DNA from: Propionibacteriales bacterium
GTDB taxonomy: Bacteria > Actinomycetota > Actinomycetes > Propionibacteriales > Nocardioidaceae
Length of the DNA: 64,000 bases
NCBI GenBank assembly: GCA_026392455.1
Contig: JAPLCB010000009.1
Location: 1 to 64,000, forward strand
Reading direction: 5' to 3'
Shown here: positions 1 through 64,000 of the stretch, piece after piece
How the letters are laid out: every line of letters begins with the position of its first letter
How positions within the stretch are numbered: the first letter of the stretch is position 1
Translations under genes and position numbers: made by a program
Notes under the pieces: model-generated
What the model was told of the DNA's origin: nothing
The model's input: the letters and a program-made list of their open reading frames with translations, nothing else
The model's database searches: none

Positions 1-351
1 ATCGATCTGGCCACCAAGATGACGTCGACCGGCTATGTGGTCCCCGACAGCCTCAAGGAGCACCTCGAGCTCCGCGACCGGACGTGTGTGTTCCCGCACT
101 GCGACAAACCCGCGAGGTCCTGCCAGAAGGACCACACCCACCCCTACGACCAAGGCGGACCGACCAGCAGCGAGAACCTCGGGAACCTCTGCCAGCACCA
201 CCACAACCTCAAGACCCACGCCGGCTGGACCTACACCCACCTCGATACCGGGGTGTATCTCTGGCGATCACCCCACGGCTACCAATTCCTCCGCGACCAC
301 CACGGCACCCACGACCTCACCCCCAGACCGGTTGACCCACCCGGCGGGTAG
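1..351 (+). CDS. HNH endonuclease domain protein, C-terminal part (5' end outside window)
   Basis: The frame is open from base 1, so only the last 116 residues are present. They hold an HNH nuclease domain: a CxxxxC pair (CVFPHC) followed by KDHTHP and LCQHHHNLKTH, the usual zinc and catalytic histidine pattern of the HNH domain at the end of actinobacterial DUF222/13E12-type proteins. Those proteins are multicopy in Nocardioides-like genomes and their role is not established; nuclease activity is inferred from the motif only. The gene is followed by dispersed repeats, which fits a variable region. The DUF222 part would lie upstream of the window. Confidence 0.85.
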   Translation: MDLATKMTSTGYVVPDSLKEHLELRDRTCVFPHCDKPARSCQKDHTHPYDQGGPTSSENLGNLCQHHHNLKTHAGWTYTHLDTGVYLWRSPHGYQFLRDHHGTHDLTPRPVDPPGG

Positions 352-374
352 ACCTCTGCCGTCACCAGGCGCCA

Positions 375-592
375 GGGGTTTCGAGGCTCGCTGCGCTCAC
401 ACCTCAACCAGCAAAACCGAACCGGCTCCCACCTCAACCAGCAGAACCGAGCCACTGCTGGTTGAGGTGCGGCCGCGCTAGCGGTCGCCTCGAAACCCGG
501 TAAGCCACGCCATGGGGGGTTTCGAGGCTCGCTGCGCTCACACCTCAACCAGCAGGGAGCGGAACCGGCTCGCGCCTCGAAACCAGCTGGGC
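375..592. repeat. Cluster of dispersed palindromic repeats in the 352-608 intergenic region
   Basis: Two identical 39-bp direct copies lie at 375-413 and 516-554, starting with a GGTTTCGAGG motif and ending CTCAACCAGCA. An inverted relative lies at 456-498 (TGCTGGTTGAGGTG then CGCCTCGAAACCC), and a short partial ends at about 590. Forward and inverted halves can fold into hairpins. A related element occurs at 8380-8440. I see no gene in this stretch. Confidence 0.8.
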
Positions 593-608
593 CGAACCGA
601 CCCTGCTG

Positions 609-728
609 TCAGTCCTCGCGCTTCGCGTTCCGCTTCCGCGCGATCCTGATCGAGACCGCCAGCAGCAGCACCGGGCCGAACGCGAGCAGGACGACGAGCG
701 CGTTCTCGACCGGGTGCAGGGAACCCAT
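609..728 (-). CDS. Small single-pass membrane protein (39 aa), function unknown
   Basis: A 40-codon frame begins ATG at 728 and ends TGA at 609. The product starts MGSLHPVENALVVLL, has one hydrophobic segment at about residues 9-26, and ends in a basic/acidic tail (RKRNAKRED), so it should insert with a charged C-terminus. Its start lies 11 bp after the stop of the DUF6912 gene, suggesting co-transcription. Small proteins of this form are common hypotheticals in actinobacteria, but I cannot name a function. The main support is uninterrupted coding character and tight spacing. Confidence 0.55.
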   Translation of the reverse strand: MGSLHPVENALVVLLAFGPVLLLAVSIRIARKRNAKRED

Positions 729-739
729 GTGGTCAGCGA

Positions 740-1084
740 TCAACGCTCGAACCCGATCAGGTCGTCGATCTCCTGGGTAGCGAACCAGCCGAGGTCGGGC
801 AGCTCGCTGTCGGCAGGGTCGACCTCGTCGGTGTCGGCGTGCACCGCTTCGATCGCGGCGACCGGGAAAGCACTGTCCTCGTCACTGACGTCAGCGACGA
901 TCACCACCCGGCGATCTGGCTCGTCGAGCAGCGCCGTCGCTGCTTCGGCTGCTTCGGCGAGGGCCTCGTACTCGGCCTCCTCGGTGTCGTCGTCGGCGAC
1001 GAACCGCTCCGCGGTCGACGGGACCGACCCAGCGCGAACGTACGCAGCCAGTCCCGGCAGGGTGGTGGGGACGTAGATCCTCAT
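740..1084 (-). CDS. DUF6912 family protein (114 aa)
   Basis: The product begins MRIYVPTTLPGLAAYVRAG, the typical opening of the actinobacterial DUF6912 family, and is very acidic in its middle (EEAEYEALAEAAEAA). I start at the ATG at 1084 rather than a start about 32 codons upstream, because a GGAG sits at the right distance before 1084 and the family begins with this MRIYVP sequence. It lies 11 bp downstream of the acyltransferase gene and 11 bp upstream of the 39-residue protein, so the three are probably one transcript. Function is unknown; no transmembrane segment or catalytic motif is visible. Confidence 0.8.
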   Translation of the reverse strand: MRIYVPTTLPGLAAYVRAGSVPSTAERFVADDDTEEAEYEALAEAAEAATALLDEPDRRVVIVADVSDEDSAFPVAAIEAVHADTDEVDPADSELPDLGWFATQEIDDLIGFER

Positions 1085-1095
1085 CGTCGCGCTCC

Positions 1096-2523
1096 TCAGG
1101 TCTTCTTGCGGCCGCGCGGCGCTCGCGGTCGGGTGTCGCTCGACGAGTCGACGAGCTCGTCGAGCGCCTCCTTGACGCACTGCCCGAGGACGTCGATGTC
1201 GGGCAGGATGTCCCGGTCCGCAGTGATGCCGTAGTACACACCACCGTCGTACGAGGTCACGCCGACCGCGATCGAGAAGCCCTTCTGCAGCGGCGGGATC
1301 GGATAGGTCTCGATCATCTCCGCCCCGGCCATGAACATCGGGAACTGCGGCCCGGGAACGTTGGTGATCACCAGGTTCACCCCGGCCGACTCGTCCACCG
1401 CGACCCGCGACCCCAGGGCGTGGAACGTCGTCGGCGCGAACCCGGCGACGCCGGCGATCCGGTCGGCCGCCATCGCCCGCCCGGTCTCGCTGTGGGCCTT
1501 GAACGCGTACGACACCTGGTGCAGGCGGACCACCGGCGATGCCTCGCCGATCGGGAGGTCGAGCCGGTGCCCGATCACCTGCGAACCCAACGAGGTCGGC
1601 TCCAGGTCCTCGTCGATCACGCTCATCGGCACCAGCGCCTTGATCCGGCGCCCACTGCCGACCGACTCGGCGCGGGTCATCAGCCAGGCACGGATCGCCC
1701 CGGTCAGGGTCGCCAGGATGACGTCGTTGACAGTGCCACCGTGGACCCGACGGACCCGGCGGTAGTCCTTGAGCGCGGTCCGGACCAGCACCACCCGGCG
1801 CTGCTCGTTCGGCTCGACGTTGAACGGGCTGTCCGGCGCCGGACGCCGGTTCGAGAGTGCGCCGGCGATGTCGGTCACGCGGCCGAGGACCGAACCGGCG
1901 ACCTTGGCCGCGGCCCCGACCGTGCCCCGGGCCGTGGTGACCACGGTCAACGGGTCCTTGGCGCTCTCGGAGAGTGCTTCGAGGACCAGGCTGGTCTGGG
2001 ACGGTACAGCGGCCGGGCGCCAGTCCTCGTGGACGAGCTCGCGCGGGCCGGGGTCGACGTCCAGCAGCACCTGGCCGAGATCGACGGTGGCGATACCGTC
2101 GACGAGGATCTGGTGGGACTTCGACAGGACGGCGACCCGGCCTCCCTCAAGGCCCTCGACGAAGTAGACCTCCCACAACGGCCGGGAGGGATCCAGCCGC
2201 CGGGACATGATCCGGGCGGTGAGCTCGCGGAGCTGGTCCAGGGTGCCTGGCCGCGGCAACGCGGAACGTCGAACGTGGTAGCCGAGGTCGAAGTCCGGGT
2301 CGTCGACCCAGACCGGGTTCGCGATCCGGCCCGGCACCGACCTGATGGCCTGGCGGTACCGCGGTACGAAGGTGATCCGGTCGTTGATGTGCGCGACGAG
2401 TGCGTCGTAGTCGAAGCCGGACTCACCGGGGTCGAAGATCTCCAGGGTCGCGTTGTGCATCGGCGTCCGCGCCGTTTCGGCGGTCAGCAGAGCCAGATCG
2501 GCGCTACGCAGTCGCTCGCTCAT
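1096..2523 (-). CDS. WS/DGAT-family acyltransferase with altered active-site motif
   Basis: The 475-residue product has the layout of wax ester synthase/diacylglycerol O-acyltransferases: N-terminal SERLRSADLALLTAETARTPMH, a condensation-type fold, PLWEVYFVEGLEGG before the active-site region, and the C-terminal DUF1298-like part (NLVITNVPGPQFPMF). The family motif HHxxxDG reads H137-Q138-I-L-V-D142-G143, so the second histidine, the proposed general base, is glutamine. It may therefore not be a classical triacylglycerol or wax ester synthase. I start at 2523 (MSERLRS); the longer frame upstream does not look like the family. Acyl-CoA is the expected donor; the acceptor is unknown. Confidence 0.85.
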   Translation of the reverse strand: MSERLRSADLALLTAETARTPMHNATLEIFDPGESGFDYDALVAHINDRITFVPRYRQAIRSVPGRIANPVWVDDPDFDLGYHVRRSALPRPGTLDQLRELTARIMSRRLDPSRPLWEVYFVEGLEGGRVAVLSKSHQILVDGIATVDLGQVLLDVDPGPRELVHEDWRPAAVPSQTSLVLEALSESAKDPLTVVTTARGTVGAAAKVAGSVLGRVTDIAGALSNRRPAPDSPFNVEPNEQRRVVLVRTALKDYRRVRRVHGGTVNDVILATLTGAIRAWLMTRAESVGSGRRIKALVPMSVIDEDLEPTSLGSQVIGHRLDLPIGEASPVVRLHQVSYAFKAHSETGRAMAADRIAGVAGFAPTTFHALGSRVAVDESAGVNLVITNVPGPQFPMFMAGAEMIETYPIPPLQKGFSIAVGVTSYDGGVYYGITADRDILPDIDVLGQCVKEALDELVDSSSDTRPRAPRGRKKT

Positions 2524-2672
2524 CGTTTTCCGACCTCTGTCCGTCCTACCCCGACCGGCATCCTGAGAACTCCCCCAGAGTTGCTGGGGTGGTGCCGGCA
2601 ATCGATCCTGCCCATGGGATTCTGACAGAGCATCCGCCGCCGATGTCGCCCGACCATGACTTGGAGCCACCG

Positions 2673-3107
2673 ATGAAGCTGTCCCACCGCGTCCGTTCCG
2701 TCAGCGTCGGCGCCGCCGCCCTCGCCCTCGCCCTCTCCCTGTCCGCTTGCGGGTCGGACACGAAGGACACCGGATCGGTCCGGGAAGCAGCCGGTGACGC
2801 TACCGCGACGCCCCGCGCCCAGGTGACGGCGGCGCCGGCAGCGGACGCCGCGGTCATCAAGATCACCCTCGACGGAACGTCGGTGAGTCCCGACGGAGAG
2901 TCCCGGTCGGTCAAGCGCAACCAGCCGGTCGTGTTCCAGATCACGGCCGCCTCCGCCGGGCAGCTGCACGTGCACAGCAGCCCCGAGCAGGTGATCGACT
3001 TCCCTGCCGGCGACTCCGAGATCACGGTCACCTTCACCATCCCGGGCGTCGTCGCCGTCGAGGACCACGATCTCGACGCCCTGATCGTGCAGCTCGAGGT
3101 CAACTGA
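2673..3107 (+). CDS. Cupredoxin-like lipoprotein
   Basis: The 144-residue precursor has a basic n-region, a hydrophobic core and a lipobox (LSLSAC, cysteine about residue 24), so it should be lipid-anchored outside the membrane. After a Thr/Ala-rich linker the C-terminal 85 residues look like a cupredoxin beta-sandwich, with an HVH motif and EDH near the end that could bind metal; no cysteine/methionine blue-copper set is visible. GGAG at 2663-2666 precedes the ATG by 6 nt. The stop overlaps the start of the next gene (TGATG), so the lipoprotein and the polytopic membrane protein are probably translated together and work together. Confidence 0.75.
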   Translation: MKLSHRVRSVSVGAAALALALSLSACGSDTKDTGSVREAAGDATATPRAQVTAAPAADAAVIKITLDGTSVSPDGESRSVKRNQPVVFQITAASAGQLHVHSSPEQVIDFPAGDSEITVTFTIPGVVAVEDHDLDALIVQLEVN

Positions 3108-4516
3108 TGCAGCTCCCCGGCGTGATCGTGCCGATGCACGGTTTCGGCGGCGCCCGCGACCTGCCGATCCCGGCCCCGTTGGCGATCAGCGGCGGGACTG
3201 CCGCACTGATGATCTCGTTCTGCGTGCTGATCCTCGCCTGGCGTGCCCCGCGTTACCGGACGCCCGGCGGCCGACCGGTCCCGGCGACCCTCGCCCGGGT
3301 CATCGATTCCCGGTGGTTCACCGGCACCCTGCGGGCTGCCGGCCTGCTGTTCGCCGGGTACTTCGTCTGGGCGCTCGGGGTGTACGTCGGCAGCCTGCAC
3401 GTCCCGGGGCTTCCCCGGGGCGGTCCCGACCTGCGCACCAACCCGGTCTTCGGAGTCTTCTACGTCTGGCTCTGGGTCGGCCTGGTTCCCGCCTCCTTGC
3501 TCCTCGGCCGGATCTACCGCGCGGTGAACCCGGTCCGGACCTTGTTCACCGGCCTCTCCTGGGTGCTCCGGGTCGATCCCTCCAAGGGGGTCTTCAGCTA
3601 CCCCGAGAAGCTGGGTTACTGGCCGGCAGCGGCCGGTCTCTTCGCGTTCGTCTGGCAGGAGCTGATCAACCCCCAGGGCGCCTGGCTGACGGACTCGGGC
3701 CTCTCGCCGGGGGTACGCAGCTGGTTGCTGGCCTACGTCGTGATCATGTTCCTCGGAGCTTCCTTGTTCGGCGACACCTGGTTCTCCCGCGCAGACCCTT
3801 TCGAGGTGTACTCCGACCTGCTGGCAAAGCTCTCGTTCTGGGCGCGCCGTGAGGACGGGGTCCTGGTCTTCCGCAGCCCGCTGGCCAACCTGGCGACCAC
3901 GGTGCCGCGAACCGGCCTGGTCGCTGTGGTGGCGGTCCTCGTCGGTTCGACCGCGTTCGACTCCTACAAGGAGACCCGGACCTGGGTGCAGCTCGTGGGT
4001 GACATCGGCGGCAACGTCGAGCTGACCAGCACGATCGCGCTGCTGGTCGTCTGCGCCGCCATCGGGCTGCTGTTCTCCGCCGCCACCATGTCGGCCCAGA
4101 CCGACCCGGACGCCGACCCGCCCACACCAGGACGCCGAGAGCTGCCGCGCCTGTACGCGCACTCGGTGGTGCCGATCGTGGTCGGCTACATGGTCGCGCA
4201 CTACCTGAGCTACCTGGTGGTGACCGGACAGGAGACGTTGATCCAGCTGAGCGACCCGATGTTCGACGGCTCGAACCTCCTGGGCACCGGCGACTGGTCG
4301 GTGAACTACTGGCTCAACAGCCATCCGACGTTCCTGGCCTGCACCAAGGTCTTCGCCGTCGTCCTGGGCCACGTCGTCGGTGTGGTCGCGGCCCACGACC
4401 GGGCCCTGGTCGTGCTGCCCAAGCGACACCAGGTGACCGGCCAGATCGGTCTGCTCTTCGTGATGCTGGCCTTCACCGCCGGCGCTCTGTGGTTGCTCTT
4501 CGGCGCTTCGGTCTGA
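3107..4516 (+). CDS. Polytopic membrane protein, resembles proteins annotated fenitrothion hydrolase
   Basis: The 469-residue product has about 9-11 hydrophobic segments and starts MQLPGVIVPMHGFGGARDLPIP. That opening recalls actinobacterial proteins carried in databases as fenitrothion hydrolase, a name I recall from one Burkholderia enzyme; I would not infer that activity here. Histidines recur near or in membrane segments (MHG, LYAHS, VAHYL, LGHVV, AAHDR), suggesting metal or cofactor binding. It is coupled to the preceding cupredoxin-like lipoprotein by a 1-base overlap. Its 3' end overlaps the convergent CpaE-like gene by 44 bp. Substrate and role are unknown; transport or electron transfer are possibilities. 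Confidence 0.7.
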   Translation: MQLPGVIVPMHGFGGARDLPIPAPLAISGGTAALMISFCVLILAWRAPRYRTPGGRPVPATLARVIDSRWFTGTLRAAGLLFAGYFVWALGVYVGSLHVPGLPRGGPDLRTNPVFGVFYVWLWVGLVPASLLLGRIYRAVNPVRTLFTGLSWVLRVDPSKGVFSYPEKLGYWPAAAGLFAFVWQELINPQGAWLTDSGLSPGVRSWLLAYVVIMFLGASLFGDTWFSRADPFEVYSDLLAKLSFWARREDGVLVFRSPLANLATTVPRTGLVAVVAVLVGSTAFDSYKETRTWVQLVGDIGGNVELTSTIALLVVCAAIGLLFSAATMSAQTDPDADPPTPGRRELPRLYAHSVVPIVVGYMVAHYLSYLVVTGQETLIQLSDPMFDGSNLLGTGDWSVNYWLNSHPTFLACTKVFAVVLGHVVGVVAAHDRALVVLPKRHQVTGQIGLLFVMLAFTAGALWLLFGASV

Positions 4517-5696
4517 CCGGGACGAACGCTTCGGGGTAGCAGTCCTCAGCGACGCGGGCGAGCGCAGCCCGGACCGCCGAGGGCCCGAGCTCCACCAACG
4601 TCCGTCCGGAGACGAGCGACCGGTCGAGGGTCGCGCCGTCCTCGGGCACGATCCTCAGGGTCACCGGATCGACGTAGGTACGCACGAAGGCCTCGAGATC
4701 CGCGGGCTGCCAGCCCTGCCCCGGGCGGGCCCGGTTGAGCACGACCCGCACCGGCGTCCCAGCGCCTTCGAGGCTCTCCTCGAGGTCGACCAGCCCCCGT
4801 GCCAGTCGGGCGAGCCCCACCGGGTCGCACTGACCGACGACCACGATCTCGTCGGCCACCGCCAGCGCCTCCGCCGTCATCCGGTCGCGGTCGCCGGCCT
4901 CGAGGCAGAAACCGGTGTCGACCACGACGTCGCCGATCTCGCTGGCGAGCCCCAGGATGCCTTCGAGGGCCTCGGGCCGCACCTCGATCCGACGATCAGC
5001 GCGCGGGAGCCCGGTCAGCACGTCGAGGTTGGCCGCCGCCCGGCGGCAGCTCGCGAGCAGGCCGGACCGGTCCAGGGTCCCGGCATTGCGACTCCGGGCC
5101 ACCGCGAGCAGGCCGGAGCCCTCGTCGAGGATGCCCAGCCGGGACGCTACGCAGCCGCCGTACGGATCAGCATCCACCAGGACCACCCGACGGCCCGCCG
5201 CAGCCACCTCGGTCGCAACGCCGAGGGCCACCGTGGTCCGGCCCGGGGCGCCGGCCGGGCCCCAGACGACGACCGTGCGGCCCCGGTCACCGGCGAACGC
5301 CGGACCGGTGTCCGTCGACCCGGCGTCCCGGGCCTCCGGGACCCTCAGGTCGAGGCGGGACATCATCACCTCGCCCACCGAGTCCAGGATGTCGCAGACG
5401 TCGGGAGCCACGAGCCGGGAGACCCCGAGCCGGGTGACCCGGTCCGCGTGCTCGACCTGGCCGACCGCGACCACCTCGACGTCCTGGCCACGCAACCGGT
5501 GGACCGCCTCGGCATCGAGTCCGGGCACCTCGGCGGACAGCAGCGCCACCCTGGCCTGGCCCAGGCTCACCGTCGCGACCAGGTCGGTGAGGTCCACGCA
5601 GCGTTTGAGGACGACGACACCAGCAGCCTCGGCACCCGCCAGCACCGCCGCTTCCCAGGGCTCGCCCGAGGCCAGCAGCACGATCGGACTCCTCAT
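4473..5696 (-). CDS. CpaE-like P-loop ATPase (MinD/ParA superfamily)
   Basis: The 407-residue product has an N-terminal receiver-like region (about 1-115, without an obvious phospho-acceptor pocket) and a C-terminal MinD/ParA-type ATPase. The P-loop reads GPAGAPGRTT, with arginine where most family members have the Walker lysine; VLVDADPYGG and DVVVDTGF are the other nucleotide-site segments. Relatives are the CpaE proteins that localise Tad/Flp pili or secretion machinery. The start overlaps the stop of the SAF gene by 4 bp. No tadA, tadB, tadC or pilin gene is in the window, so partners must be elsewhere or the pair has another job. Its 3' end overlaps a convergent gene. Confidence 0.8.
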   Translation of the reverse strand: MRSPIVLLASGEPWEAAVLAGAEAAGVVVLKRCVDLTDLVATVSLGQARVALLSAEVPGLDAEAVHRLRGQDVEVVAVGQVEHADRVTRLGVSRLVAPDVCDILDSVGEVMMSRLDLRVPEARDAGSTDTGPAFAGDRGRTVVVWGPAGAPGRTTVALGVATEVAAAGRRVVLVDADPYGGCVASRLGILDEGSGLLAVARSRNAGTLDRSGLLASCRRAAANLDVLTGLPRADRRIEVRPEALEGILGLASEIGDVVVDTGFCLEAGDRDRMTAEALAVADEIVVVGQCDPVGLARLARGLVDLEESLEGAGTPVRVVLNRARPGQGWQPADLEAFVRTYVDPVTLRIVPEDGATLDRSLVSGRTLVELGPSAVRAALARVAEDCYPEAFVPVRPKRRRATTERRR

Positions 5697-6385
5697 CGCA
5701 GCGCGTCCCCGTGCGACTGGGTCAGGATCACCCTGCCACCCGCCGTCCGACCGATCAGTCCTCCGAGCTCAGCAGCCTGCTGGGTCCCCGGAACGTCGAC
5801 GACCACGGCCCGCGACGTCTGGGGTCCCAGCGAGTCCTGCTCGCCGCCGAGGGCGACCACGCGGACCCCGGCGAACGCGCGTTCGGCTGCCCGGGCGCCG
5901 GGGGCACGGTCCGCGTCGGAGACCACCCAGACGTCGACCACCGAGCCGACCCGCACCGTGGGCGGGAGGTCGAGCTCCCCCACCGCGAGCGGCACCCGGA
6001 CCCCCGGGGTCTCCCCGGCCGCTGCGAGCGCCGCGGCCGGGACCAGCTCACCGGCGCCCACCTCGCGCTGGACGATCCGCCCGACCGGATCCTCGGTGGC
6101 CGCCCGCAGGTAGCGGTCCAGATCGTCGGCGTCCATCGAGACCCGACGACTCTCCAGGTCGGTCGCGGCCAGCGGAGTTCCCGGCAGCACCGCCCGACGC
6201 ACCCCCCAGACCACGGTGGCGTCGTCGGCGCGGGCCAGGAGCACCGACCCGGCGACCACCGACAGCGCCACCACCAGGACGCCGGCCAGCAGCCGGGGAT
6301 CGCGCCAACCGGCGACCCGCAACCGGGTCGCCGCGGTCGGGACCGGCACCGGCTCACCGGGTGTGTGGGCAGCACGTGGCGTCAT
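5693..6385 (-). CDS. SAF domain protein (CpaB/RcpC-like)
   Basis: The 230-residue product has a short cytoplasmic N-terminus, one membrane anchor at about 33-51 (LLAGVLVVALSVVAGSVLL), then an external SAF domain (VRRAVLPGTPLAATDLESR through GELVPAAAL) followed by a beta-rich domain (LPPTVRVGSVVDVWVVSD). This is the layout of CpaB/RcpC assembly proteins of Tad pili. It overlaps the CpaE-like gene by 4 bp and is divergent from a small helix-turn-helix gene only 24 bp away. An AGGTG lies 8 nt upstream of the ATG. Function by homology only: pilus or surface assembly. Confidence 0.8.
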   Translation of the reverse strand: MTPRAAHTPGEPVPVPTAATRLRVAGWRDPRLLAGVLVVALSVVAGSVLLARADDATVVWGVRRAVLPGTPLAATDLESRRVSMDADDLDRYLRAATEDPVGRIVQREVGAGELVPAAALAAAGETPGVRVPLAVGELDLPPTVRVGSVVDVWVVSDADRAPGARAAERAFAGVRVVALGGEQDSLGPQTSRAVVVDVPGTQQAAELGGLIGRTAGGRVILTQSHGDALR

Positions 6386-6396
6386 CGCAGATCACC

Positions 6397-6402
6397 TACA
6401 GT
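6397..6402 (+). promoter_or_regulatory. Predicted leaderless -10 element for the HTH gene
   Basis: TACAGT ends 7 nt before the ATG at 6410 and there is no Shine-Dalgarno. That spacing puts the transcription start at the A of the ATG. The whole divergent gap to the SAF gene is 24 bp. Confidence 0.6.
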
Positions 6403-6409
6403 TGCTCGC

Positions 6410-6676
6410 ATGGACTCGAACCCTCGCTTCCTGCACCTCGCTGATGTGGCCGAAATCTTGAACACGTCGAGCGCGCAGGTCTACGCGCTGGTCCGCCGCG
6501 GCGAGATCCCGGCGATCAAGATCGGCGGGCGCGGCCAGTGGCGGGTGGAGAGCAGCGAGCTCGAGGGCTACATCCAACGTGCCTACGCGCAGACACGGGA
6601 GTTCGTCGAGGAGCATCCCTACATCGAGGGCGCCAGCGTCGAGAACGCCGGCGCCGAGGCATCGCACCTCGACTGA
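6410..6676 (+). CDS. Small helix-turn-helix (excisionase/MerR-type) DNA-binding protein
   Basis: The 88-residue product is almost entirely a winged HTH of the HTH_17/excisionase type: FLHLADVAEILNTSSAQVYALVRRGEIPAIKIGGRGQWRV, split here as helix, turn, recognition helix and the GRGQWRV wing. The tail is acidic. Proteins of this form are widely conserved in actinobacteria and usually act as chromosomal regulators rather than phage excisionases. It is divergent from the SAF/CpaE pair across 24 bp, so it may control that pair. The ATG at 6410 has no ribosome-binding site but has a leaderless promoter. It converges on the next gene with 5 bp between stops. Confidence 0.8.
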   Translation: MDSNPRFLHLADVAEILNTSSAQVYALVRRGEIPAIKIGGRGQWRVESSELEGYIQRAYAQTREFVEEHPYIEGASVENAGAEASHLD

Positions 6677-6681
6677 GGGCC

Positions 6682-7218
6682 TCATCGCGCACCCTGCACG
6701 GCGATGATCGAGGCGGTCGCGACGATCACCTGACCGGTCGCCGTGCCGAGCTCGGCAAAGTCGGCGCCGACCCGACCGAGCCGACCGCGGACCTGGCTGC
6801 CGCCGGCGAGCCGGAAGGTCCCGTCGTCCCCGACCGCGGAGATCCGGCGCAGCGCTGCGCGCACCGACAACCGGGCCGTCATCGGCCACAGCTCCGGAGC
6901 GAGGGCTGAGGGACCGAGCCCCTCGATCAGGACGGCCGCGTCCAGCCGGACCAGCCACGCAGCGGCACCAGCGTCCAGCAGGGCCCATCCGTCGCCAGCC
7001 CGGGCCAGCCGCCCGTGCACCTGGGTGCCGTCGCTCAGCTCGATGCGCAACGGCCGGCCGGTGGCCGCGTGCACCCGGGAGGCCAGCAGCACCTCCGCGT
7101 AGCCGGCCTCCGCCAGGGCCTCGATCTCGGCCTCCCGCTGCTGGAGGTGGAGGCCCTGGGCCTGCATCTCCAGGTCGTCGAACACGTCACACAGACTTTC
7201 CTCCCAGCGCATGCCCAT
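6682..7218 (-). CDS. Conserved hypothetical protein (178 aa)
   Basis: The N-terminus (MGMRWEESLCDVFDDLEMQAQGLHLQQREAEIEALAE, written here in two helical halves) predicts a helical or coiled-coil segment, followed by beta-rich sequence with two similar units: LRIELSDGTQVHGRLARAG and FRLAGGSQVRGRLGRVG. These repeats look like small beta-barrel modules of the SH3/Sm type. I start at 7218, where GGGAA lies 4 nt upstream; the ATG at 7212 is an alternative. Similar proteins occur near helix-turn-helix genes in actinobacteria, but I know no function. No signal peptide or membrane segment. Confidence 0.65.
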   Translation of the reverse strand: MGMRWEESLCDVFDDLEMQAQGLHLQQREAEIEALAEAGYAEVLLASRVHAATGRPLRIELSDGTQVHGRLARAGDGWALLDAGAAAWLVRLDAAVLIEGLGPSALAPELWPMTARLSVRAALRRISAVGDDGTFRLAGGSQVRGRLGRVGADFAELGTATGQVIVATASIIAVQGAR

Positions 7219-7326
7219 CGGTTCCCGGCGCGGGAACACCCGAAACAGGGCCTGTGGACAACCGTTTGACCCGATGCTCGAACCTGCATAAAACAACACA
7301 ACCAGACGCAAACGTAAGGAAAAAGC

Positions 7327-7884
7327 ATGGTTGTGAGCATGGTGATGAGCGCTGACCCGCCGACCTTCGAGTCCCTCCTGGTCCGGACAGCCCTGGTGGT
7401 CCTCGCCGCCGGGCTGGTCTGGTTGGCGCTCGTGCTGGCAGCAGTCAGCCTCGAGGCAGTGACGCAAGGCCGGTTCCGACTCGCCCTGGCTCTCGGGTGT
7501 CCCCCCTGGTGGCACCGGTCGCTGCTGGGCCTCGCCGGTGCCGCCGTCGCGGCCGGCACCCTCTCCCCGGTGAGCGCCACCGCGCAGAGATCCGGCGTGC
7601 TCGACGGGCTTCCGGTCCCGGACCGGACGATCGGGGGTACCGCGCGTGCTGAAGATCCCCCGGCCGTGTCTGCACTGGTGACCGTCCGTGCTGGCGACTC
7701 CCTGTGGTCGATCAGCCGGAGCCGACTCCCCCCTGACGCCGGCCCCCGCCGGACGGCGGGCCTGGCCCGATCGATCTACCGGCTCAACCGGCCCCTGATC
7801 GGTGACGACCCCGACCTGATCCACCCCGGCCAGCCCTTGGCCGTTCCACCGGACCACCGCGAGACCTACTCGGAGGAATCATGA
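7327..7884 (+). CDS. LysM domain membrane protein
   Basis: The 185-residue product has two hydrophobic segments (about 19-43 and 65-84) and then a C-terminal LysM domain, VTVRAGDSLWSISRSRL through LIHPGQPLAVP (about residues 118-176), a fold that binds peptidoglycan N-acetylglucosamine. AAGGAA lies 7 nt before the ATG. Its last 4 bases overlap the start of the Rv3235-like gene, so the two are one operon. Membrane topology puts the LysM domain outside, consistent with a cell-wall anchoring role, but the exact role is unknown. Confidence 0.8.
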   Translation: MVVSMVMSADPPTFESLLVRTALVVLAAGLVWLALVLAAVSLEAVTQGRFRLALALGCPPWWHRSLLGLAGAAVAAGTLSPVSATAQRSGVLDGLPVPDRTIGGTARAEDPPAVSALVTVRAGDSLWSISRSRLPPDAGPRRTAGLARSIYRLNRPLIGDDPDLIHPGQPLAVPPDHRETYSEES

Positions 7885-8351
7885 ATGCGCTCGCTCCCGC
7901 CCCGCTACAACCGACCGGCCCGATCAGCCCAGCGGCCCAGGGCCTGCTCAGCCTGGACTTCGACACCGGGGTCCAGCTCCCGGCGCGACCGAACCTTCGT
8001 CTCGTGACCGGCGACGAACCCGGCCTCGACGCCTTCGCGACCCGGTTCGCCCAAGCGGTGGTCGAGGTGATCGGCGGCGACCGCGGGGTCTACCAGCTGA
8101 TGCGCTGGACCACCGACGCCGTCTACGACGACCTGCAACGCCGCAGCAGCGTGCTCCAGCGCACGGCCGGCCACGACCCCCGACGCCCGCGCCTGAGGGC
8201 CCAGGTCCGCAGCGTGCACCTGTCCCGCCCGCAACCTGACGTCGCCGAGATCAGCATCCACGTCCGGCACGGGCAGCGGTCACGCGCGATCGCCGCCCGG
8301 ATCGAGCTGATCGAGGGCCGGTGGCGCTGCTCAGCCCTCGAATTCGGGTAG
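7881..8351 (+). CDS. Rv3235-family protein
   Basis: The 156-residue product resembles the actinobacterial Rv3235 family (SecA-neighbourhood proteins): a disordered Pro-rich start, a conserved helical region (DAFATRFAQAVVEVIGGDRGVYQLMRWTT, given in parts) and a beta-rich end (VRSVHLSRPQPDVAEISIHV, RWRCSALEFG). It overlaps the LysM gene by 4 bp and converges on secA, as in mycobacteria. A role related to protein export is suggested only by this conserved position next to secA. No membrane segment or signal peptide is visible. Confidence 0.75.
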   Translation: MNALAPAPLQPTGPISPAAQGLLSLDFDTGVQLPARPNLRLVTGDEPGLDAFATRFAQAVVEVIGGDRGVYQLMRWTTDAVYDDLQRRSSVLQRTAGHDPRRPRLRAQVRSVHLSRPQPDVAEISIHVRHGQRSRAIAARIELIEGRWRCSALEFG

Positions 8352-8379
8352 GAGGACGCGTCAGCGGACTCCTACGTCG

Positions 8380-8440
8380 CTGGTTGAGCAGCGAGCGCCG
8401 AGACGAGGAACGAGTTCGGCGACCGAGCGTGTCGAAACCT
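8380..8440. repeat. Dispersed palindromic element between Rv3235-like gene and secA
   Basis: The element runs from CTGGTTGAGCAGCGAGCG to GAGCGTGTCGAAACCTGG and is related to the elements at 375-592. It lies between convergent genes, where it may also help end transcription. The 112-bp gap holds nothing else visible. Confidence 0.65.
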
Positions 8441-8463
8441 GGTGCCAGACCCGCAGACCCGAC

Positions 8464-11328
<2,865 letters not shown>

Positions 11329-11408
11329 GGTCTCAGGCTCCCAGGAGTTGGCGGTGTTGCGGCTGCCAACTCTACCCAGCGGTCGCGAAGATCACCCGGC
11401 ACGTCCGC

Positions 11409-12608
11409 TCAGGCAGGTCCAACCGCCCTGGCGAGGGCGCCGGCGAGGTCCCCGCGGCGCTCCACCCGGATGTCCTCGAGCCCGAGCCAACCGGCGAGGG
11501 CACCGAGCTCGGCAGCGAGCTCGGCAGCCGTCTGCTCCGGTGCGTGCTGCTCGGCGTGGGCGGCCTTGACCACCAGCACCGAGGCCTTGCGGTCGGCCTT
11601 CAGGTCGACCCGGCCCACCAACCGGTCGCCCAGCAGGAAGGGCAGCACGTAGTACCCGAACTCGCGCTTGGCCTCCGGGACGTAGATCTCGATGCGGTAG
11701 CGGAACCCGAAGAGGCTCTCGGCCCGGGTCCGCTCCCAGACCAGCGGGTCGAACGGGCTCAGCAGTGCGCGCGCCGCGACCCGGCGCGGCAGCCGCGCCC
11801 CGGAGTGCAGGTACGCCGGCCTGGTCAGGCCCTCGACCTGCACCGGGACCAGCTCGCCGTCCTCGACCAGCGAGGACACCGCCGCCTGCGACTCGGCCGG
11901 CTTCATCCGGTAGTAGTCGCGCAGCTCCGGCTCGGTCGCGACGCCGTGGGAGACCGCTGCGCGCCTGACCAGCTCGCGGTGGGCGTCGGCCGGGGCCGGA
12001 GTCGCCGCGCGCAGGACCGTGTCCGGCAGCACCCGACCGGGTAGGTCGTAGAGCACCTCGAAGGCCGAGTTCCGCCCGGCGATCGCGAGGTCGCCGACGA
12101 CGAAGAGGTAGTCCAGGGTCCGCCGGGCGTCGGACCAGTTCCAGCCCCAGTGGTCCTTGCTGCGCGGCAGGCCCTCGTCGAGGTCGCGAGCCGTGCTGGG
12201 GCCGCGTTCGGCGATCTGCGCGCACAACGAGGCGGCCAGGGCGTCGCTGACCCCCGCGGTCCACCACTTGCCCCGGGTCGGGCGGTACTGCTCCATCCGG
12301 TGCTGCATGTGCGGCCACAGCTCCACCGGCATGTAGGCCTGCACATGAGCCCAGTACTCCACCAGCCGACGCTGGGCGCGACCGCTGGCGGCCCGGTGCA
12401 GCAGCTCGGGGTCGTAGGGACCCATCCGCGAGTAGAGCGGCATGTAGTGGGCCCGGGTGAGCACGTTGACCGAGTCGACCTGCAGCACTCCGGTCCGCCG
12501 TACGGTCCTGCTCAGGGTGGCGAGGTTCGGCGCCGCGTGAGCGGGGTCGAGGAAGCCCTGGGCGGCCAGCGCGACGCGGCGCGCCTGAGCGAGGCTGAGC
12601 GACTCCAT
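11409..12608 (-). CDS. YcaQ-like DNA glycosylase (HTH_42/winged-helix family)
   Basis: The 399-residue product matches the winged-helix family that includes E. coli YcaQ (AlkX) and Streptomyces AlkZ, monofunctional glycosylases that unhook interstrand crosslinks or remove bulky alkyl adducts. The catalytic QxD signature is visible as Q43-V-D45 in TGVLQVDSVNV, followed by RAHYMPLYSR. The rest is the tandem winged-helix body and a C-terminal beta-rich part (FGYYVLPFLLGDRLVGRVDL). QxD rather than QxQ places it closer to YcaQ than to AlkZ. It lies 10 bp after the LuxR-type regulator but has its own leaderless promoter. Confidence 0.8.
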   Translation of the reverse strand: MESLSLAQARRVALAAQGFLDPAHAAPNLATLSRTVRRTGVLQVDSVNVLTRAHYMPLYSRMGPYDPELLHRAASGRAQRRLVEYWAHVQAYMPVELWPHMQHRMEQYRPTRGKWWTAGVSDALAASLCAQIAERGPSTARDLDEGLPRSKDHWGWNWSDARRTLDYLFVVGDLAIAGRNSAFEVLYDLPGRVLPDTVLRAATPAPADAHRELVRRAAVSHGVATEPELRDYYRMKPAESQAAVSSLVEDGELVPVQVEGLTRPAYLHSGARLPRRVAARALLSPFDPLVWERTRAESLFGFRYRIEIYVPEAKREFGYYVLPFLLGDRLVGRVDLKADRKASVLVVKAAHAEQHAPEQTAAELAAELGALAGWLGLEDIRVERRGDLAGALARAVGPA

Positions 12609-12615
12609 GCCGCGA

Positions 12616-12621
12616 ACGCTA
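12616..12621 (-). promoter_or_regulatory. Leaderless -10 of the ycaQ-like gene, made from the upstream stop codon
   Basis: Read on the minus strand, TAGCGT ends 7 nt before the ATG at 12608. Its TAG is the stop codon of the LuxR-type regulator gene. Confidence 0.6.
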
Positions 12622-13287
12622 CTGCGGGATCTCCAGGAGCTTCTCGCGGACGGCGTACATCACGGCCTCCATCCGGGAGTGCAGCTGCAGCTTCTCCAGG
12701 ATGTTGCGGACATGGTTCTTCACGGTGTTCTCGCTGATGAACAGCTGCTTGGCGACCTCGCGGTTGTTCAACCCGGTGGCGACCAGCCGCAGCACCTCGA
12801 GCTCGCGGTCGGTCAACCGCGGGGCGTGGTCGACCTCGCGGTCGGTCCGGGAGATCTCCTTGAACTCGTCGATGAGCTTGGCCGCCATCGACGGGCTGAT
12901 CAACGACTGTCCCTCGGCAACCACCCGGATCGCCTGGGCGACCTCCTCGATCGAGGAGTCCTTGAGCAGGTAGCCCGAGGCACCGTTCTTGACCGCCTCG
13001 TACAGGTCACCCTCCTCGTCGCTGACGGTGAGCATGATGATCCTGGCCGACGGAGCCTGCTCCTTGATCCGGATGCACGCCTCGAGACCGCTGCGCTTGG
13101 GCATCCGTACGTCGAGCAGCACGATGTCGGGCATCGTCTCGACCACCAGGTCGACGGCGGTGATCCCGTCACCGGCCTCACCGACGACGTCGATGTCGGT
13201 CTCGACGCCGAGCAGCATCGTCAGGCCACGGCGGAACAGCTCCTGGTCGTCGACCACGACCACCCTCACCGCCGCTGACTCCCCCAT
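12619..13287 (-). CDS. NarL/LuxR-family response regulator (orphan)
   Basis: The 222-residue product has an N-terminal receiver (acidic pair VVDDQ, phospho-acceptor D59 in VLLDVRMPK, conserved T and K positions in LTVSDEE and LLKDSS) and a C-terminal LuxR-type HTH ([36 protein letters not shown], two pieces of the same motif). No histidine kinase is adjacent, so the partner is elsewhere. I start at the ATG at 13287, with GGAG 11 nt upstream; a GTG at 13299 overlaps that site and is less likely. The gene sits between hpf and a DNA glycosylase gene. Confidence 0.9.
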
Positions 13288-13348
13288 CAGTTCTGGCACT
13301 CCTAAATCATGACAGATCAGACGGAGCCACGAGCGGCTTCGCCGGAAC

Positions 13349-13972
13349 TCAGGTGAGGTCGAGCGAGATCACGCCGTAGTCGTACCCGCGCCGGCGGTAG
13401 ACGACCGACGGACGCTCGCTCTCCTTGTCGACGAAGAGGTAGAAGTCGTGCCCGACCAGCTCCATCTCGTACAGCGCCTGCTCGAGATTGATCGCGGTCG
13501 CGGCGTGGGTCTTCTCGCGGACCACCAGCGGGCCGTCCCCGGTCACGGTGACCGGGCCGACCTTGTGGACCGAGACGTCGTCGCTCTCGGCAACGGCGTC
13601 GTCGGCGACCTCGGGGGCACGGACCCTGCCCATGGCCTGGTGGACGGACTCTGGCGCGTGCGCGCCGTGGTGGACCTTGCGACGGTCGGCAGCGCGACGC
13701 ATCTGGGCGGACATCTTGTCCAGGGCCAGGTCGAGCGCGGCCATCTTGTCCTCGGCGGCGGCCTCCGCCCTCAGGATCGGTCCTTTGGACCTCGCGGTGA
13801 GCTCGACACGGACCTGGCGCTCCGGCTGACGGGAGTTCTTCTCGCGCTCGAGGAGGACCTCCACGCGGATGATCCGGTGGTCGTGCTTCTCGAGGCGGGC
13901 GAGCTTGTCCTCCACGTGTTCGCGGAAACGCTCCGAGATCTCGCACTGCCTGCTGCTCACCACAACGTCCAT
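13349..13972 (-). CDS. hpf: Long-form ribosome hibernation promoting factor
   Basis: The 207-residue product has the N-terminal HPF/YfiA domain (about 1-105: [20 protein letters not shown], then [20 protein letters not shown]) that occupies the mRNA/tRNA channel of the 30S subunit, a linker, and the C-terminal dimerisation domain (about 150-207: [35 protein letters not shown]). This is the long form that pairs ribosomes into inactive 100S dimers in stationary phase or stress. GGGAGG lies 5 nt before the ATG, and a strong hairpin lies 7 nt upstream of that site. The gene follows comF on the same strand after 387 bp. Confidence 0.95.
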
Positions 13973-13990
13973 GCATACCTCCCGTTGTCA

Positions 13991-14018
13991 GGGCGGTCGT
14001 GCGTCTGCACCACCGCCC
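13991..14018 (-). promoter_or_regulatory. Hairpin in the hpf leader
   Basis: On the minus strand GGGCGGT pairs with ACCGCCC; inside, a single G/G mismatch is followed by GTGC pairing with GCAC around an AGAC loop. It ends 7 nt before the GGGAGG ribosome-binding site of hpf. No T-tract follows, so a post-transcriptional or attenuation role is as likely as termination. Confidence 0.55.
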
Positions 14019-14359
14019 GGTTTTGAGCGGAGCCCGCCCGGCCGACCTGGTCTTCTACCCCACACCCGCCTGCTGAGACGGTCGCAGCTTGTGCCACTAC
14101 TGGCCTTCTCCATCGCGTCCCCGTATCTGACGAGGGGCGACGGGCAGGACTTACGACTAAGCCGCACCGTGATCGGCATCCGCCGTTGCAAGCAACGACC
14201 TCTGCCTTACGTGGACCGTTTCGCCTGCGACTGGCTTCGGTTTGTCGGGCCGACCCCGACCCGGGACAGGTCCCGGCCAGGCTCTGCCTGACGCAACCAC
14301 GGACCCGGGCGGACTCCATGCAAGTCACCGTAGCCCCCGCTCCCCCAAATGGGTAGCAA
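14019..14359. other. Gene-free stretch between comF and hpf
   Basis: I see no convincing gene in the 387 bp between the two genes. Besides the hpf leader hairpin it contains two adjacent inverted repeats: GTCGGG/CCCGAC at 14244-14260 and CCGGGAC-AG-GTCCCGG at 14261-14276. They could be an operator or the comF terminator. The frames on the minus strand here lack codon bias and homology. A promoter for hpf should be present but I cannot place it with confidence. Confidence 0.5.
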
Positions 14360-15055
14360 TCACGCCGAGCCGGGACCTTCTGCGCGCCGGCGCCGGGTCG
14401 CGGCCACCGCCGCCACCGTCGCCACCTCGATCCCCACGGCTGCCAGGGCCCGCTGCGCCTCCCGGACCGTCACCCCGGTGGTGACGATGTCGTCGCAGAC
14501 CACGACGGTCACCCAACGGCCCGCCAACCGGCGTTGGGCGCTCGGGTCCACCCGCAGGGCACCGGCGAGGTTCGCCGTCCGCTGGCCGACGTCGAGGCCG
14601 GCCTGGTCGCGGACCCCCGGGTGCTGACGCAGCAGGGTCGACCCGGTGGCGGGTCGCCCCTGCGCACGCAGGTGCCGGACCGCCGCCCGCACCATCCGGG
14701 CGACCGGGTCGTGGCCACGGGTCCGCACCGCTGCTGCACGGGAGGGGACCGCGACCAGCACGAGGTCGCTGTCGTCGTTGACGGCGGAGCCGACCACACC
14801 GGCCAGCACTCGTCCCAGGGGGTCGGCCAGGCCGAGCACCCGACGCTCCTTGTGGGCGACCAGGAGGCCCTTCAGCGGCTCTTCGTAGGGCCCGGCGACG
14901 AAGACCGGCGCCAGCCCGGGCGGCTCGGGGTCCGGACGGACCCGGACCCCGGCGGTGGGCAACCTCGAGGCGCACCCCGCGCAGAGCACCCGCCCCGGGT
15001 CGCGGCAAGTCACGCAGCTGCTGCCCAGAGCGAGGTCGAGCCAGGCGTCCCACAT
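14360..15055 (-). CDS. ComF-family phosphoribosyltransferase-like protein
   Basis: The 231-residue product has an N-terminal zinc-finger-like segment (CVTCRDPGRVLCAGC) and a type I phosphoribosyltransferase domain ending in the PRPP-binding loop VVVCDDIVTTG (about residues 186-196), the pattern of the ComF family. In naturally competent bacteria ComF takes part in DNA uptake; in actinobacteria the gene is universal and its role is uncertain. No com operon is nearby. It follows lpqB after 75 bp on the same strand and probably belongs to the mtrAB-lpqB transcript, as in mycobacteria. Confidence 0.88.
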   Translation of the reverse strand: MWDAWLDLALGSSCVTCRDPGRVLCAGCASRLPTAGVRVRPDPEPPGLAPVFVAGPYEEPLKGLLVAHKERRVLGLADPLGRVLAGVVGSAVNDDSDLVLVAVPSRAAAVRTRGHDPVARMVRAAVRHLRAQGRPATGSTLLRQHPGVRDQAGLDVGQRTANLAGALRVDPSAQRRLAGRWVTVVVCDDIVTTGVTVREAQRALAAVGIEVATVAAVAATRRRRAEGPGSA

Positions 15056-15130
15056 CTGCTCAGCCTGCGGCTCGGCCCGGCGCCGGGCCGAGCCGACGGG
15101 CCCACCGGTGGACCGGGCGGCTCGACGGGG

Positions 15131-16885
15131 CTACTGGGGAAAGCTGGCCGCGACCACGTCGGCTGCGGTCCGGACCCACTCGCCCGGCGGATCGCTGGGT
15201 CGCAGGACCTCCCCGCCGGCCGAGACGACCAGGACCGGGAGATCCGTGTCCGGTACGGCGAGGACGCCGACGACGACCCCGGGCACGGCCGGCAGCTCGG
15301 TCCCCACGACCCGTCCCGGAGAGCCGTCCAGCTCGACGGAGAACAGCCTGTTGCCACGAGCCGTCGACCTGGTCAGCACCACGATCCCGGTGGCCGACTC
15401 CTGGGCGAGGTCCACCACCACGGCCAGTCCGGCATCGGGGACGGCCACCCGGCGGGCCGGGAGCGCCCGTGCCAGCCTTCCGCTCTCGGTCCGCACCAGG
15501 TCGCTGACCAGCAACGTCGGGGTCACCACCGAGCCCAGCCCGGCGACGAAGGACGCACCGTCCCGGGTCAGGGTGAAGGACGCGACCTTCCTGCCCGACA
15601 CCCCCGCGATCTCGACGACCCGGTCCCGGCCGTTGGTCGCGATCACGTGCACGACGGCGCCGGCCCTGGTCGCATCGACCAGCCAGAGGTTGCCGAACCG
15701 GTCGAAGCTGGGGCGGAGCAGGTTGCTGGCGCCGTCCAGGACGGTGCGGACGCGGCCAGGGGCACGGTCCCCGGTGGTCGGCGCCTGGTAGGCCCGGCGG
15801 CCGTTGCGGGCGACCACGGCGACCTCGTCGGTGCGCAGGCTCTGGGCGACCGAGCGGAGGGCGAACCCCTCGTCGCCCAGCGGTCCGCCGATCGGTCGGG
15901 GGCCGTCGTCACCTTCGGTCACGACCCTGCCGCCGGAGATCGCCACGTACTCGCGCTGCGGGACCCCGACCGGATCGAGCTCCGGCGCCAGGTCGAGCCC
16001 GACGTCGGTCTGCCCGTCGACCAGCGGTACTGCGACCCCGTCCACGGTGACCCGGAAGCGCACCAGCCCCGGGATCTGCCTCAGGGTGGCCGACAGCTGC
16101 GCCGCGGCCCGGTACAGCTCCGCCCGGGAAAGCCGCTGGATCCCGCTGGACAGGGGCACCTCGGCGACGCCGTCGTCCCCGATCACGACCGAGAGATCCA
16201 GGTCGACACCGCTCCCGAAAGCGCTGCGGGTCGCCCCGCCCTGGGCCGGTGTGGGTCCGACGAGCAGACCGCGGACCAGGCTGGAGGCGACCTGCTCACC
16301 ACGGGGCAGGTAGACCCGGGTCGGTACGAGCACCGTGCCGGTGCGGTCGAAGAAGTACAGCAGGTACGGCAGGTAGGTGTTGCGGAAGTACGACGTCGGG
16401 ACCGGCAGCGAGGTCGGCGGGTTCTGGATCCGCCACTCACCCTGTTCCTGGACCAGGTCGAGACGGAGATCCACCGTCGGTGAACGCTCCGCCGCGTCCC
16501 AGGCCCCACGTCGGTCGATCCGGTTCGCTCCGGCGAGCCTGGCCACGACCTGGTCGGCACCGGCTTCCAGGCTCGACGTCGTGTACACGATCGCGCCGGC
16601 GGGCTTCCAGGTGCTGCGGGCGCTCTCGGTCAGGAACGACCGCGCGACCGACGTGCTCGGCGGGTTGGCCTGGGTGGCGAGCAGGAAGCCACGGACGACC
16701 GACTCGCGGTCGGCGCCTGCCTTGGGACCCGGTGGCACGAAGTACGGCGCCTGGTCGGCACCACTTCCCGCGGCACCCGGTTCGGTCCGCACCTCGCCCG
16801 AGGTGGGCAAGGTCGTGCAACCGGCCAGGACCACGGCCGCGGCGAGCAGCAGCGCCGGCAGTGCGTGCGAGCGACGACGGTTCAC
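15131..16885 (-). CDS. lpqB: Lipoprotein LpqB
   Basis: The 584-residue precursor has a basic N-terminus, a hydrophobic core and a lipobox (VVLAGC, cysteine at about 22). It contains a GerMN domain in the first half (around [17 protein letters not shown] and PTSYFRNTYLPYLLYF) and a beta-propeller-like second half. LpqB acts with the MtrAB two-component system in mycobacteria, affecting MtrA phosphorylation, and sits outside the membrane. The start is GTG at 16885, overlapping the mtrB stop (GTGA), so it is translationally coupled to the kinase gene. Confidence 0.95.
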   Translation of the reverse strand: MNRRRSHALPALLLAAAVVLAGCTTLPTSGEVRTEPGAAGSGADQAPYFVPPGPKAGADRESVVRGFLLATQANPPSTSVARSFLTESARSTWKPAGAIVYTTSSLEAGADQVVARLAGANRIDRRGAWDAAERSPTVDLRLDLVQEQGEWRIQNPPTSLPVPTSYFRNTYLPYLLYFFDRTGTVLVPTRVYLPRGEQVASSLVRGLLVGPTPAQGGATRSAFGSGVDLDLSVVIGDDGVAEVPLSSGIQRLSRAELYRAAAQLSATLRQIPGLVRFRVTVDGVAVPLVDGQTDVGLDLAPELDPVGVPQREYVAISGGRVVTEGDDGPRPIGGPLGDEGFALRSVAQSLRTDEVAVVARNGRRAYQAPTTGDRAPGRVRTVLDGASNLLRPSFDRFGNLWLVDATRAGAVVHVIATNGRDRVVEIAGVSGRKVASFTLTRDGASFVAGLGSVVTPTLLVSDLVRTESGRLARALPARRVAVPDAGLAVVVDLAQESATGIVVLTRSTARGNRLFSVELDGSPGRVVGTELPAVPGVVVGVLAVPDTDLPVLVVSAGGEVLRPSDPPGEWVRTAADVVAASFPQ

Positions 16886-18549
16886 GCAGGCCTCCCGGGC
16901 GTATCGGTCGGGGCATCGGCAGGGATCAGCGGCAACGGGCTGTGACCCAGCGGCTCACCGGCACGGCACGGCACCGTGACCCGGAACTGGGCGCCGGCGC
17001 CCGGGGCACCCCACACCTGCAGCCAGCCGCCGTGGAGCTGGGTGTCCTCCAGCGAGATCGCCAGCCCGAGGCCGGTCCCGCCGGTGGTCCGCGCCCGCGC
17101 CGGGTCCGCTCGCCAGAACCGGTTGAAGACCATCGCCAATTGGCCGGGCGCCAGGCCCACCCCGTAGTCACGGACGGTGACCCCGACCGCGTGCCCGTCG
17201 GCGCCGACCGTGACCACCACCCGGGAGTCACCGCGCACCCCGGCATGGTCGATGGCGTTGGCGACCAGGTTGCGCAGCACCCGCTCGATGCGGCGCTCGT
17301 CGACCTCGGCGATGCACGGGATCGGCGCCCGCAGGACCAGCTGGACTCCGCGGTTCCGGGCCACCGCCTCCGACTGGTCGACCACCCGGTGGGCGACATC
17401 GACCAGGTTCACCTCGGCCAGCTCGAGCCCGGCTGCGTCGGCGTCGAAACGGCTGATCTCCAGAAGGTCGGCCAGCAGGTTCTCGAACCGGTCGAGCTCC
17501 TTCTGGAGAAGCTCGGCGGCCCGCGACGCCACCGGGTCGAAGGCCGCCCGGGAGTCGTGCAGGACGTCACCGGCCATCCGGACGGTCGTCAGCGGGGTAC
17601 GGAGCTCGTGGGAGACGTCGGAGACGAACTGGCGCTGCACCCGGGAAAGGTCGACCAGCTGCCGGATCTGTTGCTGGAGGGCGTCGGCCATCTGGTTGAA
17701 GGACACCGCGAGCCGGGCGATGTCGTCCTCGCCGTGGACGTGCATCCGCTCCTCCAGACGGCCCGAGGCGATCCGCTCAGCAACCCGTCGGGCGAGCCGC
17801 ACCGGGTTGATCACCTGACGGGTGACCAGCAGCACGACCCCAGCGGTGAGCAGGAGCAGCAGGCCGCCCGACGTCAGCAACGAGCGCCGGACCAGGTCGA
17901 GGGTGCGTTGCTCGTCGGTCATCTTGAACAGGAAGTAGAGCGTGTAGGTGCTGCCGTCGGAAGGCAGCAGGACCCGGGAACCGACCACCACGGCCGGCTG
18001 GCCCTCCCCCGGGTCGTCGGCGAGCCGGCGTGCCCGGGTGTAGGTCCAGGAGGTGGCATTGGAACGCTCGACCACCGTGCGCAACCGGGCCGGGACGCTG
18101 TCGGCCGCGATCCCCGGCGTGGTCTGGATCCCCGACGACCCCGGTGATGCGGTCACGGTGCTGATCGGCCCCATCACCACCACCTCGAACCCGCGGATCG
18201 CGCCCCGGGCCACCAGCGACTCGACCAGCTGGCGCAGCTGGGCGTCGGGGTCGAACTCGCTGCTCCCGGCAGCAGCCAGCCGCTCCCGGGCCGAGTCGGT
18301 CTCGCCGACCGCTTCGGCGACCGAGGCCTTGACCCGGGTGCGTACCAGGCCGTCGGAGATCTGACGGGTGACGAAGAGACCGACCGACCCAGCGACCAGG
18401 GCACCCAGCAGCACGATCGCCACCACCACCCGGGTGCGGATCGAGCGGCGCCAGAACCCGAAGGAGCCTCGCAGCAGGCGACCGGCACGGGACCTGAGCG
18501 ACACCGGTCCTGCCGGGGCGACAGGATCAGGCCGGGACGCCGCTGCCAT
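16882..18549 (-). CDS. mtrB: Sensor histidine kinase MtrB
   Basis: The 555-residue product has two membrane segments (about 41-60 and 224-244) around an extracellular sensor region, a HAMP domain, the H-box SHELRTPL (H314) and the ATP-binding core (NLVANAIDHAG, DYGVGL, GTGLGLAIS). It is the kinase that phosphorylates MtrA, controlling cell wall, division and osmotic genes. The order mtrA-mtrB-lpqB is the conserved actinobacterial arrangement. Its start overlaps the 3' end of mtrA by 23 bp, and its stop overlaps lpqB. Confidence 0.95.
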   Translation of the reverse strand: MAAASRPDPVAPAGPVSLRSRAGRLLRGSFGFWRRSIRTRVVVAIVLLGALVAGSVGLFVTRQISDGLVRTRVKASVAEAVGETDSARERLAAAGSSEFDPDAQLRQLVESLVARGAIRGFEVVVMGPISTVTASPGSSGIQTTPGIAADSVPARLRTVVERSNATSWTYTRARRLADDPGEGQPAVVVGSRVLLPSDGSTYTLYFLFKMTDEQRTLDLVRRSLLTSGGLLLLLTAGVVLLVTRQVINPVRLARRVAERIASGRLEERMHVHGEDDIARLAVSFNQMADALQQQIRQLVDLSRVQRQFVSDVSHELRTPLTTVRMAGDVLHDSRAAFDPVASRAAELLQKELDRFENLLADLLEISRFDADAAGLELAEVNLVDVAHRVVDQSEAVARNRGVQLVLRAPIPCIAEVDERRIERVLRNLVANAIDHAGVRGDSRVVVTVGADGHAVGVTVRDYGVGLAPGQLAMVFNRFWRADPARARTTGGTGLGLAISLEDTQLHGGWLQVWGAPGAGAQFRVTVPCRAGEPLGHSPLPLIPADAPTDTPGRPA

Positions 18550-19297
18550 CCGCCGTCTGCTGCGCCTGGTCCGTGCCGTCGGCGGAGCCCGCCTTGTAGC
18601 CGATGCCGCGTACCGTCACGACGATCGTCGGGTTCTCCGGGTCGTGCTCCACCTTCGCCCGGAGGCGCTGGACGTGCACGTTGACCAGGCGGGTGTCCGC
18701 GGCGTGCTGATAGCCCCAGACCTGCTGCAGGAGCATCTCGCGGGTGAACACCTGCCACGGCTTGCGTGCCAGGCACACCAGCAGGTCGAACTCCAGCGGC
18801 GTCAACGGGATCGGCGAGGGCTGTCCGCCGGCTTCCGTCGGGAGCCGGGTCACGCTGTGCCCGGCGACATCGATCGTCAGGTCGGCGATGTCGACCCGCT
18901 CCAGGGCGGTCGCGTCGAACTGACGCATCCGGGCGCGGATCCGGGCGATCAGCTCCTTGGGCTTGAAAGGCTTGGCGACGTAGTCGTCGGCACCCGACTC
19001 CAGGCCGACGACCAGGTCGACGGTGTCGCTGCGCGCCGTCAGCATCACGATCGGGACACCGGAGGTGGCCCGGATCTGACGGCAGACCTCGATGCCGTCG
19101 GTGCCCGGAAGCATCAGGTCCAGCAGGACCAGGTCAGGCTGGTACTCGACGAAGGCTGCGTACGCCTCGTCACCGCGAGCAACGATGCGGCTGGCAAAGC
19201 CTTCGTTGTGCAGCACGAGGGACAGCATCTCCGCAAGGGCCGCATCGTCGTCGACGACGAGGATGCGCGCCCGCCCGGCCTGGTCCTGCTGGTTCAC
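18527..19297 (-). CDS. mtrA: Response regulator MtrA (OmpR/PhoB family)
   Basis: The 256-residue product has a receiver domain (VVDDD near the start, phospho-acceptor D60 in LVLLDLMLPG, KPFKPKEL at the active-site lysine) and an OmpR-type winged helix (PLTPLEFDLLVCLARKP, RLVNVHVQRLRAKVE, VRGIGYKA). It is the DNA-binding partner of MtrB and is essential or near-essential in many actinobacteria. The start is GTG at 19297, with GGAAAG 6 nt upstream. It follows ahcY after 18 bp and probably shares its transcript. Confidence 0.95.
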   Translation of the reverse strand: MNQQDQAGRARILVVDDDAALAEMLSLVLHNEGFASRIVARGDEAYAAFVEYQPDLVLLDLMLPGTDGIEVCRQIRATSGVPIVMLTARSDTVDLVVGLESGADDYVAKPFKPKELIARIRARMRQFDATALERVDIADLTIDVAGHSVTRLPTEAGGQPSPIPLTPLEFDLLVCLARKPWQVFTREMLLQQVWGYQHAADTRLVNVHVQRLRAKVEHDPENPTIVVTVRGIGYKAGSADGTDQAQQTADGSGVPA

Positions 19298-19315
19298 CGT
19301 GATCTTTCCACTACC

Positions 19316-20767
19316 TCAGTAGCGGTAGTGGTCCGACTTGTACGGACCGGCGACGTCGACGCCGAGGTACTCGGCCTGCGCCTTGGTCAGCTCGGTCAGC
19401 TCGACACCCAGGGCGTCGAGGTGCAACCGCGCCACTTCCTCGTCGAGGTGCTTGGGCAGCACGAAGACGCCGATCGGGTACTCCTCGATCTTGGTGAAGA
19501 GCTCGATCTGGGCCAGCACCTGGTTGGTGAACGACGTCGACATCACGAACGACGGGTGACCGGTCGCGTTGCCGAGGTTCAGCAGACGGCCCTCGGAGAG
19601 AACGATGACCTTCTTGCCGTCGGGGAAGATCCACTGGTGGACCTGCGGCTTGATCTCGTCCTTGACGATGCCGGGGATCTGCGAGAGGCCGGCCATGTCG
19701 ATCTCGTTGTCGAAGTGACCGATGTTGCCGACGATCGCCTGGTGCTTCATCTTCTCGAAGTGCTCGACCTTGATGATGTCGAAGTTGCCCGTCGTGGTGA
19801 CGAAGATGTCGGCGTACTCGACGACCGACTCCAGGCGCTTGACCTCGTAGCCGTCCATCGCCGCCTGCAGGGCGCAGATGGGGTCGATCTCGGTGATGAT
19901 GACCCGGGCACCCTGACCGCGCAGGGACTCGGCCGAGCCCTTGCCGACGTCGCCGTAGCCGCAGACGACCGCGACCTTGCCGCCGATCATGACGTCGGTG
20001 GCGCGGTTGATGCCGTCGATCAGCGAGTGCCGGCAGCCGTACTTGTTGTCGAACTTCGACTTCGTGACGGAGTCGTTGACGTTGATCGCCGGGAAGAGCA
20101 GCGAGCCCTCCTTGAAGCGCTCGTACAGACGCAGCACGCCGGTGGTGGTCTCCTCGGAGACGCCCTTGATGTCGGCGGCGATGGTGGTCCAGCGCGACGG
20201 GTTGTTCTCCAGCGAACCGGCCAGAACGCGCAGCACCTCCTTGTACTCCTCGTTGTCGGTGGAGTCCTGCGGCGGGACGACCCCGGCCTTCTCGAACTCG
20301 ACACCCTTGTGCACGAGCAGGGTGATGTCACCGCCGTCGTCGAGCAGCACGTTCGGGCCCACCGGGTTGCCGTCAGCGTCCTTGAAGTCGAAGACCTTCT
20401 CGGCCTCGTCCCAGTACTCCGCCAGGGTCTCGCCCTTCCAGGCGAAGACGGGGGTGCCCTTCGGGTCCTCGACCGTGCCCCCGGTGCTCGGCGGGCCGAC
20501 GACGACCGCGGCCGCCGCGTGGTCCTGGGTGGAGAAGATGTTGCAGGTGGCCCAGCGCACGTCCGCGCCGAGGGCGACCAGCGTCTCGATCAGCACGCCG
20601 GTCTGGATGGTCATGTGCAGCGAGCCGGCGATCCGGGCACCCTTGAGGGGCTGGGCATCGCCGTACGTCGTACGGAGCGAGACCAGACCGGGCATCTCGT
20701 GCTCGGCGAGGGTGAGCTCCTTGCGGCCGAAATCGGCAAGCGAAAGGTCAGCGACCTTGTAGTCCAT
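19316..20767 (-). CDS. ahcY: S-adenosylhomocysteine hydrolase
   Basis: The 483-residue product converts S-adenosylhomocysteine to homocysteine and adenosine, with tightly bound NAD. Landmarks are [18 protein letters not shown] at the start, TGVLIETL, the NAD-binding [34 protein letters not shown], and the C-terminal KSDHYRY that closes the NAD site. Length fits actinobacterial forms. The start at 20767 is set by the family N-terminus and AAGGA 9 nt upstream; a longer frame starts inside the leader. A predicted promoter lies about 120 bp upstream. The product homocysteine connects with MetY in this window. Confidence 0.97.
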
Positions 20768-20882
20768 GTGAATGTCCTTGCAGGTTGAAATGGCGTCGAC
20801 GAGCGACATGAGGACAGGCGAGAGCCTGTACGAATCAGTTCTGGGCGTCTGGCCACGATCTCGTGCGCGAGGCGCAGTCCCC

Positions 20883-20888
20883 ATCGTA
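20883..20888 (-). promoter_or_regulatory. Predicted -10 element of ahcY
   Basis: TACGAT on the minus strand would give a leader of about 108 nt. No good -35 hexamer is visible. The leader does not resemble the S-adenosylhomocysteine riboswitch consensus as I remember it. Confidence 0.4.
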
Positions 20889-20940
20889 CCTGTTGGCCCC
20901 ATTTCGGGAGGCAGAAGTCGGAGCGTCGCGGGCGGGCCTC

Positions 20941-20946
20941 TAGGCT
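20941..20946 (+). promoter_or_regulatory. Predicted leaderless -10 of the DUF808 gene
   Basis: TAGGCT ends 6 nt before the ATG at 20953; no ribosome-binding site is present. Confidence 0.6.
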
Positions 20947-20952
20947 CACCCC

Positions 20953-21909
20953 ATGAGCGCTGGACTCTTCGGACTTCTCGATGACATTGCCGCGCTGGCG
21001 CGCCTCGCCGCAGCCTCGCTCGACGACGTCGGCGCCGCTGCCGGTCGGGCCAGCGTCAAGGCCGCCGGTGTCGTCGTCGACGACACCGCCGTGACCCCGC
21101 AGTACGTCCAGGGCGTCGCGGCCCAGCGCGAGCTCCCGATCATCAAGAAGATCGCGGTCGGTTCGCTGCGCAACAAGTTGCTGCTCATCCTGCCGGCGGC
21201 CCTGCTGCTGAGCCAGTTCGCCGACTTCCTGCTGACCCCGCTGCTCATGGTCGGCGGTACCTACCTGTGCTACGAGGGAGCCGAGAAGGTCTGGGAGCGG
21301 CTCGCCGGCCACGGCCCGCACGGCGAGACCCTCGAGCAGACCCAGCAGCACTTCGAGGGCGCCAGCGCCGAGGAGCAGGAGAAGACGGTGATCTCCGGTG
21401 CTGTCCGGACCGACTTCATCCTCTCCGCCGAGATCATGGTGATCGCTCTCAACGAGGTCGAGAACGAACCCTTCGTCTCCCGGGCGCTCATCCTGATCGT
21501 CGTGGCGCTCGGGATCACCGCACTGGTCTACGGGGTGGTCGCGCTGATCGTGAAGATGGACGACGTCGGCCTGCACCTGGCCGGTCGCTCGAACACCGCC
21601 GTCCAGAAGGTGGGGCGCGGGCTGGTGCAGGCGATGCCGGTACTGCTCGCGACGATCGCGACCGTCGGCGTCGCCGCCATGCTCTGGGTCGGCGGCCACA
21701 TCGTGCTGGCCGGCCTGGACGACCTGGGTGCGCACGGGCCCTACGACCTGGTCCACCACCTGCAGCACGAGGCCGAGCACGCCGTGCACGAGCTCAGCTC
21801 GGTCGTCGGCTGGCTGACCAACACGCTCGCATCAGCCGTCTTCGGGCTCGCGATCGGGGCGGTCGTGGTCATCGTGATGCACGTCCTCCCGACGAAGCAG
21901 AAGCACTAG
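20953..21909 (+). CDS. DUF808 (YedI-like) membrane protein
   Basis: The 318-residue product starts [20 protein letters not shown], the conserved opening of DUF808/YedI proteins, and has about five to six membrane segments (near 74-97, 152-170, 175-200, 224-248, 285-313). A histidine-rich stretch between the last segments ([15 protein letters not shown]) may bind metal. Function is unknown in the family. It is divergent from ahcY and its 3' end overlaps the convergent SIS gene by 4 bp. It is transcribed from a probable leaderless promoter. Confidence 0.85.
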
Positions 21910-22928
21910 CGCGCGAGCCCGATCTCCAGGTAGCGGGCGGCGAACGTGCCGGTCGCCAGCAGCGCGGCGTACCGGGCCACGTCACCGTCGGCCTCGGTAC
22001 CGACCTGCTCGATCCGGACACCGTTGGCGTCGGCCTGGTCGACCAGCCGCTGCCGGGTCTCGGCGACGACCGGGTCCGGCGAACCGTCGTCCAGGATCAC
22101 CAGGGACGGTCGCAGCTCGGCCACCTCGTCGGCGAACGGGTCGGCGAAGACGTCGACCTGCTGAGCCGCAGCCAGCACCGGCAGCAGGTGCTCGGCATCG
22201 GCGGCCAGGGCCGCCCGGCCGGTGGCTCGCCGGATCGACTCTGCCACCCTGCGCGCGGCCCGGGCCGCGAGCACGGTGCCTCCCCAGATCACCGGGCTGG
22301 TCTCGGCGATCCCGCTGGCGAGGATCTTGGCCGGGTTGACCGCCAGGTCACGGAACGGCCCACAGCTCAGCGCGACGTCGTCGAGAGCGGTCGCGACCAC
22401 CTCGGGGTCGGTGTCGGGCCCCAGGTCGAGCCGGTCCAGGAGGTCCAGCATCACCGTCGCGGTGGCCAGCTGGTCGCCGGTCACCGTCGGCAGCAGGGTC
22501 GAGTAGCGGCCGGGTACGTGCCGTCCGACCAACGAGTCCTCGGGGGTGGCGACCACCAGCTGGCAGCCACGGCGGACCGCCTCGGCCACGCCGGCAGCGG
22601 TCGCCGGGTCGGCCCCGTCGGGGGCGAGCACGACGACCAGGTCGAGGGCCCCGGCCCAGCCGGGAAGTCCGGCACCGGGCCAGGCCACGAACGGCACCGG
22701 GCAGGTCGGTTCCAGGACGGCACGGAGCAAGCGCGAGTCCGGGCCCGCGGCTACCACGGCCCGCGGGCGGGACTCGACCAGCCGCGCCACCGCGGCCTGC
22801 AACGGCTCTGCTGCGGAGACGGCCTCACGGCGTACCCGGGAACCGGCTTCAGCCAGGTTCCGCAGGCCGGGCTCAGCGCGCCGCAGCACGTCCTGGTCGT
22901 CGAGCAGTCCGTCGTCGAAGGAGTTCAT
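21906..22928 (-). CDS. SIS-domain phosphosugar isomerase-like protein (TobH-like)
   Basis: The 340-residue product resembles the two-SIS-domain proteins found beside manB and manA in actinobacteria (Rv3256c/TobH type), related to bifunctional phosphoglucose/phosphomannose isomerases. Visible SIS-like segments are ALDLVVVLAPDG, GCQLVVATPEDS and SPVIWGGTVLAARAARRVAE. The start at 22928 (MNSFDDGLLDD) has GAGGAGG upstream and a gap of 16 bp from the Trm112-like gene. The neighbourhood manB-Trm112-SIS suggests mannose-phosphate metabolism, but activity is not established. It overlaps DUF808 at the 3' end. Confidence 0.75.
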   Translation of the reverse strand: MNSFDDGLLDDQDVLRRAEPGLRNLAEAGSRVRREAVSAAEPLQAAVARLVESRPRAVVAAGPDSRLLRAVLEPTCPVPFVAWPGAGLPGWAGALDLVVVLAPDGADPATAAGVAEAVRRGCQLVVATPEDSLVGRHVPGRYSTLLPTVTGDQLATATVMLDLLDRLDLGPDTDPEVVATALDDVALSCGPFRDLAVNPAKILASGIAETSPVIWGGTVLAARAARRVAESIRRATGRAALAADAEHLLPVLAAAQQVDVFADPFADEVAELRPSLVILDDGSPDPVVAETRQRLVDQADANGVRIEQVGTEADGDVARYAALLATGTFAARYLEIGLAR

Positions 22929-22944
22929 CGCCGCCTCCTCGCCC

Positions 22945-23115
22945 TCAGCCGGGCCGACGAGCCTCGTCGACCAGCAGGACCGGGATGTCGTCCCGCACGG
23001 GATAGGCCAGTCCGCAGCCCGTGCAGACCAGCTCACCGGCCGGGTCGTCCACCGCCAGCGAGGCGTGGCAAGCCGGGCAGACGATCAGGTCGAGCAGCTT
23101 CGGGTCGAGATTCAT
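22945..23115 (-). CDS. Trm112-family zinc-ribbon protein (56 aa)
   Basis: This short gene encodes MNLDPKLLDLIVCPAC, then a second CTGC pair about 20 residues later, and ends in DDIPVLLVDEARRPG. This is the Trm112/YcaR zinc-ribbon pattern; in eukaryotes and archaea Trm112 activates methyltransferases, and bacterial versions have an uncertain role. The gene lies 28 bp after manB and 16 bp before the SIS gene, matching the mycobacterial order (Rv3257c-Rv3258c-Rv3256c region). It is easy to miss because it is only 57 codons. Confidence 0.85.
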   Translation of the reverse strand: MNLDPKLLDLIVCPACHASLAVDDPAGELVCTGCGLAYPVRDDIPVLLVDEARRPG

Positions 23116-23143
23116 CGGTACTCCCTGGTCACGAACGGCTGGG

Positions 23144-24490
23144 TCAGGAACGGATGGCGGCGAGGACCTCGTCGCGGATCTGCTGCATCGTGGCGGTGTC
23201 CTTGCCCTCGGCGTTCAGGCGCAGCAGCGGCTCGGTGTTGGACGCGCGAACATTGAACCACCAGTCGTCGTGGACCACCGACAGTCCGTCGAGGCGGTCC
23301 GTGGTGACCCCGGGACGGGTGCCCCAGTCGGTCTCGATCTGGTCGACCACGGCGCGGCTGTCGGCGACCTCGGAGTTGATCTCCCCGCTCGCCACGAAGC
23401 GCGAGTACGGAGCCAGCACCTCCGACAGCGGCGCGTCGCCCTCGGCCAGCGCGGCCAGGGCGTGCAGGGCGGCCAGCATCCCGGAGTCCGCGCGCCAGAA
23501 GTCGCGGAAGTAGAAGTGCCCGGAGTGCTCACCTCCGAAGATGGCGTCGGTCTCGGCCATCGTGGCCTTGATGAACGAGTGGCCGACCCGGGTGCGGACC
23601 GGCTTGCCGCCGAGCTCGGTGACGATCTGCGGCACCGCCCGGGAGGTGATCAAGTTGTGGATGATCACCGACCCGGGCTCCTTCGCGAGCTCGCGGGCGG
23701 CGATCAGGGCGGTGAGCACACTGGGGCTGACCAGCTCGCCGCGCTCGTCGACCAGGAAGCAGCGGTCGGCGTCACCGTCGAAGGCCAGGCCGATGTCAGC
23801 GCCGTGCTCGCGCACGGCGGCCTGCAGGTCGACCAGGTTCTCCGGCTCGATCGGGTTGGCCTCGTGGTTCGGGAAGGTGCCGTCCAGCTCGAAGTAGAGC
23901 GGGATCACCTCGGCGTCGATCTGGCTCAGCACCGCCGGCGTGGTGAGCCCGCCCATCCCGTTGCCGGCATCCACGGCCACCTTGAGGTGGCGGCCGGTCA
24001 CGGGGGCCAGCTTCAGCAGGTAGGAGGCGTACTCGGCGAGGAGGTCCTGCTCGTCGACGGTGCCCGGGACGTCCGCCGTCAGGGTCTCCCCCGAGGCCAC
24101 CCGGTCCCGGATCTCGGCCAGGCCGGTCTCCATCCCGATCGGTTGCGCGTGGGTCCGGCACATCTTGATGCCGTTGTACTGGGCCGGGTTGTGGCTCGCG
24201 GTGAACATCGCGCCGGCGCGCCCCAGGTGACCGGAGGCGAAGTAGAGACCGTCGGTCGAGGCCAGGCCGATCAGGGTGACGTCGGCCCCGGCCAGGGTCG
24301 CGCCCTCCGCGAAGGCAGCCGCCAGCTCCGGCGAGGACGGTCGCATGTCGTAGCCGACCACGATCGGCCCGTCGCCGATCACGGCGACGAAGGCGTTCCC
24401 GACCCGGCGGACCAGGTCCACGTTGATCTGGTCGGGCACGGTGCCGCGGACGTCGTAGGCCTTGAAGAACGCGTTCAGGTCGGTGGACAT
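23144..24490 (-). CDS. manB: Phosphomannomutase/phosphoglucomutase ManB
   Basis: The 448-residue product interconverts mannose-6-phosphate and mannose-1-phosphate (and probably the glucose phosphates). All four signature segments of the alpha-D-phosphohexomutase family are present: the phosphoserine loop TASHNP (S99), the Mg-binding DGDADR, the sugar-specificity loop GGEHSGH, and the phosphate-binding RASNTEP. Mannose-1-phosphate is the substrate of ManC, encoded 9 kb away. The start is leaderless, with a -10 hexamer that includes the stop codon of the preceding DUF3499 gene. Confidence 0.93.
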   Translation of the reverse strand: MSTDLNAFFKAYDVRGTVPDQINVDLVRRVGNAFVAVIGDGPIVVGYDMRPSSPELAAAFAEGATLAGADVTLIGLASTDGLYFASGHLGRAGAMFTASHNPAQYNGIKMCRTHAQPIGMETGLAEIRDRVASGETLTADVPGTVDEQDLLAEYASYLLKLAPVTGRHLKVAVDAGNGMGGLTTPAVLSQIDAEVIPLYFELDGTFPNHEANPIEPENLVDLQAAVREHGADIGLAFDGDADRCFLVDERGELVSPSVLTALIAARELAKEPGSVIIHNLITSRAVPQIVTELGGKPVRTRVGHSFIKATMAETDAIFGGEHSGHFYFRDFWRADSGMLAALHALAALAEGDAPLSEVLAPYSRFVASGEINSEVADSRAVVDQIETDWGTRPGVTTDRLDGLSVVHDDWWFNVRASNTEPLLRLNAEGKDTATMQQIRDEVLAAIRS

Positions 24491-24497
24491 GACCCGA

Positions 24498-24503
24498 ACC
24501 CTA
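24498..24503 (-). promoter_or_regulatory. Leaderless -10 of manB, made from the upstream stop codon
   Basis: TAGGGT on the minus strand ends 7 nt before the manB ATG. The TAG is the stop codon of the DUF3499 gene. Confidence 0.65.
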
Positions 24504-24869
24504 GTCGGACTGGTCGGGCTCCGAACGAAGCACCCTCAAGTGCCCCTTGCGGGTGCCTTCCCGCATCTCGAACGGTTCCCGCTCGACGCGGGCCGGGCGC
24601 GGCGCGGCTGCCTCGCGGACGGCATCGGCCAGGGCGAGCAGGTCGTCGCTGGTGTGGGCGTGCGGGTCGTCCTGGACGAGCCGGAGCACCTCCCAGCCGC
24701 GGGGTGCGCTCAACCGCTCGCTGTGCTCGACGCAGAGGTCGTAGGCGTGCGGCTCGGCGTACGTCGCCAGCGGGCCGAGCACGGCGGTCTGGTCGGCGTA
24801 CACGTAGGTGAGGGTGGTCGCCGCGGGGCGACCACACGCGGTACGCGAACATCGACGCAGCAGGCTCAC
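24501..24869 (-). CDS. DUF3499 family protein
   Basis: The 122-residue product has an N-terminal cysteine-containing motif (RRCSRTACGRPAATTLTYVYADQ, in part) and a later DLCVEHSERLSAPRGWEVLRL, the conserved signature of actinobacterial DUF3499 proteins; the cysteines and histidine look like a small zinc site. I start at GTG 24869 because a TAGCCT hexamer ends 7 nt upstream and the conserved region begins at once; no ATG is better placed. It is divergent from the zincin-like gene and followed by manB. Function is unknown. Confidence 0.8.
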   Translation of the reverse strand: MSLLRRCSRTACGRPAATTLTYVYADQTAVLGPLATYAEPHAYDLCVEHSERLSAPRGWEVLRLVQDDPHAHTSDDLLALADAVREAAAPRPARVEREPFEMREGTRKGHLRVLRSEPDQSD

Positions 24870-24876
24870 GCGGGTC

Positions 24877-24882
24877 AGGCTA
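24877..24882 (-). promoter_or_regulatory. Predicted leaderless -10 of the DUF3499 gene
   Basis: TAGCCT on the minus strand ends 7 nt before the GTG at 24869, supporting that start. Confidence 0.6.
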
Positions 24883-24906
24883 CCCGCAGCAAGCTCGGGC
24901 GCTCGG

Positions 24907-24912
24907 TAGGCT
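24907..24912 (+). promoter_or_regulatory. Duplicate leaderless -10 element (upstream copy)
   Basis: TAGGCT ends 6 nt before a GTG at 24919, exactly as in the downstream copy, because both lie in the 35-bp repeat. Confidence 0.5.
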
Positions 24913-24918
24913 CCACGC

Positions 24919-24987
24919 GTGATCCTCGCTTTGCTCGTCAACGCGATGTCGCCCACTCGGCCTCGAGCAAGCTCGGGCGCTCGGTAG
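24919..24987 (+). other. Possible 22-codon mini-ORF from the duplicated start
   Basis: The frame begins at the GTG of the first repeat copy, encodes VILALLVNAMSPTRPRASS and three more residues, and ends at TAG 24985-24987. That stop is the first half of the -10 hexamer of the second copy. It may be translated as a leader peptide or be only a by-product of the duplication; there is no evidence of selection on the peptide. Confidence 0.3.
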
Positions 24988-24990
24988 GCT
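24985..24990 (+). promoter_or_regulatory. Leaderless -10 of the zincin-like gene
   Basis: TAGGCT ends 6 nt before the GTG at 24997. Confidence 0.6.
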
Positions 24991-24996
24991 CCACGC

Positions 24997-25506
24997 GTGA
25001 CCGACGACAGCTTCTCGTCCGACCCGGCTGCAGCACTCCCGGTCGCGATCACCGCGGCGGGCCCGACCGAGCGCCGGACCGGACCGCGGCGACGCGACCG
25101 CCACGACCGTGGCATGCGCGGTCCCGCCTTCGGCACCTCGCCCCTCGCCCCGACCGGCGTGCCTGCCCGGCGCAACGCCGCCGAGCACTTCGACACCGTC
25201 GCCCTGCGGGTGATGCACGCCGTGGTCTCGCGCTGGCTCGCCGAGCTCGGCGACGTCGAGCTCGCGGTGGAGGAGGTTCCGGTCATCACCGAGACCTGGC
25301 AGGCCGGCACCGTCCCGCTGGCCGCGTACCTCGACCGCACCGCCACCACAGCCCCTCGGCTGGTGCTGTTCCGCCGGCCGTTGGAGCACCGGGCCGAGAC
25401 GTCCTTCGATCTCGAGGCGCTCCTGCTCACCGTCGTCGTCGAACAGTTCGCCGAGGTGCTCGGCATCCCTGCCGAGGACGTGCATCCCGGCTACGAGGTC
25501 GAGTAG
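24997..25506 (+). CDS. Metallopeptidase-family (zincin-like) protein lacking HExxH
   Basis: The 169-residue product has a disordered basic N-terminus (about 1-55, rich in R and P) and a C-terminal domain of the family often called metallopeptidase/DUF1025 zincin-like (FDTVALRVMHAVV, ELAVEEVPVITE, DLEALLLTVVVEQFAEVLGI). In catalytic members the last segment carries HExxH; here it reads VEQFAEV, so zinc catalysis is unlikely. The start is GTG at 24997 with a leaderless -10. It is convergent with the DUF5719 gene (16 bp between the stops) and divergent from DUF3499. Role unknown. Confidence 0.75.
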   Translation: MTDDSFSSDPAAALPVAITAAGPTERRTGPRRRDRHDRGMRGPAFGTSPLAPTGVPARRNAAEHFDTVALRVMHAVVSRWLAELGDVELAVEEVPVITETWQAGTVPLAAYLDRTATTAPRLVLFRRPLEHRAETSFDLEALLLTVVVEQFAEVLGIPAEDVHPGYEVE

Positions 25507-25509
25507 CAG

Positions 25510-25523
25510 GCACCCGCGGGTGC
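25510..25523. terminator. Short palindrome between convergent stops
   Basis: GCACCCGCGGGTGC is a perfect 14-bp palindrome between the zincin-like and DUF5719 genes, touching the stop codon of the latter. It may be a weak bidirectional terminator. Confidence 0.3.
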
Positions 25524-26815
25524 TACCAGCCAGCGGTGACCTTGGGCAGTACCACCGAACGCACCGACGAGCCGATGCCGGCGGTGGCGGTCCCCCGCGT
25601 GCCCACCACGACCAGGCCACCGACCACGGTGGGATCCTCGGCCAGCAGCCGCACGTAGCGGGTGCCAGCAGGAAGCACGACCTGCGACGTGGTGGCCGCA
25701 GCGACGGGGACGGTGACCTCCTTGAGCACGGTGCCGTCCGCGGCGAAGGACGCCACCTGCACGGAGCTGGCGTCGCGGACCGACGAGAGCATCAGCCGGG
25801 CCTTGCCGTCCGGGACCGCCAAGGCGGTGCCGCCACGGATCGGTTCGACGCCGGTGCTGAACGCGGTGTCCCCGGACTTCACCGAGCGGACCGCGGCGGT
25901 CACCTTCTGCTCCGAGCTGACCTTCAACGCCAACGGGGTCCCGTCGATCACCGAGGCCATCGGCACGGTCCGCACCTGACCGGGGCCGACGATGAACTCG
26001 CGCAGGGCTTCGGGCACGAAGGTGCCGGTCTGCCCGATCACCTCGACCTTGACGATCGCGTCCACCTCACCCGGGTTGGCGACCATCAGCGAGGAGGAAC
26101 CCCGCTCGACCGGGATCCCGGCGAGCGTGACCGAGGTCGACGGGAGCGACTGGGCGGGCAGCCACTCCCGGGCGAAGGCGCCGAGCGAGCCCGGCGCGAA
26201 GCGGTCTGCGGCCGACACGGCCACCAGCCCGCGGGTCGCCGTGATACTGACCGCCAGGTTGCCGATCGCGGGCGCCGTCTTCGCCAGGTCGATCACCTTG
26301 GTCCCGCGGGCCCCGATCGCGATGTTGCGGAAGTCCGGAGCCTGGACCGGGCCCTTCGGCCCGTAGACGACGATGTCGACGCTGGCCTCACCGGCCCTCG
26401 GGTTGGTGATCGTCAGCACCGTGTCGTGGGTGTTCTCGGCGCCGCCCGCGCCGACGAACCACCACCGCGCGGCTGGCTCCGGGCACGGTAGCCAGGCCAG
26501 CGACGCGCCGGAGGTGGCCTGCTGGCCCGCGAAGGCCCCACCGGCCACGTTGCGGTCGGCGACGACGTCGACCGGCTCCGCGCCGGACCCCAGCCGTCGC
26601 TCGGCGGCCAGGCCGGCGCGCACGCTGCCCGACCGGACCCGGGTGCCGGCGATGCCGCCGGTGCAGCTGAAGGTGCGGGAGTCGAGCTGGACCCGGGACG
26701 GGTCCCCGACCGGACGCCCGATCTCCCGTGGTGTGGTGCCCGCGAGGGTCAGCATCCCGATGCTCAGGGCCACCACCGTGCCGCTGAACAGTGCGCTGCG
26801 GCGGACGCGCATCAT
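25523..26815 (-). CDS. DUF5719 family secreted/membrane-anchored protein
   Basis: The 430-residue product has an N-terminal hydrophobic segment (about 8-26) that is a signal peptide or anchor, and then a repetitive beta-rich body with units such as NTHDTVLTITNPRAGEAS, VDIVVYGPKG, SSLMVANPGEVDAIVKVEV. This is the DUF5719 pattern found in actinobacteria next to a large glycosyltransferase gene. It overlaps that gene by 4 bp (ATGA), so the two products are probably made together. An extracytoplasmic role in envelope glycan assembly is inferred from the neighbour only. Confidence 0.75.
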   Translation of the reverse strand: MMRVRRSALFSGTVVALSIGMLTLAGTTPREIGRPVGDPSRVQLDSRTFSCTGGIAGTRVRSGSVRAGLAAERRLGSGAEPVDVVADRNVAGGAFAGQQATSGASLAWLPCPEPAARWWFVGAGGAENTHDTVLTITNPRAGEASVDIVVYGPKGPVQAPDFRNIAIGARGTKVIDLAKTAPAIGNLAVSITATRGLVAVSAADRFAPGSLGAFAREWLPAQSLPSTSVTLAGIPVERGSSSLMVANPGEVDAIVKVEVIGQTGTFVPEALREFIVGPGQVRTVPMASVIDGTPLALKVSSEQKVTAAVRSVKSGDTAFSTGVEPIRGGTALAVPDGKARLMLSSVRDASSVQVASFAADGTVLKEVTVPVAAATTSQVVLPAGTRYVRLLAEDPTVVGGLVVVGTRGTATAGIGSSVRSVVLPKVTAGW

Positions 26816-29562
26816 CGTCGCCGCCGCTCAGGCGCTGCCAGCACCAGTGCCGTGACCAGGGTGAGGACGCTGATCAGGACCCAGAGCGGACGCAGCCAGG
26901 CCCGGTGGTCGTCGACGCTGGTCAACGACGACGGCGCCTCGACGATCCAGGCCCGGGTACCGGCCTTCGGCTCACTGCCCGGCGTGAAACCCGGGGCCGC
27001 GTCGAAACCGCCGCTGACCGAACCGGAGACCGGCGCCGGCGCGTAGACGTACTTGACGCCGTACGAGGCCAGCAGGGCGGCGTCCTCGGGGCGGGCGGTG
27101 GAGAGGATCCGTTCGATCAGGGCCCGGAACTTCGGGTCGGGCTCGGTGAGGGCGAGCACGCCGTCGTCACCGAGCCGTTCGGGACCCGAGCGGAGCAGCT
27201 GGTACTCGATCCCGGTGCTGCGGCCGCCGGTGATCCGCAGGACCCCGACCAGGTCGCTGCCGTACGCGAGCTCCTTGATGTACGTCGGGAGCTCGGTCGT
27301 CGCGGAGTTCCGCAGCGGTCCGTCATCGGCTCGGGCCAGCCACCAGAAGCCGCCGAGGACCGGGGCCAGCACGGCGAGCAGGGCCGTCAGGACGACGACG
27401 GGCTGCCGCCAGGTGAAGCTCGCCGCGGACAGGAGCTTCAGCGCACCGTCGGCGGCGATCGCCGCCGCGACGACGAACCCGCCCTGGATCAGGATCAGCA
27501 GGAACCCCGGCCACGGACGGAAGTCGTAGGGCACGCCGGGGAGCACCACCGGCACCCGAGCGGTCGCCGCGAGCACCGTGGCAGCAGCCAGGACGACGAC
27601 CCAGGCCCGCAGGACCTGCGGCCGGGTATCGACCCGGATGAACGCGAGCAGCGCGGCGACCGGGAGCCCGACCCCGATCCAGGCAGGCGCCTCGACCAGC
27701 CCGCCGGTGCGTCCGAGGAGGAGATCGACGAAGGACGGGTCCGCTGGCAGCGCCGCCGCGCGTCCGGCCTCGACGAGCCACGCTCCGGGGACCCCGAGGG
27801 TGGCGACGGCCCAGGGCAGCACCATCAGCAGCGGAACACCGAGCAGGACCAGCAGCTCGCGCCGCTCGAGCACCAACGCGCCGCTGATGACGCCGAACAG
27901 CACCAGGAGCGCGAGCACGATCATCGCCGGAGGGACGAAGGCCACCAGCAGGCCGGTGAGCAGTGCCGTCCGCCAGGCCGCTCGCCAGCGCGGGGTTCCC
28001 TCCGCACCCAGGCCGAGCGCGGCCGTGGCCACCAGCGGGAGCACAGCCGCACCGACGACCGTCCCGAGCCGACCCTGGTTGACGGCCCCGGAGACGACCG
28101 GCATCAGTCCGTAGGCGGCCGCGGCCCACAACGGCGCCCAGGTGCCCTGCAGGAGCCGGCGGCCGAACCGCAGGGCTCCGAGGAACGCCACCGGAACGGC
28201 GAGCAGGAAGACGAGCTGGAGGACGAGCTCGACGTTGCCGAGGAAGGCCGTGCCCAGCACGGCCAGCTCGAAGAGGTACGCCGGTCCCGGTGCGTCCGAA
28301 CCGGTGCTGAGGTCGTGCTGCCACCCGGCCCACAGCTGCCACCAGTGGCCGACGCCGTCCGGCGCTGGGAGCAGCGCCCCACCGTGCAGGGGGCCACCGT
28401 CGAGGTAGGAACGACCTGCAACGACCGCGAGTACCAGGGCCCACAGCGCCGGCGCCCGGAGCAGCCGAGCGAACCACGGGGTTTCCTCGGTGACACCTGG
28501 CGGTCGCCGACGGGCCGCCTGCTCACGAAGACTGTCGGCGACGGCGATCCCGACATCGGTGACGTAGTCGAGCCCGTGCCGGTAGGGCAGCCAGAACGGA
28601 GCCAGCAGCGGACGGATCTCGGCGTGGGCGAGGACCGCTCCCGCTGCCCGGCCCCGGCGGGCCCGAAGGATCCGACGTGGGTGGCTGAAGATGTTGAGGA
28701 GGGCGGCGACCTCGTCGGCCGCTTCGCCAGGGGCGCGCACCAGCAGCAGGCCGGCCGCCCGCAGCAGCCCGCCGAGGATCATCCGGGCCGACCGGAACGG
28801 GATCGTCCAGCCAGGACTGTTGGCGAGCAAGGTGTACTGGGCCCCCTCGCGGGCCTGACGGCCCGGGTGCTCGACGAGCTCGGAGTCCCGGCGGCCCTGG
28901 CGCGAGGCCTCGACGTGGAACATCACGGCGTCCGGCACCACCCGGGTCGCGTACCCGGCTCGTGCCACCCGCCAGCCGAAGTCGACGTCGGTACCGAACA
29001 CCGGAAGGTACTGGTCGAGCCCGACCTGCTCCAGGACGTCACGCCGGACCAGCATCCCGGCGGTGTTGACGGCCAGCACCTGGTGCGGCTCGTCGTGCTG
29101 CCCCTGGTCGTACTCGCCGCGCTCCAGCCCGGTTTCGCGCTGACCGGTCCCGGTCAACGTCACGCCGACCTCCAGCAGTCGCTTGAGCGACGGCCACTCG
29201 CGCAGCTTGGGGCCGAGGACGGCGACCTTCTTCTCCGCGGAACCGGCCGCGGCAACCAGGAGCTCCAGGCAGTCCGGAGCCGGGTTGGCGTCGTCGTGCA
29301 GCAACCAGACCCATTCACCGGGCTCGGCCGGCGCAGCGTTCTCCAGGGCCACCCGGACCGACTCGGCGTACGGCGTTCTCGGGTCGAGGGAGATCACCGG
29401 AGCGCCGATCGCATGCTCCACCAGCTGGACGGAGTCGTCGTGCGAACCGGTGTCCACGGCCACGATCGCATCGATCCGCCGAGTCGAGGCGTGCAGGCCA
29501 GCGAGCACTGCTGGGAGCCAGCGTGCACCGTTGTGGCTGACCAGGAGCGCGGTGACTTTCAC
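26812..29562 (-). CDS. Glycosyltransferase family 2 fused to a polytopic membrane domain
   Basis: The 916-residue product has an N-terminal GT-A glycosyltransferase domain (about 1-260: VTALLVSHNGARWLPAVLAG, DTGSHDDS, WLLHDDANPAP as the DxD-like site, VFGTDVDFGWRVARAGY) and then about 10-13 membrane segments (about 350-800) with a soluble stretch before the last segment. It probably transfers sugar from a nucleotide or polyprenyl donor at the membrane. The start is GTG at 29562 with a leaderless -10. It is coupled to DUF5719. Close relatives lie near whiB2 and F420 genes in actinobacteria. The acceptor is unknown. Confidence 0.85.
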   Translation of the reverse strand: MKVTALLVSHNGARWLPAVLAGLHASTRRIDAIVAVDTGSHDDSVQLVEHAIGAPVISLDPRTPYAESVRVALENAAPAEPGEWVWLLHDDANPAPDCLELLVAAAGSAEKKVAVLGPKLREWPSLKRLLEVGVTLTGTGQRETGLERGEYDQGQHDEPHQVLAVNTAGMLVRRDVLEQVGLDQYLPVFGTDVDFGWRVARAGYATRVVPDAVMFHVEASRQGRRDSELVEHPGRQAREGAQYTLLANSPGWTIPFRSARMILGGLLRAAGLLLVRAPGEAADEVAALLNIFSHPRRILRARRGRAAGAVLAHAEIRPLLAPFWLPYRHGLDYVTDVGIAVADSLREQAARRRPPGVTEETPWFARLLRAPALWALVLAVVAGRSYLDGGPLHGGALLPAPDGVGHWWQLWAGWQHDLSTGSDAPGPAYLFELAVLGTAFLGNVELVLQLVFLLAVPVAFLGALRFGRRLLQGTWAPLWAAAAYGLMPVVSGAVNQGRLGTVVGAAVLPLVATAALGLGAEGTPRWRAAWRTALLTGLLVAFVPPAMIVLALLVLFGVISGALVLERRELLVLLGVPLLMVLPWAVATLGVPGAWLVEAGRAAALPADPSFVDLLLGRTGGLVEAPAWIGVGLPVAALLAFIRVDTRPQVLRAWVVVLAAATVLAATARVPVVLPGVPYDFRPWPGFLLILIQGGFVVAAAIAADGALKLLSAASFTWRQPVVVLTALLAVLAPVLGGFWWLARADDGPLRNSATTELPTYIKELAYGSDLVGVLRITGGRSTGIEYQLLRSGPERLGDDGVLALTEPDPKFRALIERILSTARPEDAALLASYGVKYVYAPAPVSGSVSGGFDAAPGFTPGSEPKAGTRAWIVEAPSSLTSVDDHRAWLRPLWVLISVLTLVTALVLAAPERRRR

Positions 29563-29568
29563 GAGCCG

Positions 29569-29574
29569 AGGTTA
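29569..29574 (-). promoter_or_regulatory. Predicted leaderless -10 of the large glycosyltransferase gene
   Basis: TAACCT on the minus strand ends 6 nt before the GTG at 29562. Confidence 0.55.
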
Positions 29575-29591
29575 CGCGCACGCGCGGGGTC

Positions 29592-29702
29592 GGCACGGAG
29601 CTTGCTCCGGTGCCAGCGGAGCACGGAGCGCTGAGGTGGCAACGTCACCACCGTGCCGGGGGTGGGGCCGAGAGCTCGTGGACGAGCGAAGCGAGGATCA
29701 CG
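29592..29702. repeat. Hairpin and dispersed motif between the glycosyltransferase and whiB genes
   Basis: GGCACGGAGC and GCTCCGGTGCC (29592-29614) form a hairpin with one bulge, possibly the whiB terminator. At 29681-29702 a 22-bp motif, GACGAGCGAAGCGAGGATCACG cut as two halves, matches 21 of 22 bases of the minus strand at 24918-24939. I see no gene in the 200-bp gap. Confidence 0.5.
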
Positions 29703-29762
29703 AGGGGTCAGCCTAGGTGGTCGAGCGACGACGACGCCGCCAGGTGCCGCGAGTGGCGGCGG

Positions 29763-30017
29763 TCAGACGGCCTTCTTCTTCAGCTTGCGCCGCTCCCGCT
29801 CGGAGAGTCCGCCCCAGATGCCGAAGCGCTCGTCGTTGCCCAGGGCGTACTCCAGGCAGCTGCCGCGCACGTCGCAGGTCAGGCAGACCCGCTTCGCTTC
29901 CCGGGTGGACCCGCCCTTCTCCGGGAAGAAGGCCTCCGGGTCGGTCTGGGCGCACAGCGCACGCTCCTGCCAACCGTTCTCGTCAGCCTCGTCGTCGAGC
30001 AGATAGAGCTCCCGCAC
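29763..30017 (-). CDS. whiB2: WhiB-family iron-sulfur transcription regulator (WhiB2/WhmD type)
   Basis: The 84-residue product has the four cysteines that ligate the [4Fe-4S] cluster (C22, C45, C48, C54; the CxxCxxxxxC spacing of the family), the GIWGG turn and a basic C-terminal KLKKK that contacts DNA. WhiB2 of streptomycetes (WhiB) and mycobacteria (WhmD) controls septation and division, usually together with WhiA. The start is GTG at 30017. Position next to cofD and the large glycosyltransferase matches the mycobacterial whiB2 neighbourhood. The WhiB2 assignment rests on context and similarity. Confidence 0.9.
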   Translation of the reverse strand: MRELYLLDDEADENGWQERALCAQTDPEAFFPEKGGSTREAKRVCLTCDVRGSCLEYALGNDERFGIWGGLSERERRKLKKKAV

Positions 30018-30065
30018 GATGTTCCCCTTCGACCCAGCAACCCTGACGGGCCGCGATGTGTGTGA

Positions 30066-30079
30066 GTGACCTTCATCAC
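30066..30079. promoter_or_regulatory. CRP/GlxR-like site between whiB2 and cofD
   Basis: GTGA-CCTTCA-TCAC has the half-sites and N6 spacing of CRP-family operators (TGTGA-N6-TCACA). It lies 49 bp upstream of the whiB2 start. Confidence 0.35.
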
Positions 30080-30100
30080 CGACGCGAGTCGGGATTGAAA

Positions 30101-30116
30101 ATCACACTGGTGTGAT
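30101..30116. promoter_or_regulatory. Inverted repeat in the whiB2-cofD intergenic region
   Basis: ATCACAC-TG-GTGTGAT, 7-bp arms. It lies directly after TTGAAA (30095-30100) and before TTACAT, so on the plus strand it would occupy the spacer of a promoter. A likely operator; the regulator is unknown. A second inverted repeat, TACCGC-GGA-GCGGTA, lies at 30160-30174. Confidence 0.45.
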
Positions 30117-30232
30117 TACATGCCTGTCGTACCGCCTAAGTCAAGCCCTCGTCTGCTATTACCGCGGAGCGGTATCCGGTGCGAGGTCGGGGTGCACGAC
30201 GTGGGCGAGCTGCGAAGGGACACACTTCTCCC

Positions 30233-31240
30233 ATGACACCGGCACCCGACCAGCACGTTCCGGCCCGCATCACCGTCCTCTCGGGCGGCGTCGGCGGAGC
30301 CCGGTTCCTCCAGGGCGTGCTCCGCCTCCTCGACCGCACCGGGGCGTCCACCGAGGTCACCGTGATCGCGAACACCGGTGACGACATCTGGCTGCACGGC
30401 CTCAAGGTCTGCCCCGACCTCGACACCGTGATGTACACCCTGGGCAACGGCATCGACACCGAGCGCGGCTGGGGGCGGACCGGCGAGACCTGGCACGCCA
30501 AGGAGGAGCTGGCCGCGTACGGCGTGGAACCGACCTGGTTCGGTCTCGGCGACCGGGACCTGGCCACCCACCTGGTCCGGACCCAGATGCTCGACGCGGG
30601 CTACCCGCTCTCCGCGGTCACCGAGGCGCTGTGCCGGCGCTGGCAGCCCGGGGTCCGGCTGCTGCCGATGTCCGACGACCGGATCGAGACGCACATCGCC
30701 ATCGACGACCCGGACACCGGCGAGCGCAAGGCGGTGCACTTCCAGGAGTACTGGATCCGCCACCAGGCGAGCGTCCCGGCGTACTCGGTGGTGCCGATCG
30801 GTGCCGAGAAGTCCTCGCCCGCCCCCGGGGTCCTGGAAGCGATCCGCGACACCGACCTGATCATCCTGCCCCCGTCGAACCCGGTGGTCTCGGTCGGCAC
30901 GATCCTGTCGGTCCCCGGGATCAGGGAGAACCTGCGGGCCACCAGCGCGCCGGTGATCGGCGTCTCCGGGATCGTCGGCTCGGACCACGTCCGCGGGATG
31001 GCCCGCCAGCTGCTGGGCATCATCGGTGTCGAGGTCTCGGCGGCCGGCGTCGCCGAGCACTACGGCGCGCGCAGTGCGTCCGGCCTGCTCGACGGCTGGC
31101 TGGTCGACACCGTCGACGCCGGCCTGGTTCCGCGGATCGAGGCAGCCGGCATCCCGGCCCGGGCCGTCCCCCTGATGATGACCGACCACGACGCCACCGC
31201 CGACATGGTGGCCGAGGTGATCGCCCTGGCCGGATCGTGA
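30233..31240 (+). CDS. cofD: 2-phospho-L-lactate transferase family protein CofD/FbiA (coenzyme F420)
   Basis: The 335-residue product joins the Fo deazaflavin to the phospho-lactyl or phosphoenolpyruvyl moiety in F420 synthesis. Landmarks are the nucleotide-binding [38 protein letters not shown] (two adjacent segments), [12 protein letters not shown] and [18 protein letters not shown]. Mycobacterial FbiA uses phosphoenolpyruvyl-diphospho-5'-guanosine to give dehydro-F420-0. The start at 30233 is chosen from the family N-terminus; the ribosome-binding site is weak. It overlaps cofE by 4 bp. Confidence 0.95.
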
Positions 31241-32211
31241 CCGGCCGGACCGTGAGCAGACTGGAGGTCTTCGCGCCCGACGGGGTCGGCGAGATCGGCG
31301 AAGGCACCGACCTGGCCCACGTGTGCGCCCCGCACGTGGCCGACGGCGATGTCGTGGTGATCACCAGCAAGGTGGTCAGCAAGGCCGAGGGCCGGGTCGT
31401 CGCCGGCGACCGGGAGACGGCCATCCGGGCCGAGACGGTCCGCTTGGTCGCCCGGCGCGGGCCGACCCGCATCGTGGAGAACCACCTCGGGCTGGTGATG
31501 GCTGCCGCCGGGATCGACGCCTCGAACGTCGCACCCGGGATGCTGGTGCTGCTGCCCCTGGACCCGGATGCCAGCGCCCGTCGGATCCGGGCCGAGCTGC
31601 TGCGCAGCACCGGGAACAACGTGGCGGTCCTGGTCAGCGACACCGCCGGACGGGCCTGGCGGCACGGACAGACCGACATCGCCATCGGTGCGGCCGGGAT
31701 CGAGCCGATGGTCTCCTTCGAGGGCCGCAGCGACGCCTACGGCAACGAGCTCGCCGTCACCGCGCCCGCGGTCGCCGACGAGATCGCCGGCATCGCCGAG
31801 GTCGTCAGCGGGAAGCTCGGTGGCCGACCGGTCACCATCGTGCGCGGGCTGGCCGACCGCGTCCTCGGAGCCGGCCTCGACGGCCCGGGAGCCCGCAGCC
31901 TGGTCCGGGAGATCGGCACCGACATGTTCGGCCTCGGCAGCCGCGAGGCGGTCGCCACCGCGCTGGCGGGGACCGAGCGCAGTGCCTTCGGCGCACCGGC
32001 CTCGGAAGCCGACCTCGAGGCGGCGCTCCTGGAGTGCGGCTTCCCGGTGACCCGCGGACCCGGCGGCCCCTGGGTCGCGATCTCCCCGACCGACGTACGG
32101 TTGCAGACCCTGCTGTTCGCCTACGGCTGGCAGGCTCGACCGGACCCTGGGTCGGGCGCTCGGAGAAGTCCTGGGGTGGACCCGGTCACATCCCTTGCTC
32201 CTCTTTCGTAG
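31237..32211 (+). CDS. cofE: Coenzyme F420-0:L-glutamate ligase CofE (short FbiB without nitroreductase domain)
   Basis: The product, 324 residues from GTG 31237 (or 319 from GTG 31252), adds glutamates to F420-0. The CofE domain (about 1-245) is complete: [59 protein letters not shown] in pieces. Mycobacterial FbiB is about 450 residues and carries a C-terminal FMN nitroreductase-like domain that reduces dehydro-F420-0; here only about 75 unrelated-looking residues follow. So that step needs another protein, or the pathway makes F420-0 directly. Start overlaps the cofD stop (GTGA). Confidence 0.92.
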
Positions 32212-32250
32212 ACTTCCTACGTTCAGACCGCCGAACCAGAGAGCAGCCCT

Positions 32251-32988
32251 GTGGCCAAGAAGAGTGAGAAGAACACCGAGCGTCGCGCGATGGTGGAGCA
32301 GATGCGGACCGAGCAGGCCCGCAAGGAGCGGATGCGGAGCCTCGCGATCCTCGGGGTCTGCGTCCTGATCGTCGCCGGACTGATCGGTTCCGCCGCCTTC
32401 ATCGCCATCAAGGACAGCCGCGACAAGGCCGAGAAGAAGAAGCTGAACCTGGCCTCCATCGGCGCCAGCGCCACGGCAGCGGGCTGCAACCCGATCGAGA
32501 GCAAGCCGAACACCAGCAAGGCTCAGCACATCGACGACGCCCCGATCACGTACGCCGATGCCCCGCCGGCGTTCGGCAACCACCGCTCGGTGCCGGCCAC
32601 CTTCAGCCGGTTCTTCTACGAGGCCGGCGACCGTCCCGAGGTCGCCACCCTGGTGCACAACCTCGAGCACGGGTACACGATCGCCTGGTACGACGAGACC
32701 CTGGCCAAGGACAGTGGGCAGCTCGACGAGCTGAAGACCATCGCCGAGAAGTACAACCTGAACAAGGAACGCTTCATCGCCGCACCGTGGCTGCCCACCG
32801 ACGGCGCTGCGTTCCCCGACGGCAAGCACCTGGCCCTGACCCGGTGGTCCGCCGACGCGAGCAACCCCGGCGACGTCGCCAAGCAGGCCGGGAACTGGCA
32901 GTACTGCAGCAGCGTCAGCGGCACCGTGGCCGAGGACTTCTTCAAGAAGTGGCCCAACGAGCAGTCACCCGAAGTGGGCCTGTACTGA
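32251..32988 (+). CDS. DUF3105 membrane-anchored protein
   Basis: The 245-residue product has a basic, charged N-terminus (KKSEKNTERRAMVEQMRTEQ), one membrane segment (about 31-52) and an external domain with the DUF3105 signature VPATFSRFFYEAGDRPEVATLVHNLEHGY in parts, including H and NLEHG that may bind metal. The start is GTG at 32251. Function is unknown; the family is actinobacterial and membrane-anchored. It follows cofE after 39 bp and is closed by a strong terminator shared with manC. Confidence 0.8.
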   Translation: MAKKSEKNTERRAMVEQMRTEQARKERMRSLAILGVCVLIVAGLIGSAAFIAIKDSRDKAEKKKLNLASIGASATAAGCNPIESKPNTSKAQHIDDAPITYADAPPAFGNHRSVPATFSRFFYEAGDRPEVATLVHNLEHGYTIAWYDETLAKDSGQLDELKTIAEKYNLNKERFIAAPWLPTDGAAFPDGKHLALTRWSADASNPGDVAKQAGNWQYCSSVSGTVAEDFFKKWPNEQSPEVGLY

Positions 32989-33003
32989 CCCGCAGCCGCG
33001 CGC

Positions 33004-33043
33004 ACGAGACCCCCTGACCGCCACGGCGGTCAGGGGGTCTCGT
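33004..33043. terminator. Bidirectional terminator between DUF3105 and manC
   Basis: An almost perfect 19-bp-arm inverted repeat (ACGAGACCCCCTGACCGCC and its complement, 2-nt center) lies between the convergent stops. Confidence 0.85.
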
Positions 33044-33052
33044 CGTCGGGCC

Positions 33053-34153
33053 TCAGACCAGGTCGGTGCGGCCGGATTCCTTCAGGACGTCGACGACGGA
33101 CTTGACCTGCTGGGCGTGTGCGGTGGTGGTGACCAGCAACGCGTCCCCGGTGTCGACGATCACGACGTCCTGGAGCCCGAGGACGGCGATCGTGCGGTCG
33201 GTTCCCGCGACCACCAGGCCGGTGCTGTCGACCGCGATCACCTGGGCAGCGTCACCCAGCACCCGGACGTCGCCGGAGCCGGCGCCGGCCAGGAGACCGT
33301 CGAGCGCGTCGAAGTCACCGATGTCCTCCCACCCGAACGATCCCGGCACGACCGCCACCTTGCCGGCAGCGGCCGCCGGTTCGGCGATCGCGTGGTCGAT
33401 CGCGATCTTGGTCAGCCCCGGCCAGAGCTCGGCCAGGCGCTGGTCGAGCTCGGCCGGCTCCGCCGCGATGGTGCGCAGGTCGCGGGCCAGGTCGGGGTGC
33501 TCGGCAGCCAGCAGATCCAGCACGACGCTCGCCCGGGCCACGAACATGCCGGCGTTCCAGCGGTAGTCACCGCTCGCCACGTACTCGGCGGCGGTAGCGG
33601 CGTCGGGCTTCTCGACGAACTCGGCCACGGCGTGGGCGGTGGCGAACCCGTCGAGCCGGTCTCCGAGCTTGATGTAGCCGAAACCGATGGAGGCGAAGTC
33701 GGGCTCGATCCCGAGGGTGACCAGGACCCCGGTCCGGGCCACCTGGGCGGCCTCCGCGACGCAGGCCCGGAACGCGTCGGGATCAGCGATCACGTGGTCG
33801 GCCGCGAACGAGCCGATCACCGCGTCGGGGTCCTTGCGCTCGATGATCGCGGCAGCCAGTCCGATCGCTGCCATCGAGTCCCGGGGGCTCGGCTCGGCGA
33901 TCACCTGGTCGGCGGGCAGCCCGTCGAGCTGACCGCGGACGGCGTCCTGGTGGGCGACCCCGGTGACCACCAGGAGTCGCTCACCGACGAGCGGCTCGAG
34001 CCGGTCGTAGGTCCCCTGCAGCAGGGTCCGGCCGCTGCCGGCAAGGTCGTGCAGGAACTTGGGGGCGTGCGCGCGGGACAACGGCCACAGCCGGGTCCCC
34101 GCTCCGCCGGCCGGTACGACGGCCCACAGCTGGTCATCCATGCGGTGCATCAT
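33053..34153 (-). CDS. manC: Mannose-1-phosphate guanylyltransferase ManC
   Basis: The 366-residue product makes GDP-mannose from GTP and mannose-1-phosphate. It has the nucleotidyltransferase signature VVPAGGAGTRLWPLSRAHAPKF, the FAADHVI segment (usually GSDH), FVEKPD and YRWNAGMF. GDP-mannose feeds mannosylation and lipoglycan synthesis. Starts at 34153, 34150 and 34141 are all possible; MDDQLWAVVPAGG (34141) is closest to the family. It is divergent from the TIGR03089 gene across 47 bp. ManB, which supplies the substrate, is encoded at 23-24.5 kb. Confidence 0.93.
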   Translation of the reverse strand: MMHRMDDQLWAVVPAGGAGTRLWPLSRAHAPKFLHDLAGSGRTLLQGTYDRLEPLVGERLLVVTGVAHQDAVRGQLDGLPADQVIAEPSPRDSMAAIGLAAAIIERKDPDAVIGSFAADHVIADPDAFRACVAEAAQVARTGVLVTLGIEPDFASIGFGYIKLGDRLDGFATAHAVAEFVEKPDAATAAEYVASGDYRWNAGMFVARASVVLDLLAAEHPDLARDLRTIAAEPAELDQRLAELWPGLTKIAIDHAIAEPAAAAGKVAVVPGSFGWEDIGDFDALDGLLAGAGSGDVRVLGDAAQVIAVDSTGLVVAGTDRTIAVLGLQDVVIVDTGDALLVTTTAHAQQVKSVVDVLKESGRTDLV

Positions 34154-34187
34154 GCCGGGTGCAGGTGAGGCCCGCGAGCACCGGGAC

Positions 34188-34193
34188 TAGCCT
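34188..34193 (+). promoter_or_regulatory. Predicted leaderless -10 of the TIGR03089 gene
   Basis: TAGCCT ends 7 nt before the ATG at 34201. Confidence 0.6.
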
Positions 34194-34200
34194 GGTCGCG

Positions 34201-34854
34201 ATGACGACCTTCCCCGACCTCCTGGCCGCCCGCCTCCGTCGCGACCCGTCGCGGCCGTTCATGACCTTCTACGACGACACGACCGGGGAGCGGACCGAGC
34301 TCTCGGTGACGACCTATGCGAACTGGGTGTCGAAGACCGCGAACCTGCTGGTCGAGGAGCTGATGCTCGATCCCGGTGACGACGTGCGGATCGACCTGCC
34401 ACCGCACTGGCTGGGGGCCGTCTTCCTGGGCGGCCTGCTCTCCTGCGGGCTGCACCAGGACGTCGACGCCCCGGTGGCCGTGGTCGGTCCCGACGACCTC
34501 GCGGGATCCCGGGGAGCCGGCACCGTGATGGCCTGCTCGCTACGGCCGTTCGCCACCCGCTTCGTCGAGCCGCTGCCCGACGGGGTCCTCGACCACGGCA
34601 TCCTCTGGGCCGGGCAGAGCGACGTCTTCTCGCCGGACCGTCCGATCGACCTCGGCTCCCCCGAGCCCGACGACCGCCGGGTGATCACCGACCTCAACCC
34701 GCTCTCGCCGGGTGGCAGCGCGCTGCTGGTGTCACTGCTGGCCGGCACCGGCTCGATGGTCCTGGTGGTCGGTTCCGACGACGGCCAGTGGACCGCTCAC
34801 TCCCAGAGTGAGCGGTCCACTGTTGCCGTGCGGGCGGGAGAACTGACCGACTGA
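34201..34854 (+). CDS. TIGR03089 family protein
   Basis: The 217-residue product resembles the actinobacterial TIGR03089 family, which looks like the N-terminal part of an acyl-CoA synthetase/AMP-dependent ligase ([31 protein letters not shown] in parts) without the ATP-binding and adenylation motifs. So it is unlikely to be a ligase by itself. Start at 34201 is supported by a leaderless -10. Its last 23 codons contain a perfect 17-bp hairpin, so the C-terminal [13 protein letters not shown] is encoded by terminator-like sequence. The stop abuts the stop of the convergent amidase gene. Confidence 0.8.
34786..34822. terminator. Terminator-like hairpin inside the TIGR03089 3' end
   Basis: CAGTGGACCGCTCACT and its exact complement are separated by 5 nt. 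It lies 33 bp before the end of the TIGR03089 gene and serves both convergent genes. Confidence 0.65.
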
Positions 34855-37830
34855 CTAGCCGATCAGCTGATAGCCGGCGAACCCGTCTGCCACCCACATC
34901 CGAGGGGCGAACCCACCAGATGTCTTCCCCGGGAGCAGATAGATCGTGCCGGTTCCCTTCTCCCTGGCCAGCAGGTCCGCGACTCCGTCGCCGTTGACGT
35001 CCCCTGCGCCCACGTAGGAGTCGTACGCCGGATCTGCTGTGCCGTTCGCCGCCCGCAGGGCGGTGCTCGGCTCGCTCCCGACCAACGGCACGAACGAGCC
35101 GTCCTTCGAGATGAACGTCGCCCCACGGGGCGACCACGCGGCGCTCCCGATCTGGTTGAACGTCCGCAGCGATGCCGGAGCAAGTACTGGGGCCTTGAAG
35201 GCCTTGAGGCCGTTGCCCGGGAAGATCGTCATCGGGCCGGTGCCGATCTTGCCCATCAGGTCCGGGTAGCCGTCCCCGGTGACGTCCCCGACCGGGGCCA
35301 ACCGGGTCACGGTCTTCCACCCGGTCCCCATCGAGCGCGGCTGGCCGAACTTCCCGTTGCCCAGACCCGGGTAGAGGACCAGCAGGTTGCCCGCCGAGGT
35401 CCGGACCATCACGTCGGCGTTGCCGTTGCGGTTCCAGTCCCCCACGCTCAGGACCTGGGTCGCAGCGGCAACGGTCAGGTTGCCGGGGAGCGGGGCGCTG
35501 AGGTTGCGGCGCCCGTTGTTCGGCACGATCACCAGGTGCCCGTCACCGTTGCGGCCGACCACGTCGGCGGCCGAGCTGCCGATCATCGGCGACATCGAGA
35601 CCTGGCTCAGGCCGGTGAGCGACCGGAACGGTCCGTAGGCGGTGCCCAGTCCCCCGGTCCCGGTGCCGGAGCGGATCCGGCTCAGGCCGGTGCCGGCGTC
35701 CCGGACGATGATGTCCGCCTTGCCGTCGCCGGACAGGTCACCCCACCCGAGGAGTGCGGTCACGGGGGCGGCCATGGCGCCGACGCGCACCGCCTTGTTC
35801 AGCGCGGTTCCGCGGGCGGCCCCGGTGAGCAGGTACAGGGTCCGGTCGCCGGAGACGGCCATCAGGTCGGGTTGCTTGTCGCCGTTGAAGTCACCGACGC
35901 CGGTGGTCCGGGTGAAGGGCCAGGAGTTGCGCAGCACCACGGGAGCGTCGAAAGTTCCGTTGCCGTTGCCCGGGTACAGCAGCAGCGCCGTGGTCTTCGC
36001 GTCGACCCCGAGGACGTCGTACGCGCCGTCGCGGTTGAAGTCACGTGCGGCGATGATCGAGGAGACCCGCTTGAACGCGGTGGTCGCGCCGATGCTCGGG
36101 CGGATCAGGTGCCCGGCGCCGTCGCCGCGGAAGACCCACGCCTGTCCGGTCTTCCGGCTCTTGGCGATGACGTCGGAGTGCTTGTCGCCGGTCAGGTCAC
36201 CGACGGCGGTGATGGTCGAGAACGCGGACCAGTTGCCCCGGTCCACGATCGCGCCGCTGTAGCTCAGGATCCCCTCGGTGGGGACCACCCGGATCGCCCC
36301 CGTGCCGGACTTGACGAGCAGATCGGCGTACGCGCTGCCGGCGACGTTGCGACCCACCGGCTTCTCGGCGCGCGGCTGGGCAACGGCGGGCGCCGGCTTC
36401 GTGGTCGGCGGCACCAGACCGCTGGGGGCCGCGATCATGGTCCGGTTCACCGGGTCGGCCGGGACCTGCGCGCCGTTCTGGATCGCCTGGGCGGCTGTGC
36501 GGATCGACGGGATCTTGGCGTAGAGGTAGCGGCCCGGGCAGGCGGTCTGACCGACGTCACGGTGACCGTTGATCGCCTGCAGGTAGCGGTCCTTGACGTA
36601 GAGCCGGGTCGCGTCGGCCCGGATGTCGTAGAGCGACAGCTTCCAGGCGAAGAGCTTCGCGTAGGCGTCCAGAACCGCCTGCGGCGGAGCGGCGACGTCG
36701 AAGTTGCCGATCGCCGACATCGCGAAGGCGTACTCGTTGTAGCCCAACGTGTGCGCTCCGACGACGGCCCGGTCGACGCCGCCGTAGCGGCCTTCCCAGA
36801 TCCGGCCGAAGCGGTCGACGAGGTAGTTGTAGCCGATGTCGGACCAGCCCCGCGACTGGGTGTGGTACGCGTAGATGCCGCGCAGCAGGGCCGGCACCTG
36901 GTCGGAGGTGTAGTTGTTCGCGTTGACCGTGTGGTGGATGAAGCCGGCCTTGACGGTGCCGTAGCGCAGCGACCCGGCGTCGCGCAGGCTCTCGTTGGCG
37001 CCCCACTGGGCCCGGGAGAAGATCGTCGGCTTGGGCGCCAGCTTCATCGCCACCGGATCCAGGTCGGCTGCGGCCCCATCCCCTAGGGCCGCAGCCTCTC
37101 CTGTTCCCCCCAGTCCTGCCGTGGAGCTGATCGGCGCGGAACTCGTCGCGTCTCGATCGTCGGCAGGGAGCAGTGCGGTGTCGATCGCGGCCGCTTCGCG
37201 CTTGACCGGTGACACGCCCGGGTCGATCACGGCGAGCTTGAGGTCGGCGGGCGCCTGCCCGTCGACGGTCTCCGCGCGCATCTGGACCTCGTCGACGTCA
37301 CCGACGATGACCGGGTCGGTTCCCGGACGGTCCGCCCGGGCAGCTTCCGCGGTGCCCGCGTCCGGTCCGTGCTCGTCGTGGTACGCAGCACTGGTCCAGC
37401 CGGACCAGTGCTCGCCGGTCCTGGTCCGGACCTGGACGGCGATGTCGTCCTCGGCCAGCTCGGTGCCGGCCTTCCAGGTGACTCCGACGGTGGCGTAGCC
37501 GCTCACCGGGGTCGGCTCGGAGACGACCGACACCGTGCGGCCCGAGCTGCTGGTCCGCGGTGCCACCTTCTTGGCGGTGGCGGTGGCCGCAGACCGGGGC
37601 GAGACCGCGACCTCACGGACCTTCGGCGTCACCGGCGCGGTCGCGACGTCGGCCTCGGGCGCGCTGACGGCCGGAGCACGCCTGATCGCGTCCGCGGCCG
37701 AGGTACCACCCTCGGGCGAGACGATCTCCAGCGTCATCACCCCAGCGGCAGACAGGCCGACCGCTGCCACGACGGCGGTAACCAGGATCTGCTGACAGAT
37801 GGTGATGTAACGAGCGCGCGTAAAACGCAT
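34855..37830 (-). CDS. Secreted PGRP-type N-acetylmuramoyl-L-alanine amidase with FG-GAP/VCBS repeats
   Basis: The 991-residue precursor has a signal peptide (about 1-33), a linker and beta-rich N-terminal part (about 100-210), then a PGRP/amidase_2 domain (about 270-450): FSRAQWGANE, GFIHHTVN, YNYLVDRFGRIWEGRYGG, GHRDVGQTACPG, giving the His/His/Cys zinc site. A run of FG-GAP-like repeats follows to the end (for example VGDLTGDKHSDVIAKSRKTG, VGDFNGDKQPDLMAVSGD), forming a probable beta-propeller. It should cut or bind peptidoglycan outside the cell. GGAG lies 8 nt before the ATG. Twin inverted repeats lie about 90-130 bp upstream. Confidence 0.93.
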   Translation of the reverse strand: MRFTRARYITICQQILVTAVVAAVGLSAAGVMTLEIVSPEGGTSAADAIRRAPAVSAPEADVATAPVTPKVREVAVSPRSAATATAKKVAPRTSSSGRTVSVVSEPTPVSGYATVGVTWKAGTELAEDDIAVQVRTRTGEHWSGWTSAAYHDEHGPDAGTAEAARADRPGTDPVIVGDVDEVQMRAETVDGQAPADLKLAVIDPGVSPVKREAAAIDTALLPADDRDATSSAPISSTAGLGGTGEAAALGDGAAADLDPVAMKLAPKPTIFSRAQWGANESLRDAGSLRYGTVKAGFIHHTVNANNYTSDQVPALLRGIYAYHTQSRGWSDIGYNYLVDRFGRIWEGRYGGVDRAVVGAHTLGYNEYAFAMSAIGNFDVAAPPQAVLDAYAKLFAWKLSLYDIRADATRLYVKDRYLQAINGHRDVGQTACPGRYLYAKIPSIRTAAQAIQNGAQVPADPVNRTMIAAPSGLVPPTTKPAPAVAQPRAEKPVGRNVAGSAYADLLVKSGTGAIRVVPTEGILSYSGAIVDRGNWSAFSTITAVGDLTGDKHSDVIAKSRKTGQAWVFRGDGAGHLIRPSIGATTAFKRVSSIIAARDFNRDGAYDVLGVDAKTTALLLYPGNGNGTFDAPVVLRNSWPFTRTTGVGDFNGDKQPDLMAVSGDRTLYLLTGAARGTALNKAVRVGAMAAPVTALLGWGDLSGDGKADIIVRDAGTGLSRIRSGTGTGGLGTAYGPFRSLTGLSQVSMSPMIGSSAADVVGRNGDGHLVIVPNNGRRNLSAPLPGNLTVAAATQVLSVGDWNRNGNADVMVRTSAGNLLVLYPGLGNGKFGQPRSMGTGWKTVTRLAPVGDVTGDGYPDLMGKIGTGPMTIFPGNGLKAFKAPVLAPASLRTFNQIGSAAWSPRGATFISKDGSFVPLVGSEPSTALRAANGTADPAYDSYVGAGDVNGDGVADLLAREKGTGTIYLLPGKTSGGFAPRMWVADGFAGYQLIG

Positions 37831-37917
37831 TGTTTTGACTCCATGTGAGGGGGGAAGTTATTCACACGAGTCCCAAGTGTCACACCAGTAACAAGCATTA
37901 GGGAAGGCATTCTTTCT

Positions 37918-37935
37918 AATTACAAACCTGTAATT
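37918..37935. promoter_or_regulatory. Operator-like inverted repeat 1 upstream of the amidase gene
   Basis: AATTACA-AACC-TGTAATT. Identical arms to repeat 2, whose centre is 22 bp away, in an AT-rich island unlike the rest of the window. Confidence 0.75.
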
Positions 37936-37939
37936 CGTG

Positions 37940-37957
37940 AATTACAACGGTGTAATT
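37940..37957. promoter_or_regulatory. Operator-like inverted repeat 2 upstream of the amidase gene
   Basis: AATTACA-ACGG-TGTAATT. Arms match repeat 1 exactly and the spacing is two helical turns. Confidence 0.75.
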
Positions 37958-37961
37958 AAAA

Positions 37962-37978
37962 TGCATTCGGGTAATGCA
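37962..37978. promoter_or_regulatory. Weaker inverted repeat 3 upstream of the amidase gene
   Basis: TGCATT-CGGGT-AATGCA. Its centre is 21.5 bp from that of repeat 2, so it continues the phase, but the arm sequence differs. The remaining 238-bp gap to the wzt stop has no gene I can support. Confidence 0.4.
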
Positions 37979-38068
37979 GAGAATATCGGTCCGGGCAGGC
38001 AGGAACTGAGGTCCTCCCCCGCGGATCCAGCGTCCCGGCGTCGTGAGACGTGGCGCTGGGGCGTCCGA

Positions 38069-38851
38069 TCAGATGTCGGCGCCCAATTCCTCGTCAGTGG
38101 TGCCCTTCTTGGCGATGTCGTCGGCATCGTCGTCGTACTGCAGGTAACGGATCCCTTCTTCGACGTCACCGTCGAAGTTCAGGTGGCCCGACTCCAGGAC
38201 CAGAACGCGGTCGCACATCGCCCGCACCGAGGCGGTGGCATGGCTGACGTAGAAGATCGTCGTGCCCGCCTGTCGGATCTCCTGCATCTTGGTGACGCAC
38301 TTCTTCTTGAACGGCCGGTCCCCCACCGCGAGCACCTCGTCGGCCAAGAAGATGTCGGCGTCGACGTGGATCGCGATCGCGAACCCCAGCCGGGCGTACA
38401 TGCCCGACGAGTAGTGCGAGACCGGGGTGTCGAGGAAGTTGCCGATCTCGGCGAAGTCCACGATCGAGTCGAACTTCGACTTGATCTCCTTCTCGCTCAT
38501 GCCGAGGATCGCGCCGTTGAGGAACAGGTTGTCGCGGCCGGACAGCTGCGGGTGGAACCCGGCCCCGGTCGCGATCAGGCCGGCGATCCGGCCACGGGTC
38601 CGGATCGTGCCGGCATCGGGCTGCATGACGCCGTTGATCAGCTTGAGCAGCGTGCTCTTGCCGCTGCCGTTGAGACCCATCAGCCCGATCGACTCGCCCT
38701 GCTCGACCGTGAACGAGACGTCGTTGATCGCCTTGAAGTTCTCCTTGATGGTCAGTCCGCGCGCCCGGGCGACCGCCATCTGCTTGAGGCCCCGCTGGTA
38801 CTGCAGGGTGAAGTCCTTGGTGACGTTGTGCACCACGATCGATTCGGTCAT
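38069..38851 (-). CDS. wzt: Polysaccharide ABC transporter ATPase Wzt-like
   Basis: The 260-residue product is an ABC ATPase with Walker A GLNGSGKST, signature SSGMYARLGFA and Walker B ADIFLADEVLAVGD, plus the H-loop VSHA. Proteins of this type, like mycobacterial Rv3781, energise export of lipid-linked galactan. The C-terminal carbohydrate-binding extension of O-antigen Wzt is absent. The ATG at 38851 overlaps the wzm stop (ATGA). It is the last gene of the glf-glfT2-wzm-wzt run. Confidence 0.88.
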   Translation of the reverse strand: MTESIVVHNVTKDFTLQYQRGLKQMAVARARGLTIKENFKAINDVSFTVEQGESIGLMGLNGSGKSTLLKLINGVMQPDAGTIRTRGRIAGLIATGAGFHPQLSGRDNLFLNGAILGMSEKEIKSKFDSIVDFAEIGNFLDTPVSHYSSGMYARLGFAIAIHVDADIFLADEVLAVGDRPFKKKCVTKMQEIRQAGTTIFYVSHATASVRAMCDRVLVLESGHLNFDGDVEEGIRYLQYDDDADDIAKKGTTDEELGADI

Positions 38852-39875
38852 CACAGACGCTCCGGGAACTTCGGCTCGAGCCGCGAGAAGAACTTCTGGG
38901 CTCCGAACAGCATCAACGAGGTGATGGCGAGCATGATCAGGCCACGCTCCCAGAGGTCGGGCGGGAAGTGGTCCGACAGCGGCGCCTTGGTGGTGTCGGT
39001 CACCGTCGGGTACCAGAAGAACCGCTGCATCAGCAGGACGGACTCGGCCAGTGGATTCGCCATGTACAGCTGGTAGATCCACGGGTGGTTGTCCTGGAGC
39101 CGCGCGATGGTCGAGTACGGGTACATCATCGGCACCATGAAGTGCAGGAACTGGGTGAAGGTCGCGACGATGTTCTGGAAGTCCTTGTAGTACACGTTCA
39201 GCGCCGAGAAGAACAGCGCCATCGCCATCGCGAAGGTCAGCAGGATCGCCAGACCCAGCAGACCCGCGGCGATCGAGGTGAAGGAGACGCCCCAGCCGAC
39301 GATCAAGCAGATCACCAGCAGGATCAGGATCTGCGGACCGGTGTGGTACATCGCGGTCACCATCGACGCGACCGGGAAGATCTCCCGCGGCATCCGCATC
39401 TTCAGCAGCAGCGCCCGGTTCTGACGCACCGACCGGGTCCCGCTGGACCAGGTCTCGGAGAAGTAGTGCACGAAGACCATGCCGGCGAAGAGGTGCAGCG
39501 CGAAGTTCGGGGTGTTGCCGCCGTGGGACTTCAGGACCACGCCGAAGACGAAGAAGTAGACGCCGAACCGCATCGCCGGCTGGATGTACGACCAGAGCAG
39601 CCCGAGCACCGAGGCGGCGTACATCTGGGCGAGCTGGCGCTGCACGATGAGCTTGAGCAGGTAGCGCTGCTGGAAGACCTCGGCGATCCCGCCGTGCGGA
39701 GCCGGGTCGACCAGCTCGGCCTCGACCACCCGCACCTGTCGCGGACCGTCAGGGGCCTCGACGACCGGCATCGCGTTGGCCTTCTTCTCCATCAGCGCCC
39801 GAGCGCGCTTTGCGGCGTTGCGACGCCGTCCGCGCTCGTCGACGTCGTCGGGTCGGGCCCGGTCGGCAGCCTTGC

Positions 39876-39879
<4 letters not shown>
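38851..39879 (-). CDS. wzm: Polysaccharide ABC transporter permease Wzm-like
   Basis: The 342-residue product has a long charged N-terminus (about 1-80) and then six membrane segments of the ABC-2 permease type (LLWSYIQPAMRFGVYFFVFG, FAGMVFVHYF, ILILLVICLIVGWG, LLGLAILLTFAMAMALFFSA, and two more). With Wzt it should flip a polyprenyl-linked galactan to the outside. The start is GTG at 39879, overlapping the glfT2 stop. Mycobacterial Rv3783 is the equivalent. Confidence 0.85.
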
Positions 39880-43074
<3,195 letters not shown>

Positions 43075-43109
43075 TCAAGCTCTTCGTCCAGGGAAGAGCC
43101 CGAGTCAGT

Positions 43110-44918
43110 CTAGCGGCGGACGGCGTCCGACCGGTTCGCCAACAGGCGGCGGTAGGCGACCTTTCTCACACCCTCCGGGACCAATCGGTACCCGCCCCGG
43201 ACAGCGACGTTGCGGGCGAACTCTGCTCGCGAGGTGATCCCGAGCTGCCGGAAACGCCGCTGGAGCCGGATCTCGCTGCGCAGCAGGTCCGAGCCGCCGC
43301 GGCGGGCGTACGCCCCGGCACCGACCCGGTAGTAGACCAACGGCTCGGCCAGGTTGGCCGGCACCGCTCCGCCCTCGACCATCCGGGTGAACAGCAGGTA
43401 GTCCTCGAGCAGCGCCATGTCGGTGTACCCGCCGGCGGCCAGGACGGCACTGCGCCGGTAGACCACGGTCGGGTGGTTGAACGGGTCCCGGAACCGGATC
43501 ACCCGACGGATCTCCGCCGGGTCGGTCGGTGGGGTGCGGGTGCCGACGACGTCGGAGATCGACTCGCCGAATTCCACCAACCCGGAACCCACGATGTCGG
43601 CCCCCGCCTCGATCACCGGGACCTGCCGGGCGAACCGGTCCGGCCGGCTGATGTCGTCGGCATCCATCCGCGCGACGATCTCGTGGCTGCTGGCAGCCAG
43701 GCCGGCGTCGAGCGCGGGCCCGAGGCCGATGTTGTCCACCAGCGGCAGGTGGACGACCGGGATGGCACTGGTGGCCACCAGGTGCTCGATCTCGGCGGCC
43801 AGCAGGTCCGGGACCGGCCCGTCCTGGACCAGCACCACCTCGGCCGGGGGCCGGGTCTGCCGCTCGGTCGACGAGAGGAAGGCCTCGCGCAGGTACCCGG
43901 GGTCGTCGCGACCGTAGGTGCTGATCAGCAGCGTGAAGGGTTCACCGCTGACGCCCTCGGCCGGTGCCGGCCGGGCCGGGGCCAGCACGTCGGCGTTCGG
44001 TCGCGGTCGTCGCAGGCCGGCGACCAGGCCGCGGGCCATCGCCGAGCGCAGCGTGCGCCGGTCCGAGGACGCCTGGAACGTGCGCGCCCAACGACGGGCG
44101 GTGGCGGCGGCGTACAACCCGCGCTCGGGGACCGAGAGACCGGCCGACCGCGAGAACACCCAGAGCTTGTTGCGGACCTCGAAGTAGAACCGCTCCCCCG
44201 GATCGACGTCGGTGGAGCCGAAGACCTTGGTCTTGTGCTCCACGACGCTGGACGGGCAGGCCAGCCCGACGCCGTCGCGGATCAGCCGGGTCGAGTACTC
44301 GAAGTCGTCGTTCCACAGGAAGTAGTCGGCGACCGGGAGCCCTCGCTCCCGGACCACGTCCGCGTCGCACATGATCGACACGAAGGAGGCGGACCGGATC
44401 GGGATCGCCCCGACGGCGGCCGCCCGGGTCCGCTCCTCGGCGGTGACCCCGGGCTTGGTGCGGGGCGTGTTCATCGGGTGGTCGCGGCCGTCGGTCCAGA
44501 CGACCCGGCTGGCCAGCACCGCCGGGCGCGCTCCCCCCGTCTCCTGGGAGGGATAGTTCTGCCAGGCAGCGACCAGCTCGGCCGCAGCGGTCGGGGTCGG
44601 GACGGTGTCGTCGTCCAGGAGCCAGATCAGGTCCGGCGCATGGCACAGGGCCCGCTCGACGCCGACGGTGAACCCGCCGGCACCGCCGGTGTTCTCGAGG
44701 AGGTGGACCACGTCCAGGGACTCGCCGTACGCCGAGTCCAGCAGCCGGGCGGTGTCGTCGGTGGACGCGTTGTCGACCACGACGATCGCGACCGGCGCCA
44801 GGGTCTGGGCCCGGATCGCGTCGACCGACTCGGTCAGCAGCGCCCGACGGTTCCAGGTGACCACCACGGCCACCACCCGCGGAGCGGGCAGGTTCGCGGT
44901 GGTCAGATCGCTGGGCAC
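43110..44918 (-). CDS. Two-domain glycosyltransferase (GlfT1-like GT2 fused to a second GT2)
   Basis: The 602-residue product has two GT-A domains in tandem. The first (about 10-300) has VAVVVTWNRRALLTESV, VVDNASTDDT, LLENTGGAGGF and the metal site WLLDDDTVP, and resembles galactofuranosyltransferases such as GlfT1. The second (about 320-560) has TLLISTYGRDDPGYL, VLVQDG and RMDADDISRPDRF. So one chain probably makes two successive transfers in galactan initiation or branching. Starts with a leaderless GTG at 44918. It is 65 bp upstream of glf on the same strand. Confidence 0.85.
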   Translation of the reverse strand: MPSDLTTANLPAPRVVAVVVTWNRRALLTESVDAIRAQTLAPVAIVVVDNASTDDTARLLDSAYGESLDVVHLLENTGGAGGFTVGVERALCHAPDLIWLLDDDTVPTPTAAAELVAAWQNYPSQETGGARPAVLASRVVWTDGRDHPMNTPRTKPGVTAEERTRAAAVGAIPIRSASFVSIMCDADVVRERGLPVADYFLWNDDFEYSTRLIRDGVGLACPSSVVEHKTKVFGSTDVDPGERFYFEVRNKLWVFSRSAGLSVPERGLYAAATARRWARTFQASSDRRTLRSAMARGLVAGLRRPRPNADVLAPARPAPAEGVSGEPFTLLISTYGRDDPGYLREAFLSSTERQTRPPAEVVLVQDGPVPDLLAAEIEHLVATSAIPVVHLPLVDNIGLGPALDAGLAASSHEIVARMDADDISRPDRFARQVPVIEAGADIVGSGLVEFGESISDVVGTRTPPTDPAEIRRVIRFRDPFNHPTVVYRRSAVLAAGGYTDMALLEDYLLFTRMVEGGAVPANLAEPLVYYRVGAGAYARRGGSDLLRSEIRLQRRFRQLGITSRAEFARNVAVRGGYRLVPEGVRKVAYRRLLANRSDAVRR

Positions 44919-44925
44919 GGGTTGC

Positions 44926-44931
44926 ACCCTA
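44926..44931 (-). promoter_or_regulatory. Leaderless -10 of the two-domain glycosyltransferase gene
   Basis: TAGGGT on the minus strand ends 7 nt before the GTG at 44918, and fixes a start about 56 codons shorter than the longest frame. Confidence 0.65.
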
Positions 44932-44943
44932 ACGAAGTCGGGC

Positions 44944-46353
44944 TCAGCAGACCGAGTTGAGATCGTCGGACTGGTTGGCCGCGTACCCCGCGCGGAGGCT
45001 GCCGATCGCCCCGCCGGTGGTCGCTCGGTCCGTGCCCGCCCGCTTCCTGCCGACCGCCTTCGGGTCGATCGCCTTGGCCACCGCACGCTGGATCTTGGCG
45101 ATGTCGGGATTGCCGGTGTTGATCAGCGGCGGGACGAAGGAGACGGTCTTGACCGGCTGGCTGCGCGCCTTGTCGGCGAGCTTGACGAAGGTCGGGACCT
45201 CCGAGCGCGGGATGTTGGTGGTGATCAGCTCGGCACTGGCCTCGGCGATGTCCTGGAACTTCGTGACCACGGTCATCGGGCTGAGCTGCTGGAGCATCGC
45301 GCCCATCACGCACTTCTGCCGCGCCATCCGCGAGTAGTCGTCCGCCGACTCCCGCGAGCGTGCGAACCACAGGGTGTCAAAACCGTTGAGCTTGCGCACC
45401 CCGGGCTCGATGTAGCCGGTGACAGGTCCGCCGACCCCGCCGATCGGGATCCGGTCCCGCACGTTCAGCTTGATCCCGCCGACGGCGTCGACCATCTTGC
45501 GGAAACCCTTGAGGTTGACCATCGCGAAGTAGTGGATCTTCAGGCCGGTGATCCCCTCCACGGCCTGGCTGGTGGCCTCGATCCCGGGGTTGTCGTAGCC
45601 CTTGAACAGCGCCTTGTGGTCAGCAGCCCAGGTCGCCAGCGAGTTCAGCTCGCACTCACGACCGCAGTCGTAGCCGTCCGGGAACTGCTCGTGCATGATC
45701 GAGCCTTCCGCGAACGGGAAGTTGAGCATGTTGCGCGGCAGCCCGAACAGGACGGTCTTGCCGGTCTTGGCGTCGATGCTCGCCACCGAGATGCTGTCCG
45801 GCCGCAGGCCCCAGCGGTCCGCGCCGGAGTCGCCGCCGAGCAGGAGCACGTTGTAGCGGCCGTCCTTGGCTGCGACCGCCTGGCCGTCACCGAACATCGC
45901 CGAGATGAAGTTGCGCTCGACCGAGACCAGGTGCGAGGCGAACAGCAGGCTCCCGCAGACCGAGAAGCAGAGGAACCCGTTGATCCCGACCATGGCCAGC
46001 CGCTGCTTCTGCGCCAGGGCGAGGGGATCGCCGATCCGCCAGGCGTCGACGAAGAGGAACGCCCAGCCGATGGCCAGACCCATCAGCACGAACCGGATCA
46101 GGTTCAGCTCGAGGTCCCCGGTCAGCACGTGCAGCACGAAGCTGTCCGACATCAGCCCGATCAGGCCGAACAGCACCACGGTGACGATCAGCCCGAACCA
46201 GATCCGCATCGCGACCCGTCCGACCTCCTTGCGGCCGGCAACGATCTGGGCGGACCCGGGGAGCAGCAACGTCATCAGCATCAGGGCGACGGCGCGACGG
46301 AACCGGATCCTGCTGAGCTGAGCACGGTGGTCCGGGGGAAGGGCGGACTGCAT
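44944..46353 (-). CDS. LCP-family protein with four N-terminal membrane segments
   Basis: The 469-residue product has an unusual N-terminus with about four membrane segments (near 23-40, 51-70, 83-102, 120-142) and then a LytR-CpsA-Psr catalytic domain: NVLLLGGDSGADRWGLRPDSI in parts, LFGLPRNMLN, YFAMVNLKGFRKMVDAVGGI, LWFARSRES. LCP proteins transfer lipid-linked glycopolymers to peptidoglycan; mycobacterial Lcp1 attaches arabinogalactan. Position directly before the galactan genes suggests it ligates the galactan. Start at 46353 has GATACT 6 nt upstream. Confidence 0.88.
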   Translation of the reverse strand: MQSALPPDHRAQLSRIRFRRAVALMLMTLLLPGSAQIVAGRKEVGRVAMRIWFGLIVTVVLFGLIGLMSDSFVLHVLTGDLELNLIRFVLMGLAIGWAFLFVDAWRIGDPLALAQKQRLAMVGINGFLCFSVCGSLLFASHLVSVERNFISAMFGDGQAVAAKDGRYNVLLLGGDSGADRWGLRPDSISVASIDAKTGKTVLFGLPRNMLNFPFAEGSIMHEQFPDGYDCGRECELNSLATWAADHKALFKGYDNPGIEATSQAVEGITGLKIHYFAMVNLKGFRKMVDAVGGIKLNVRDRIPIGGVGGPVTGYIEPGVRKLNGFDTLWFARSRESADDYSRMARQKCVMGAMLQQLSPMTVVTKFQDIAEASAELITTNIPRSEVPTFVKLADKARSQPVKTVSFVPPLINTGNPDIAKIQRAVAKAIDPKAVGRKRAGTDRATTGGAIGSLRAGYAANQSDDLNSVC

Positions 46354-46359
46354 GCCGCA

Positions 46360-46365
46360 AGTATC
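46360..46365 (-). promoter_or_regulatory. Possible leaderless -10 of the LCP gene
   Basis: GATACT ends 6 nt before the ATG at 46353; it departs from TANNNT at the first base, so less certain. Confidence 0.4.
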
Positions 46366-46408
46366 ACCAGTCACATACGGCACACGAGTTACGGCGCGCC
46401 GGACGGGT

Positions 46409-46915
46409 TCACGCTTCTCGGTGACCGGCCCGGTCGTCGAGGATCTCCTGCTTGCGCGACAACCGGTGCGAGCGCCGGATCTCCGCCTCGCGCATCCGGC
46501 GGATCTCGTCCGGGGTCTGCGGTGCCAGGGCCGGGATCTGTCGGGGGACGTTGTTCGGTCCGATCGCGACGAAGACCAGGTACGCCGACGCGACGTGCAC
46601 CGGAGCCGTGCCGGCCTGGTTCCAGGGTTCGGTCTCGACCCGGACCCCCACCTCCATCGACGTCGTCCCGGCCCAGTTGACCTGCGCCGTGGCGCGCAGG
46701 ATGTCGCCGACCTTCACCGGGGCCAGGAAGGCCATCTCGTCCATCGCGGCGGTGACCGCCGGTCCCCCGCTGTGCCGTCCCGCGACGGCTCCTGCGGTCG
46801 AGTCGACCAGGCGCATCACCTCGCCGCCGTGGATGTTGCCGAGCAGGTTCACGTGGGTCTGACCGGCCAGCAGGGTCAACGTGACGGCACTGAACGACGG
46901 CGGGAGCGGCTCCAT
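46409..46915 (-). CDS. Acyl-CoA thioesterase (hotdog fold, BFIT/BACH type)
   Basis: The 168-residue product has the hotdog signature LLGNIHGGEVMRLVDSTAGAVA, with N and H/D residues of the acyl-CoA hydrolase family, and a second conserved segment MDEMAFLAPVKVGDIL. It should hydrolyse acyl-CoA to fatty acid and CoA in the cytoplasm; chain length cannot be read from sequence. The C-terminal 40 residues are highly charged. The ATG at 46915 has a leaderless -10 and no ribosome-binding site. It is divergent from metY. Confidence 0.85.
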   Translation of the reverse strand: MEPLPPSFSAVTLTLLAGQTHVNLLGNIHGGEVMRLVDSTAGAVAGRHSGGPAVTAAMDEMAFLAPVKVGDILRATAQVNWAGTTSMEVGVRVETEPWNQAGTAPVHVASAYLVFVAIGPNNVPRQIPALAPQTPDEIRRMREAEIRRSHRLSRKQEILDDRAGHREA

Positions 46916-46922
46916 GCCCGAA

Positions 46923-46928
46923 ACGGTA
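46923..46928 (-). promoter_or_regulatory. Predicted leaderless -10 of the thioesterase gene
   Basis: TACCGT on the minus strand ends 7 nt before the ATG at 46915. Confidence 0.6.
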
Positions 46929-46963
46929 GCGGGGGCGACAGCCGGGCGGCACGATCTCTTAAC

Positions 46964-46991
46964 TTGCGTTTCTCGATTGACTTAGTACATT
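46964..46991 (+). promoter_or_regulatory. Predicted promoter of metY
   Basis: TTGCGT (46964-46969) and TACATT (46986-46991) with a 16-bp spacer would start transcription about 27 nt before the ATG at 47025. Confidence 0.4.
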
Positions 46992-47024
46992 TAATCTCCC
47001 ACTGTCACTGAATGCGAGAGACCC

Positions 47025-48353
47025 ATGACTGAAGCTGCCTCGTCCGGCTGGTCCTTCGAGACCCGCCAGATCCACGCCGGCCAGAGCCCCGACGACGTCA
47101 CCCACGCCCGGGCGCTGCCGATCTACCAGACCACCTCGTACACGTTCAGCGACACCACCGACGCCTCGGATCTGTTCGCGCTGAAGAAGTTCGGCAACAT
47201 CTACACCCGGATCATGAACCCGACCCAGGCAGCCGTCGAGGACCGGATCGCCTCCCTCGAGGGCGGGGTCGCGGCCCTGCTCACCTCCAGCGGCCAGGCC
47301 GCCGAAACACTCGCGCTGCTGAACCTGGCCGAGTCCGGCGACCACATCGTCTCCAGCGCCCGGCTCTACGGCGGCACCTACAACCTGTTCCACCACACCT
47401 TCGCCAAGTTCGGCATCGAGGTCAGCTTCGTCGAGGACCCCGACGACCTCGACGCCTGGCGGAGCGCCGTCCGGCCCAACACGAAGGCGTTCTTCGGCGA
47501 GACCATCTCCAACCCGCAGATCGACATCCTCGACATCGCCGGGGTCGCCGCGGTGGCCCACGAGGCCGGGGTGCCGCTGGTCGTCGACAACACGATCGCG
47601 ACGCCGTACCTGATCCGGCCGTTCGAGCACGGCGCCGACATCGTCGTCCACTCCGCCACCAAGTACCTCGGCGGGCACGGCGCGGCCGTCGGCGGCGTCA
47701 TCGTCGACAGCGGCAGCTTCGACTACGGCCGGGACCCGGAGAAGTTCCCCGGCTTCAACCAGCCGGATGCCAGCTACCACGGCCTCGTCTACGCCCGCGA
47801 CCTCGGCGTCGGCTCCGACCTGGGGGCGAACCTCGCGTACATCCTCAAGGCACGGGTCCAGCTGCTGCGCGACATCGGCGCCTCGATCGCGCCGTTCAAC
47901 GCGTTCCTGCTGGCCCAGGGCATCGAGACGCTGAGCCTGCGGGTGGAGCGGCACGTGGCCAACGCCCAGGCGGTGGCCGAGTGGCTTGAGGGCCGCGACG
48001 AGGTGCTCTCGGTGAACTACGCCGGGCTGCCGTCGAGCCGCTGGCACGAGCGGGCCCGGACCTACGCTCCCCGCGGCGTCGGCGGCGTGCTGGCCTTCGA
48101 GATCGCCGGCGGGGTCGAGGCGGGCAAGGCTTTCGTCGAGGCCCTGGAGCTGCACAGCCACGTCGCCAACATCGGCGACGTCCGCAGCCTGGTGATCCAC
48201 CCGGCCTCGACCACGCACTCCCAGCTGACCGCTGCCGAGCAGCTCTCCACCGGGGTCACCCCGGGCCTGGTCCGGCTCGCCGTCGGGCTGGAGAATCTGG
48301 CCGACATCACCGCCGACCTCGACGCCGGTTTCCGGGCCGCGAAGACGGCCTGA
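47025..48353 (+). CDS. metY: O-acetylhomoserine sulfhydrylase (PLP-dependent)
   Basis: The 442-residue product belongs to the Cys/Met metabolism PLP enzymes and makes homocysteine from O-acetylhomoserine and sulfide. The PLP lysine is K213 in [35 protein letters not shown], split here over two segments, and SLGTPSTL-like C-terminal region ([15 protein letters not shown]) fit MetY more than cystathionine enzymes. Length of about 430-445 fits. metX follows after 5 bp and supplies its substrate, so the pair is an operon. Confidence 0.93.
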
Positions 48354-48358
48354 GGCCG

Positions 48359-49495
48359 ATGGCCCTCAAGCCAGCGCGCACCGCCGTTCTCGGGTCCTTC
48401 CGACCTGAGAACGGCGGCGTGATCGAGGACCTCCGGGTCTCCTACCGGACGTGGGGCACCCCGGACCGCACGCACCGGCCGCGCAACGCCGTCCTGGTGC
48501 TGCACGCCCTCACCGGGGACGCCCACGTCACCGGGCCGGCCGGTCCCGGCCAGCCGACCCCGGGCTGGTGGGGCGACGTGGTGGGGCCGGGCAGGGCCCT
48601 GGACACCGACCACTGGTACGTCGTCGCCGCCAACGTGCTCGGCGGCTGCCGCGGAACCACCGGGCCGGCCTCGCTCGCCCCTGACGGACGTCCCTGGGGT
48701 TCACGGTTCCCCACGATCACCGTCCGGGACCAGGTTCGGGCCGAGGCCCGGCTCGCCGATCACCTCGGGATCAGGCGGTTCGTGGCCGTGCTCGGCGGTT
48801 CGATGGGCGGGATGCGTGCCCTGGAGTGGGGCTTGCTGCACCCCGACCGGGTCGGCGCCCTGCTGGTTCTGGCCTCGGCGGCCGCAGCCTCAGCGGACCA
48901 GATCGGCACCCAGAGCACCCAGATCGCTGCGATCACCGGCGACCCGGACTGGAGCGACGGCGACTACGCAGTGACCGGGCGGAGCCCGGCCACCGGCCTG
49001 GGGGTCGCGCGACGGATCGCGCACCTCACCTACCGGAGCGCGGCCGAGCTGGAGCAGCGCTTCGGCCGCGAGCGCCGGACCGACGGCCACTTCCAGGTGG
49101 CGTCGTACCTGGACCACCAGGCCGACAAGCTGGTCCGCCGCTTCGACCCGGGCAGCTACGTCGCGCTGACCACGGCAATGAACACCCACGACGTCGGTCG
49201 CGGCCGCGGTGGCGTCGCCGCGGCCCTGGGCGGACTCCGGGTCCCGACCGTGGTGGCGGGCGTGGACACCGACCGGCTCTACCCGCTGGCCCAGCAGAAG
49301 GAGCTCGCTGACCTGATCCCGGCAGCAGATCCGTTGCGGGTGATCACCTCGCCGTACGGGCACGACGGGTTCCTGCTCGAGCCGGCCCAGGTCGGCGACC
49401 TGGTGACCGAGACCCTCCGGCTCGCCACCACGGCGACCCACCGGGCGGCACACCTGGCGGACCAGGTCTCCGGTACGGAACCGCTGGCCCTGTAG
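48359..49495 (+). CDS. metX: Homoserine O-acetyltransferase
   Basis: The 378-residue alpha/beta hydrolase-fold enzyme transfers acetyl from acetyl-CoA to homoserine. The nucleophile is S148 in [14 protein letters not shown]; the triad is completed by an aspartate in [12 protein letters not shown] and a histidine in [18 protein letters not shown]-like [13 protein letters not shown] marks the oxyanion side. It follows metY by 5 bp. Its TAG stop is also the first half of the -10 hexamer of the downstream LCP gene. Confidence 0.95.
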
Positions 49496-49498
49496 CGT
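49493..49498 (+). promoter_or_regulatory. Leaderless -10 of the second LCP gene, made from the metX stop codon
   Basis: TAGCGT ends 6 nt before the ATG at 49505. The TAG is the stop codon of metX. Confidence 0.65.
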
Positions 49499-49504
49499 CC
49501 CGGT

Positions 49505-50683
49505 ATGCCCAACCGCCCCGGTGACCCGGACGAGTACGACTGGTTGCACGGAAAGCGACCGGTCAGCAGCAGCGCCGACGACGACGCGACCCGGGTGATC
49601 CCGACCACGGGCCCGACGACGAGCCCGGCACCCTCCCGGCGCTCCCCCGGGCCGTCGCGTCCCCCCGCGGGGCCCCCGGTACCGCCGACCCCGGGACCCC
49701 CGGCCGGAGCCGGTCGCCGCCGACCGCCGATCGGGAAGATCCTGAAGTTCGGCATCCCGCTGCTGCTGCTCGCCTGGGTGGCCTACCTGGTCGCGGTCCC
49801 GGTGGTAGCGGTCAAGAAGATCGACTCCGTCGACGTGTTCCCGGCCAAGGGTCGGCCCGCGGACCAGCCCGGCACCACGTACCTGATCGTCGGCTCCGAC
49901 AGCCGCGACGGCCTGACCAGGGCGGAGCTGAAGAAGTACGGCGCCGGCGGGGTCGGTGACGTCGGTCAGCGCACCGACACGATCATGCTCCTGCACACCG
50001 GCGACGGGAAGCCGGTGCTGATGTCGATCCCCCGGGACTCGTTGGTCCCGATCCCCGGCTACGGCACCACCAAGATCAACGCGGCGTTCGCGTACGGCGG
50101 CGCCAAGCTGCTGATCCGGACCATCGAGGAGAACACCGGTCTCCGGATCGACAACTACGTCGAGATCGGGTTCGGCGGGCTCGTCAAAGCGGTCGACGCC
50201 GTCGACGGGGTGGAGATCTGCCCGACGAAGCGGATGCGCGACAAGAAGGCCAACCTGAACATCAAGAAGGGGTGCCAGAACGCCGACGGCGTCACGGCGC
50301 TGGCCTACTCGCGGTCGCGCTACGTGCAGAAGTACGGCGACATCACCCGCGCCCAGCACCAGCGCGAGGTGGTCACCGCCCTGGGCAAGAAGGTCGTCTC
50401 GCCGTGGACGGTGATCAACCCGTGGCGCTACTCGCGGGTGGTCAACGCCGGCACCTCGACGCTGCGGGTCAGCGACGGGACCGGCATCTTCGCCCTCGGC
50501 ACGTTCGCCCGGGCCATGACGAAGGTCAACGGCACCGATGGCCTGACCTGCGGAATCCCGATCCGCGACCAGGCGATCCACTGGGACCGCGACCGGGCCC
50601 TCGCCCTGCTCAAGCTGATCAAGGAAGACCGCACCGACGACATCGGTTCCAACCTCTGCACCCCGACAGGACTCATCTTGTGA
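49505..50683 (+). CDS. LCP-family transferase (second LCP protein)
   Basis: The 392-residue product has a disordered, Pro/Ser-rich cytoplasmic N-terminus (about 1-78), one membrane segment (about 81-103) and an external LytR-CpsA-Psr domain: YLIVGSDSRDGLTRAEL, QRTDTIMLLHTGDGKPVLMSIPRDS in parts, KINAAFAYGG, EIGFGGLVKAVDAVDGV, ALAYSRSR. This is the standard LCP architecture, with the Arg and Asp residues that bind the pyrophosphate lipid. It may attach a cell-wall polymer to peptidoglycan. It overlaps the enoyl-CoA hydratase gene by 4 bp, an unexpected partner. Confidence 0.9.
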   Translation: MPNRPGDPDEYDWLHGKRPVSSSADDDATRVIPTTGPTTSPAPSRRSPGPSRPPAGPPVPPTPGPPAGAGRRRPPIGKILKFGIPLLLLAWVAYLVAVPVVAVKKIDSVDVFPAKGRPADQPGTTYLIVGSDSRDGLTRAELKKYGAGGVGDVGQRTDTIMLLHTGDGKPVLMSIPRDSLVPIPGYGTTKINAAFAYGGAKLLIRTIEENTGLRIDNYVEIGFGGLVKAVDAVDGVEICPTKRMRDKKANLNIKKGCQNADGVTALAYSRSRYVQKYGDITRAQHQREVVTALGKKVVSPWTVINPWRYSRVVNAGTSTLRVSDGTGIFALGTFARAMTKVNGTDGLTCGIPIRDQAIHWDRDRALALLKLIKEDRTDDIGSNLCTPTGLIL

Positions 50684-51555
50684 CTGACCACACCTACGAA
50701 ACCCTCGCCGTCACGGTCGACTCCGACGGCATCGCGACGCTGCTGCTGAACCGGCCCGACGCGCTGAACTCGTTCACCGTCACGATGGCGGTCGAGCTCG
50801 AACGCTTCTTCCTCGACGCCGCGGACGACGACAGCATCAAGGCGATCGTGGTCACCGGAGCCGGCCGCGCGTTCTGCGCCGGGATGGACCTCTCGGCCAC
50901 CGGCAACGTCTTCGGCCTCGACGAGTCCGCGAACCCGACGCCCGCCGACCTCCGCGACCACCTGTACGACGAGCCGTTCCACACCGGCGTCCGCGACACC
51001 GGCGGCAAGGTGACCCTGGCGATCCACGCCTGCCCCAAGCCGGTGATCGCCGCGATCAACGGCCCGGCGGTCGGGATCGGCGCCACCATGACGCTGGCGA
51101 TGGACCTGCGACTGGCCTCGACCAAGGCCCGGATCGGCTTCGTCTTCGGCAGGCTCGGGATCGTCCCCGAAGCCGCCTCGACCTGGTTCCTCCCCCGGAT
51201 CGTCGGGATCCAGCAGGCACTGGAGTGGGTCTACTCCGCCGAGATCATCACCGGCGAGGCCGCTCTGGCCGGCCGGCTGGTCCGGTCGGTCCACGAACCG
51301 GAGGACCTGCTGGACGAGGCCTACCGGCTGGCGCGTTCCTTCGTCGTCGGCCGCTCGCCGGTCGCGCTCGCCCTGGCCAAGCAGATGCTCTACCGCAACT
51401 CCGCTGCCGCGCACCCGATCGAGGCGCACCGCGCCGACAGCCTGGCGATGTGGCACACCTCGATCGCCGACGGCAAGGAGGGCGTGGCTGCGTTCCTCGA
51501 GAAGCGGGACCCGACGTTCACCGGGCGGGCCAGCGACCTGCCGGAGATCTACTGA
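50680..51555 (+). CDS. Enoyl-CoA hydratase/isomerase family protein
   Basis: The 291-residue product is a crotonase-fold enzyme: LLLNRPDALNSFTVTMAVEL, the oxyanion-hole segment GAGRAFCAGMDLSATGN, KPVIAAINGPAVGIGATMTL and RIGFVFGRLGIVPEAAS. The last segment carries the glutamate (E in VPEAAS) expected of a hydratase or isomerase. Reversible hydration of enoyl-CoA in fatty acid degradation is most likely. The start is GTG 50680, with AGGA 8 nt upstream, overlapping the LCP stop. Confidence 0.9.
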   Translation: MTDHTYETLAVTVDSDGIATLLLNRPDALNSFTVTMAVELERFFLDAADDDSIKAIVVTGAGRAFCAGMDLSATGNVFGLDESANPTPADLRDHLYDEPFHTGVRDTGGKVTLAIHACPKPVIAAINGPAVGIGATMTLAMDLRLASTKARIGFVFGRLGIVPEAASTWFLPRIVGIQQALEWVYSAEIITGEAALAGRLVRSVHEPEDLLDEAYRLARSFVVGRSPVALALAKQMLYRNSAAAHPIEAHRADSLAMWHTSIADGKEGVAAFLEKRDPTFTGRASDLPEIY

Positions 51556-51660
51556 GCGCCCTTGTTCCCCACGCGGGTGTGAGATGGGTCCCGCTGCCTG
51601 CATGACTAGGACCGGACGTCCTGGGTAAGTCTCCTCCGAAGTCCCTACAAGGAGGCAAAC

Positions 51661-51840
51661 ATGAGTGCAGAGAACAAGGTCCAGGATCTCACCGGTCGCG
51701 CCAAGGAAGCCGCTGGCGCGGTGACCGGGGACGAATCGCTGAAGGCCGAGGGCAAGACCGACCAGGCCAAGGCGAGCATCAAGGACAAGATCGAGGACGT
51801 CAAGGACAAGGTCGCCAAGAAGGTCGACGACATCCTCTGA
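51661..51840 (+). CDS. CsbD-family stress protein (59 aa)
   Basis: This short gene encodes a highly charged, Lys/Asp/Ala-rich protein starting MSAENKVQDLTGRAKEAAGAV and containing KAEGKTDQAKASIKDKIEDV, the CsbD repeat pattern. CsbD proteins accumulate under general stress; in Bacillus csbD is sigma-B controlled. GGAGG lies 5 nt before the ATG. Upstream GGGTAA could be part of a stress promoter but there is no matching -35. A strong terminator follows. Confidence 0.88.
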   Translation: MSAENKVQDLTGRAKEAAGAVTGDESLKAEGKTDQAKASIKDKIEDVKDKVAKKVDDIL

Positions 51841-51850
51841 CGGTTCCCGT

Positions 51851-51904
51851 CGAGCACGAAGGCCCCGTCCGGCACTGGTTCAGTGCTGGACGGGGCCTTG
51901 CTCG
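51851..51904. terminator. Bidirectional terminator between csbD-like and acyl-CoA dehydrogenase genes
   Basis: AAGGCCCCGTCC and GGACGGGGCCTT form the main stem, with GCACTG/CAGTGC continuing inside after one mismatch; CGAGC/GCTCG extends it outside. TTCTT follows on the plus strand. Confidence 0.85.
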
Positions 51905-51913
51905 TTCTTCAGC

Positions 51914-53086
51914 TCAGAGCATCGCCTGGACGCCGGCGAGGAGCTGGCGCGCCATCACGATCCGCTGGACCTGGTTGGTGCCTTCGTAGATCTGGGTGAT
52001 CTTGGCGTCGCGCATCATCCGCTCGACCGGGTAGTCCCGGGTGTAGCCGTAGCCGCCGAGGACCTGCACGGCATCCGTGGTCACCTGCATCGCGACGTCC
52101 GAGGCGAAGCACTTGGCCGCGGCACCGAAGAAGGTCAGGTCGGTGTCGCCGCGCTCGGAGCGGCCGGCCGCGGCGTACGTCATCTGCCGGGCGGCCTCGA
52201 CCTTCATGCCCATGTCGGCGAGCAGGAACTGCAGGCCCTGGAACTCGGAGATCGACTTGCCGAACTGCTGACGCTCCATCGCGTACTCCAGCGCGTAGTC
52301 CAGGGCGCCCTGGGCGACGCCGACGGCCTGCGCAGCGATGGTGACCCGGGTGTGGTCCAGGGTGCGCATCGCGGTCTCGAACCCGGAGCCCTCGGCGCCG
52401 ATGATCCGGTCGGCAGGGATCCGGACGTTGTCGAGGTAGACCTCCTTGGTCGGGGAGCCCTTGATGCCGAGCTTCTTCTCCGGCGCACCGAAGGAGACGC
52501 CCTCGTCGGACTTCTCGACGACGAACGCGGAGATCCCGCGGGTGCGTGAGTCGGGGTCCGTCACGGCCATCACCGTGTAGTACTCGGACTCACCGGCGTT
52601 GGTGATCCAGCGCTTCACGCCGTTCAGGACGTAGTGGTCGCCGTCGCGGACCGCGCGGGTGGTCATCCCTCCGGCGTCCGAGCCGGCGTCCGGCTCGGAG
52701 AGTGCGTACGAGAAGCCGCCCTCGCCGGCGGCCAGCTTCGTCAGGTACTTCTCCTTGAGCTCCTCGGAACCGGAGATCTGCACCGGCAGCGAGCCGAGCT
52801 TGTTGACGGCGGGGATCAGGCTCGAGGAGACGCACACCCGGGCGACCTCTTCGATGACCAGCACGGTGGCCAGCGCGTCCGCGCCGGCACCGCCGTACTG
52901 CTCGGGGACGTGCGGGGCGTGGAAGTCGGCGGCCAGGAGCGCGTCGTGCGCCTCCTGGGGGTACCGGGCCTCCTCGTCGACGGCTGCCGCGAACGGGGCG
53001 ATCTTGGCCTCGGCGATCTCGCGGACGACCTTGCGGATCTCGCGGTGCTCCTCGGACAGTCCGTACAGCGGGAAGTCAGAATCCAT
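51914..53086 (-). CDS. Acyl-CoA dehydrogenase
   Basis: The 390-residue flavoenzyme has the family signatures [24 protein letters not shown], the catalytic-base region [34 protein letters not shown] in parts, with E in the position of the usual catalytic glutamate. It should oxidise a short or branched acyl-CoA to the enoyl-CoA, passing electrons to ETF. I start at the ATG 53086, three codons inside the longest frame, because TACTAT ends 7 nt upstream. The first ATG at 53095 would lie in that hexamer. Confidence 0.93.
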
Positions 53087-53093
53087 GGGGTCC

Positions 53094-53099
53094 ATAGTA
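53094..53099 (-). promoter_or_regulatory. Leaderless -10 of the acyl-CoA dehydrogenase gene
   Basis: TACTAT on the minus strand ends 7 nt before the ATG at 53086 and supports that start over the ATG at 53095. Confidence 0.65.
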
Positions 53100-53166
53100 T
53101 TTCGCGGGTGAATGCCTGTTAACCGCTGGAGCCGTGATCTCTGTCTCGGGAGGTTCCCGACGACGA

Positions 53167-53204
53167 CAACGGCGGACGTCCGGTCGACCGGACGTCCGCC
53201 GTTG
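53167..53204. terminator. 38-bp perfect palindrome (terminator) downstream of the PhoX-like gene
   Basis: CAACGGCGGACGTCCGG and its complement, with TCGA in the centre, make a fully symmetric 38-bp palindrome, 19 bp after the stop of the PhoX-like gene. Confidence 0.8.
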
Positions 53205-53223
53205 CGCTGCGGCTGAATCTGGG

Positions 53224-54606
53224 TCAGCGGACCGGCTGGCCCGGCGGCACGCTGACGACCAGGATCTGCCCCTTCTCGACCTGGGCCGGGTTGGCGACCT
53301 TGGTGTGGTTCTCGTCAGCCACCAGGTACTTCCCGGCACCCAGGAACGGTGCCGGGATGATGCCCGAGGACTCCTCGTCGATGGTGTCGAAGAGGGGCCC
53401 GCCCACCACGAACCGCTGCGGGTCGTGGTCGAGCACCCGGCGCAGCGCACCCGACGCGATGTCGTACTGGTAGATCCCGGCCAGGTAGGCGTTGCCGCCC
53501 GGGTCCTCCTGGATCAGGACCTGACCGCGGTCGTTGATGGTGAGGTTGTCCATCATCTTCGGACCCGGCGAGGCCGGTGAGTCCTCAGCGGGGCCCTCGA
53601 GCACCTTGGTGATCGTGCCGCCGAGCTCGGGCCGGGCCGCGTCGACGAAGCTCGCCTTCCACAGACGGCTGTGCTTGGTCATCGAGCCCGTGGTGACGAA
53701 GTAGTAGTCGTTCGGGTGCTGCGGGTCCCAGGCGCCGTCCTCGGGACGGTCGAAGGCCGTGCCGGTGGTGCTGAGGGTGAAGGGCTGCGGGGCGCTGGGG
53801 AAGTCCACCGCACCGTTCTCGGTCGGGTACCCGGTCACCGCGATCGCCAGGCGCGAACCGTTCGTCAGACCGGCCTTCTCGATCGGGGTGCCGGTGCTCT
53901 GCTTGGTGCCGGAGTAGACGTAGACGTTCTGCGTCCCGCCGTCGCTCTGCCCCACCACGACCGTCTTCTCGCCGGTGGCCGGGTTCGCGGCCAGGTTCTC
54001 CCAGCCTGCCTTGCCCAACGCGGGAAGCTCGTAGCTGTCGCCGGTCTCCACGACGCTGCCGATCGCACGACCGGTCGCACCGGCCTCCTCGCCGCTGAGG
54101 AAGATCCGGCCGTCGTACCCCTTGCCGGAGGCAGCGTCGAAGAACGCCGACAGCGGGGCGAGGTCGGCCGAGCAGAGCCGGTCGAGGTTCTTAGACCCGG
54201 TGGTGATCAGGTTGGTGATCTGGTCCTGTCCGGAGATCACCCGCAGGGTCGCCTTGTCGATCACCCAGCGCGAGACGAAGGCGCCCGAGGTGTTGCCGTG
54301 CGAGCGGGCGACGCTGACTGAGGCACCGAACTCGTGGTTGACCAGCAGGGTGAAGGTGCCGTCACCGTTGTCGAAGGCCCCCATGCCGTCCGGGGTACCG
54401 GCCATCGCGTAACCACCGACGACGTCGCCGGCGGTGAGCACGCTCTTCACGGTGACCCCGGGTACGTGCCGGACCAGGTAGGGGGCGTCGCTGCTGCTGG
54501 GACCGGTCGAACCGCCCGGGGCTGCGACCGCGGTACCGATCAGGCCGAGCCCGGTCACCCCGGCGACGACCGCGGCGGCCAATCCACGCTTGCTGGAAAG
54601 AGACAT
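53224..54606 (-). CDS. PhoX-like secreted phosphatase/beta-propeller protein
   Basis: The 460-residue precursor has a signal peptide ending near residue 28 (GTAVAA) and a body resembling PhoX/DUF839 proteins, calcium- and iron-dependent alkaline phosphatases: [68 protein letters not shown]. The last segments match metal-binding loops of that family. It should be secreted and hydrolyse phosphate esters. GGAG lies about 10 nt before the ATG. No phosphate box is recognisable in the 135-bp upstream gap. Confidence 0.8.
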
Positions 54607-54741
54607 CAGGAACTACTCCTCAGGACGACGGAGTGCGTCGTTCGACGCACCGTCGTCACGCTAGGAGCCGCTGCCTGCCACCCGGTGTCGCGAGGGTGAA
54701 CACTGCGTGGACCGCCGAACAACCCGCCGAGCCGCCAGGGT

Positions 54742-55869
54742 CTACGAGCCCAGCCGGTCGATCGCTGCGTCGATCCGCTCGTCCGTCGCGGTCAGCGCGA
54801 CCCGGACGTGCCGAGCACCTGCCGGTCCGTAGAACTCGCCGGGAGCCACCAGGATGCCGCGGTCGGCGAACCAGGCGACGGTCTCCCAGCACGGCTCGCC
54901 TCCCGCTTCGGTCTGACGCTGGCTCCACAGGTACAGCGAGCCTTCCGAGTGGTCGATCCGGAAACCGGCTGCCTCCAGGGCTGCCTTCAACCGGGTTCGT
55001 CGCGCGGCGTAGCGGGCGTGCTGCTGCTCCACGTGGACGTCGTCGTCCAGGGCAGCGACCATCGCGTGCTGCTGCGGTCCGGGCATCTGCAGGCCGAGGT
55101 TCTTGCGGACCGCGAGCAGCTCGGCGATCACGGCCGGGTCGCCCGCGGCGAAGGCGCACCGGTAGCCGGCGAGGTTGGACCGTTTCGACAGCGAGTGAAC
55201 GGCCAGGATGCCCTCGACCGAGTCCCCGCAGATGTCGGGGTGCAGTACCGAGACCGCACGCACCGGCTCAGGCTCGGTGCCGGTCCAGGTGAGCTCCAGG
55301 TAGCACTCGTCGGAGACCAGCAGGACACCACGCTCGCGGCACCACGCGACCACCTTGCGCAGGTGCTCGGCCGGCAGCACCCTGCCGGTCGGGTTGGACG
55401 GCGAGTTGATCCAGACGATCTTCGGGGTCTCCGGCCCGACGGCCGTCAGCGAGTCGGTGGCCAGGATCCGCGCACCGACCAGGGCCGCACCGACCTCGTA
55501 GGTCGGGTAGGCCAGTTCCGGCTGGACGATCAGGTCACCGGGGCCGATGCCCAGATGGGTCGGCAACGAGGCGATCAGCTCCTTGGAACCGATCACCGGC
55601 AGGACGCCGTCGAGGCCCAGCCCGGTGACACCGAAACGTCGACGCAGCCAGTCGATGCAGGCCTGCCGGGTCTCCGGCAGGCCGATCGTCGTGGGGTACC
55701 CCGGCGAGTCCGCCGCCGCGACCAGGGCACGCTGCACCAGATCCGGGGTCGGATCAACGGGGGTGCCGACCGAGAGGTCGACGATCCCGTCCGGGTGCGC
55801 GCGCGCCCTGTCGGCGTACGGCGTCAGGTGGTCCCAGGGAAAGTCCGGGAGCCGGTCGGAGACCCTCAG
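54742..55869 (-). CDS. dapC: Succinyldiaminopimelate transaminase DapC, probable CTG start
   Basis: The product, 375 residues if it starts at CTG 55869, is a class I/II PLP aminotransferase of lysine and diaminopimelate synthesis: [38 protein letters not shown] and the lysine in [16 protein letters not shown]. The frame has no ATG, GTG or TTG between the fdxA stop and conserved sequence well into the protein (first GTG is in DLVQRAL). CTG overlaps the fdxA stop as CTGA, and AGGAA lies 8 nt upstream (55878-55882). This looks like a translationally coupled CTG start. Confidence 0.85.
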
Positions 55870-56192
55870 TGGTCGGTTTCCTGCGGCGGGAGCGCAGCGA
55901 CCAGGGGGTGGTCCTTGTCGGAGAAGTCCGTCTTCGCGGCGCCACCGGGCGAGCCCAGGTCGTCGAAGAAGTGCACGTTCGCGTCGTAGAAGTCCTTCGA
56001 CTCCGCCGGCACGTCGTCCTCGTAGTAGATGGCCTCGACGGGGCACACCGGCTCGCACGCACCGCAGTCGACGCACTCGTCGGGGTGGATGTAGAGCATC
56101 CGCTTGCCTTCGTAGATGCAGTCGACAGGACACTCGTCGACACACGCACGGTCCTTCAAGTCAACGCAAGGCTGAGAGATGACGTAGGTCAC
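55866..56192 (-). CDS. fdxA: Ferredoxin FdxA (seven-iron type)
   Basis: The 108-residue protein carries the cysteine patterns of a [3Fe-4S]/[4Fe-4S] ferredoxin: an N-terminal set in [17 protein letters not shown] and a second [16 protein letters not shown]. It transfers electrons in the cytoplasm; partners are not visible, but pairing with dapC is conserved in actinobacteria. The start is GTG at 56192 with AGGAGG 6 nt upstream. Its stop overlaps the dapC start. Confidence 0.95.
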
Positions 56193-56239
56193 CTGGTTCC
56201 TCCTGAGGTCACAAGTCCGAACTGGACTGGGGCAAAGCC

Positions 56240-56245
56240 TAGTAT
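56240..56245 (+). promoter_or_regulatory. Leaderless -10 of the GNAT gene
   Basis: TAGTAT ends 7 nt before the GTG at 56253. Confidence 0.6.
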
Positions 56246-56252
56246 CCCGGAC

Positions 56253-56975
56253 GTGGGTTCTTACGGCGGTCCCGAGTTTCAACACCCGAGCAAATTTTCT
56301 GGCGAGCCCGGGACCGGTCACAACCTGGGGCCGCACGTGGTCGGAATCCGTGTCGTGGTGCGGCGGATCGTGCGCGGCGAGACCGGGCCGAGCGGCGGAC
56401 CGGCCCTGACCGATCTGCTCGGGATCTGCGAGACCTGGGGCACGAAGAGCATCACGATCCGGTCCGAGGACGGCACCGTGACCGAGATCGCGCGCGCCGA
56501 CATCGTCTCCGGCAAACCGGTTCCGCCGCGGCCGTCCCGGTTCCGGCGCCTCACCGAGGACGACGTGGACGCCCGCTGCGACCAGCTCCGCGGTGAACCC
56601 GTCGCCGGGCACGCGATCGACGTCCAGCTGGTCGGGATCGCGCGGCTGCTCCGTTCCCTGACCGGCAGTGAAGGCTGCGAGGTGCAGGTGAGCGAGCCCG
56701 CTGCCGGAGCGCTCGAGGTGGCGGTGGCGATCGAAGGCACCCCCGTCGCCCGCGCCCGCGTCCGGCACGACGACGACTGGGCGCTGGTCACCGACCTGAC
56801 GGTCGAGGACGGCCACCGCCGTCGCGGGGTCCGACGCCTGGTCGTCGCCGCGCTGGCCGAGGCCCTGGCAGAACGCGGCCTCAGCGTGCTGGTGGCCGAG
56901 CTCCCCGCCGACGACGCCGCGGCCCGCGGCCTGGCGACGGCCCTCGGGTTCGAGCGCCACCACACCCGGGGCTGA
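56253..56975 (+). CDS. GNAT-family N-acetyltransferase with an extra N-terminal domain
   Basis: The 240-residue product has an N-terminal beta-rich domain (about 25-85: [33 protein letters not shown] in parts) and a C-terminal GNAT core (about 100-240): [30 protein letters not shown], the acetyl-CoA loop RRRGVRR, and [10 protein letters not shown]. It should use acetyl-CoA; the acceptor is unknown. The start is GTG at 56253 with a leaderless -10, divergent from fdxA by 60 bp. Similar two-domain forms occur next to fdxA in actinobacteria. Confidence 0.82.
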
Positions 56976-56986
56976 CCGCCGTCAGC
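56971..56986. terminator. Small hairpin between convergent GNAT and lipase genes
   Basis: GCTGAC-CGCC-GTCAGC, including the GNAT stop codon. A weak bidirectional terminator. Confidence 0.35.
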
Positions 56987-56994
56987 ACGGTCGG

Positions 56995-57828
56995 CTACCA
57001 GGAGCACTTCGGGCGGTAGGACGTGCTCGCCGGCCCCGGGTGCGCGAGCGCATCGGCGGCGAACCGGATGAAGGCCGGGTCCAGCGGCAGGTAGTAGTGC
57101 TGGGTGGCGTTCGAGGGGCAGTAGTCCTGGATCCTGATGTTCGCGACGTTCGGGGCCGGCGCGAGGTAGCCCGAGGTGTACGGCGTGACCACGGTGTCGA
57201 CCTGGGTGACGATGTTGGTGTAGCTCACCGAACCCGGGGACTCGTCACCTGCGTTGAGGTCGTCGAGGAAGTCGGAGTCCACCATCAGGTCCTGGCAGGC
57301 GCGGCAGGTGAACCCCGGCACCAGCGTCAGCAACGCCCGCCAGGTGGTGCCGTGGTTGCCCGGCGCGAACGCGATCAGGTCGTCGACCCTGGCCGAACCG
57401 CCGAGGTACTTGATGTAGTACCGCGGCATCGTGCCGCCCTGGGAGTGACCCACGAAGGACACCTTCGCGGCCCCGGTAGCGGCAAGGACCCGGTCGACGA
57501 AGACCTTGAGCTCGGCGGCGGAGTCCTTGATCGCGTTGGTCCCGTAGAACCCGTAGTCCAGGGCGAAGACGCAGTAGCCGGTCGCTGAGAGGTACCAGGA
57601 CAGGTAGTCGTTGACCGACTGCTGGTCGCCATAGGTCCCGTGGACGAGGATGACCGGGTACGGGTGCGCCGCGTCGGGCTCGCAGCTCCAGTCGTTCGCC
57701 CCGTACGGCGAGACCGGGGCGGTCGGCGAGGACGCCGCGTCGGCGCGGACCCCGAACCCTGCGGAGAAGGCACCGAGACCGGCTAGGACGACCAGGACGG
57801 CAGCGAGTTTCAGGCGCGCAAAGAACAT
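56995..57828 (-). CDS. Secreted alpha/beta-hydrolase lipase/esterase
   Basis: The 277-residue precursor has a signal peptide (about 1-31, ending DAA) and a lipase fold: PVILVHGTYGDQQSVND (oxyanion side), and the nucleophile elbow GHSQGG. Four or more cysteines in pairs suggest disulfides. It should be secreted and hydrolyse short or medium acyl esters; natural substrate unknown. It is convergent with the GNAT gene and followed upstream by a 115-bp gap to mshB. Confidence 0.87.
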   Translation of the reverse strand: MFFARLKLAAVLVVLAGLGAFSAGFGVRADAASSPTAPVSPYGANDWSCEPDAAHPYPVILVHGTYGDQQSVNDYLSWYLSATGYCVFALDYGFYGTNAIKDSAAELKVFVDRVLAATGAAKVSFVGHSQGGTMPRYYIKYLGGSARVDDLIAFAPGNHGTTWRALLTLVPGFTCRACQDLMVDSDFLDDLNAGDESPGSVSYTNIVTQVDTVVTPYTSGYLAPAPNVANIRIQDYCPSNATQHYYLPLDPAFIRFAADALAHPGPASTSYRPKCSW

Positions 57829-57943
57829 GACGGGACCCCCACGAAGCGTGATGGCGCACCCGATTGCGCGACGGTGACGGCCGGTGCAGTGGCCGTCGCA
57901 CTAGAAACGGTGGAGGGCCAGGTTCATGACGCGGATCTGGGAA

Positions 57944-58852
57944 TCAGTCGATCCCGTTGAAGAGATCCGTCTCCAGGCCCTGCTCGGTGAACGGCGCGGA
58001 CTTGGTGCCCTTGGCGATCCGGTAGAACTCGTAGCCCCAGGCCTCGACCCCGACGTTGTTCGACAGGGCAAAGAACGGTCCATCGGTGCTGATCTGGGTG
58101 GCGTGGGCCGCGAGTGCCGCCATCTTCTGGTCGTGGAACGCGACCCCGTCCACGACGCACCCGAGGTTCTCGTCCGACGTGACGAACGGCGGCAGCTGGC
58201 CGTCCGGGTCCATCCCCTCGAAGGTGGTCTCGTCGCCGGCATCGCGGAGCTGGCGCAGACCCTGACGCATCCAGCTCTCCGACATCGCGACCCAGTAGAC
58301 CTTCGCGATGTCGTGCGCTGCACCCAGGTCCGTCCGGTAGGACGGGACCGCGGCCAGGGCGGCGGCGTAGGTGGCCACCCGGTGCGCCTGCACGTGGTCG
58401 GGGTGCCCGTAGTTGCCGAACTGGTCGTACGTCACCAGGACCTGGGGGCGAACCTCGCGGATGATCGCGACCAGGTGGTCGGCAGCCTCGGTCAGGTCGG
58501 CGTGCCAGAACGCGTTCTCGTGGATGGTGTCGGCCGCGACCGCGTGGCCGTCCTCGTGCCACTGCATGCCGGAGTCCCGGTAGTTCTGGAATCCTCCGAG
58601 CCACCGGTGGTCGGTGACGCCGAGAGCTGCCATCGCGTTCTCGAGCTCGAGCCTGCGCTGGTCGGCGAGGGTGTCGTCACGGTCGTGCGCGAGGTGCTCG
58701 AGCTCGGGGACCAGGATCTCGCCCATCTCCCCCGCGGTGCAGGTGACCAGGGTGACCCCGATGCCCTCGGCTACGTACTTCGCCATCGTGGCGCCGTTGT
58801 TGATGCTCTCGTCGTCCGGGTGGGCGTGCACGAGCAGAAGGTGTTTGGTCAT
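57944..58852 (-). CDS. mshB: Mycothiol deacetylase MshB
   Basis: The 302-residue product deacetylates GlcNAc-inositol in mycothiol synthesis. It belongs to the PIG-L/LmbE zinc deacetylases: AHPDDE (H11, D14 as zinc ligands) and the second-site NYGHPDH with the third ligand, plus GGFQNYRDSGM. Mca, a related amidase, is close in sequence; the short length and context fit MshB more. Start at 58852 has a leaderless -10 formed from the stop codon of the NUDIX gene. Confidence 0.88.
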   Translation of the reverse strand: MTKHLLLVHAHPDDESINNGATMAKYVAEGIGVTLVTCTAGEMGEILVPELEHLAHDRDDTLADQRRLELENAMAALGVTDHRWLGGFQNYRDSGMQWHEDGHAVAADTIHENAFWHADLTEAADHLVAIIREVRPQVLVTYDQFGNYGHPDHVQAHRVATYAAALAAVPSYRTDLGAAHDIAKVYWVAMSESWMRQGLRQLRDAGDETTFEGMDPDGQLPPFVTSDENLGCVVDGVAFHDQKMAALAAHATQISTDGPFFALSNNVGVEAWGYEFYRIAKGTKSAPFTEQGLETDLFNGID

Positions 58853-58858
58853 GCGGCA

Positions 58859-58864
58859 ACCCTA
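58859..58864 (-). promoter_or_regulatory. Leaderless -10 of mshB, made from the upstream stop codon
   Basis: TAGGGT on the minus strand ends 6 nt before the mshB ATG. The TAG is the stop of the NUDIX gene. Confidence 0.65.
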
Positions 58865-59269
58865 GTGGCCCGCGAGGACACCGCAGGCGACCAGTTCGGC
58901 CACGAACGGCCGGTCGGCCGGGAGCCACTCGACCTCGCCGAGCCCGGGTGCGTCGAGCCAGCGGATCGCGTCGTGGTCGCCGTGCCCCGGGACCGGCTCG
59001 CCGCTGACCAGCTCGGCGAGCGCCACCCGCAGCGCGAGTCCGGACCGGATCTCGACGCTGCCGTCCAACCACCCGGTCACCACGACGACGCACCCGAGCT
59101 CCTCCAGCACCTCCCGCACAGCAGCCTGCTCGGGGGTCTCGTCGGCCTCGACCTTGCCTCCGGGGAGCTCCCACCCGCCGGCCGCGGATCCCGCGGAGCG
59201 GCGCGCCGCCAGAACCCGTCCGGAACGCAGGACGGCGACGCCGACGACGGTGGCGCCGATCGGGATCAC
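58862..59269 (-). CDS. NUDIX hydrolase
   Basis: The 135-residue product carries the full NUDIX box, GGKVEADETPEQAAVREVLEELG cut into halves GGKVEADETPEQ and AAVREVLEELG, with the G, E, RE, EE metal site intact. MutT-like sanitising of oxidised nucleotides is a typical role, but the substrate is not determined by the motif. The start is GTG at 59269, overlapping the thioesterase stop (GTGA). The frame that runs further upstream is the other strand's shadow. Confidence 0.88.
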   Translation of the reverse strand: MIPIGATVVGVAVLRSGRVLAARRSAGSAAGGWELPGGKVEADETPEQAAVREVLEELGCVVVVTGWLDGSVEIRSGLALRVALAELVSGEPVPGHGDHDAIRWLDAPGLGEVEWLPADRPFVAELVACGVLAGH

Positions 59270-60129
59270 ACCGGTCGCGGCTGCAGGGCCAGCTGGCGCG
59301 ACTGGGCGACCAAGCGGCCGGTCGAGTCCCAGACCTCGCAGTCCTCCTCGAAGAGACCGCCCGCAACGGTCCGGGTGGCGTGCCGCACGACGACCCAACC
59401 CGGCGCAGGCTTCGCGCGGACGTGGGCGGTGAGCTCCAGCGTCGGCGCCCACCCGGGCAGGCCGAGGTCGAAGGTGACCGGCGGCAGGGCGTCGAGCACC
59501 ATCAGCAGGGCGATCGGGTCGAGCGGTCGTTCGTCCGCCAGCTTGAACCAGCCCTGGATCACCCCCGACCTGCTCGGCTGACCGACCGACCACATCGCGT
59601 AGGCAGGGTCGAAGCGGGTTCCGAACCGTTCGAGCAGCGGAGCGATCTTCTTGAACTCCGGTGGCGCGTCCCGCGACTCGAAGCACTCCTCGGGCGGTGG
59701 CAGCACCGGCGCCGGGAGCCGGATCCCGAGAGCCTGCGCCGCGGCCTCCGACGCCGGGTCGTGGGCACTGTCGAGGTCCCCGTAGGTACCGTGCGCAGCG
59801 ATCCGCGGCACCGGCACCCCGTCGACGTCCTGGACCAGCCGGGCCTGCACGGTGGAGAACCGGCCGCCGCTACGGACCAGCTCGGTCTGCACGTACGCCG
59901 GCCCGGGCACCGCCGCGCTGGTGAAGTGCGCACTGACCGAGAACGGGTCCTGGTGGGCCTTGGCCGGCGCCTTCGCCGCGAGCTCCGCGGCGATCGCCCG
60001 GCCGATCATCGCCAGCAGGTAGCCACCGTTGACCCCGCCGCCGACCACCCACCCGGGGGCGAGGTCCGCGTCGTACCGCCCGTCACCACGGGGCTCGAGG
60101 AGGGTGTCCCGGTCGAACTCGAATGTCAT
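59266..60129 (-). CDS. Thioesterase-family protein (double hotdog)
   Basis: The 287-residue product looks like a TesB-like acyl-CoA thioesterase with two fused hotdog domains: GGGVNGGYLLAMIGRAIAAEL in part, PFSVSAHFTSAAVPGPA, and in the second half DPIALLMVLDALPPVTFDLG. Hydrolysis of acyl-CoA is inferred. It overlaps the NUDIX gene by 4 bp and is divergent from the lipoprotein gene across 59 bp. Confidence 0.8.
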   Translation of the reverse strand: MTFEFDRDTLLEPRGDGRYDADLAPGWVVGGGVNGGYLLAMIGRAIAAELAAKAPAKAHQDPFSVSAHFTSAAVPGPAYVQTELVRSGGRFSTVQARLVQDVDGVPVPRIAAHGTYGDLDSAHDPASEAAAQALGIRLPAPVLPPPEECFESRDAPPEFKKIAPLLERFGTRFDPAYAMWSVGQPSRSGVIQGWFKLADERPLDPIALLMVLDALPPVTFDLGLPGWAPTLELTAHVRAKPAPGWVVVRHATRTVAGGLFEEDCEVWDSTGRLVAQSRQLALQPRPV

Positions 60130-60188
60130 CGCGCCTATCCCGTCGGGTACGGTCGAAAAGAACTCATCCGACTGTAGGGGGACCAGAG

Positions 60189-60773
60189 GTGCTGGGACGA
60201 CGGGGACTGCCGTTGGCTGCTGTGGCGCTGCTCACCGGCGTGGCGCTCGCAGCCTGCTCGGACTCTCCGGCCGCCGTGCCCGCGTCCTCGGCACCCACGG
60301 CCACGGCGAGCGCCACCGAGGAGGCCCCGGTGGTGGACCCGGAGACCGGCAAGGAGTTCAAGCTCGAGAAGCCCCGGGCCGCTGCCACCATCTCGCCGTC
60401 CGCTGAGCTGACGTCCGTCCCCGGCGCCGGGGTGATCTACTCCGCCGCGGACGCCAGGACGATCCAAGGCTTCCCGGTGCCGAAGGGCGCCAGGGTCAAG
60501 GACCCGGGCGCCAGCGAGGAGACCTGGCAGTTCGACATCTTCACCACGGAGCCGGACGACGTCCTGGAGTTCTACAAGCAGGTGCTTCCGCAGATGGGCT
60601 ACACCGTGCGGACCGACGTGACGTACACGCAGGCGTACGAGGAGGTCCGCTGGGACCTGGTCTTCGACGGTCGCGTCTCCGGCTCGATGGTCGTCGACCC
60701 GGTCAACAAGACCGTCTTCGTCGTGGTGAACCCGCCGGGTCAGCCGGCCTTCGCCGGCGACGAGCAGGAGTAA
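60189..60773 (+). CDS. Lipoprotein of unknown function
   Basis: The 194-residue precursor has a lipobox (ALAAC, cysteine at about residue 22), then an Ala/Thr/Pro-rich linker and a C-terminal domain of about 120 residues with FDIFTTEPDDVLEFYKQVLPQMGY, a beta-alpha unit also seen in other actinobacterial lipoproteins. The start is GTG at 60189, 22 codons inside the longest frame, with GGGGGA 6 nt upstream and a good signal peptide from there. Convergent with the ene-reductase gene. No function is known. Confidence 0.75.
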   Translation: MLGRRGLPLAAVALLTGVALAACSDSPAAVPASSAPTATASATEEAPVVDPETGKEFKLEKPRAAATISPSAELTSVPGAGVIYSAADARTIQGFPVPKGARVKDPGASEETWQFDIFTTEPDDVLEFYKQVLPQMGYTVRTDVTYTQAYEEVRWDLVFDGRVSGSMVVDPVNKTVFVVVNPPGQPAFAGDEQE

Positions 60774-60781
60774 CCCGGCCG

Positions 60782-61984
60782 CTAGACGACCTCGACGCAC
60801 CGGGTGCGGGTGTCACCGATCTTGTCCGAGGTCGCCGCAGCCCTGGCCATGCAGAGGTTGCAGTGGCTGCAGACCCCCCGCGTGGTCTCCCCTGCCTGCA
60901 TCCGGTTGATCAGGTCCGGCTCGCGCAGCAGCGCCCGGCCCATCGCGACGAGCTCGAACCCCTCGGCCATCGCGCGGTCCATCGTCGCCTTGTCGTTGAT
61001 CCCACCGAGCATGATCAGCGGCATCGACACCGCCGCCCGGAAGGCGAGCGCCTTCTCCCGGAGGTACGCCTCCTCGAACGGGTAGGACTTGAAGAACCGC
61101 TTGCCGACCGGGGACTTGAGCCCCAGGCGCAGCGCCGGCGGCATGGTCGCCGCGAATTCCTTGAGCGGCACGCCGCCGCGGAAGAGGTACATCGGGTTCA
61201 GCAGCGAGCTGCCGGCGCTGAGCTCGAGCGCGTCCAGGGTTCCGTCGGCCTCGAGCATCTGGGCGAACTCGACGGTCTCCGGCATCGAGAAGCCGACCGG
61301 CGAGCCCTCGGTCATCCCGATCTTGGCGGTCACCGCGACCCGGTCCCCGACCTCGTCCCGGACAGCGCGGGCGACCTGCCGGGCAAACCGGGAGCGGTTC
61401 TCCAGGCTCCCGTTCCAGCCGTCCTTGCGCCGGTTCTGCTGCGGCGCCAGGAACGAGCTGAGCAGGTAGCCGTGGGCCATGTGGATCTCGAGGACGTCGA
61501 AGCCGGCGTCGGCCATGATCCGTGCCGTCCGGACGTAGTCGTGGGTGATCCGGGTGATGTCGGCCTCGGTGCACGCACGGATCATCTGCATGCTCATCGG
61601 TGACGGCATCTTCGACGCGGCCAGCGCGTGGACCCCGTTGGACCGACCGTTGGCGACCGGTCCGGCGTGCCCGAGCTGGCCGGCGATCTTGGCGCCGGTC
61701 TCGTGCACCGCCGCGGCGATCCGGGCGAGACCCGGAGCCGCGGCGTCGTTGACCACGATCACCTCGCGATGGGTCCGGCCCTCGGGCGCGACCGCCAGGT
61801 AGGCCACCGTGGTCAGTCCGACCCCGCCTCGAGCCGGCGCCAGGTGGTAGTCGATCAGCTCGTCGGTGACCAGGCCGTCCGGCGTCCGGCCCTCGAAGGT
61901 GGCCGCCTTGACGGTGCGGTTGCGCAGCTGCACCGGCCCGAGGGTCGTGGGGGCGAAGACGTCCGGGATCGCGGGATCGGTCAT
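60782..61984 (-). CDS. Old yellow enzyme/NADH:flavin oxidoreductase family protein
   Basis: The 400-residue product has the FMN TIM-barrel of the OYE family: FAPTTLGPVQLRNRTVKAAT at the start, QLGHAG, HMAHGYLLSSFLAPQQNRR, GMTEG, and GGI/AMGRALLREPDL for phosphate binding. The C-terminal CSHCNLC suggests part of an Fe-S binding site, as in 2,4-dienoyl-CoA reductases, though the long flavin domain of those is missing. It reduces an activated alkene with NAD(P)H. Leaderless start at 61984; the TetR operator overlaps its upstream promoter region. Confidence 0.88.
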   Translation of the reverse strand: MTDPAIPDVFAPTTLGPVQLRNRTVKAATFEGRTPDGLVTDELIDYHLAPARGGVGLTTVAYLAVAPEGRTHREVIVVNDAAAPGLARIAAAVHETGAKIAGQLGHAGPVANGRSNGVHALAASKMPSPMSMQMIRACTEADITRITHDYVRTARIMADAGFDVLEIHMAHGYLLSSFLAPQQNRRKDGWNGSLENRSRFARQVARAVRDEVGDRVAVTAKIGMTEGSPVGFSMPETVEFAQMLEADGTLDALELSAGSSLLNPMYLFRGGVPLKEFAATMPPALRLGLKSPVGKRFFKSYPFEEAYLREKALAFRAAVSMPLIMLGGINDKATMDRAMAEGFELVAMGRALLREPDLINRMQAGETTRGVCSHCNLCMARAAATSDKIGDTRTRCVEVV

Positions 61985-61990
61985 GGGCCG

Positions 61991-61996
61991 AAGATA
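61991..61996 (-). promoter_or_regulatory. Leaderless -10 of the ene-reductase gene
   Basis: TATCTT on the minus strand ends 6 nt before the ATG at 61984. The operator begins 3 bp further upstream. Confidence 0.6.
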
Positions 61997-61999
61997 CAC

Positions 62000-62024
62000 C
62001 AAACGAGACGGTGCGTCTCGTTTG
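62000..62024. promoter_or_regulatory. TetR-type operator 1 (between ene-reductase and tetR)
   Basis: CAAACGAGACG-GTG-CGTCTCGTTTG, 11-bp perfect arms. It lies in the -35 region of both divergent promoters. Confidence 0.85.
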
Positions 62025-62038
62025 ATCGTCGATTGCTC

Positions 62039-62044
62039 TAGGCT
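62039..62044 (+). promoter_or_regulatory. Leaderless -10 of the tetR gene
   Basis: TAGGCT ends 6 nt before the GTG at 62051. Confidence 0.6.
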
Positions 62045-62050
62045 GCAGGC

Positions 62051-62620
62051 GTGAGCGAAGACCAACCGCGCCGACGCAGCGAACGAGCCAGGCTGGCGAT
62101 CCTGCAGGCCACCAACGACCTGCTGCACGAGAACGGCCTGGACGCCTTCAGCATCGAAGCCGTCGCTGCGCGGGCCGGCGTCGGCAAGCAGACGATCTAC
62201 CGCTGGTGGCCGAACCGGGCGATCCTGGTGGCCGACGCCCTGCTGGACCGCGACGACATCGGCCCCGTCCCCCCGAGGAACACCGGCGACGTGGCCGCGG
62301 ACCTGAGCCGGTGGGCCGGCGACCTGGCAGCCTCCCTGGGATCACCGCGCGGAGCGGCGACCCTGCGGATGCTCACGGCGGCAGCGATCGAGAGCCCCGA
62401 GACCTCCCGCCGGTTGCACGAGAAATTCAGTGGTCCGCTCCAGGAGCTGGCCACCGCCCGGTTGGCGGCGGCCGACGACCTCCGCACGACACCGGGTCAG
62501 CGGCGCCACGCCGTCGACGCGATCATCGGCTTCATGGTCTTCCGGGTCCAGGCGCACCAGGACCTGACCCGACGGGGGGCCACCGAGATGGCACGGATGG
62601 TCCTCCGGGGCCTCAGGTAG
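62051..62620 (+). CDS. TetR-family transcriptional repressor
   Basis: The 189-residue product has an N-terminal HTH of the TetR family (about 12-58: ARLAILQATNDLLHENGLDAF, VAARAGVGKQTIYRWWPNRA) and a ligand-binding C-terminal domain. It is divergent from the ene-reductase gene with a perfect operator between, and convergent (8-bp overlap) with the hotdog gene, which has a matching operator. So it probably represses all three genes, including itself. The inducer may be an acyl-CoA or an electrophilic enone; neither is shown by sequence. Confidence 0.92.
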   Translation: MSEDQPRRRSERARLAILQATNDLLHENGLDAFSIEAVAARAGVGKQTIYRWWPNRAILVADALLDRDDIGPVPPRNTGDVAADLSRWAGDLAASLGSPRGAATLRMLTAAAIESPETSRRLHEKFSGPLQELATARLAAADDLRTTPGQRRHAVDAIIGFMVFRVQAHQDLTRRGATEMARMVLRGLR

Positions 62621-63278
62621 GACCGGCGTCGTTCACGACGACGGCCTCGAAGTCCCCGGACCACCTCGGGATGATGAAGATGCCGTGGGCTTCGAGAGCG
62701 ACCCCGGCGGACCCCGTGATCGTCGCGTCGACGAAGACCTTGCGGCCCTCCTCGCCCGAGATCCAGGCCTCGAGCCGGACGTCGCCGAGCGGCAGCGGGT
62801 TGACGTACCGCAAGGTCAGCGTGCCGGTCAGGGTGACCCGGTTCATGCCGCTCGCCGTTACTCCCATGATGTGGTCGAGCAGGAGCGCACTGACTCCCCC
62901 GTGCACGCAGCCCGGCGGCCCTTCGTACGCAGCACCGAGCAGCACGTCGGCGTGCATCCGACCGTCGGCGTCGTGGACCACGTCCATCGGCGGCGCTGCG
63001 GCGTTGCGGAGCCCGACGGCCGCGTTGCCCCAGTTCCAGGCCCGACCGGTGGCGTTGTAGTTGACCCCGGCAGCACCGTCGACCTGGTCAGCGCGCAGCT
63101 GCGCCGTGATCTCCTGGATCTGCTCCACCGCCGCACCGACGACGTCGTCCCCCGCGCGGCTCCGGATGGTCGCGTCAACCAGGTGCCGCACCGCCTCGGC
63201 GAGCGGCCCGTAGCGCGCCTCGATCTCGTCGACCTCCTCGTCGGTCACCTCGACGAGCTTGAACGCGGTCATCTCCAT
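62613..63278 (-). CDS. PaaI-like hotdog thioesterase family protein
   Basis: The 221-residue product has an N-terminal helical extension (about 1-60) and a hotdog domain with GPPGCVHGGVSALLLDHIMG, the HGG-D pattern of PaaI-type thioesterases, and later VTLTGTLTLRYVNPLPLGDV. It should hydrolyse an acyl-CoA. GGAGG lies 7 nt before the ATG at 63278. A TetR-type operator lies 20-40 bp upstream, in the same sequence as upstream of tetR. It overlaps tetR by 8 bp. Confidence 0.85.
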   Translation of the reverse strand: MEMTAFKLVEVTDEEVDEIEARYGPLAEAVRHLVDATIRSRAGDDVVGAAVEQIQEITAQLRADQVDGAAGVNYNATGRAWNWGNAAVGLRNAAAPPMDVVHDADGRMHADVLLGAAYEGPPGCVHGGVSALLLDHIMGVTASGMNRVTLTGTLTLRYVNPLPLGDVRLEAWISGEEGRKVFVDATITGSAGVALEAHGIFIIPRWSGDFEAVVVNDAGPT

Positions 63279-63298
63279 AAGCCATCCTCCGAGCAAAG

Positions 63299-63315
63299 CG
63301 AGACGACGCGTCTCG
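63299..63315. promoter_or_regulatory. TetR-type operator 2 (upstream of the hotdog gene)
   Basis: CGAGACG-ACG-CGTCTCG, same core as operator 1, with one mismatch in the outer arms. It lies just downstream of a TAGTCT hexamer (63325-63330, minus strand), where it would cover the transcription start. Confidence 0.8.
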
Positions 63316-63447
63316 TTCGGGAAGACTACCGGGATCGCCGACCTAGTTCGCCACCAACGCAACTGCGGATTGGAGAGTGCCGTGTGATCCTCTTTTGCGG
63401 GTCAAACATTGATATTTCAACCTTGGATGCGGTCTGATGGACTGGTG

Positions 63448-64000
63448 ATGACACCCCCGCGCCGCTCCCGCGTCCTGGCCCTCGTCGCCGCCACGGCGCT
63501 CGCCGTCCCGCTCGCGGGCTGCGGGGCGGAGGACACGAAGGGCTCCGACCAGACCCTGACCGTGTACGCCGCCGCCTCCCTGACGGGGACCTTCACCGAG
63601 CTCGGCCAGCAGTTCGAGGCGACCCACCCCGGGGTGACCGTGAGCTTCAGCTTCGGCGGCTCCTCCGACCTGGTCTCCCAGATCCAGGGTGGCGCCCCGG
63701 CGGACGTCTTCGCCTCCGCCGACCTGAAGAACATGGACAAGCTGTCTGCCGACCAGGGCTCGACCCCCGTGGCCTTCGCCTCCAACACCTTGGAGATCGT
63801 CACGCCGCCCGACAACCCGGGCAAGGTCGACTCCCTCGACGACCTGGCGGACCAAGACCTCGCCATCGCCGTCTGCGCACCCGAGGTCCCCTGCGGCAGC
63901 GCCGCAGCGACCGTGGCCGCGGCGGCCGGGATCACCCTGGCGCCGGACACCGAGGAGCAGTCGGTCAAGGACGTCCTGGCCAAGGTCTCCTCGGGCGAGG
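63448..64000 (+). CDS. modA: Molybdate ABC transporter substrate-binding protein (3' end outside window)
   Basis: The first 184 residues are present: a lipobox (PLAGC, cysteine about 24) and the periplasmic-binding fold with LTVYAAASLTGTFTELGQQF, FSFGGSSDLVSQIQGGAPAD, VFASADLKNMD, signature segments of ModA-like molybdate/tungstate-binding proteins. It should be lipid-anchored and deliver the oxyanion to a ModBC permease, probably encoded beyond the window. The start codon could be the ATG at 63448 or the GTG at 63445; no strong ribosome-binding site is seen. A TTGA-TATT-TCAA repeat lies at 63409-63420. Confidence 0.9.
   Translation, partial: MTPPRRSRVLALVAATALAVPLAGCGAEDTKGSDQTLTVYAAASLTGTFTELGQQFEATHPGVTVSFSFGGSSDLVSQIQGGAPADVFASADLKNMDKLSADQGSTPVAFASNTLEIVTPPDNPGKVDSLDDLADQDLAIAVCAPEVPCGSAAATVAAAAGITLAPDTEEQSVKDVLAKVSSGE

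What the first reader, a model, noticed from the sequence alone, without database searches (positions are those of the whole stretch)
37918..37978. Phased AT-rich inverted repeats upstream of the secreted amidase gene
AATTACA-N4-TGTAATT occurs twice with identical arms and centres 22 bp apart, and a third, different inverted repeat follows 21.5 bp further. Two helical turns between sites is typical of cooperative dimers. The stretch is AT-rich, unlike the surrounding sequence, and the only gene reading away from it nearby is the 991-residue PGRP/FG-GAP amidase (wzt ends on the other side). I do not recognise the motif, so it could belong to an undescribed regulator of cell-wall turnover.
Basis: seen in the sequence. 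Interest (0 to 1): 0.7.

Follow-up and report, generated by a model that had tools for sequence, protein, structure and literature searches.

The report
Conserved operator for actinobacterial cell-wall enzymes
The paired DNA palindromes in front of this cell-wall-cutting enzyme gene look like a real control switch that many actinobacteria share, placed beside genes for cutting the wall, for cell division, and for a small, little-studied DNA-binding protein that is probably its reader.

Summary
Confirmed. Two perfect AATTACA-N4-TGTAATT palindromes stand 22 bp apart, 88 and 110 bp before the amidase start codon; the third inverted repeat is different and unconserved. Two or more sites precede the amidase in 20 of 23 loci (own included), spaced 22-24 bp (18 of 21 spacings) or 31-33 bp (3): near whole helical turns. 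A relaxed form, AAHNACA-N4-TGTNDTT, marks a small regulon: 60 sites in ten Nocardioides genomes, reversed control 0. Of 57 of these sites read, 56 lie beside amidase, whiB, NlpC/P60, DUF1906, SpoIID, DUF3263 or crgA. Outside the genus, DUF3263 and NlpC/P60 genes lead. DUF3263 is a ~100-aa protein family (NapA/Rv0430 belongs to it by recall). Of its 30 best-scoring loci, 29 carry the palindrome upstream. Reading: an operator array, most likely bound by DUF3263 dimers that repress their own gene and control cell-separation enzymes. Binding is inferred, not shown. Diverged families are mixed: f22 has no sites (10 of 10 genomes), but f39 keeps sites with a diverged DUF3263, and f20, f23 and part of f21 lack the own-promoter site despite a usual helix.

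The parts
37918..37935 (.). Proximal palindrome AATTACA-N4-TGTAATT, 88 bp before the amidase start codon
   Evidence: Exact match; conserved upstream of amidase orthologues
37940..37957 (.). Distal palindrome AATTACA-N4-TGTAATT, 110 bp before the amidase start codon
   Evidence: Exact match; two or more relaxed sites in 20 of 23 amidase loci, own included
37929..37946 (.). Overlapping palindrome TGTAATT-N4-AATTACA made by the inner half-sites; its gap is 4 or 5 bp or more in relatives, so probably a by-product of the phasing
37962..37978 (.). Third, different inverted repeat TGCATT-N5-AATGCA; not the same motif and not conserved as a repeat
37880..37893 (-). Second conserved promoter element TGTTACNNNTGTGA; in the 21 amidase loci with a site a TGT..C...TGTGA block lies 23-25 bp after the proximal palindrome; factor unknown
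34855..37830 (-). 991-aa N-acetylmuramoyl-L-alanine amidase (Amidase_2 plus FG-GAP repeats), the gene downstream of the array
30100..30117 (.). Single operator of the same regulon, AATCACA-N4-TGTGATT, between whiB and cofD
29763..30017 (-). whiB (84 aa, Pfam Whib), start 83 bp from the operator
38069..39082 (-). wzt-like ABC transporter ATPase upstream; its 3' end bounds the intergenic stretch (ORF as listed; the true start is probably internal)

Best explanation
The stretch is a double operator of a small, old actinobacterial regulon. SHOWN by sequence: palindromes AAHNACA-N4-TGTNDTT, far above the reversed control, sit beside cell-wall hydrolase genes (amidase, NlpC/P60, DUF1906, SpoIID; LysM and GH25 in a few cases), whiB, the 3' side of crgA and, most widely, the DUF3263 gene, which has a LytR_C-like neighbour. 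In amidase promoters two palindromes are kept about whole helical turns apart. At the amidase two dimers would bind on one face of the helix and hold the gene down (or tune it) until cell separation. Whether it represses or activates the amidase is open; I lean slightly to repression.
For: Conservation and controls: 24 of 24 genus genomes (G000-G023) have a site at up to 1 mismatch. Relaxed motif: 60 sites vs 0 control in 10 genomes; 277 vs 27 in 148 class genomes, or 264 vs 10 without the ten f29 genomes. Targets: 56 of 57 read sites in the 10 genomes fall in seven gene groups (3 not read); 43 of 56 read sites in 18 genomes outside the genus fall in these groups or beside LysM genes (1 not read) (my tally over). 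Candidate reader: DUF3263 is in 144 of 148 class genomes. Of its 30 best-scoring loci 29 have the palindrome upstream at 11-12 of 12 positions, each in 0 of 200 shuffles; the 30th (L185) begins 60 bp before the domain. The single relaxed site in G040 and in G046 is this promoter. Of 40 DUF3263 promoters with a site, 36 have ATGACA inside the left arm and 31 have TANNNT 17-19 bp on. A LytR_C-like ORF lies in 41 of 42 such loci. Family f22 has PVRYY in the recognition helix in 9 of 9 loci read, and no site in 10 of 10 genomes.
Against: No binding data. The 30 loci were the best-scoring ones; of 35 scorable loci that I picked to cover other families, only 6 reach 10 of 12 positions. Covariation is not clean: f20 and f23 (8 loci) and f35, f40 and one f7 locus keep ATRYY- or STRYY-like helices without the site in the DUF3263 promoter; in f21 three STRYY loci lack it while two with PARYY or PPRYY have it (a further f21 locus, L303, has it). 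f39 (4 loci) has diverged helices and no own-promoter site, yet keeps sites at whiB in 4 of 4 genomes. 9 of 40 DUF3263 promoters with a site have no TANNNT at 17-19 bp. whiB also carries the site and is a second autoregulation candidate. The own genome has at least two more DUF3263-like genes (one search counts 4 matches, 3 listed). NapA is described as preferring AT-rich DNA rather than a defined operator. No structure model could be made.
Confidence: 0.57

Rival explanations
1. The same operator regulon, but read by a different protein, for example WhiB (with WhiA), MtrA, or a regulator not yet considered; DUF3263 would then be just a target.
For: whiB carries the site in its own upstream region in f1, f7, f36, f39 and one f20 genome. 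f39 keeps the sites with a diverged DUF3263, and f20/f23 lack the own-promoter site. Two further conserved elements share these promoters: TGTTACNNNTGTGA and GTCAAG(C/T)CGACACGC at NlpC/P60 genes, so other factors act there.
Against: Among the sites read, DUF3263 is the DNA-binding candidate whose gene recurs most widely next to the site. WhiB/WhiA and MtrA are, from recall, conserved in Streptomyces, yet 10 of 10 f22 genomes have no site (that f22 is Streptomyces is my guess). WhiA's GACAC box and MtrA's direct repeats (both recalled) do not fit an AATTACA/TGTAATT inverted repeat.
Confidence: 0.32
2. DUF3263 binds here, but as a nucleoid protein that coats AT-rich DNA; the palindromes would be nucleation points rather than a switch.
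For: NapA is described as preferring AT-rich DNA and forming inflexible rods (passages); the array lies in a 41-48% GC island.
Against: The sites are few (5 relaxed sites in the own genome), sharply defined, often single, and at DUF3263 promoters mostly take the form AATGACA-N4-TGTNRTT set between promoter-like hexamers.
Confidence: 0.07
3. The palindromes are RNA hairpins or a terminator after wzt, or chance AT-rich repeats.
For: They lie in the wzt-amidase gap.
Against: The scan of 37700-38300 found no terminator-like site. The same palindrome stands beside unrelated genes in other contexts, and shuffles and reversed controls seldom give it.
Confidence: 0.02

Closest known systems
NapA (Rv0430) and the Rv0430-Rv0431 (VirR) putative operon
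   Same: Rv0430 as a DUF3263 protein is recalled; the order DUF3263 then LytR_C in the own genome matches Rv0430 then Rv0431, whose end resembles LytR-family proteins (passages). NapA is reported to regulate an operon with virulence genes (passages)
   Different: Described there as an AT-preferring nucleoid protein; no defined palindrome or cell-wall hydrolase/whiB regulon in the passages seen. The original paper is not held.
WalKR regulon of Firmicutes (recalled)
   Same: Half-site TGTAAT, 11-bp step, autolysin and hydrolase targets
   Different: WalR sites are direct repeats (recalled); here the half-sites are inverted with a 4-bp gap, and no WalR is invoked
MtrA of actinobacteria
   Same: Regulon includes cell-division genes (start of the abstract of PMC6265350)
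   Different: MtrA sites resemble GlnR sites (passage of PMC9045223) and are direct repeats of GTTAC type (recalled); the neighbouring TGTTACNNNTGTGA element is a better MtrA candidate than the palindromes (guess)
WhiA/WhiB division regulators (recalled)
   Same: Division genes; whiB is itself a target here
   Different: WhiA recognises GACAC (recalled), not this palindrome

Membership tests
DUF3263-controlled regulon | A DUF3263 protein is encoded in the genome | tested here: met
   PF11662, E 1.5e-37, followed by LytR_C; one search counts 4 matches in the own genome
DUF3263-controlled regulon | Site upstream of the DUF3263 gene itself | tested here: met
   Own genome C4:122199; 29 of 30 best-scoring loci, but 6 of 35 scorable loci picked from other families
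DUF3263-controlled regulon | Site and protein change together across clades | tested here: inconclusive
   f22 fits (0 sites in 10 of 10 genomes); f39, f23, f20 and f21 do not fit cleanly
DUF3263-controlled regulon | Protein binds the palindrome | not testable with these tools
   Needs a binding assay; PDB 9n2n and 9n2g hold a protein that matches the DUF3263 profile, content unknown beyond the name
WalR-type operator | Direct repeat TGTWAH-N5-TGTWAH (recalled) | tested here: not met
   Half-sites alternate in direction with a 4-bp gap
MtrA site | GTTAC-type direct repeats (recalled) | tested here: not met
   Palindromes are inverted repeats of AATTACA; the separate element TGTTACNNNTGTGA was not tested for MtrA
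Rex operator (recalled TTGTGAA-N4-TTCACAA) | Arms TTGTGAA/TTCACAA around a 4-bp gap | tested here: not met
   Arms are AATTACA/TGTAATT

The most novel reading that the evidence does not exclude
DUF3263 is a class-wide actinobacterial cell-cycle regulator with a defined operator. It controls its own LytR_C operon, whiB, crgA-side DNA, sepX-like genes, dnaA, gidB beside a parS-like site, and the hydrolases that split daughter cells, and so would link replication, division and separation in one autoregulated circuit.
Probability: 0.3. Interest if true: 0.9.

Novelty: new member of a known kind. Interest (0 to 1): 0.68.

Why it matters
How actinobacteria time the enzymes that cut the wall between daughter cells is, to my knowledge, largely open. 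A sharply defined operator, shared over many families, with a named candidate reader whose gene carries the same operator, makes that directly testable. It would also give a little-studied, near-universal family (144 of 148 class genomes), whose one described member I know of is called a nucleoid protein, a sequence-specific role.

Tried and rejected
The sigma-70 promoter and terminator scan of 37700-38300 found nothing, so the amidase promoter itself is not located. The array contains TTGTAA-17-TGTAAT, which resembles a promoter, but it lacks A at position 2 of the -10, and the spacing is not kept in the three relatives with 31-33 bp between palindromes, so I did not adopt it. The third inverted repeat was dropped as a member. 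An exact scan of genome contigs for the tandem array gave 3 records, two Nocardioides and one uncultured Marmoricola (records near the own genome may be left out there). Literature: DUF3263 gives 1 paper, on a cyanophage (listing only); Rv0430 gives 11, of which passages were read in PMC13340245, PMC3000826, PMC10665949 and PMC7177045; passages of PMC11832169 and PMC9045223 were read too; PMC6265350 was seen only as the start of its abstract. Datta et al. 2019 (NapA) is known only as cited there. PDB codes 9n2n/9n2g gave 3 unrelated papers. The listings (no paper) show nothing that describes this operator; those papers were not read except as named.

Full report
OBSERVATION. The two palindromes are exactly as reported and are part of four alternating half-sites, one every 11 bp. 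The window gives 3 matches at up to 3 mismatches, against a mean of 0.02 in shuffles. In base shuffles of the intergenic stretch, two or more 7-4-7 palindromes never occurred (0 of 3000; 3 observed). In the own genome 10 places match at up to 3 mismatches and the reversed control matches none. Two of the ten are this array. Of the other eight, six lie beside an NlpC/P60 gene, a CHAP gene, an M23/phosphatase-domain gene, whiB, DUF3263 and the 3' end of crgA; two (C3:278396 and C8:214427) have no such neighbour.

CONSERVATION AT THE AMIDASE. A match to the amidase protein is found in 37 of 39 genomes, own included (many matches outside the genus are partial). Of 23 amidase loci examined (L013-L035, own included), 21 have at least one relaxed site and 20 have two or more. 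The two without are L018, whose contig ends just upstream of the gene (sites lie on another contig of the same genome), and L034 from another genus. The 21 spacings between neighbouring sites are 22 bp (13), 23 (4), 24 (1), 31, 32 and 33 (1 each), near whole turns of the helix. In all 21 loci with a site a second block, TGT..C...TGTGA, begins 23-25 bp after the proximal palindrome. The gap of the inner, opposite palindrome varies, so the AATTACA-N4-TGTAATT unit is what is kept.

REGULON. All 24 genus genomes (G000-G023) have a site at up to 1 mismatch; over all 58 genomes searched 41 do, and the control rings in one. With the relaxed pattern AAHNACANNNNTGTNDTT, 10 Nocardioides genomes have 60 sites and 0 control sites. 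My tally of these 60: amidase 19, DUF3263 9, whiB 7, NlpC/P60 7, crgA 3' side 7, DUF1906 5, SpoIID 2, unassigned 1 (L077), not read 3. In 18 genomes outside the genus there are 57 sites and 2 control sites: DUF3263 14, NlpC/P60 11, amidase-like 7, crgA 5, DUF1906-like 4, LysM 2, unassigned 13, not read 1. In 148 genomes of the class there are 277 sites against 27 controls; leaving out the ten f29 genomes (which look AT-rich and hold 17 of the control hits) it is 264 against 10. NlpC/P60 genes lie beside sites in 4 of 5 genomes read of the remote family f23, and whiB in f7, f36 and f39. Many sites in these remote families have no assigned neighbour. The 176 unique sites are a biased pool, since many loci were fetched for their amidase or DUF3263 gene; 28 of them are unassigned there, some later placed at crgA or DUF3263.

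WHO READS IT. The most widespread target is the gene of a ~100-aa DUF3263 protein, with LytR_C next in the own genome and a LytR_C-like ORF nearby in 41 of 42 loci checked. DUF3263 occurs in 144 of 148 class genomes. Of the 30 best-scoring loci (L165-L194), 29 have the palindrome at 11 or 12 of 12 defined positions upstream, not equalled in 200 shuffles each; L185 has only 60 bp of upstream DNA. Of 38 further loci taken to cover other families, 35 could be scored and 6 have 10 or more positions; L230, not scored there, has a site. Of 40 DUF3263 promoters with a site, 36 have ATGACA inside the left arm and 31 have TANNNT 17-19 bp on, so the palindrome would cover the -35 and the spacer; 9 do not. 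This suggests autorepression. At whiB the operator overlaps TTGACT-N18-TGTAAT in the window and in L108, which fits repression too but rests on a weak -10 match. Twelve aligned DUF3263 sequences share an invariant DMS-x-TRYYQ core, like a recognition helix (the helix-turn-helix reading is mine). Two PDB entries, 9n2n and 9n2g, 'Fis family transcriptional regulator', match the profile at E 1e-41; I could not learn more about them.

LIMITS. Covariation is mixed. Family f22, with PVRYY helices in 9 of 9 loci, has no sites in 10 of 10 genomes. Family f39 has diverged proteins without own-promoter sites but keeps sites at whiB in 4 of 4 genomes. f23 and f20, f35, f40 and one f7 locus have a usual helix without own-promoter sites; in f21 three STRYY loci lack the site and two with PARYY/PPRYY have it. 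The own genome has further DUF3263-like genes with other helices. whiB remains a rival reader.

KNOWN WORK. NapA (Rv0430) is described in passages I read as a nucleoid protein preferring AT-rich DNA that regulates an operon with virulence genes (original not held); that it is a DUF3263 protein is recalled. Rv0431, its neighbour, is VirR, linked to cell-wall remodelling (passages). The operator and the hydrolase/whiB regulon were not met in the searches listed under Tried and rejected.

Noticed in passing
L008 (own genome C7 near 129835), L083, L085, L106, L110, L121, L138, L150, L151: Within about 20 bp of the crgA stop codon the palindrome is followed by TTATCCACA/GTTGTCCCCA-like repeats; in L083 and L106 two palindromes 46 bp apart flank a hairpin-like stretch. 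Purpose unknown.
   Followed up: partly
Amidase and DUF1906 promoters; window 37880-37893 (-): Element TGTTACNNNTGTGA: 7 matches in five genomes, 0 control; five at amidase promoters, one at a DUF1906 promoter, one not placed. Another factor, MtrA-like at a guess.
   Followed up: partly
NlpC/P60 promoters, e.g. L047, L075, L296, L304: The palindrome is followed within a few bases by GTCAAG(C/T)CGACACGC, seen from Nocardioides to family f23.
   Followed up: no
L266, L270 (dnaA-like genes); L272, L305 (gidB-like, beside TTTCACGTGAAAC); L162, L287, L288 (sepX-like): Sites beside replication, segregation and division genes, a few genomes each; gene names are mine from sequence, not from a family search.
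   Followed up: no
L242-L251: DUF3263 genes in ten IMG/VR viral contigs; in the nine with upstream DNA the best palindrome score is 8 of 12.
   Followed up: partly
L231 and L232 (own genome C8 near 379936, C1 near 44693): Two more DUF3263-like genes with different recognition helices; operators unknown.
   Followed up: no
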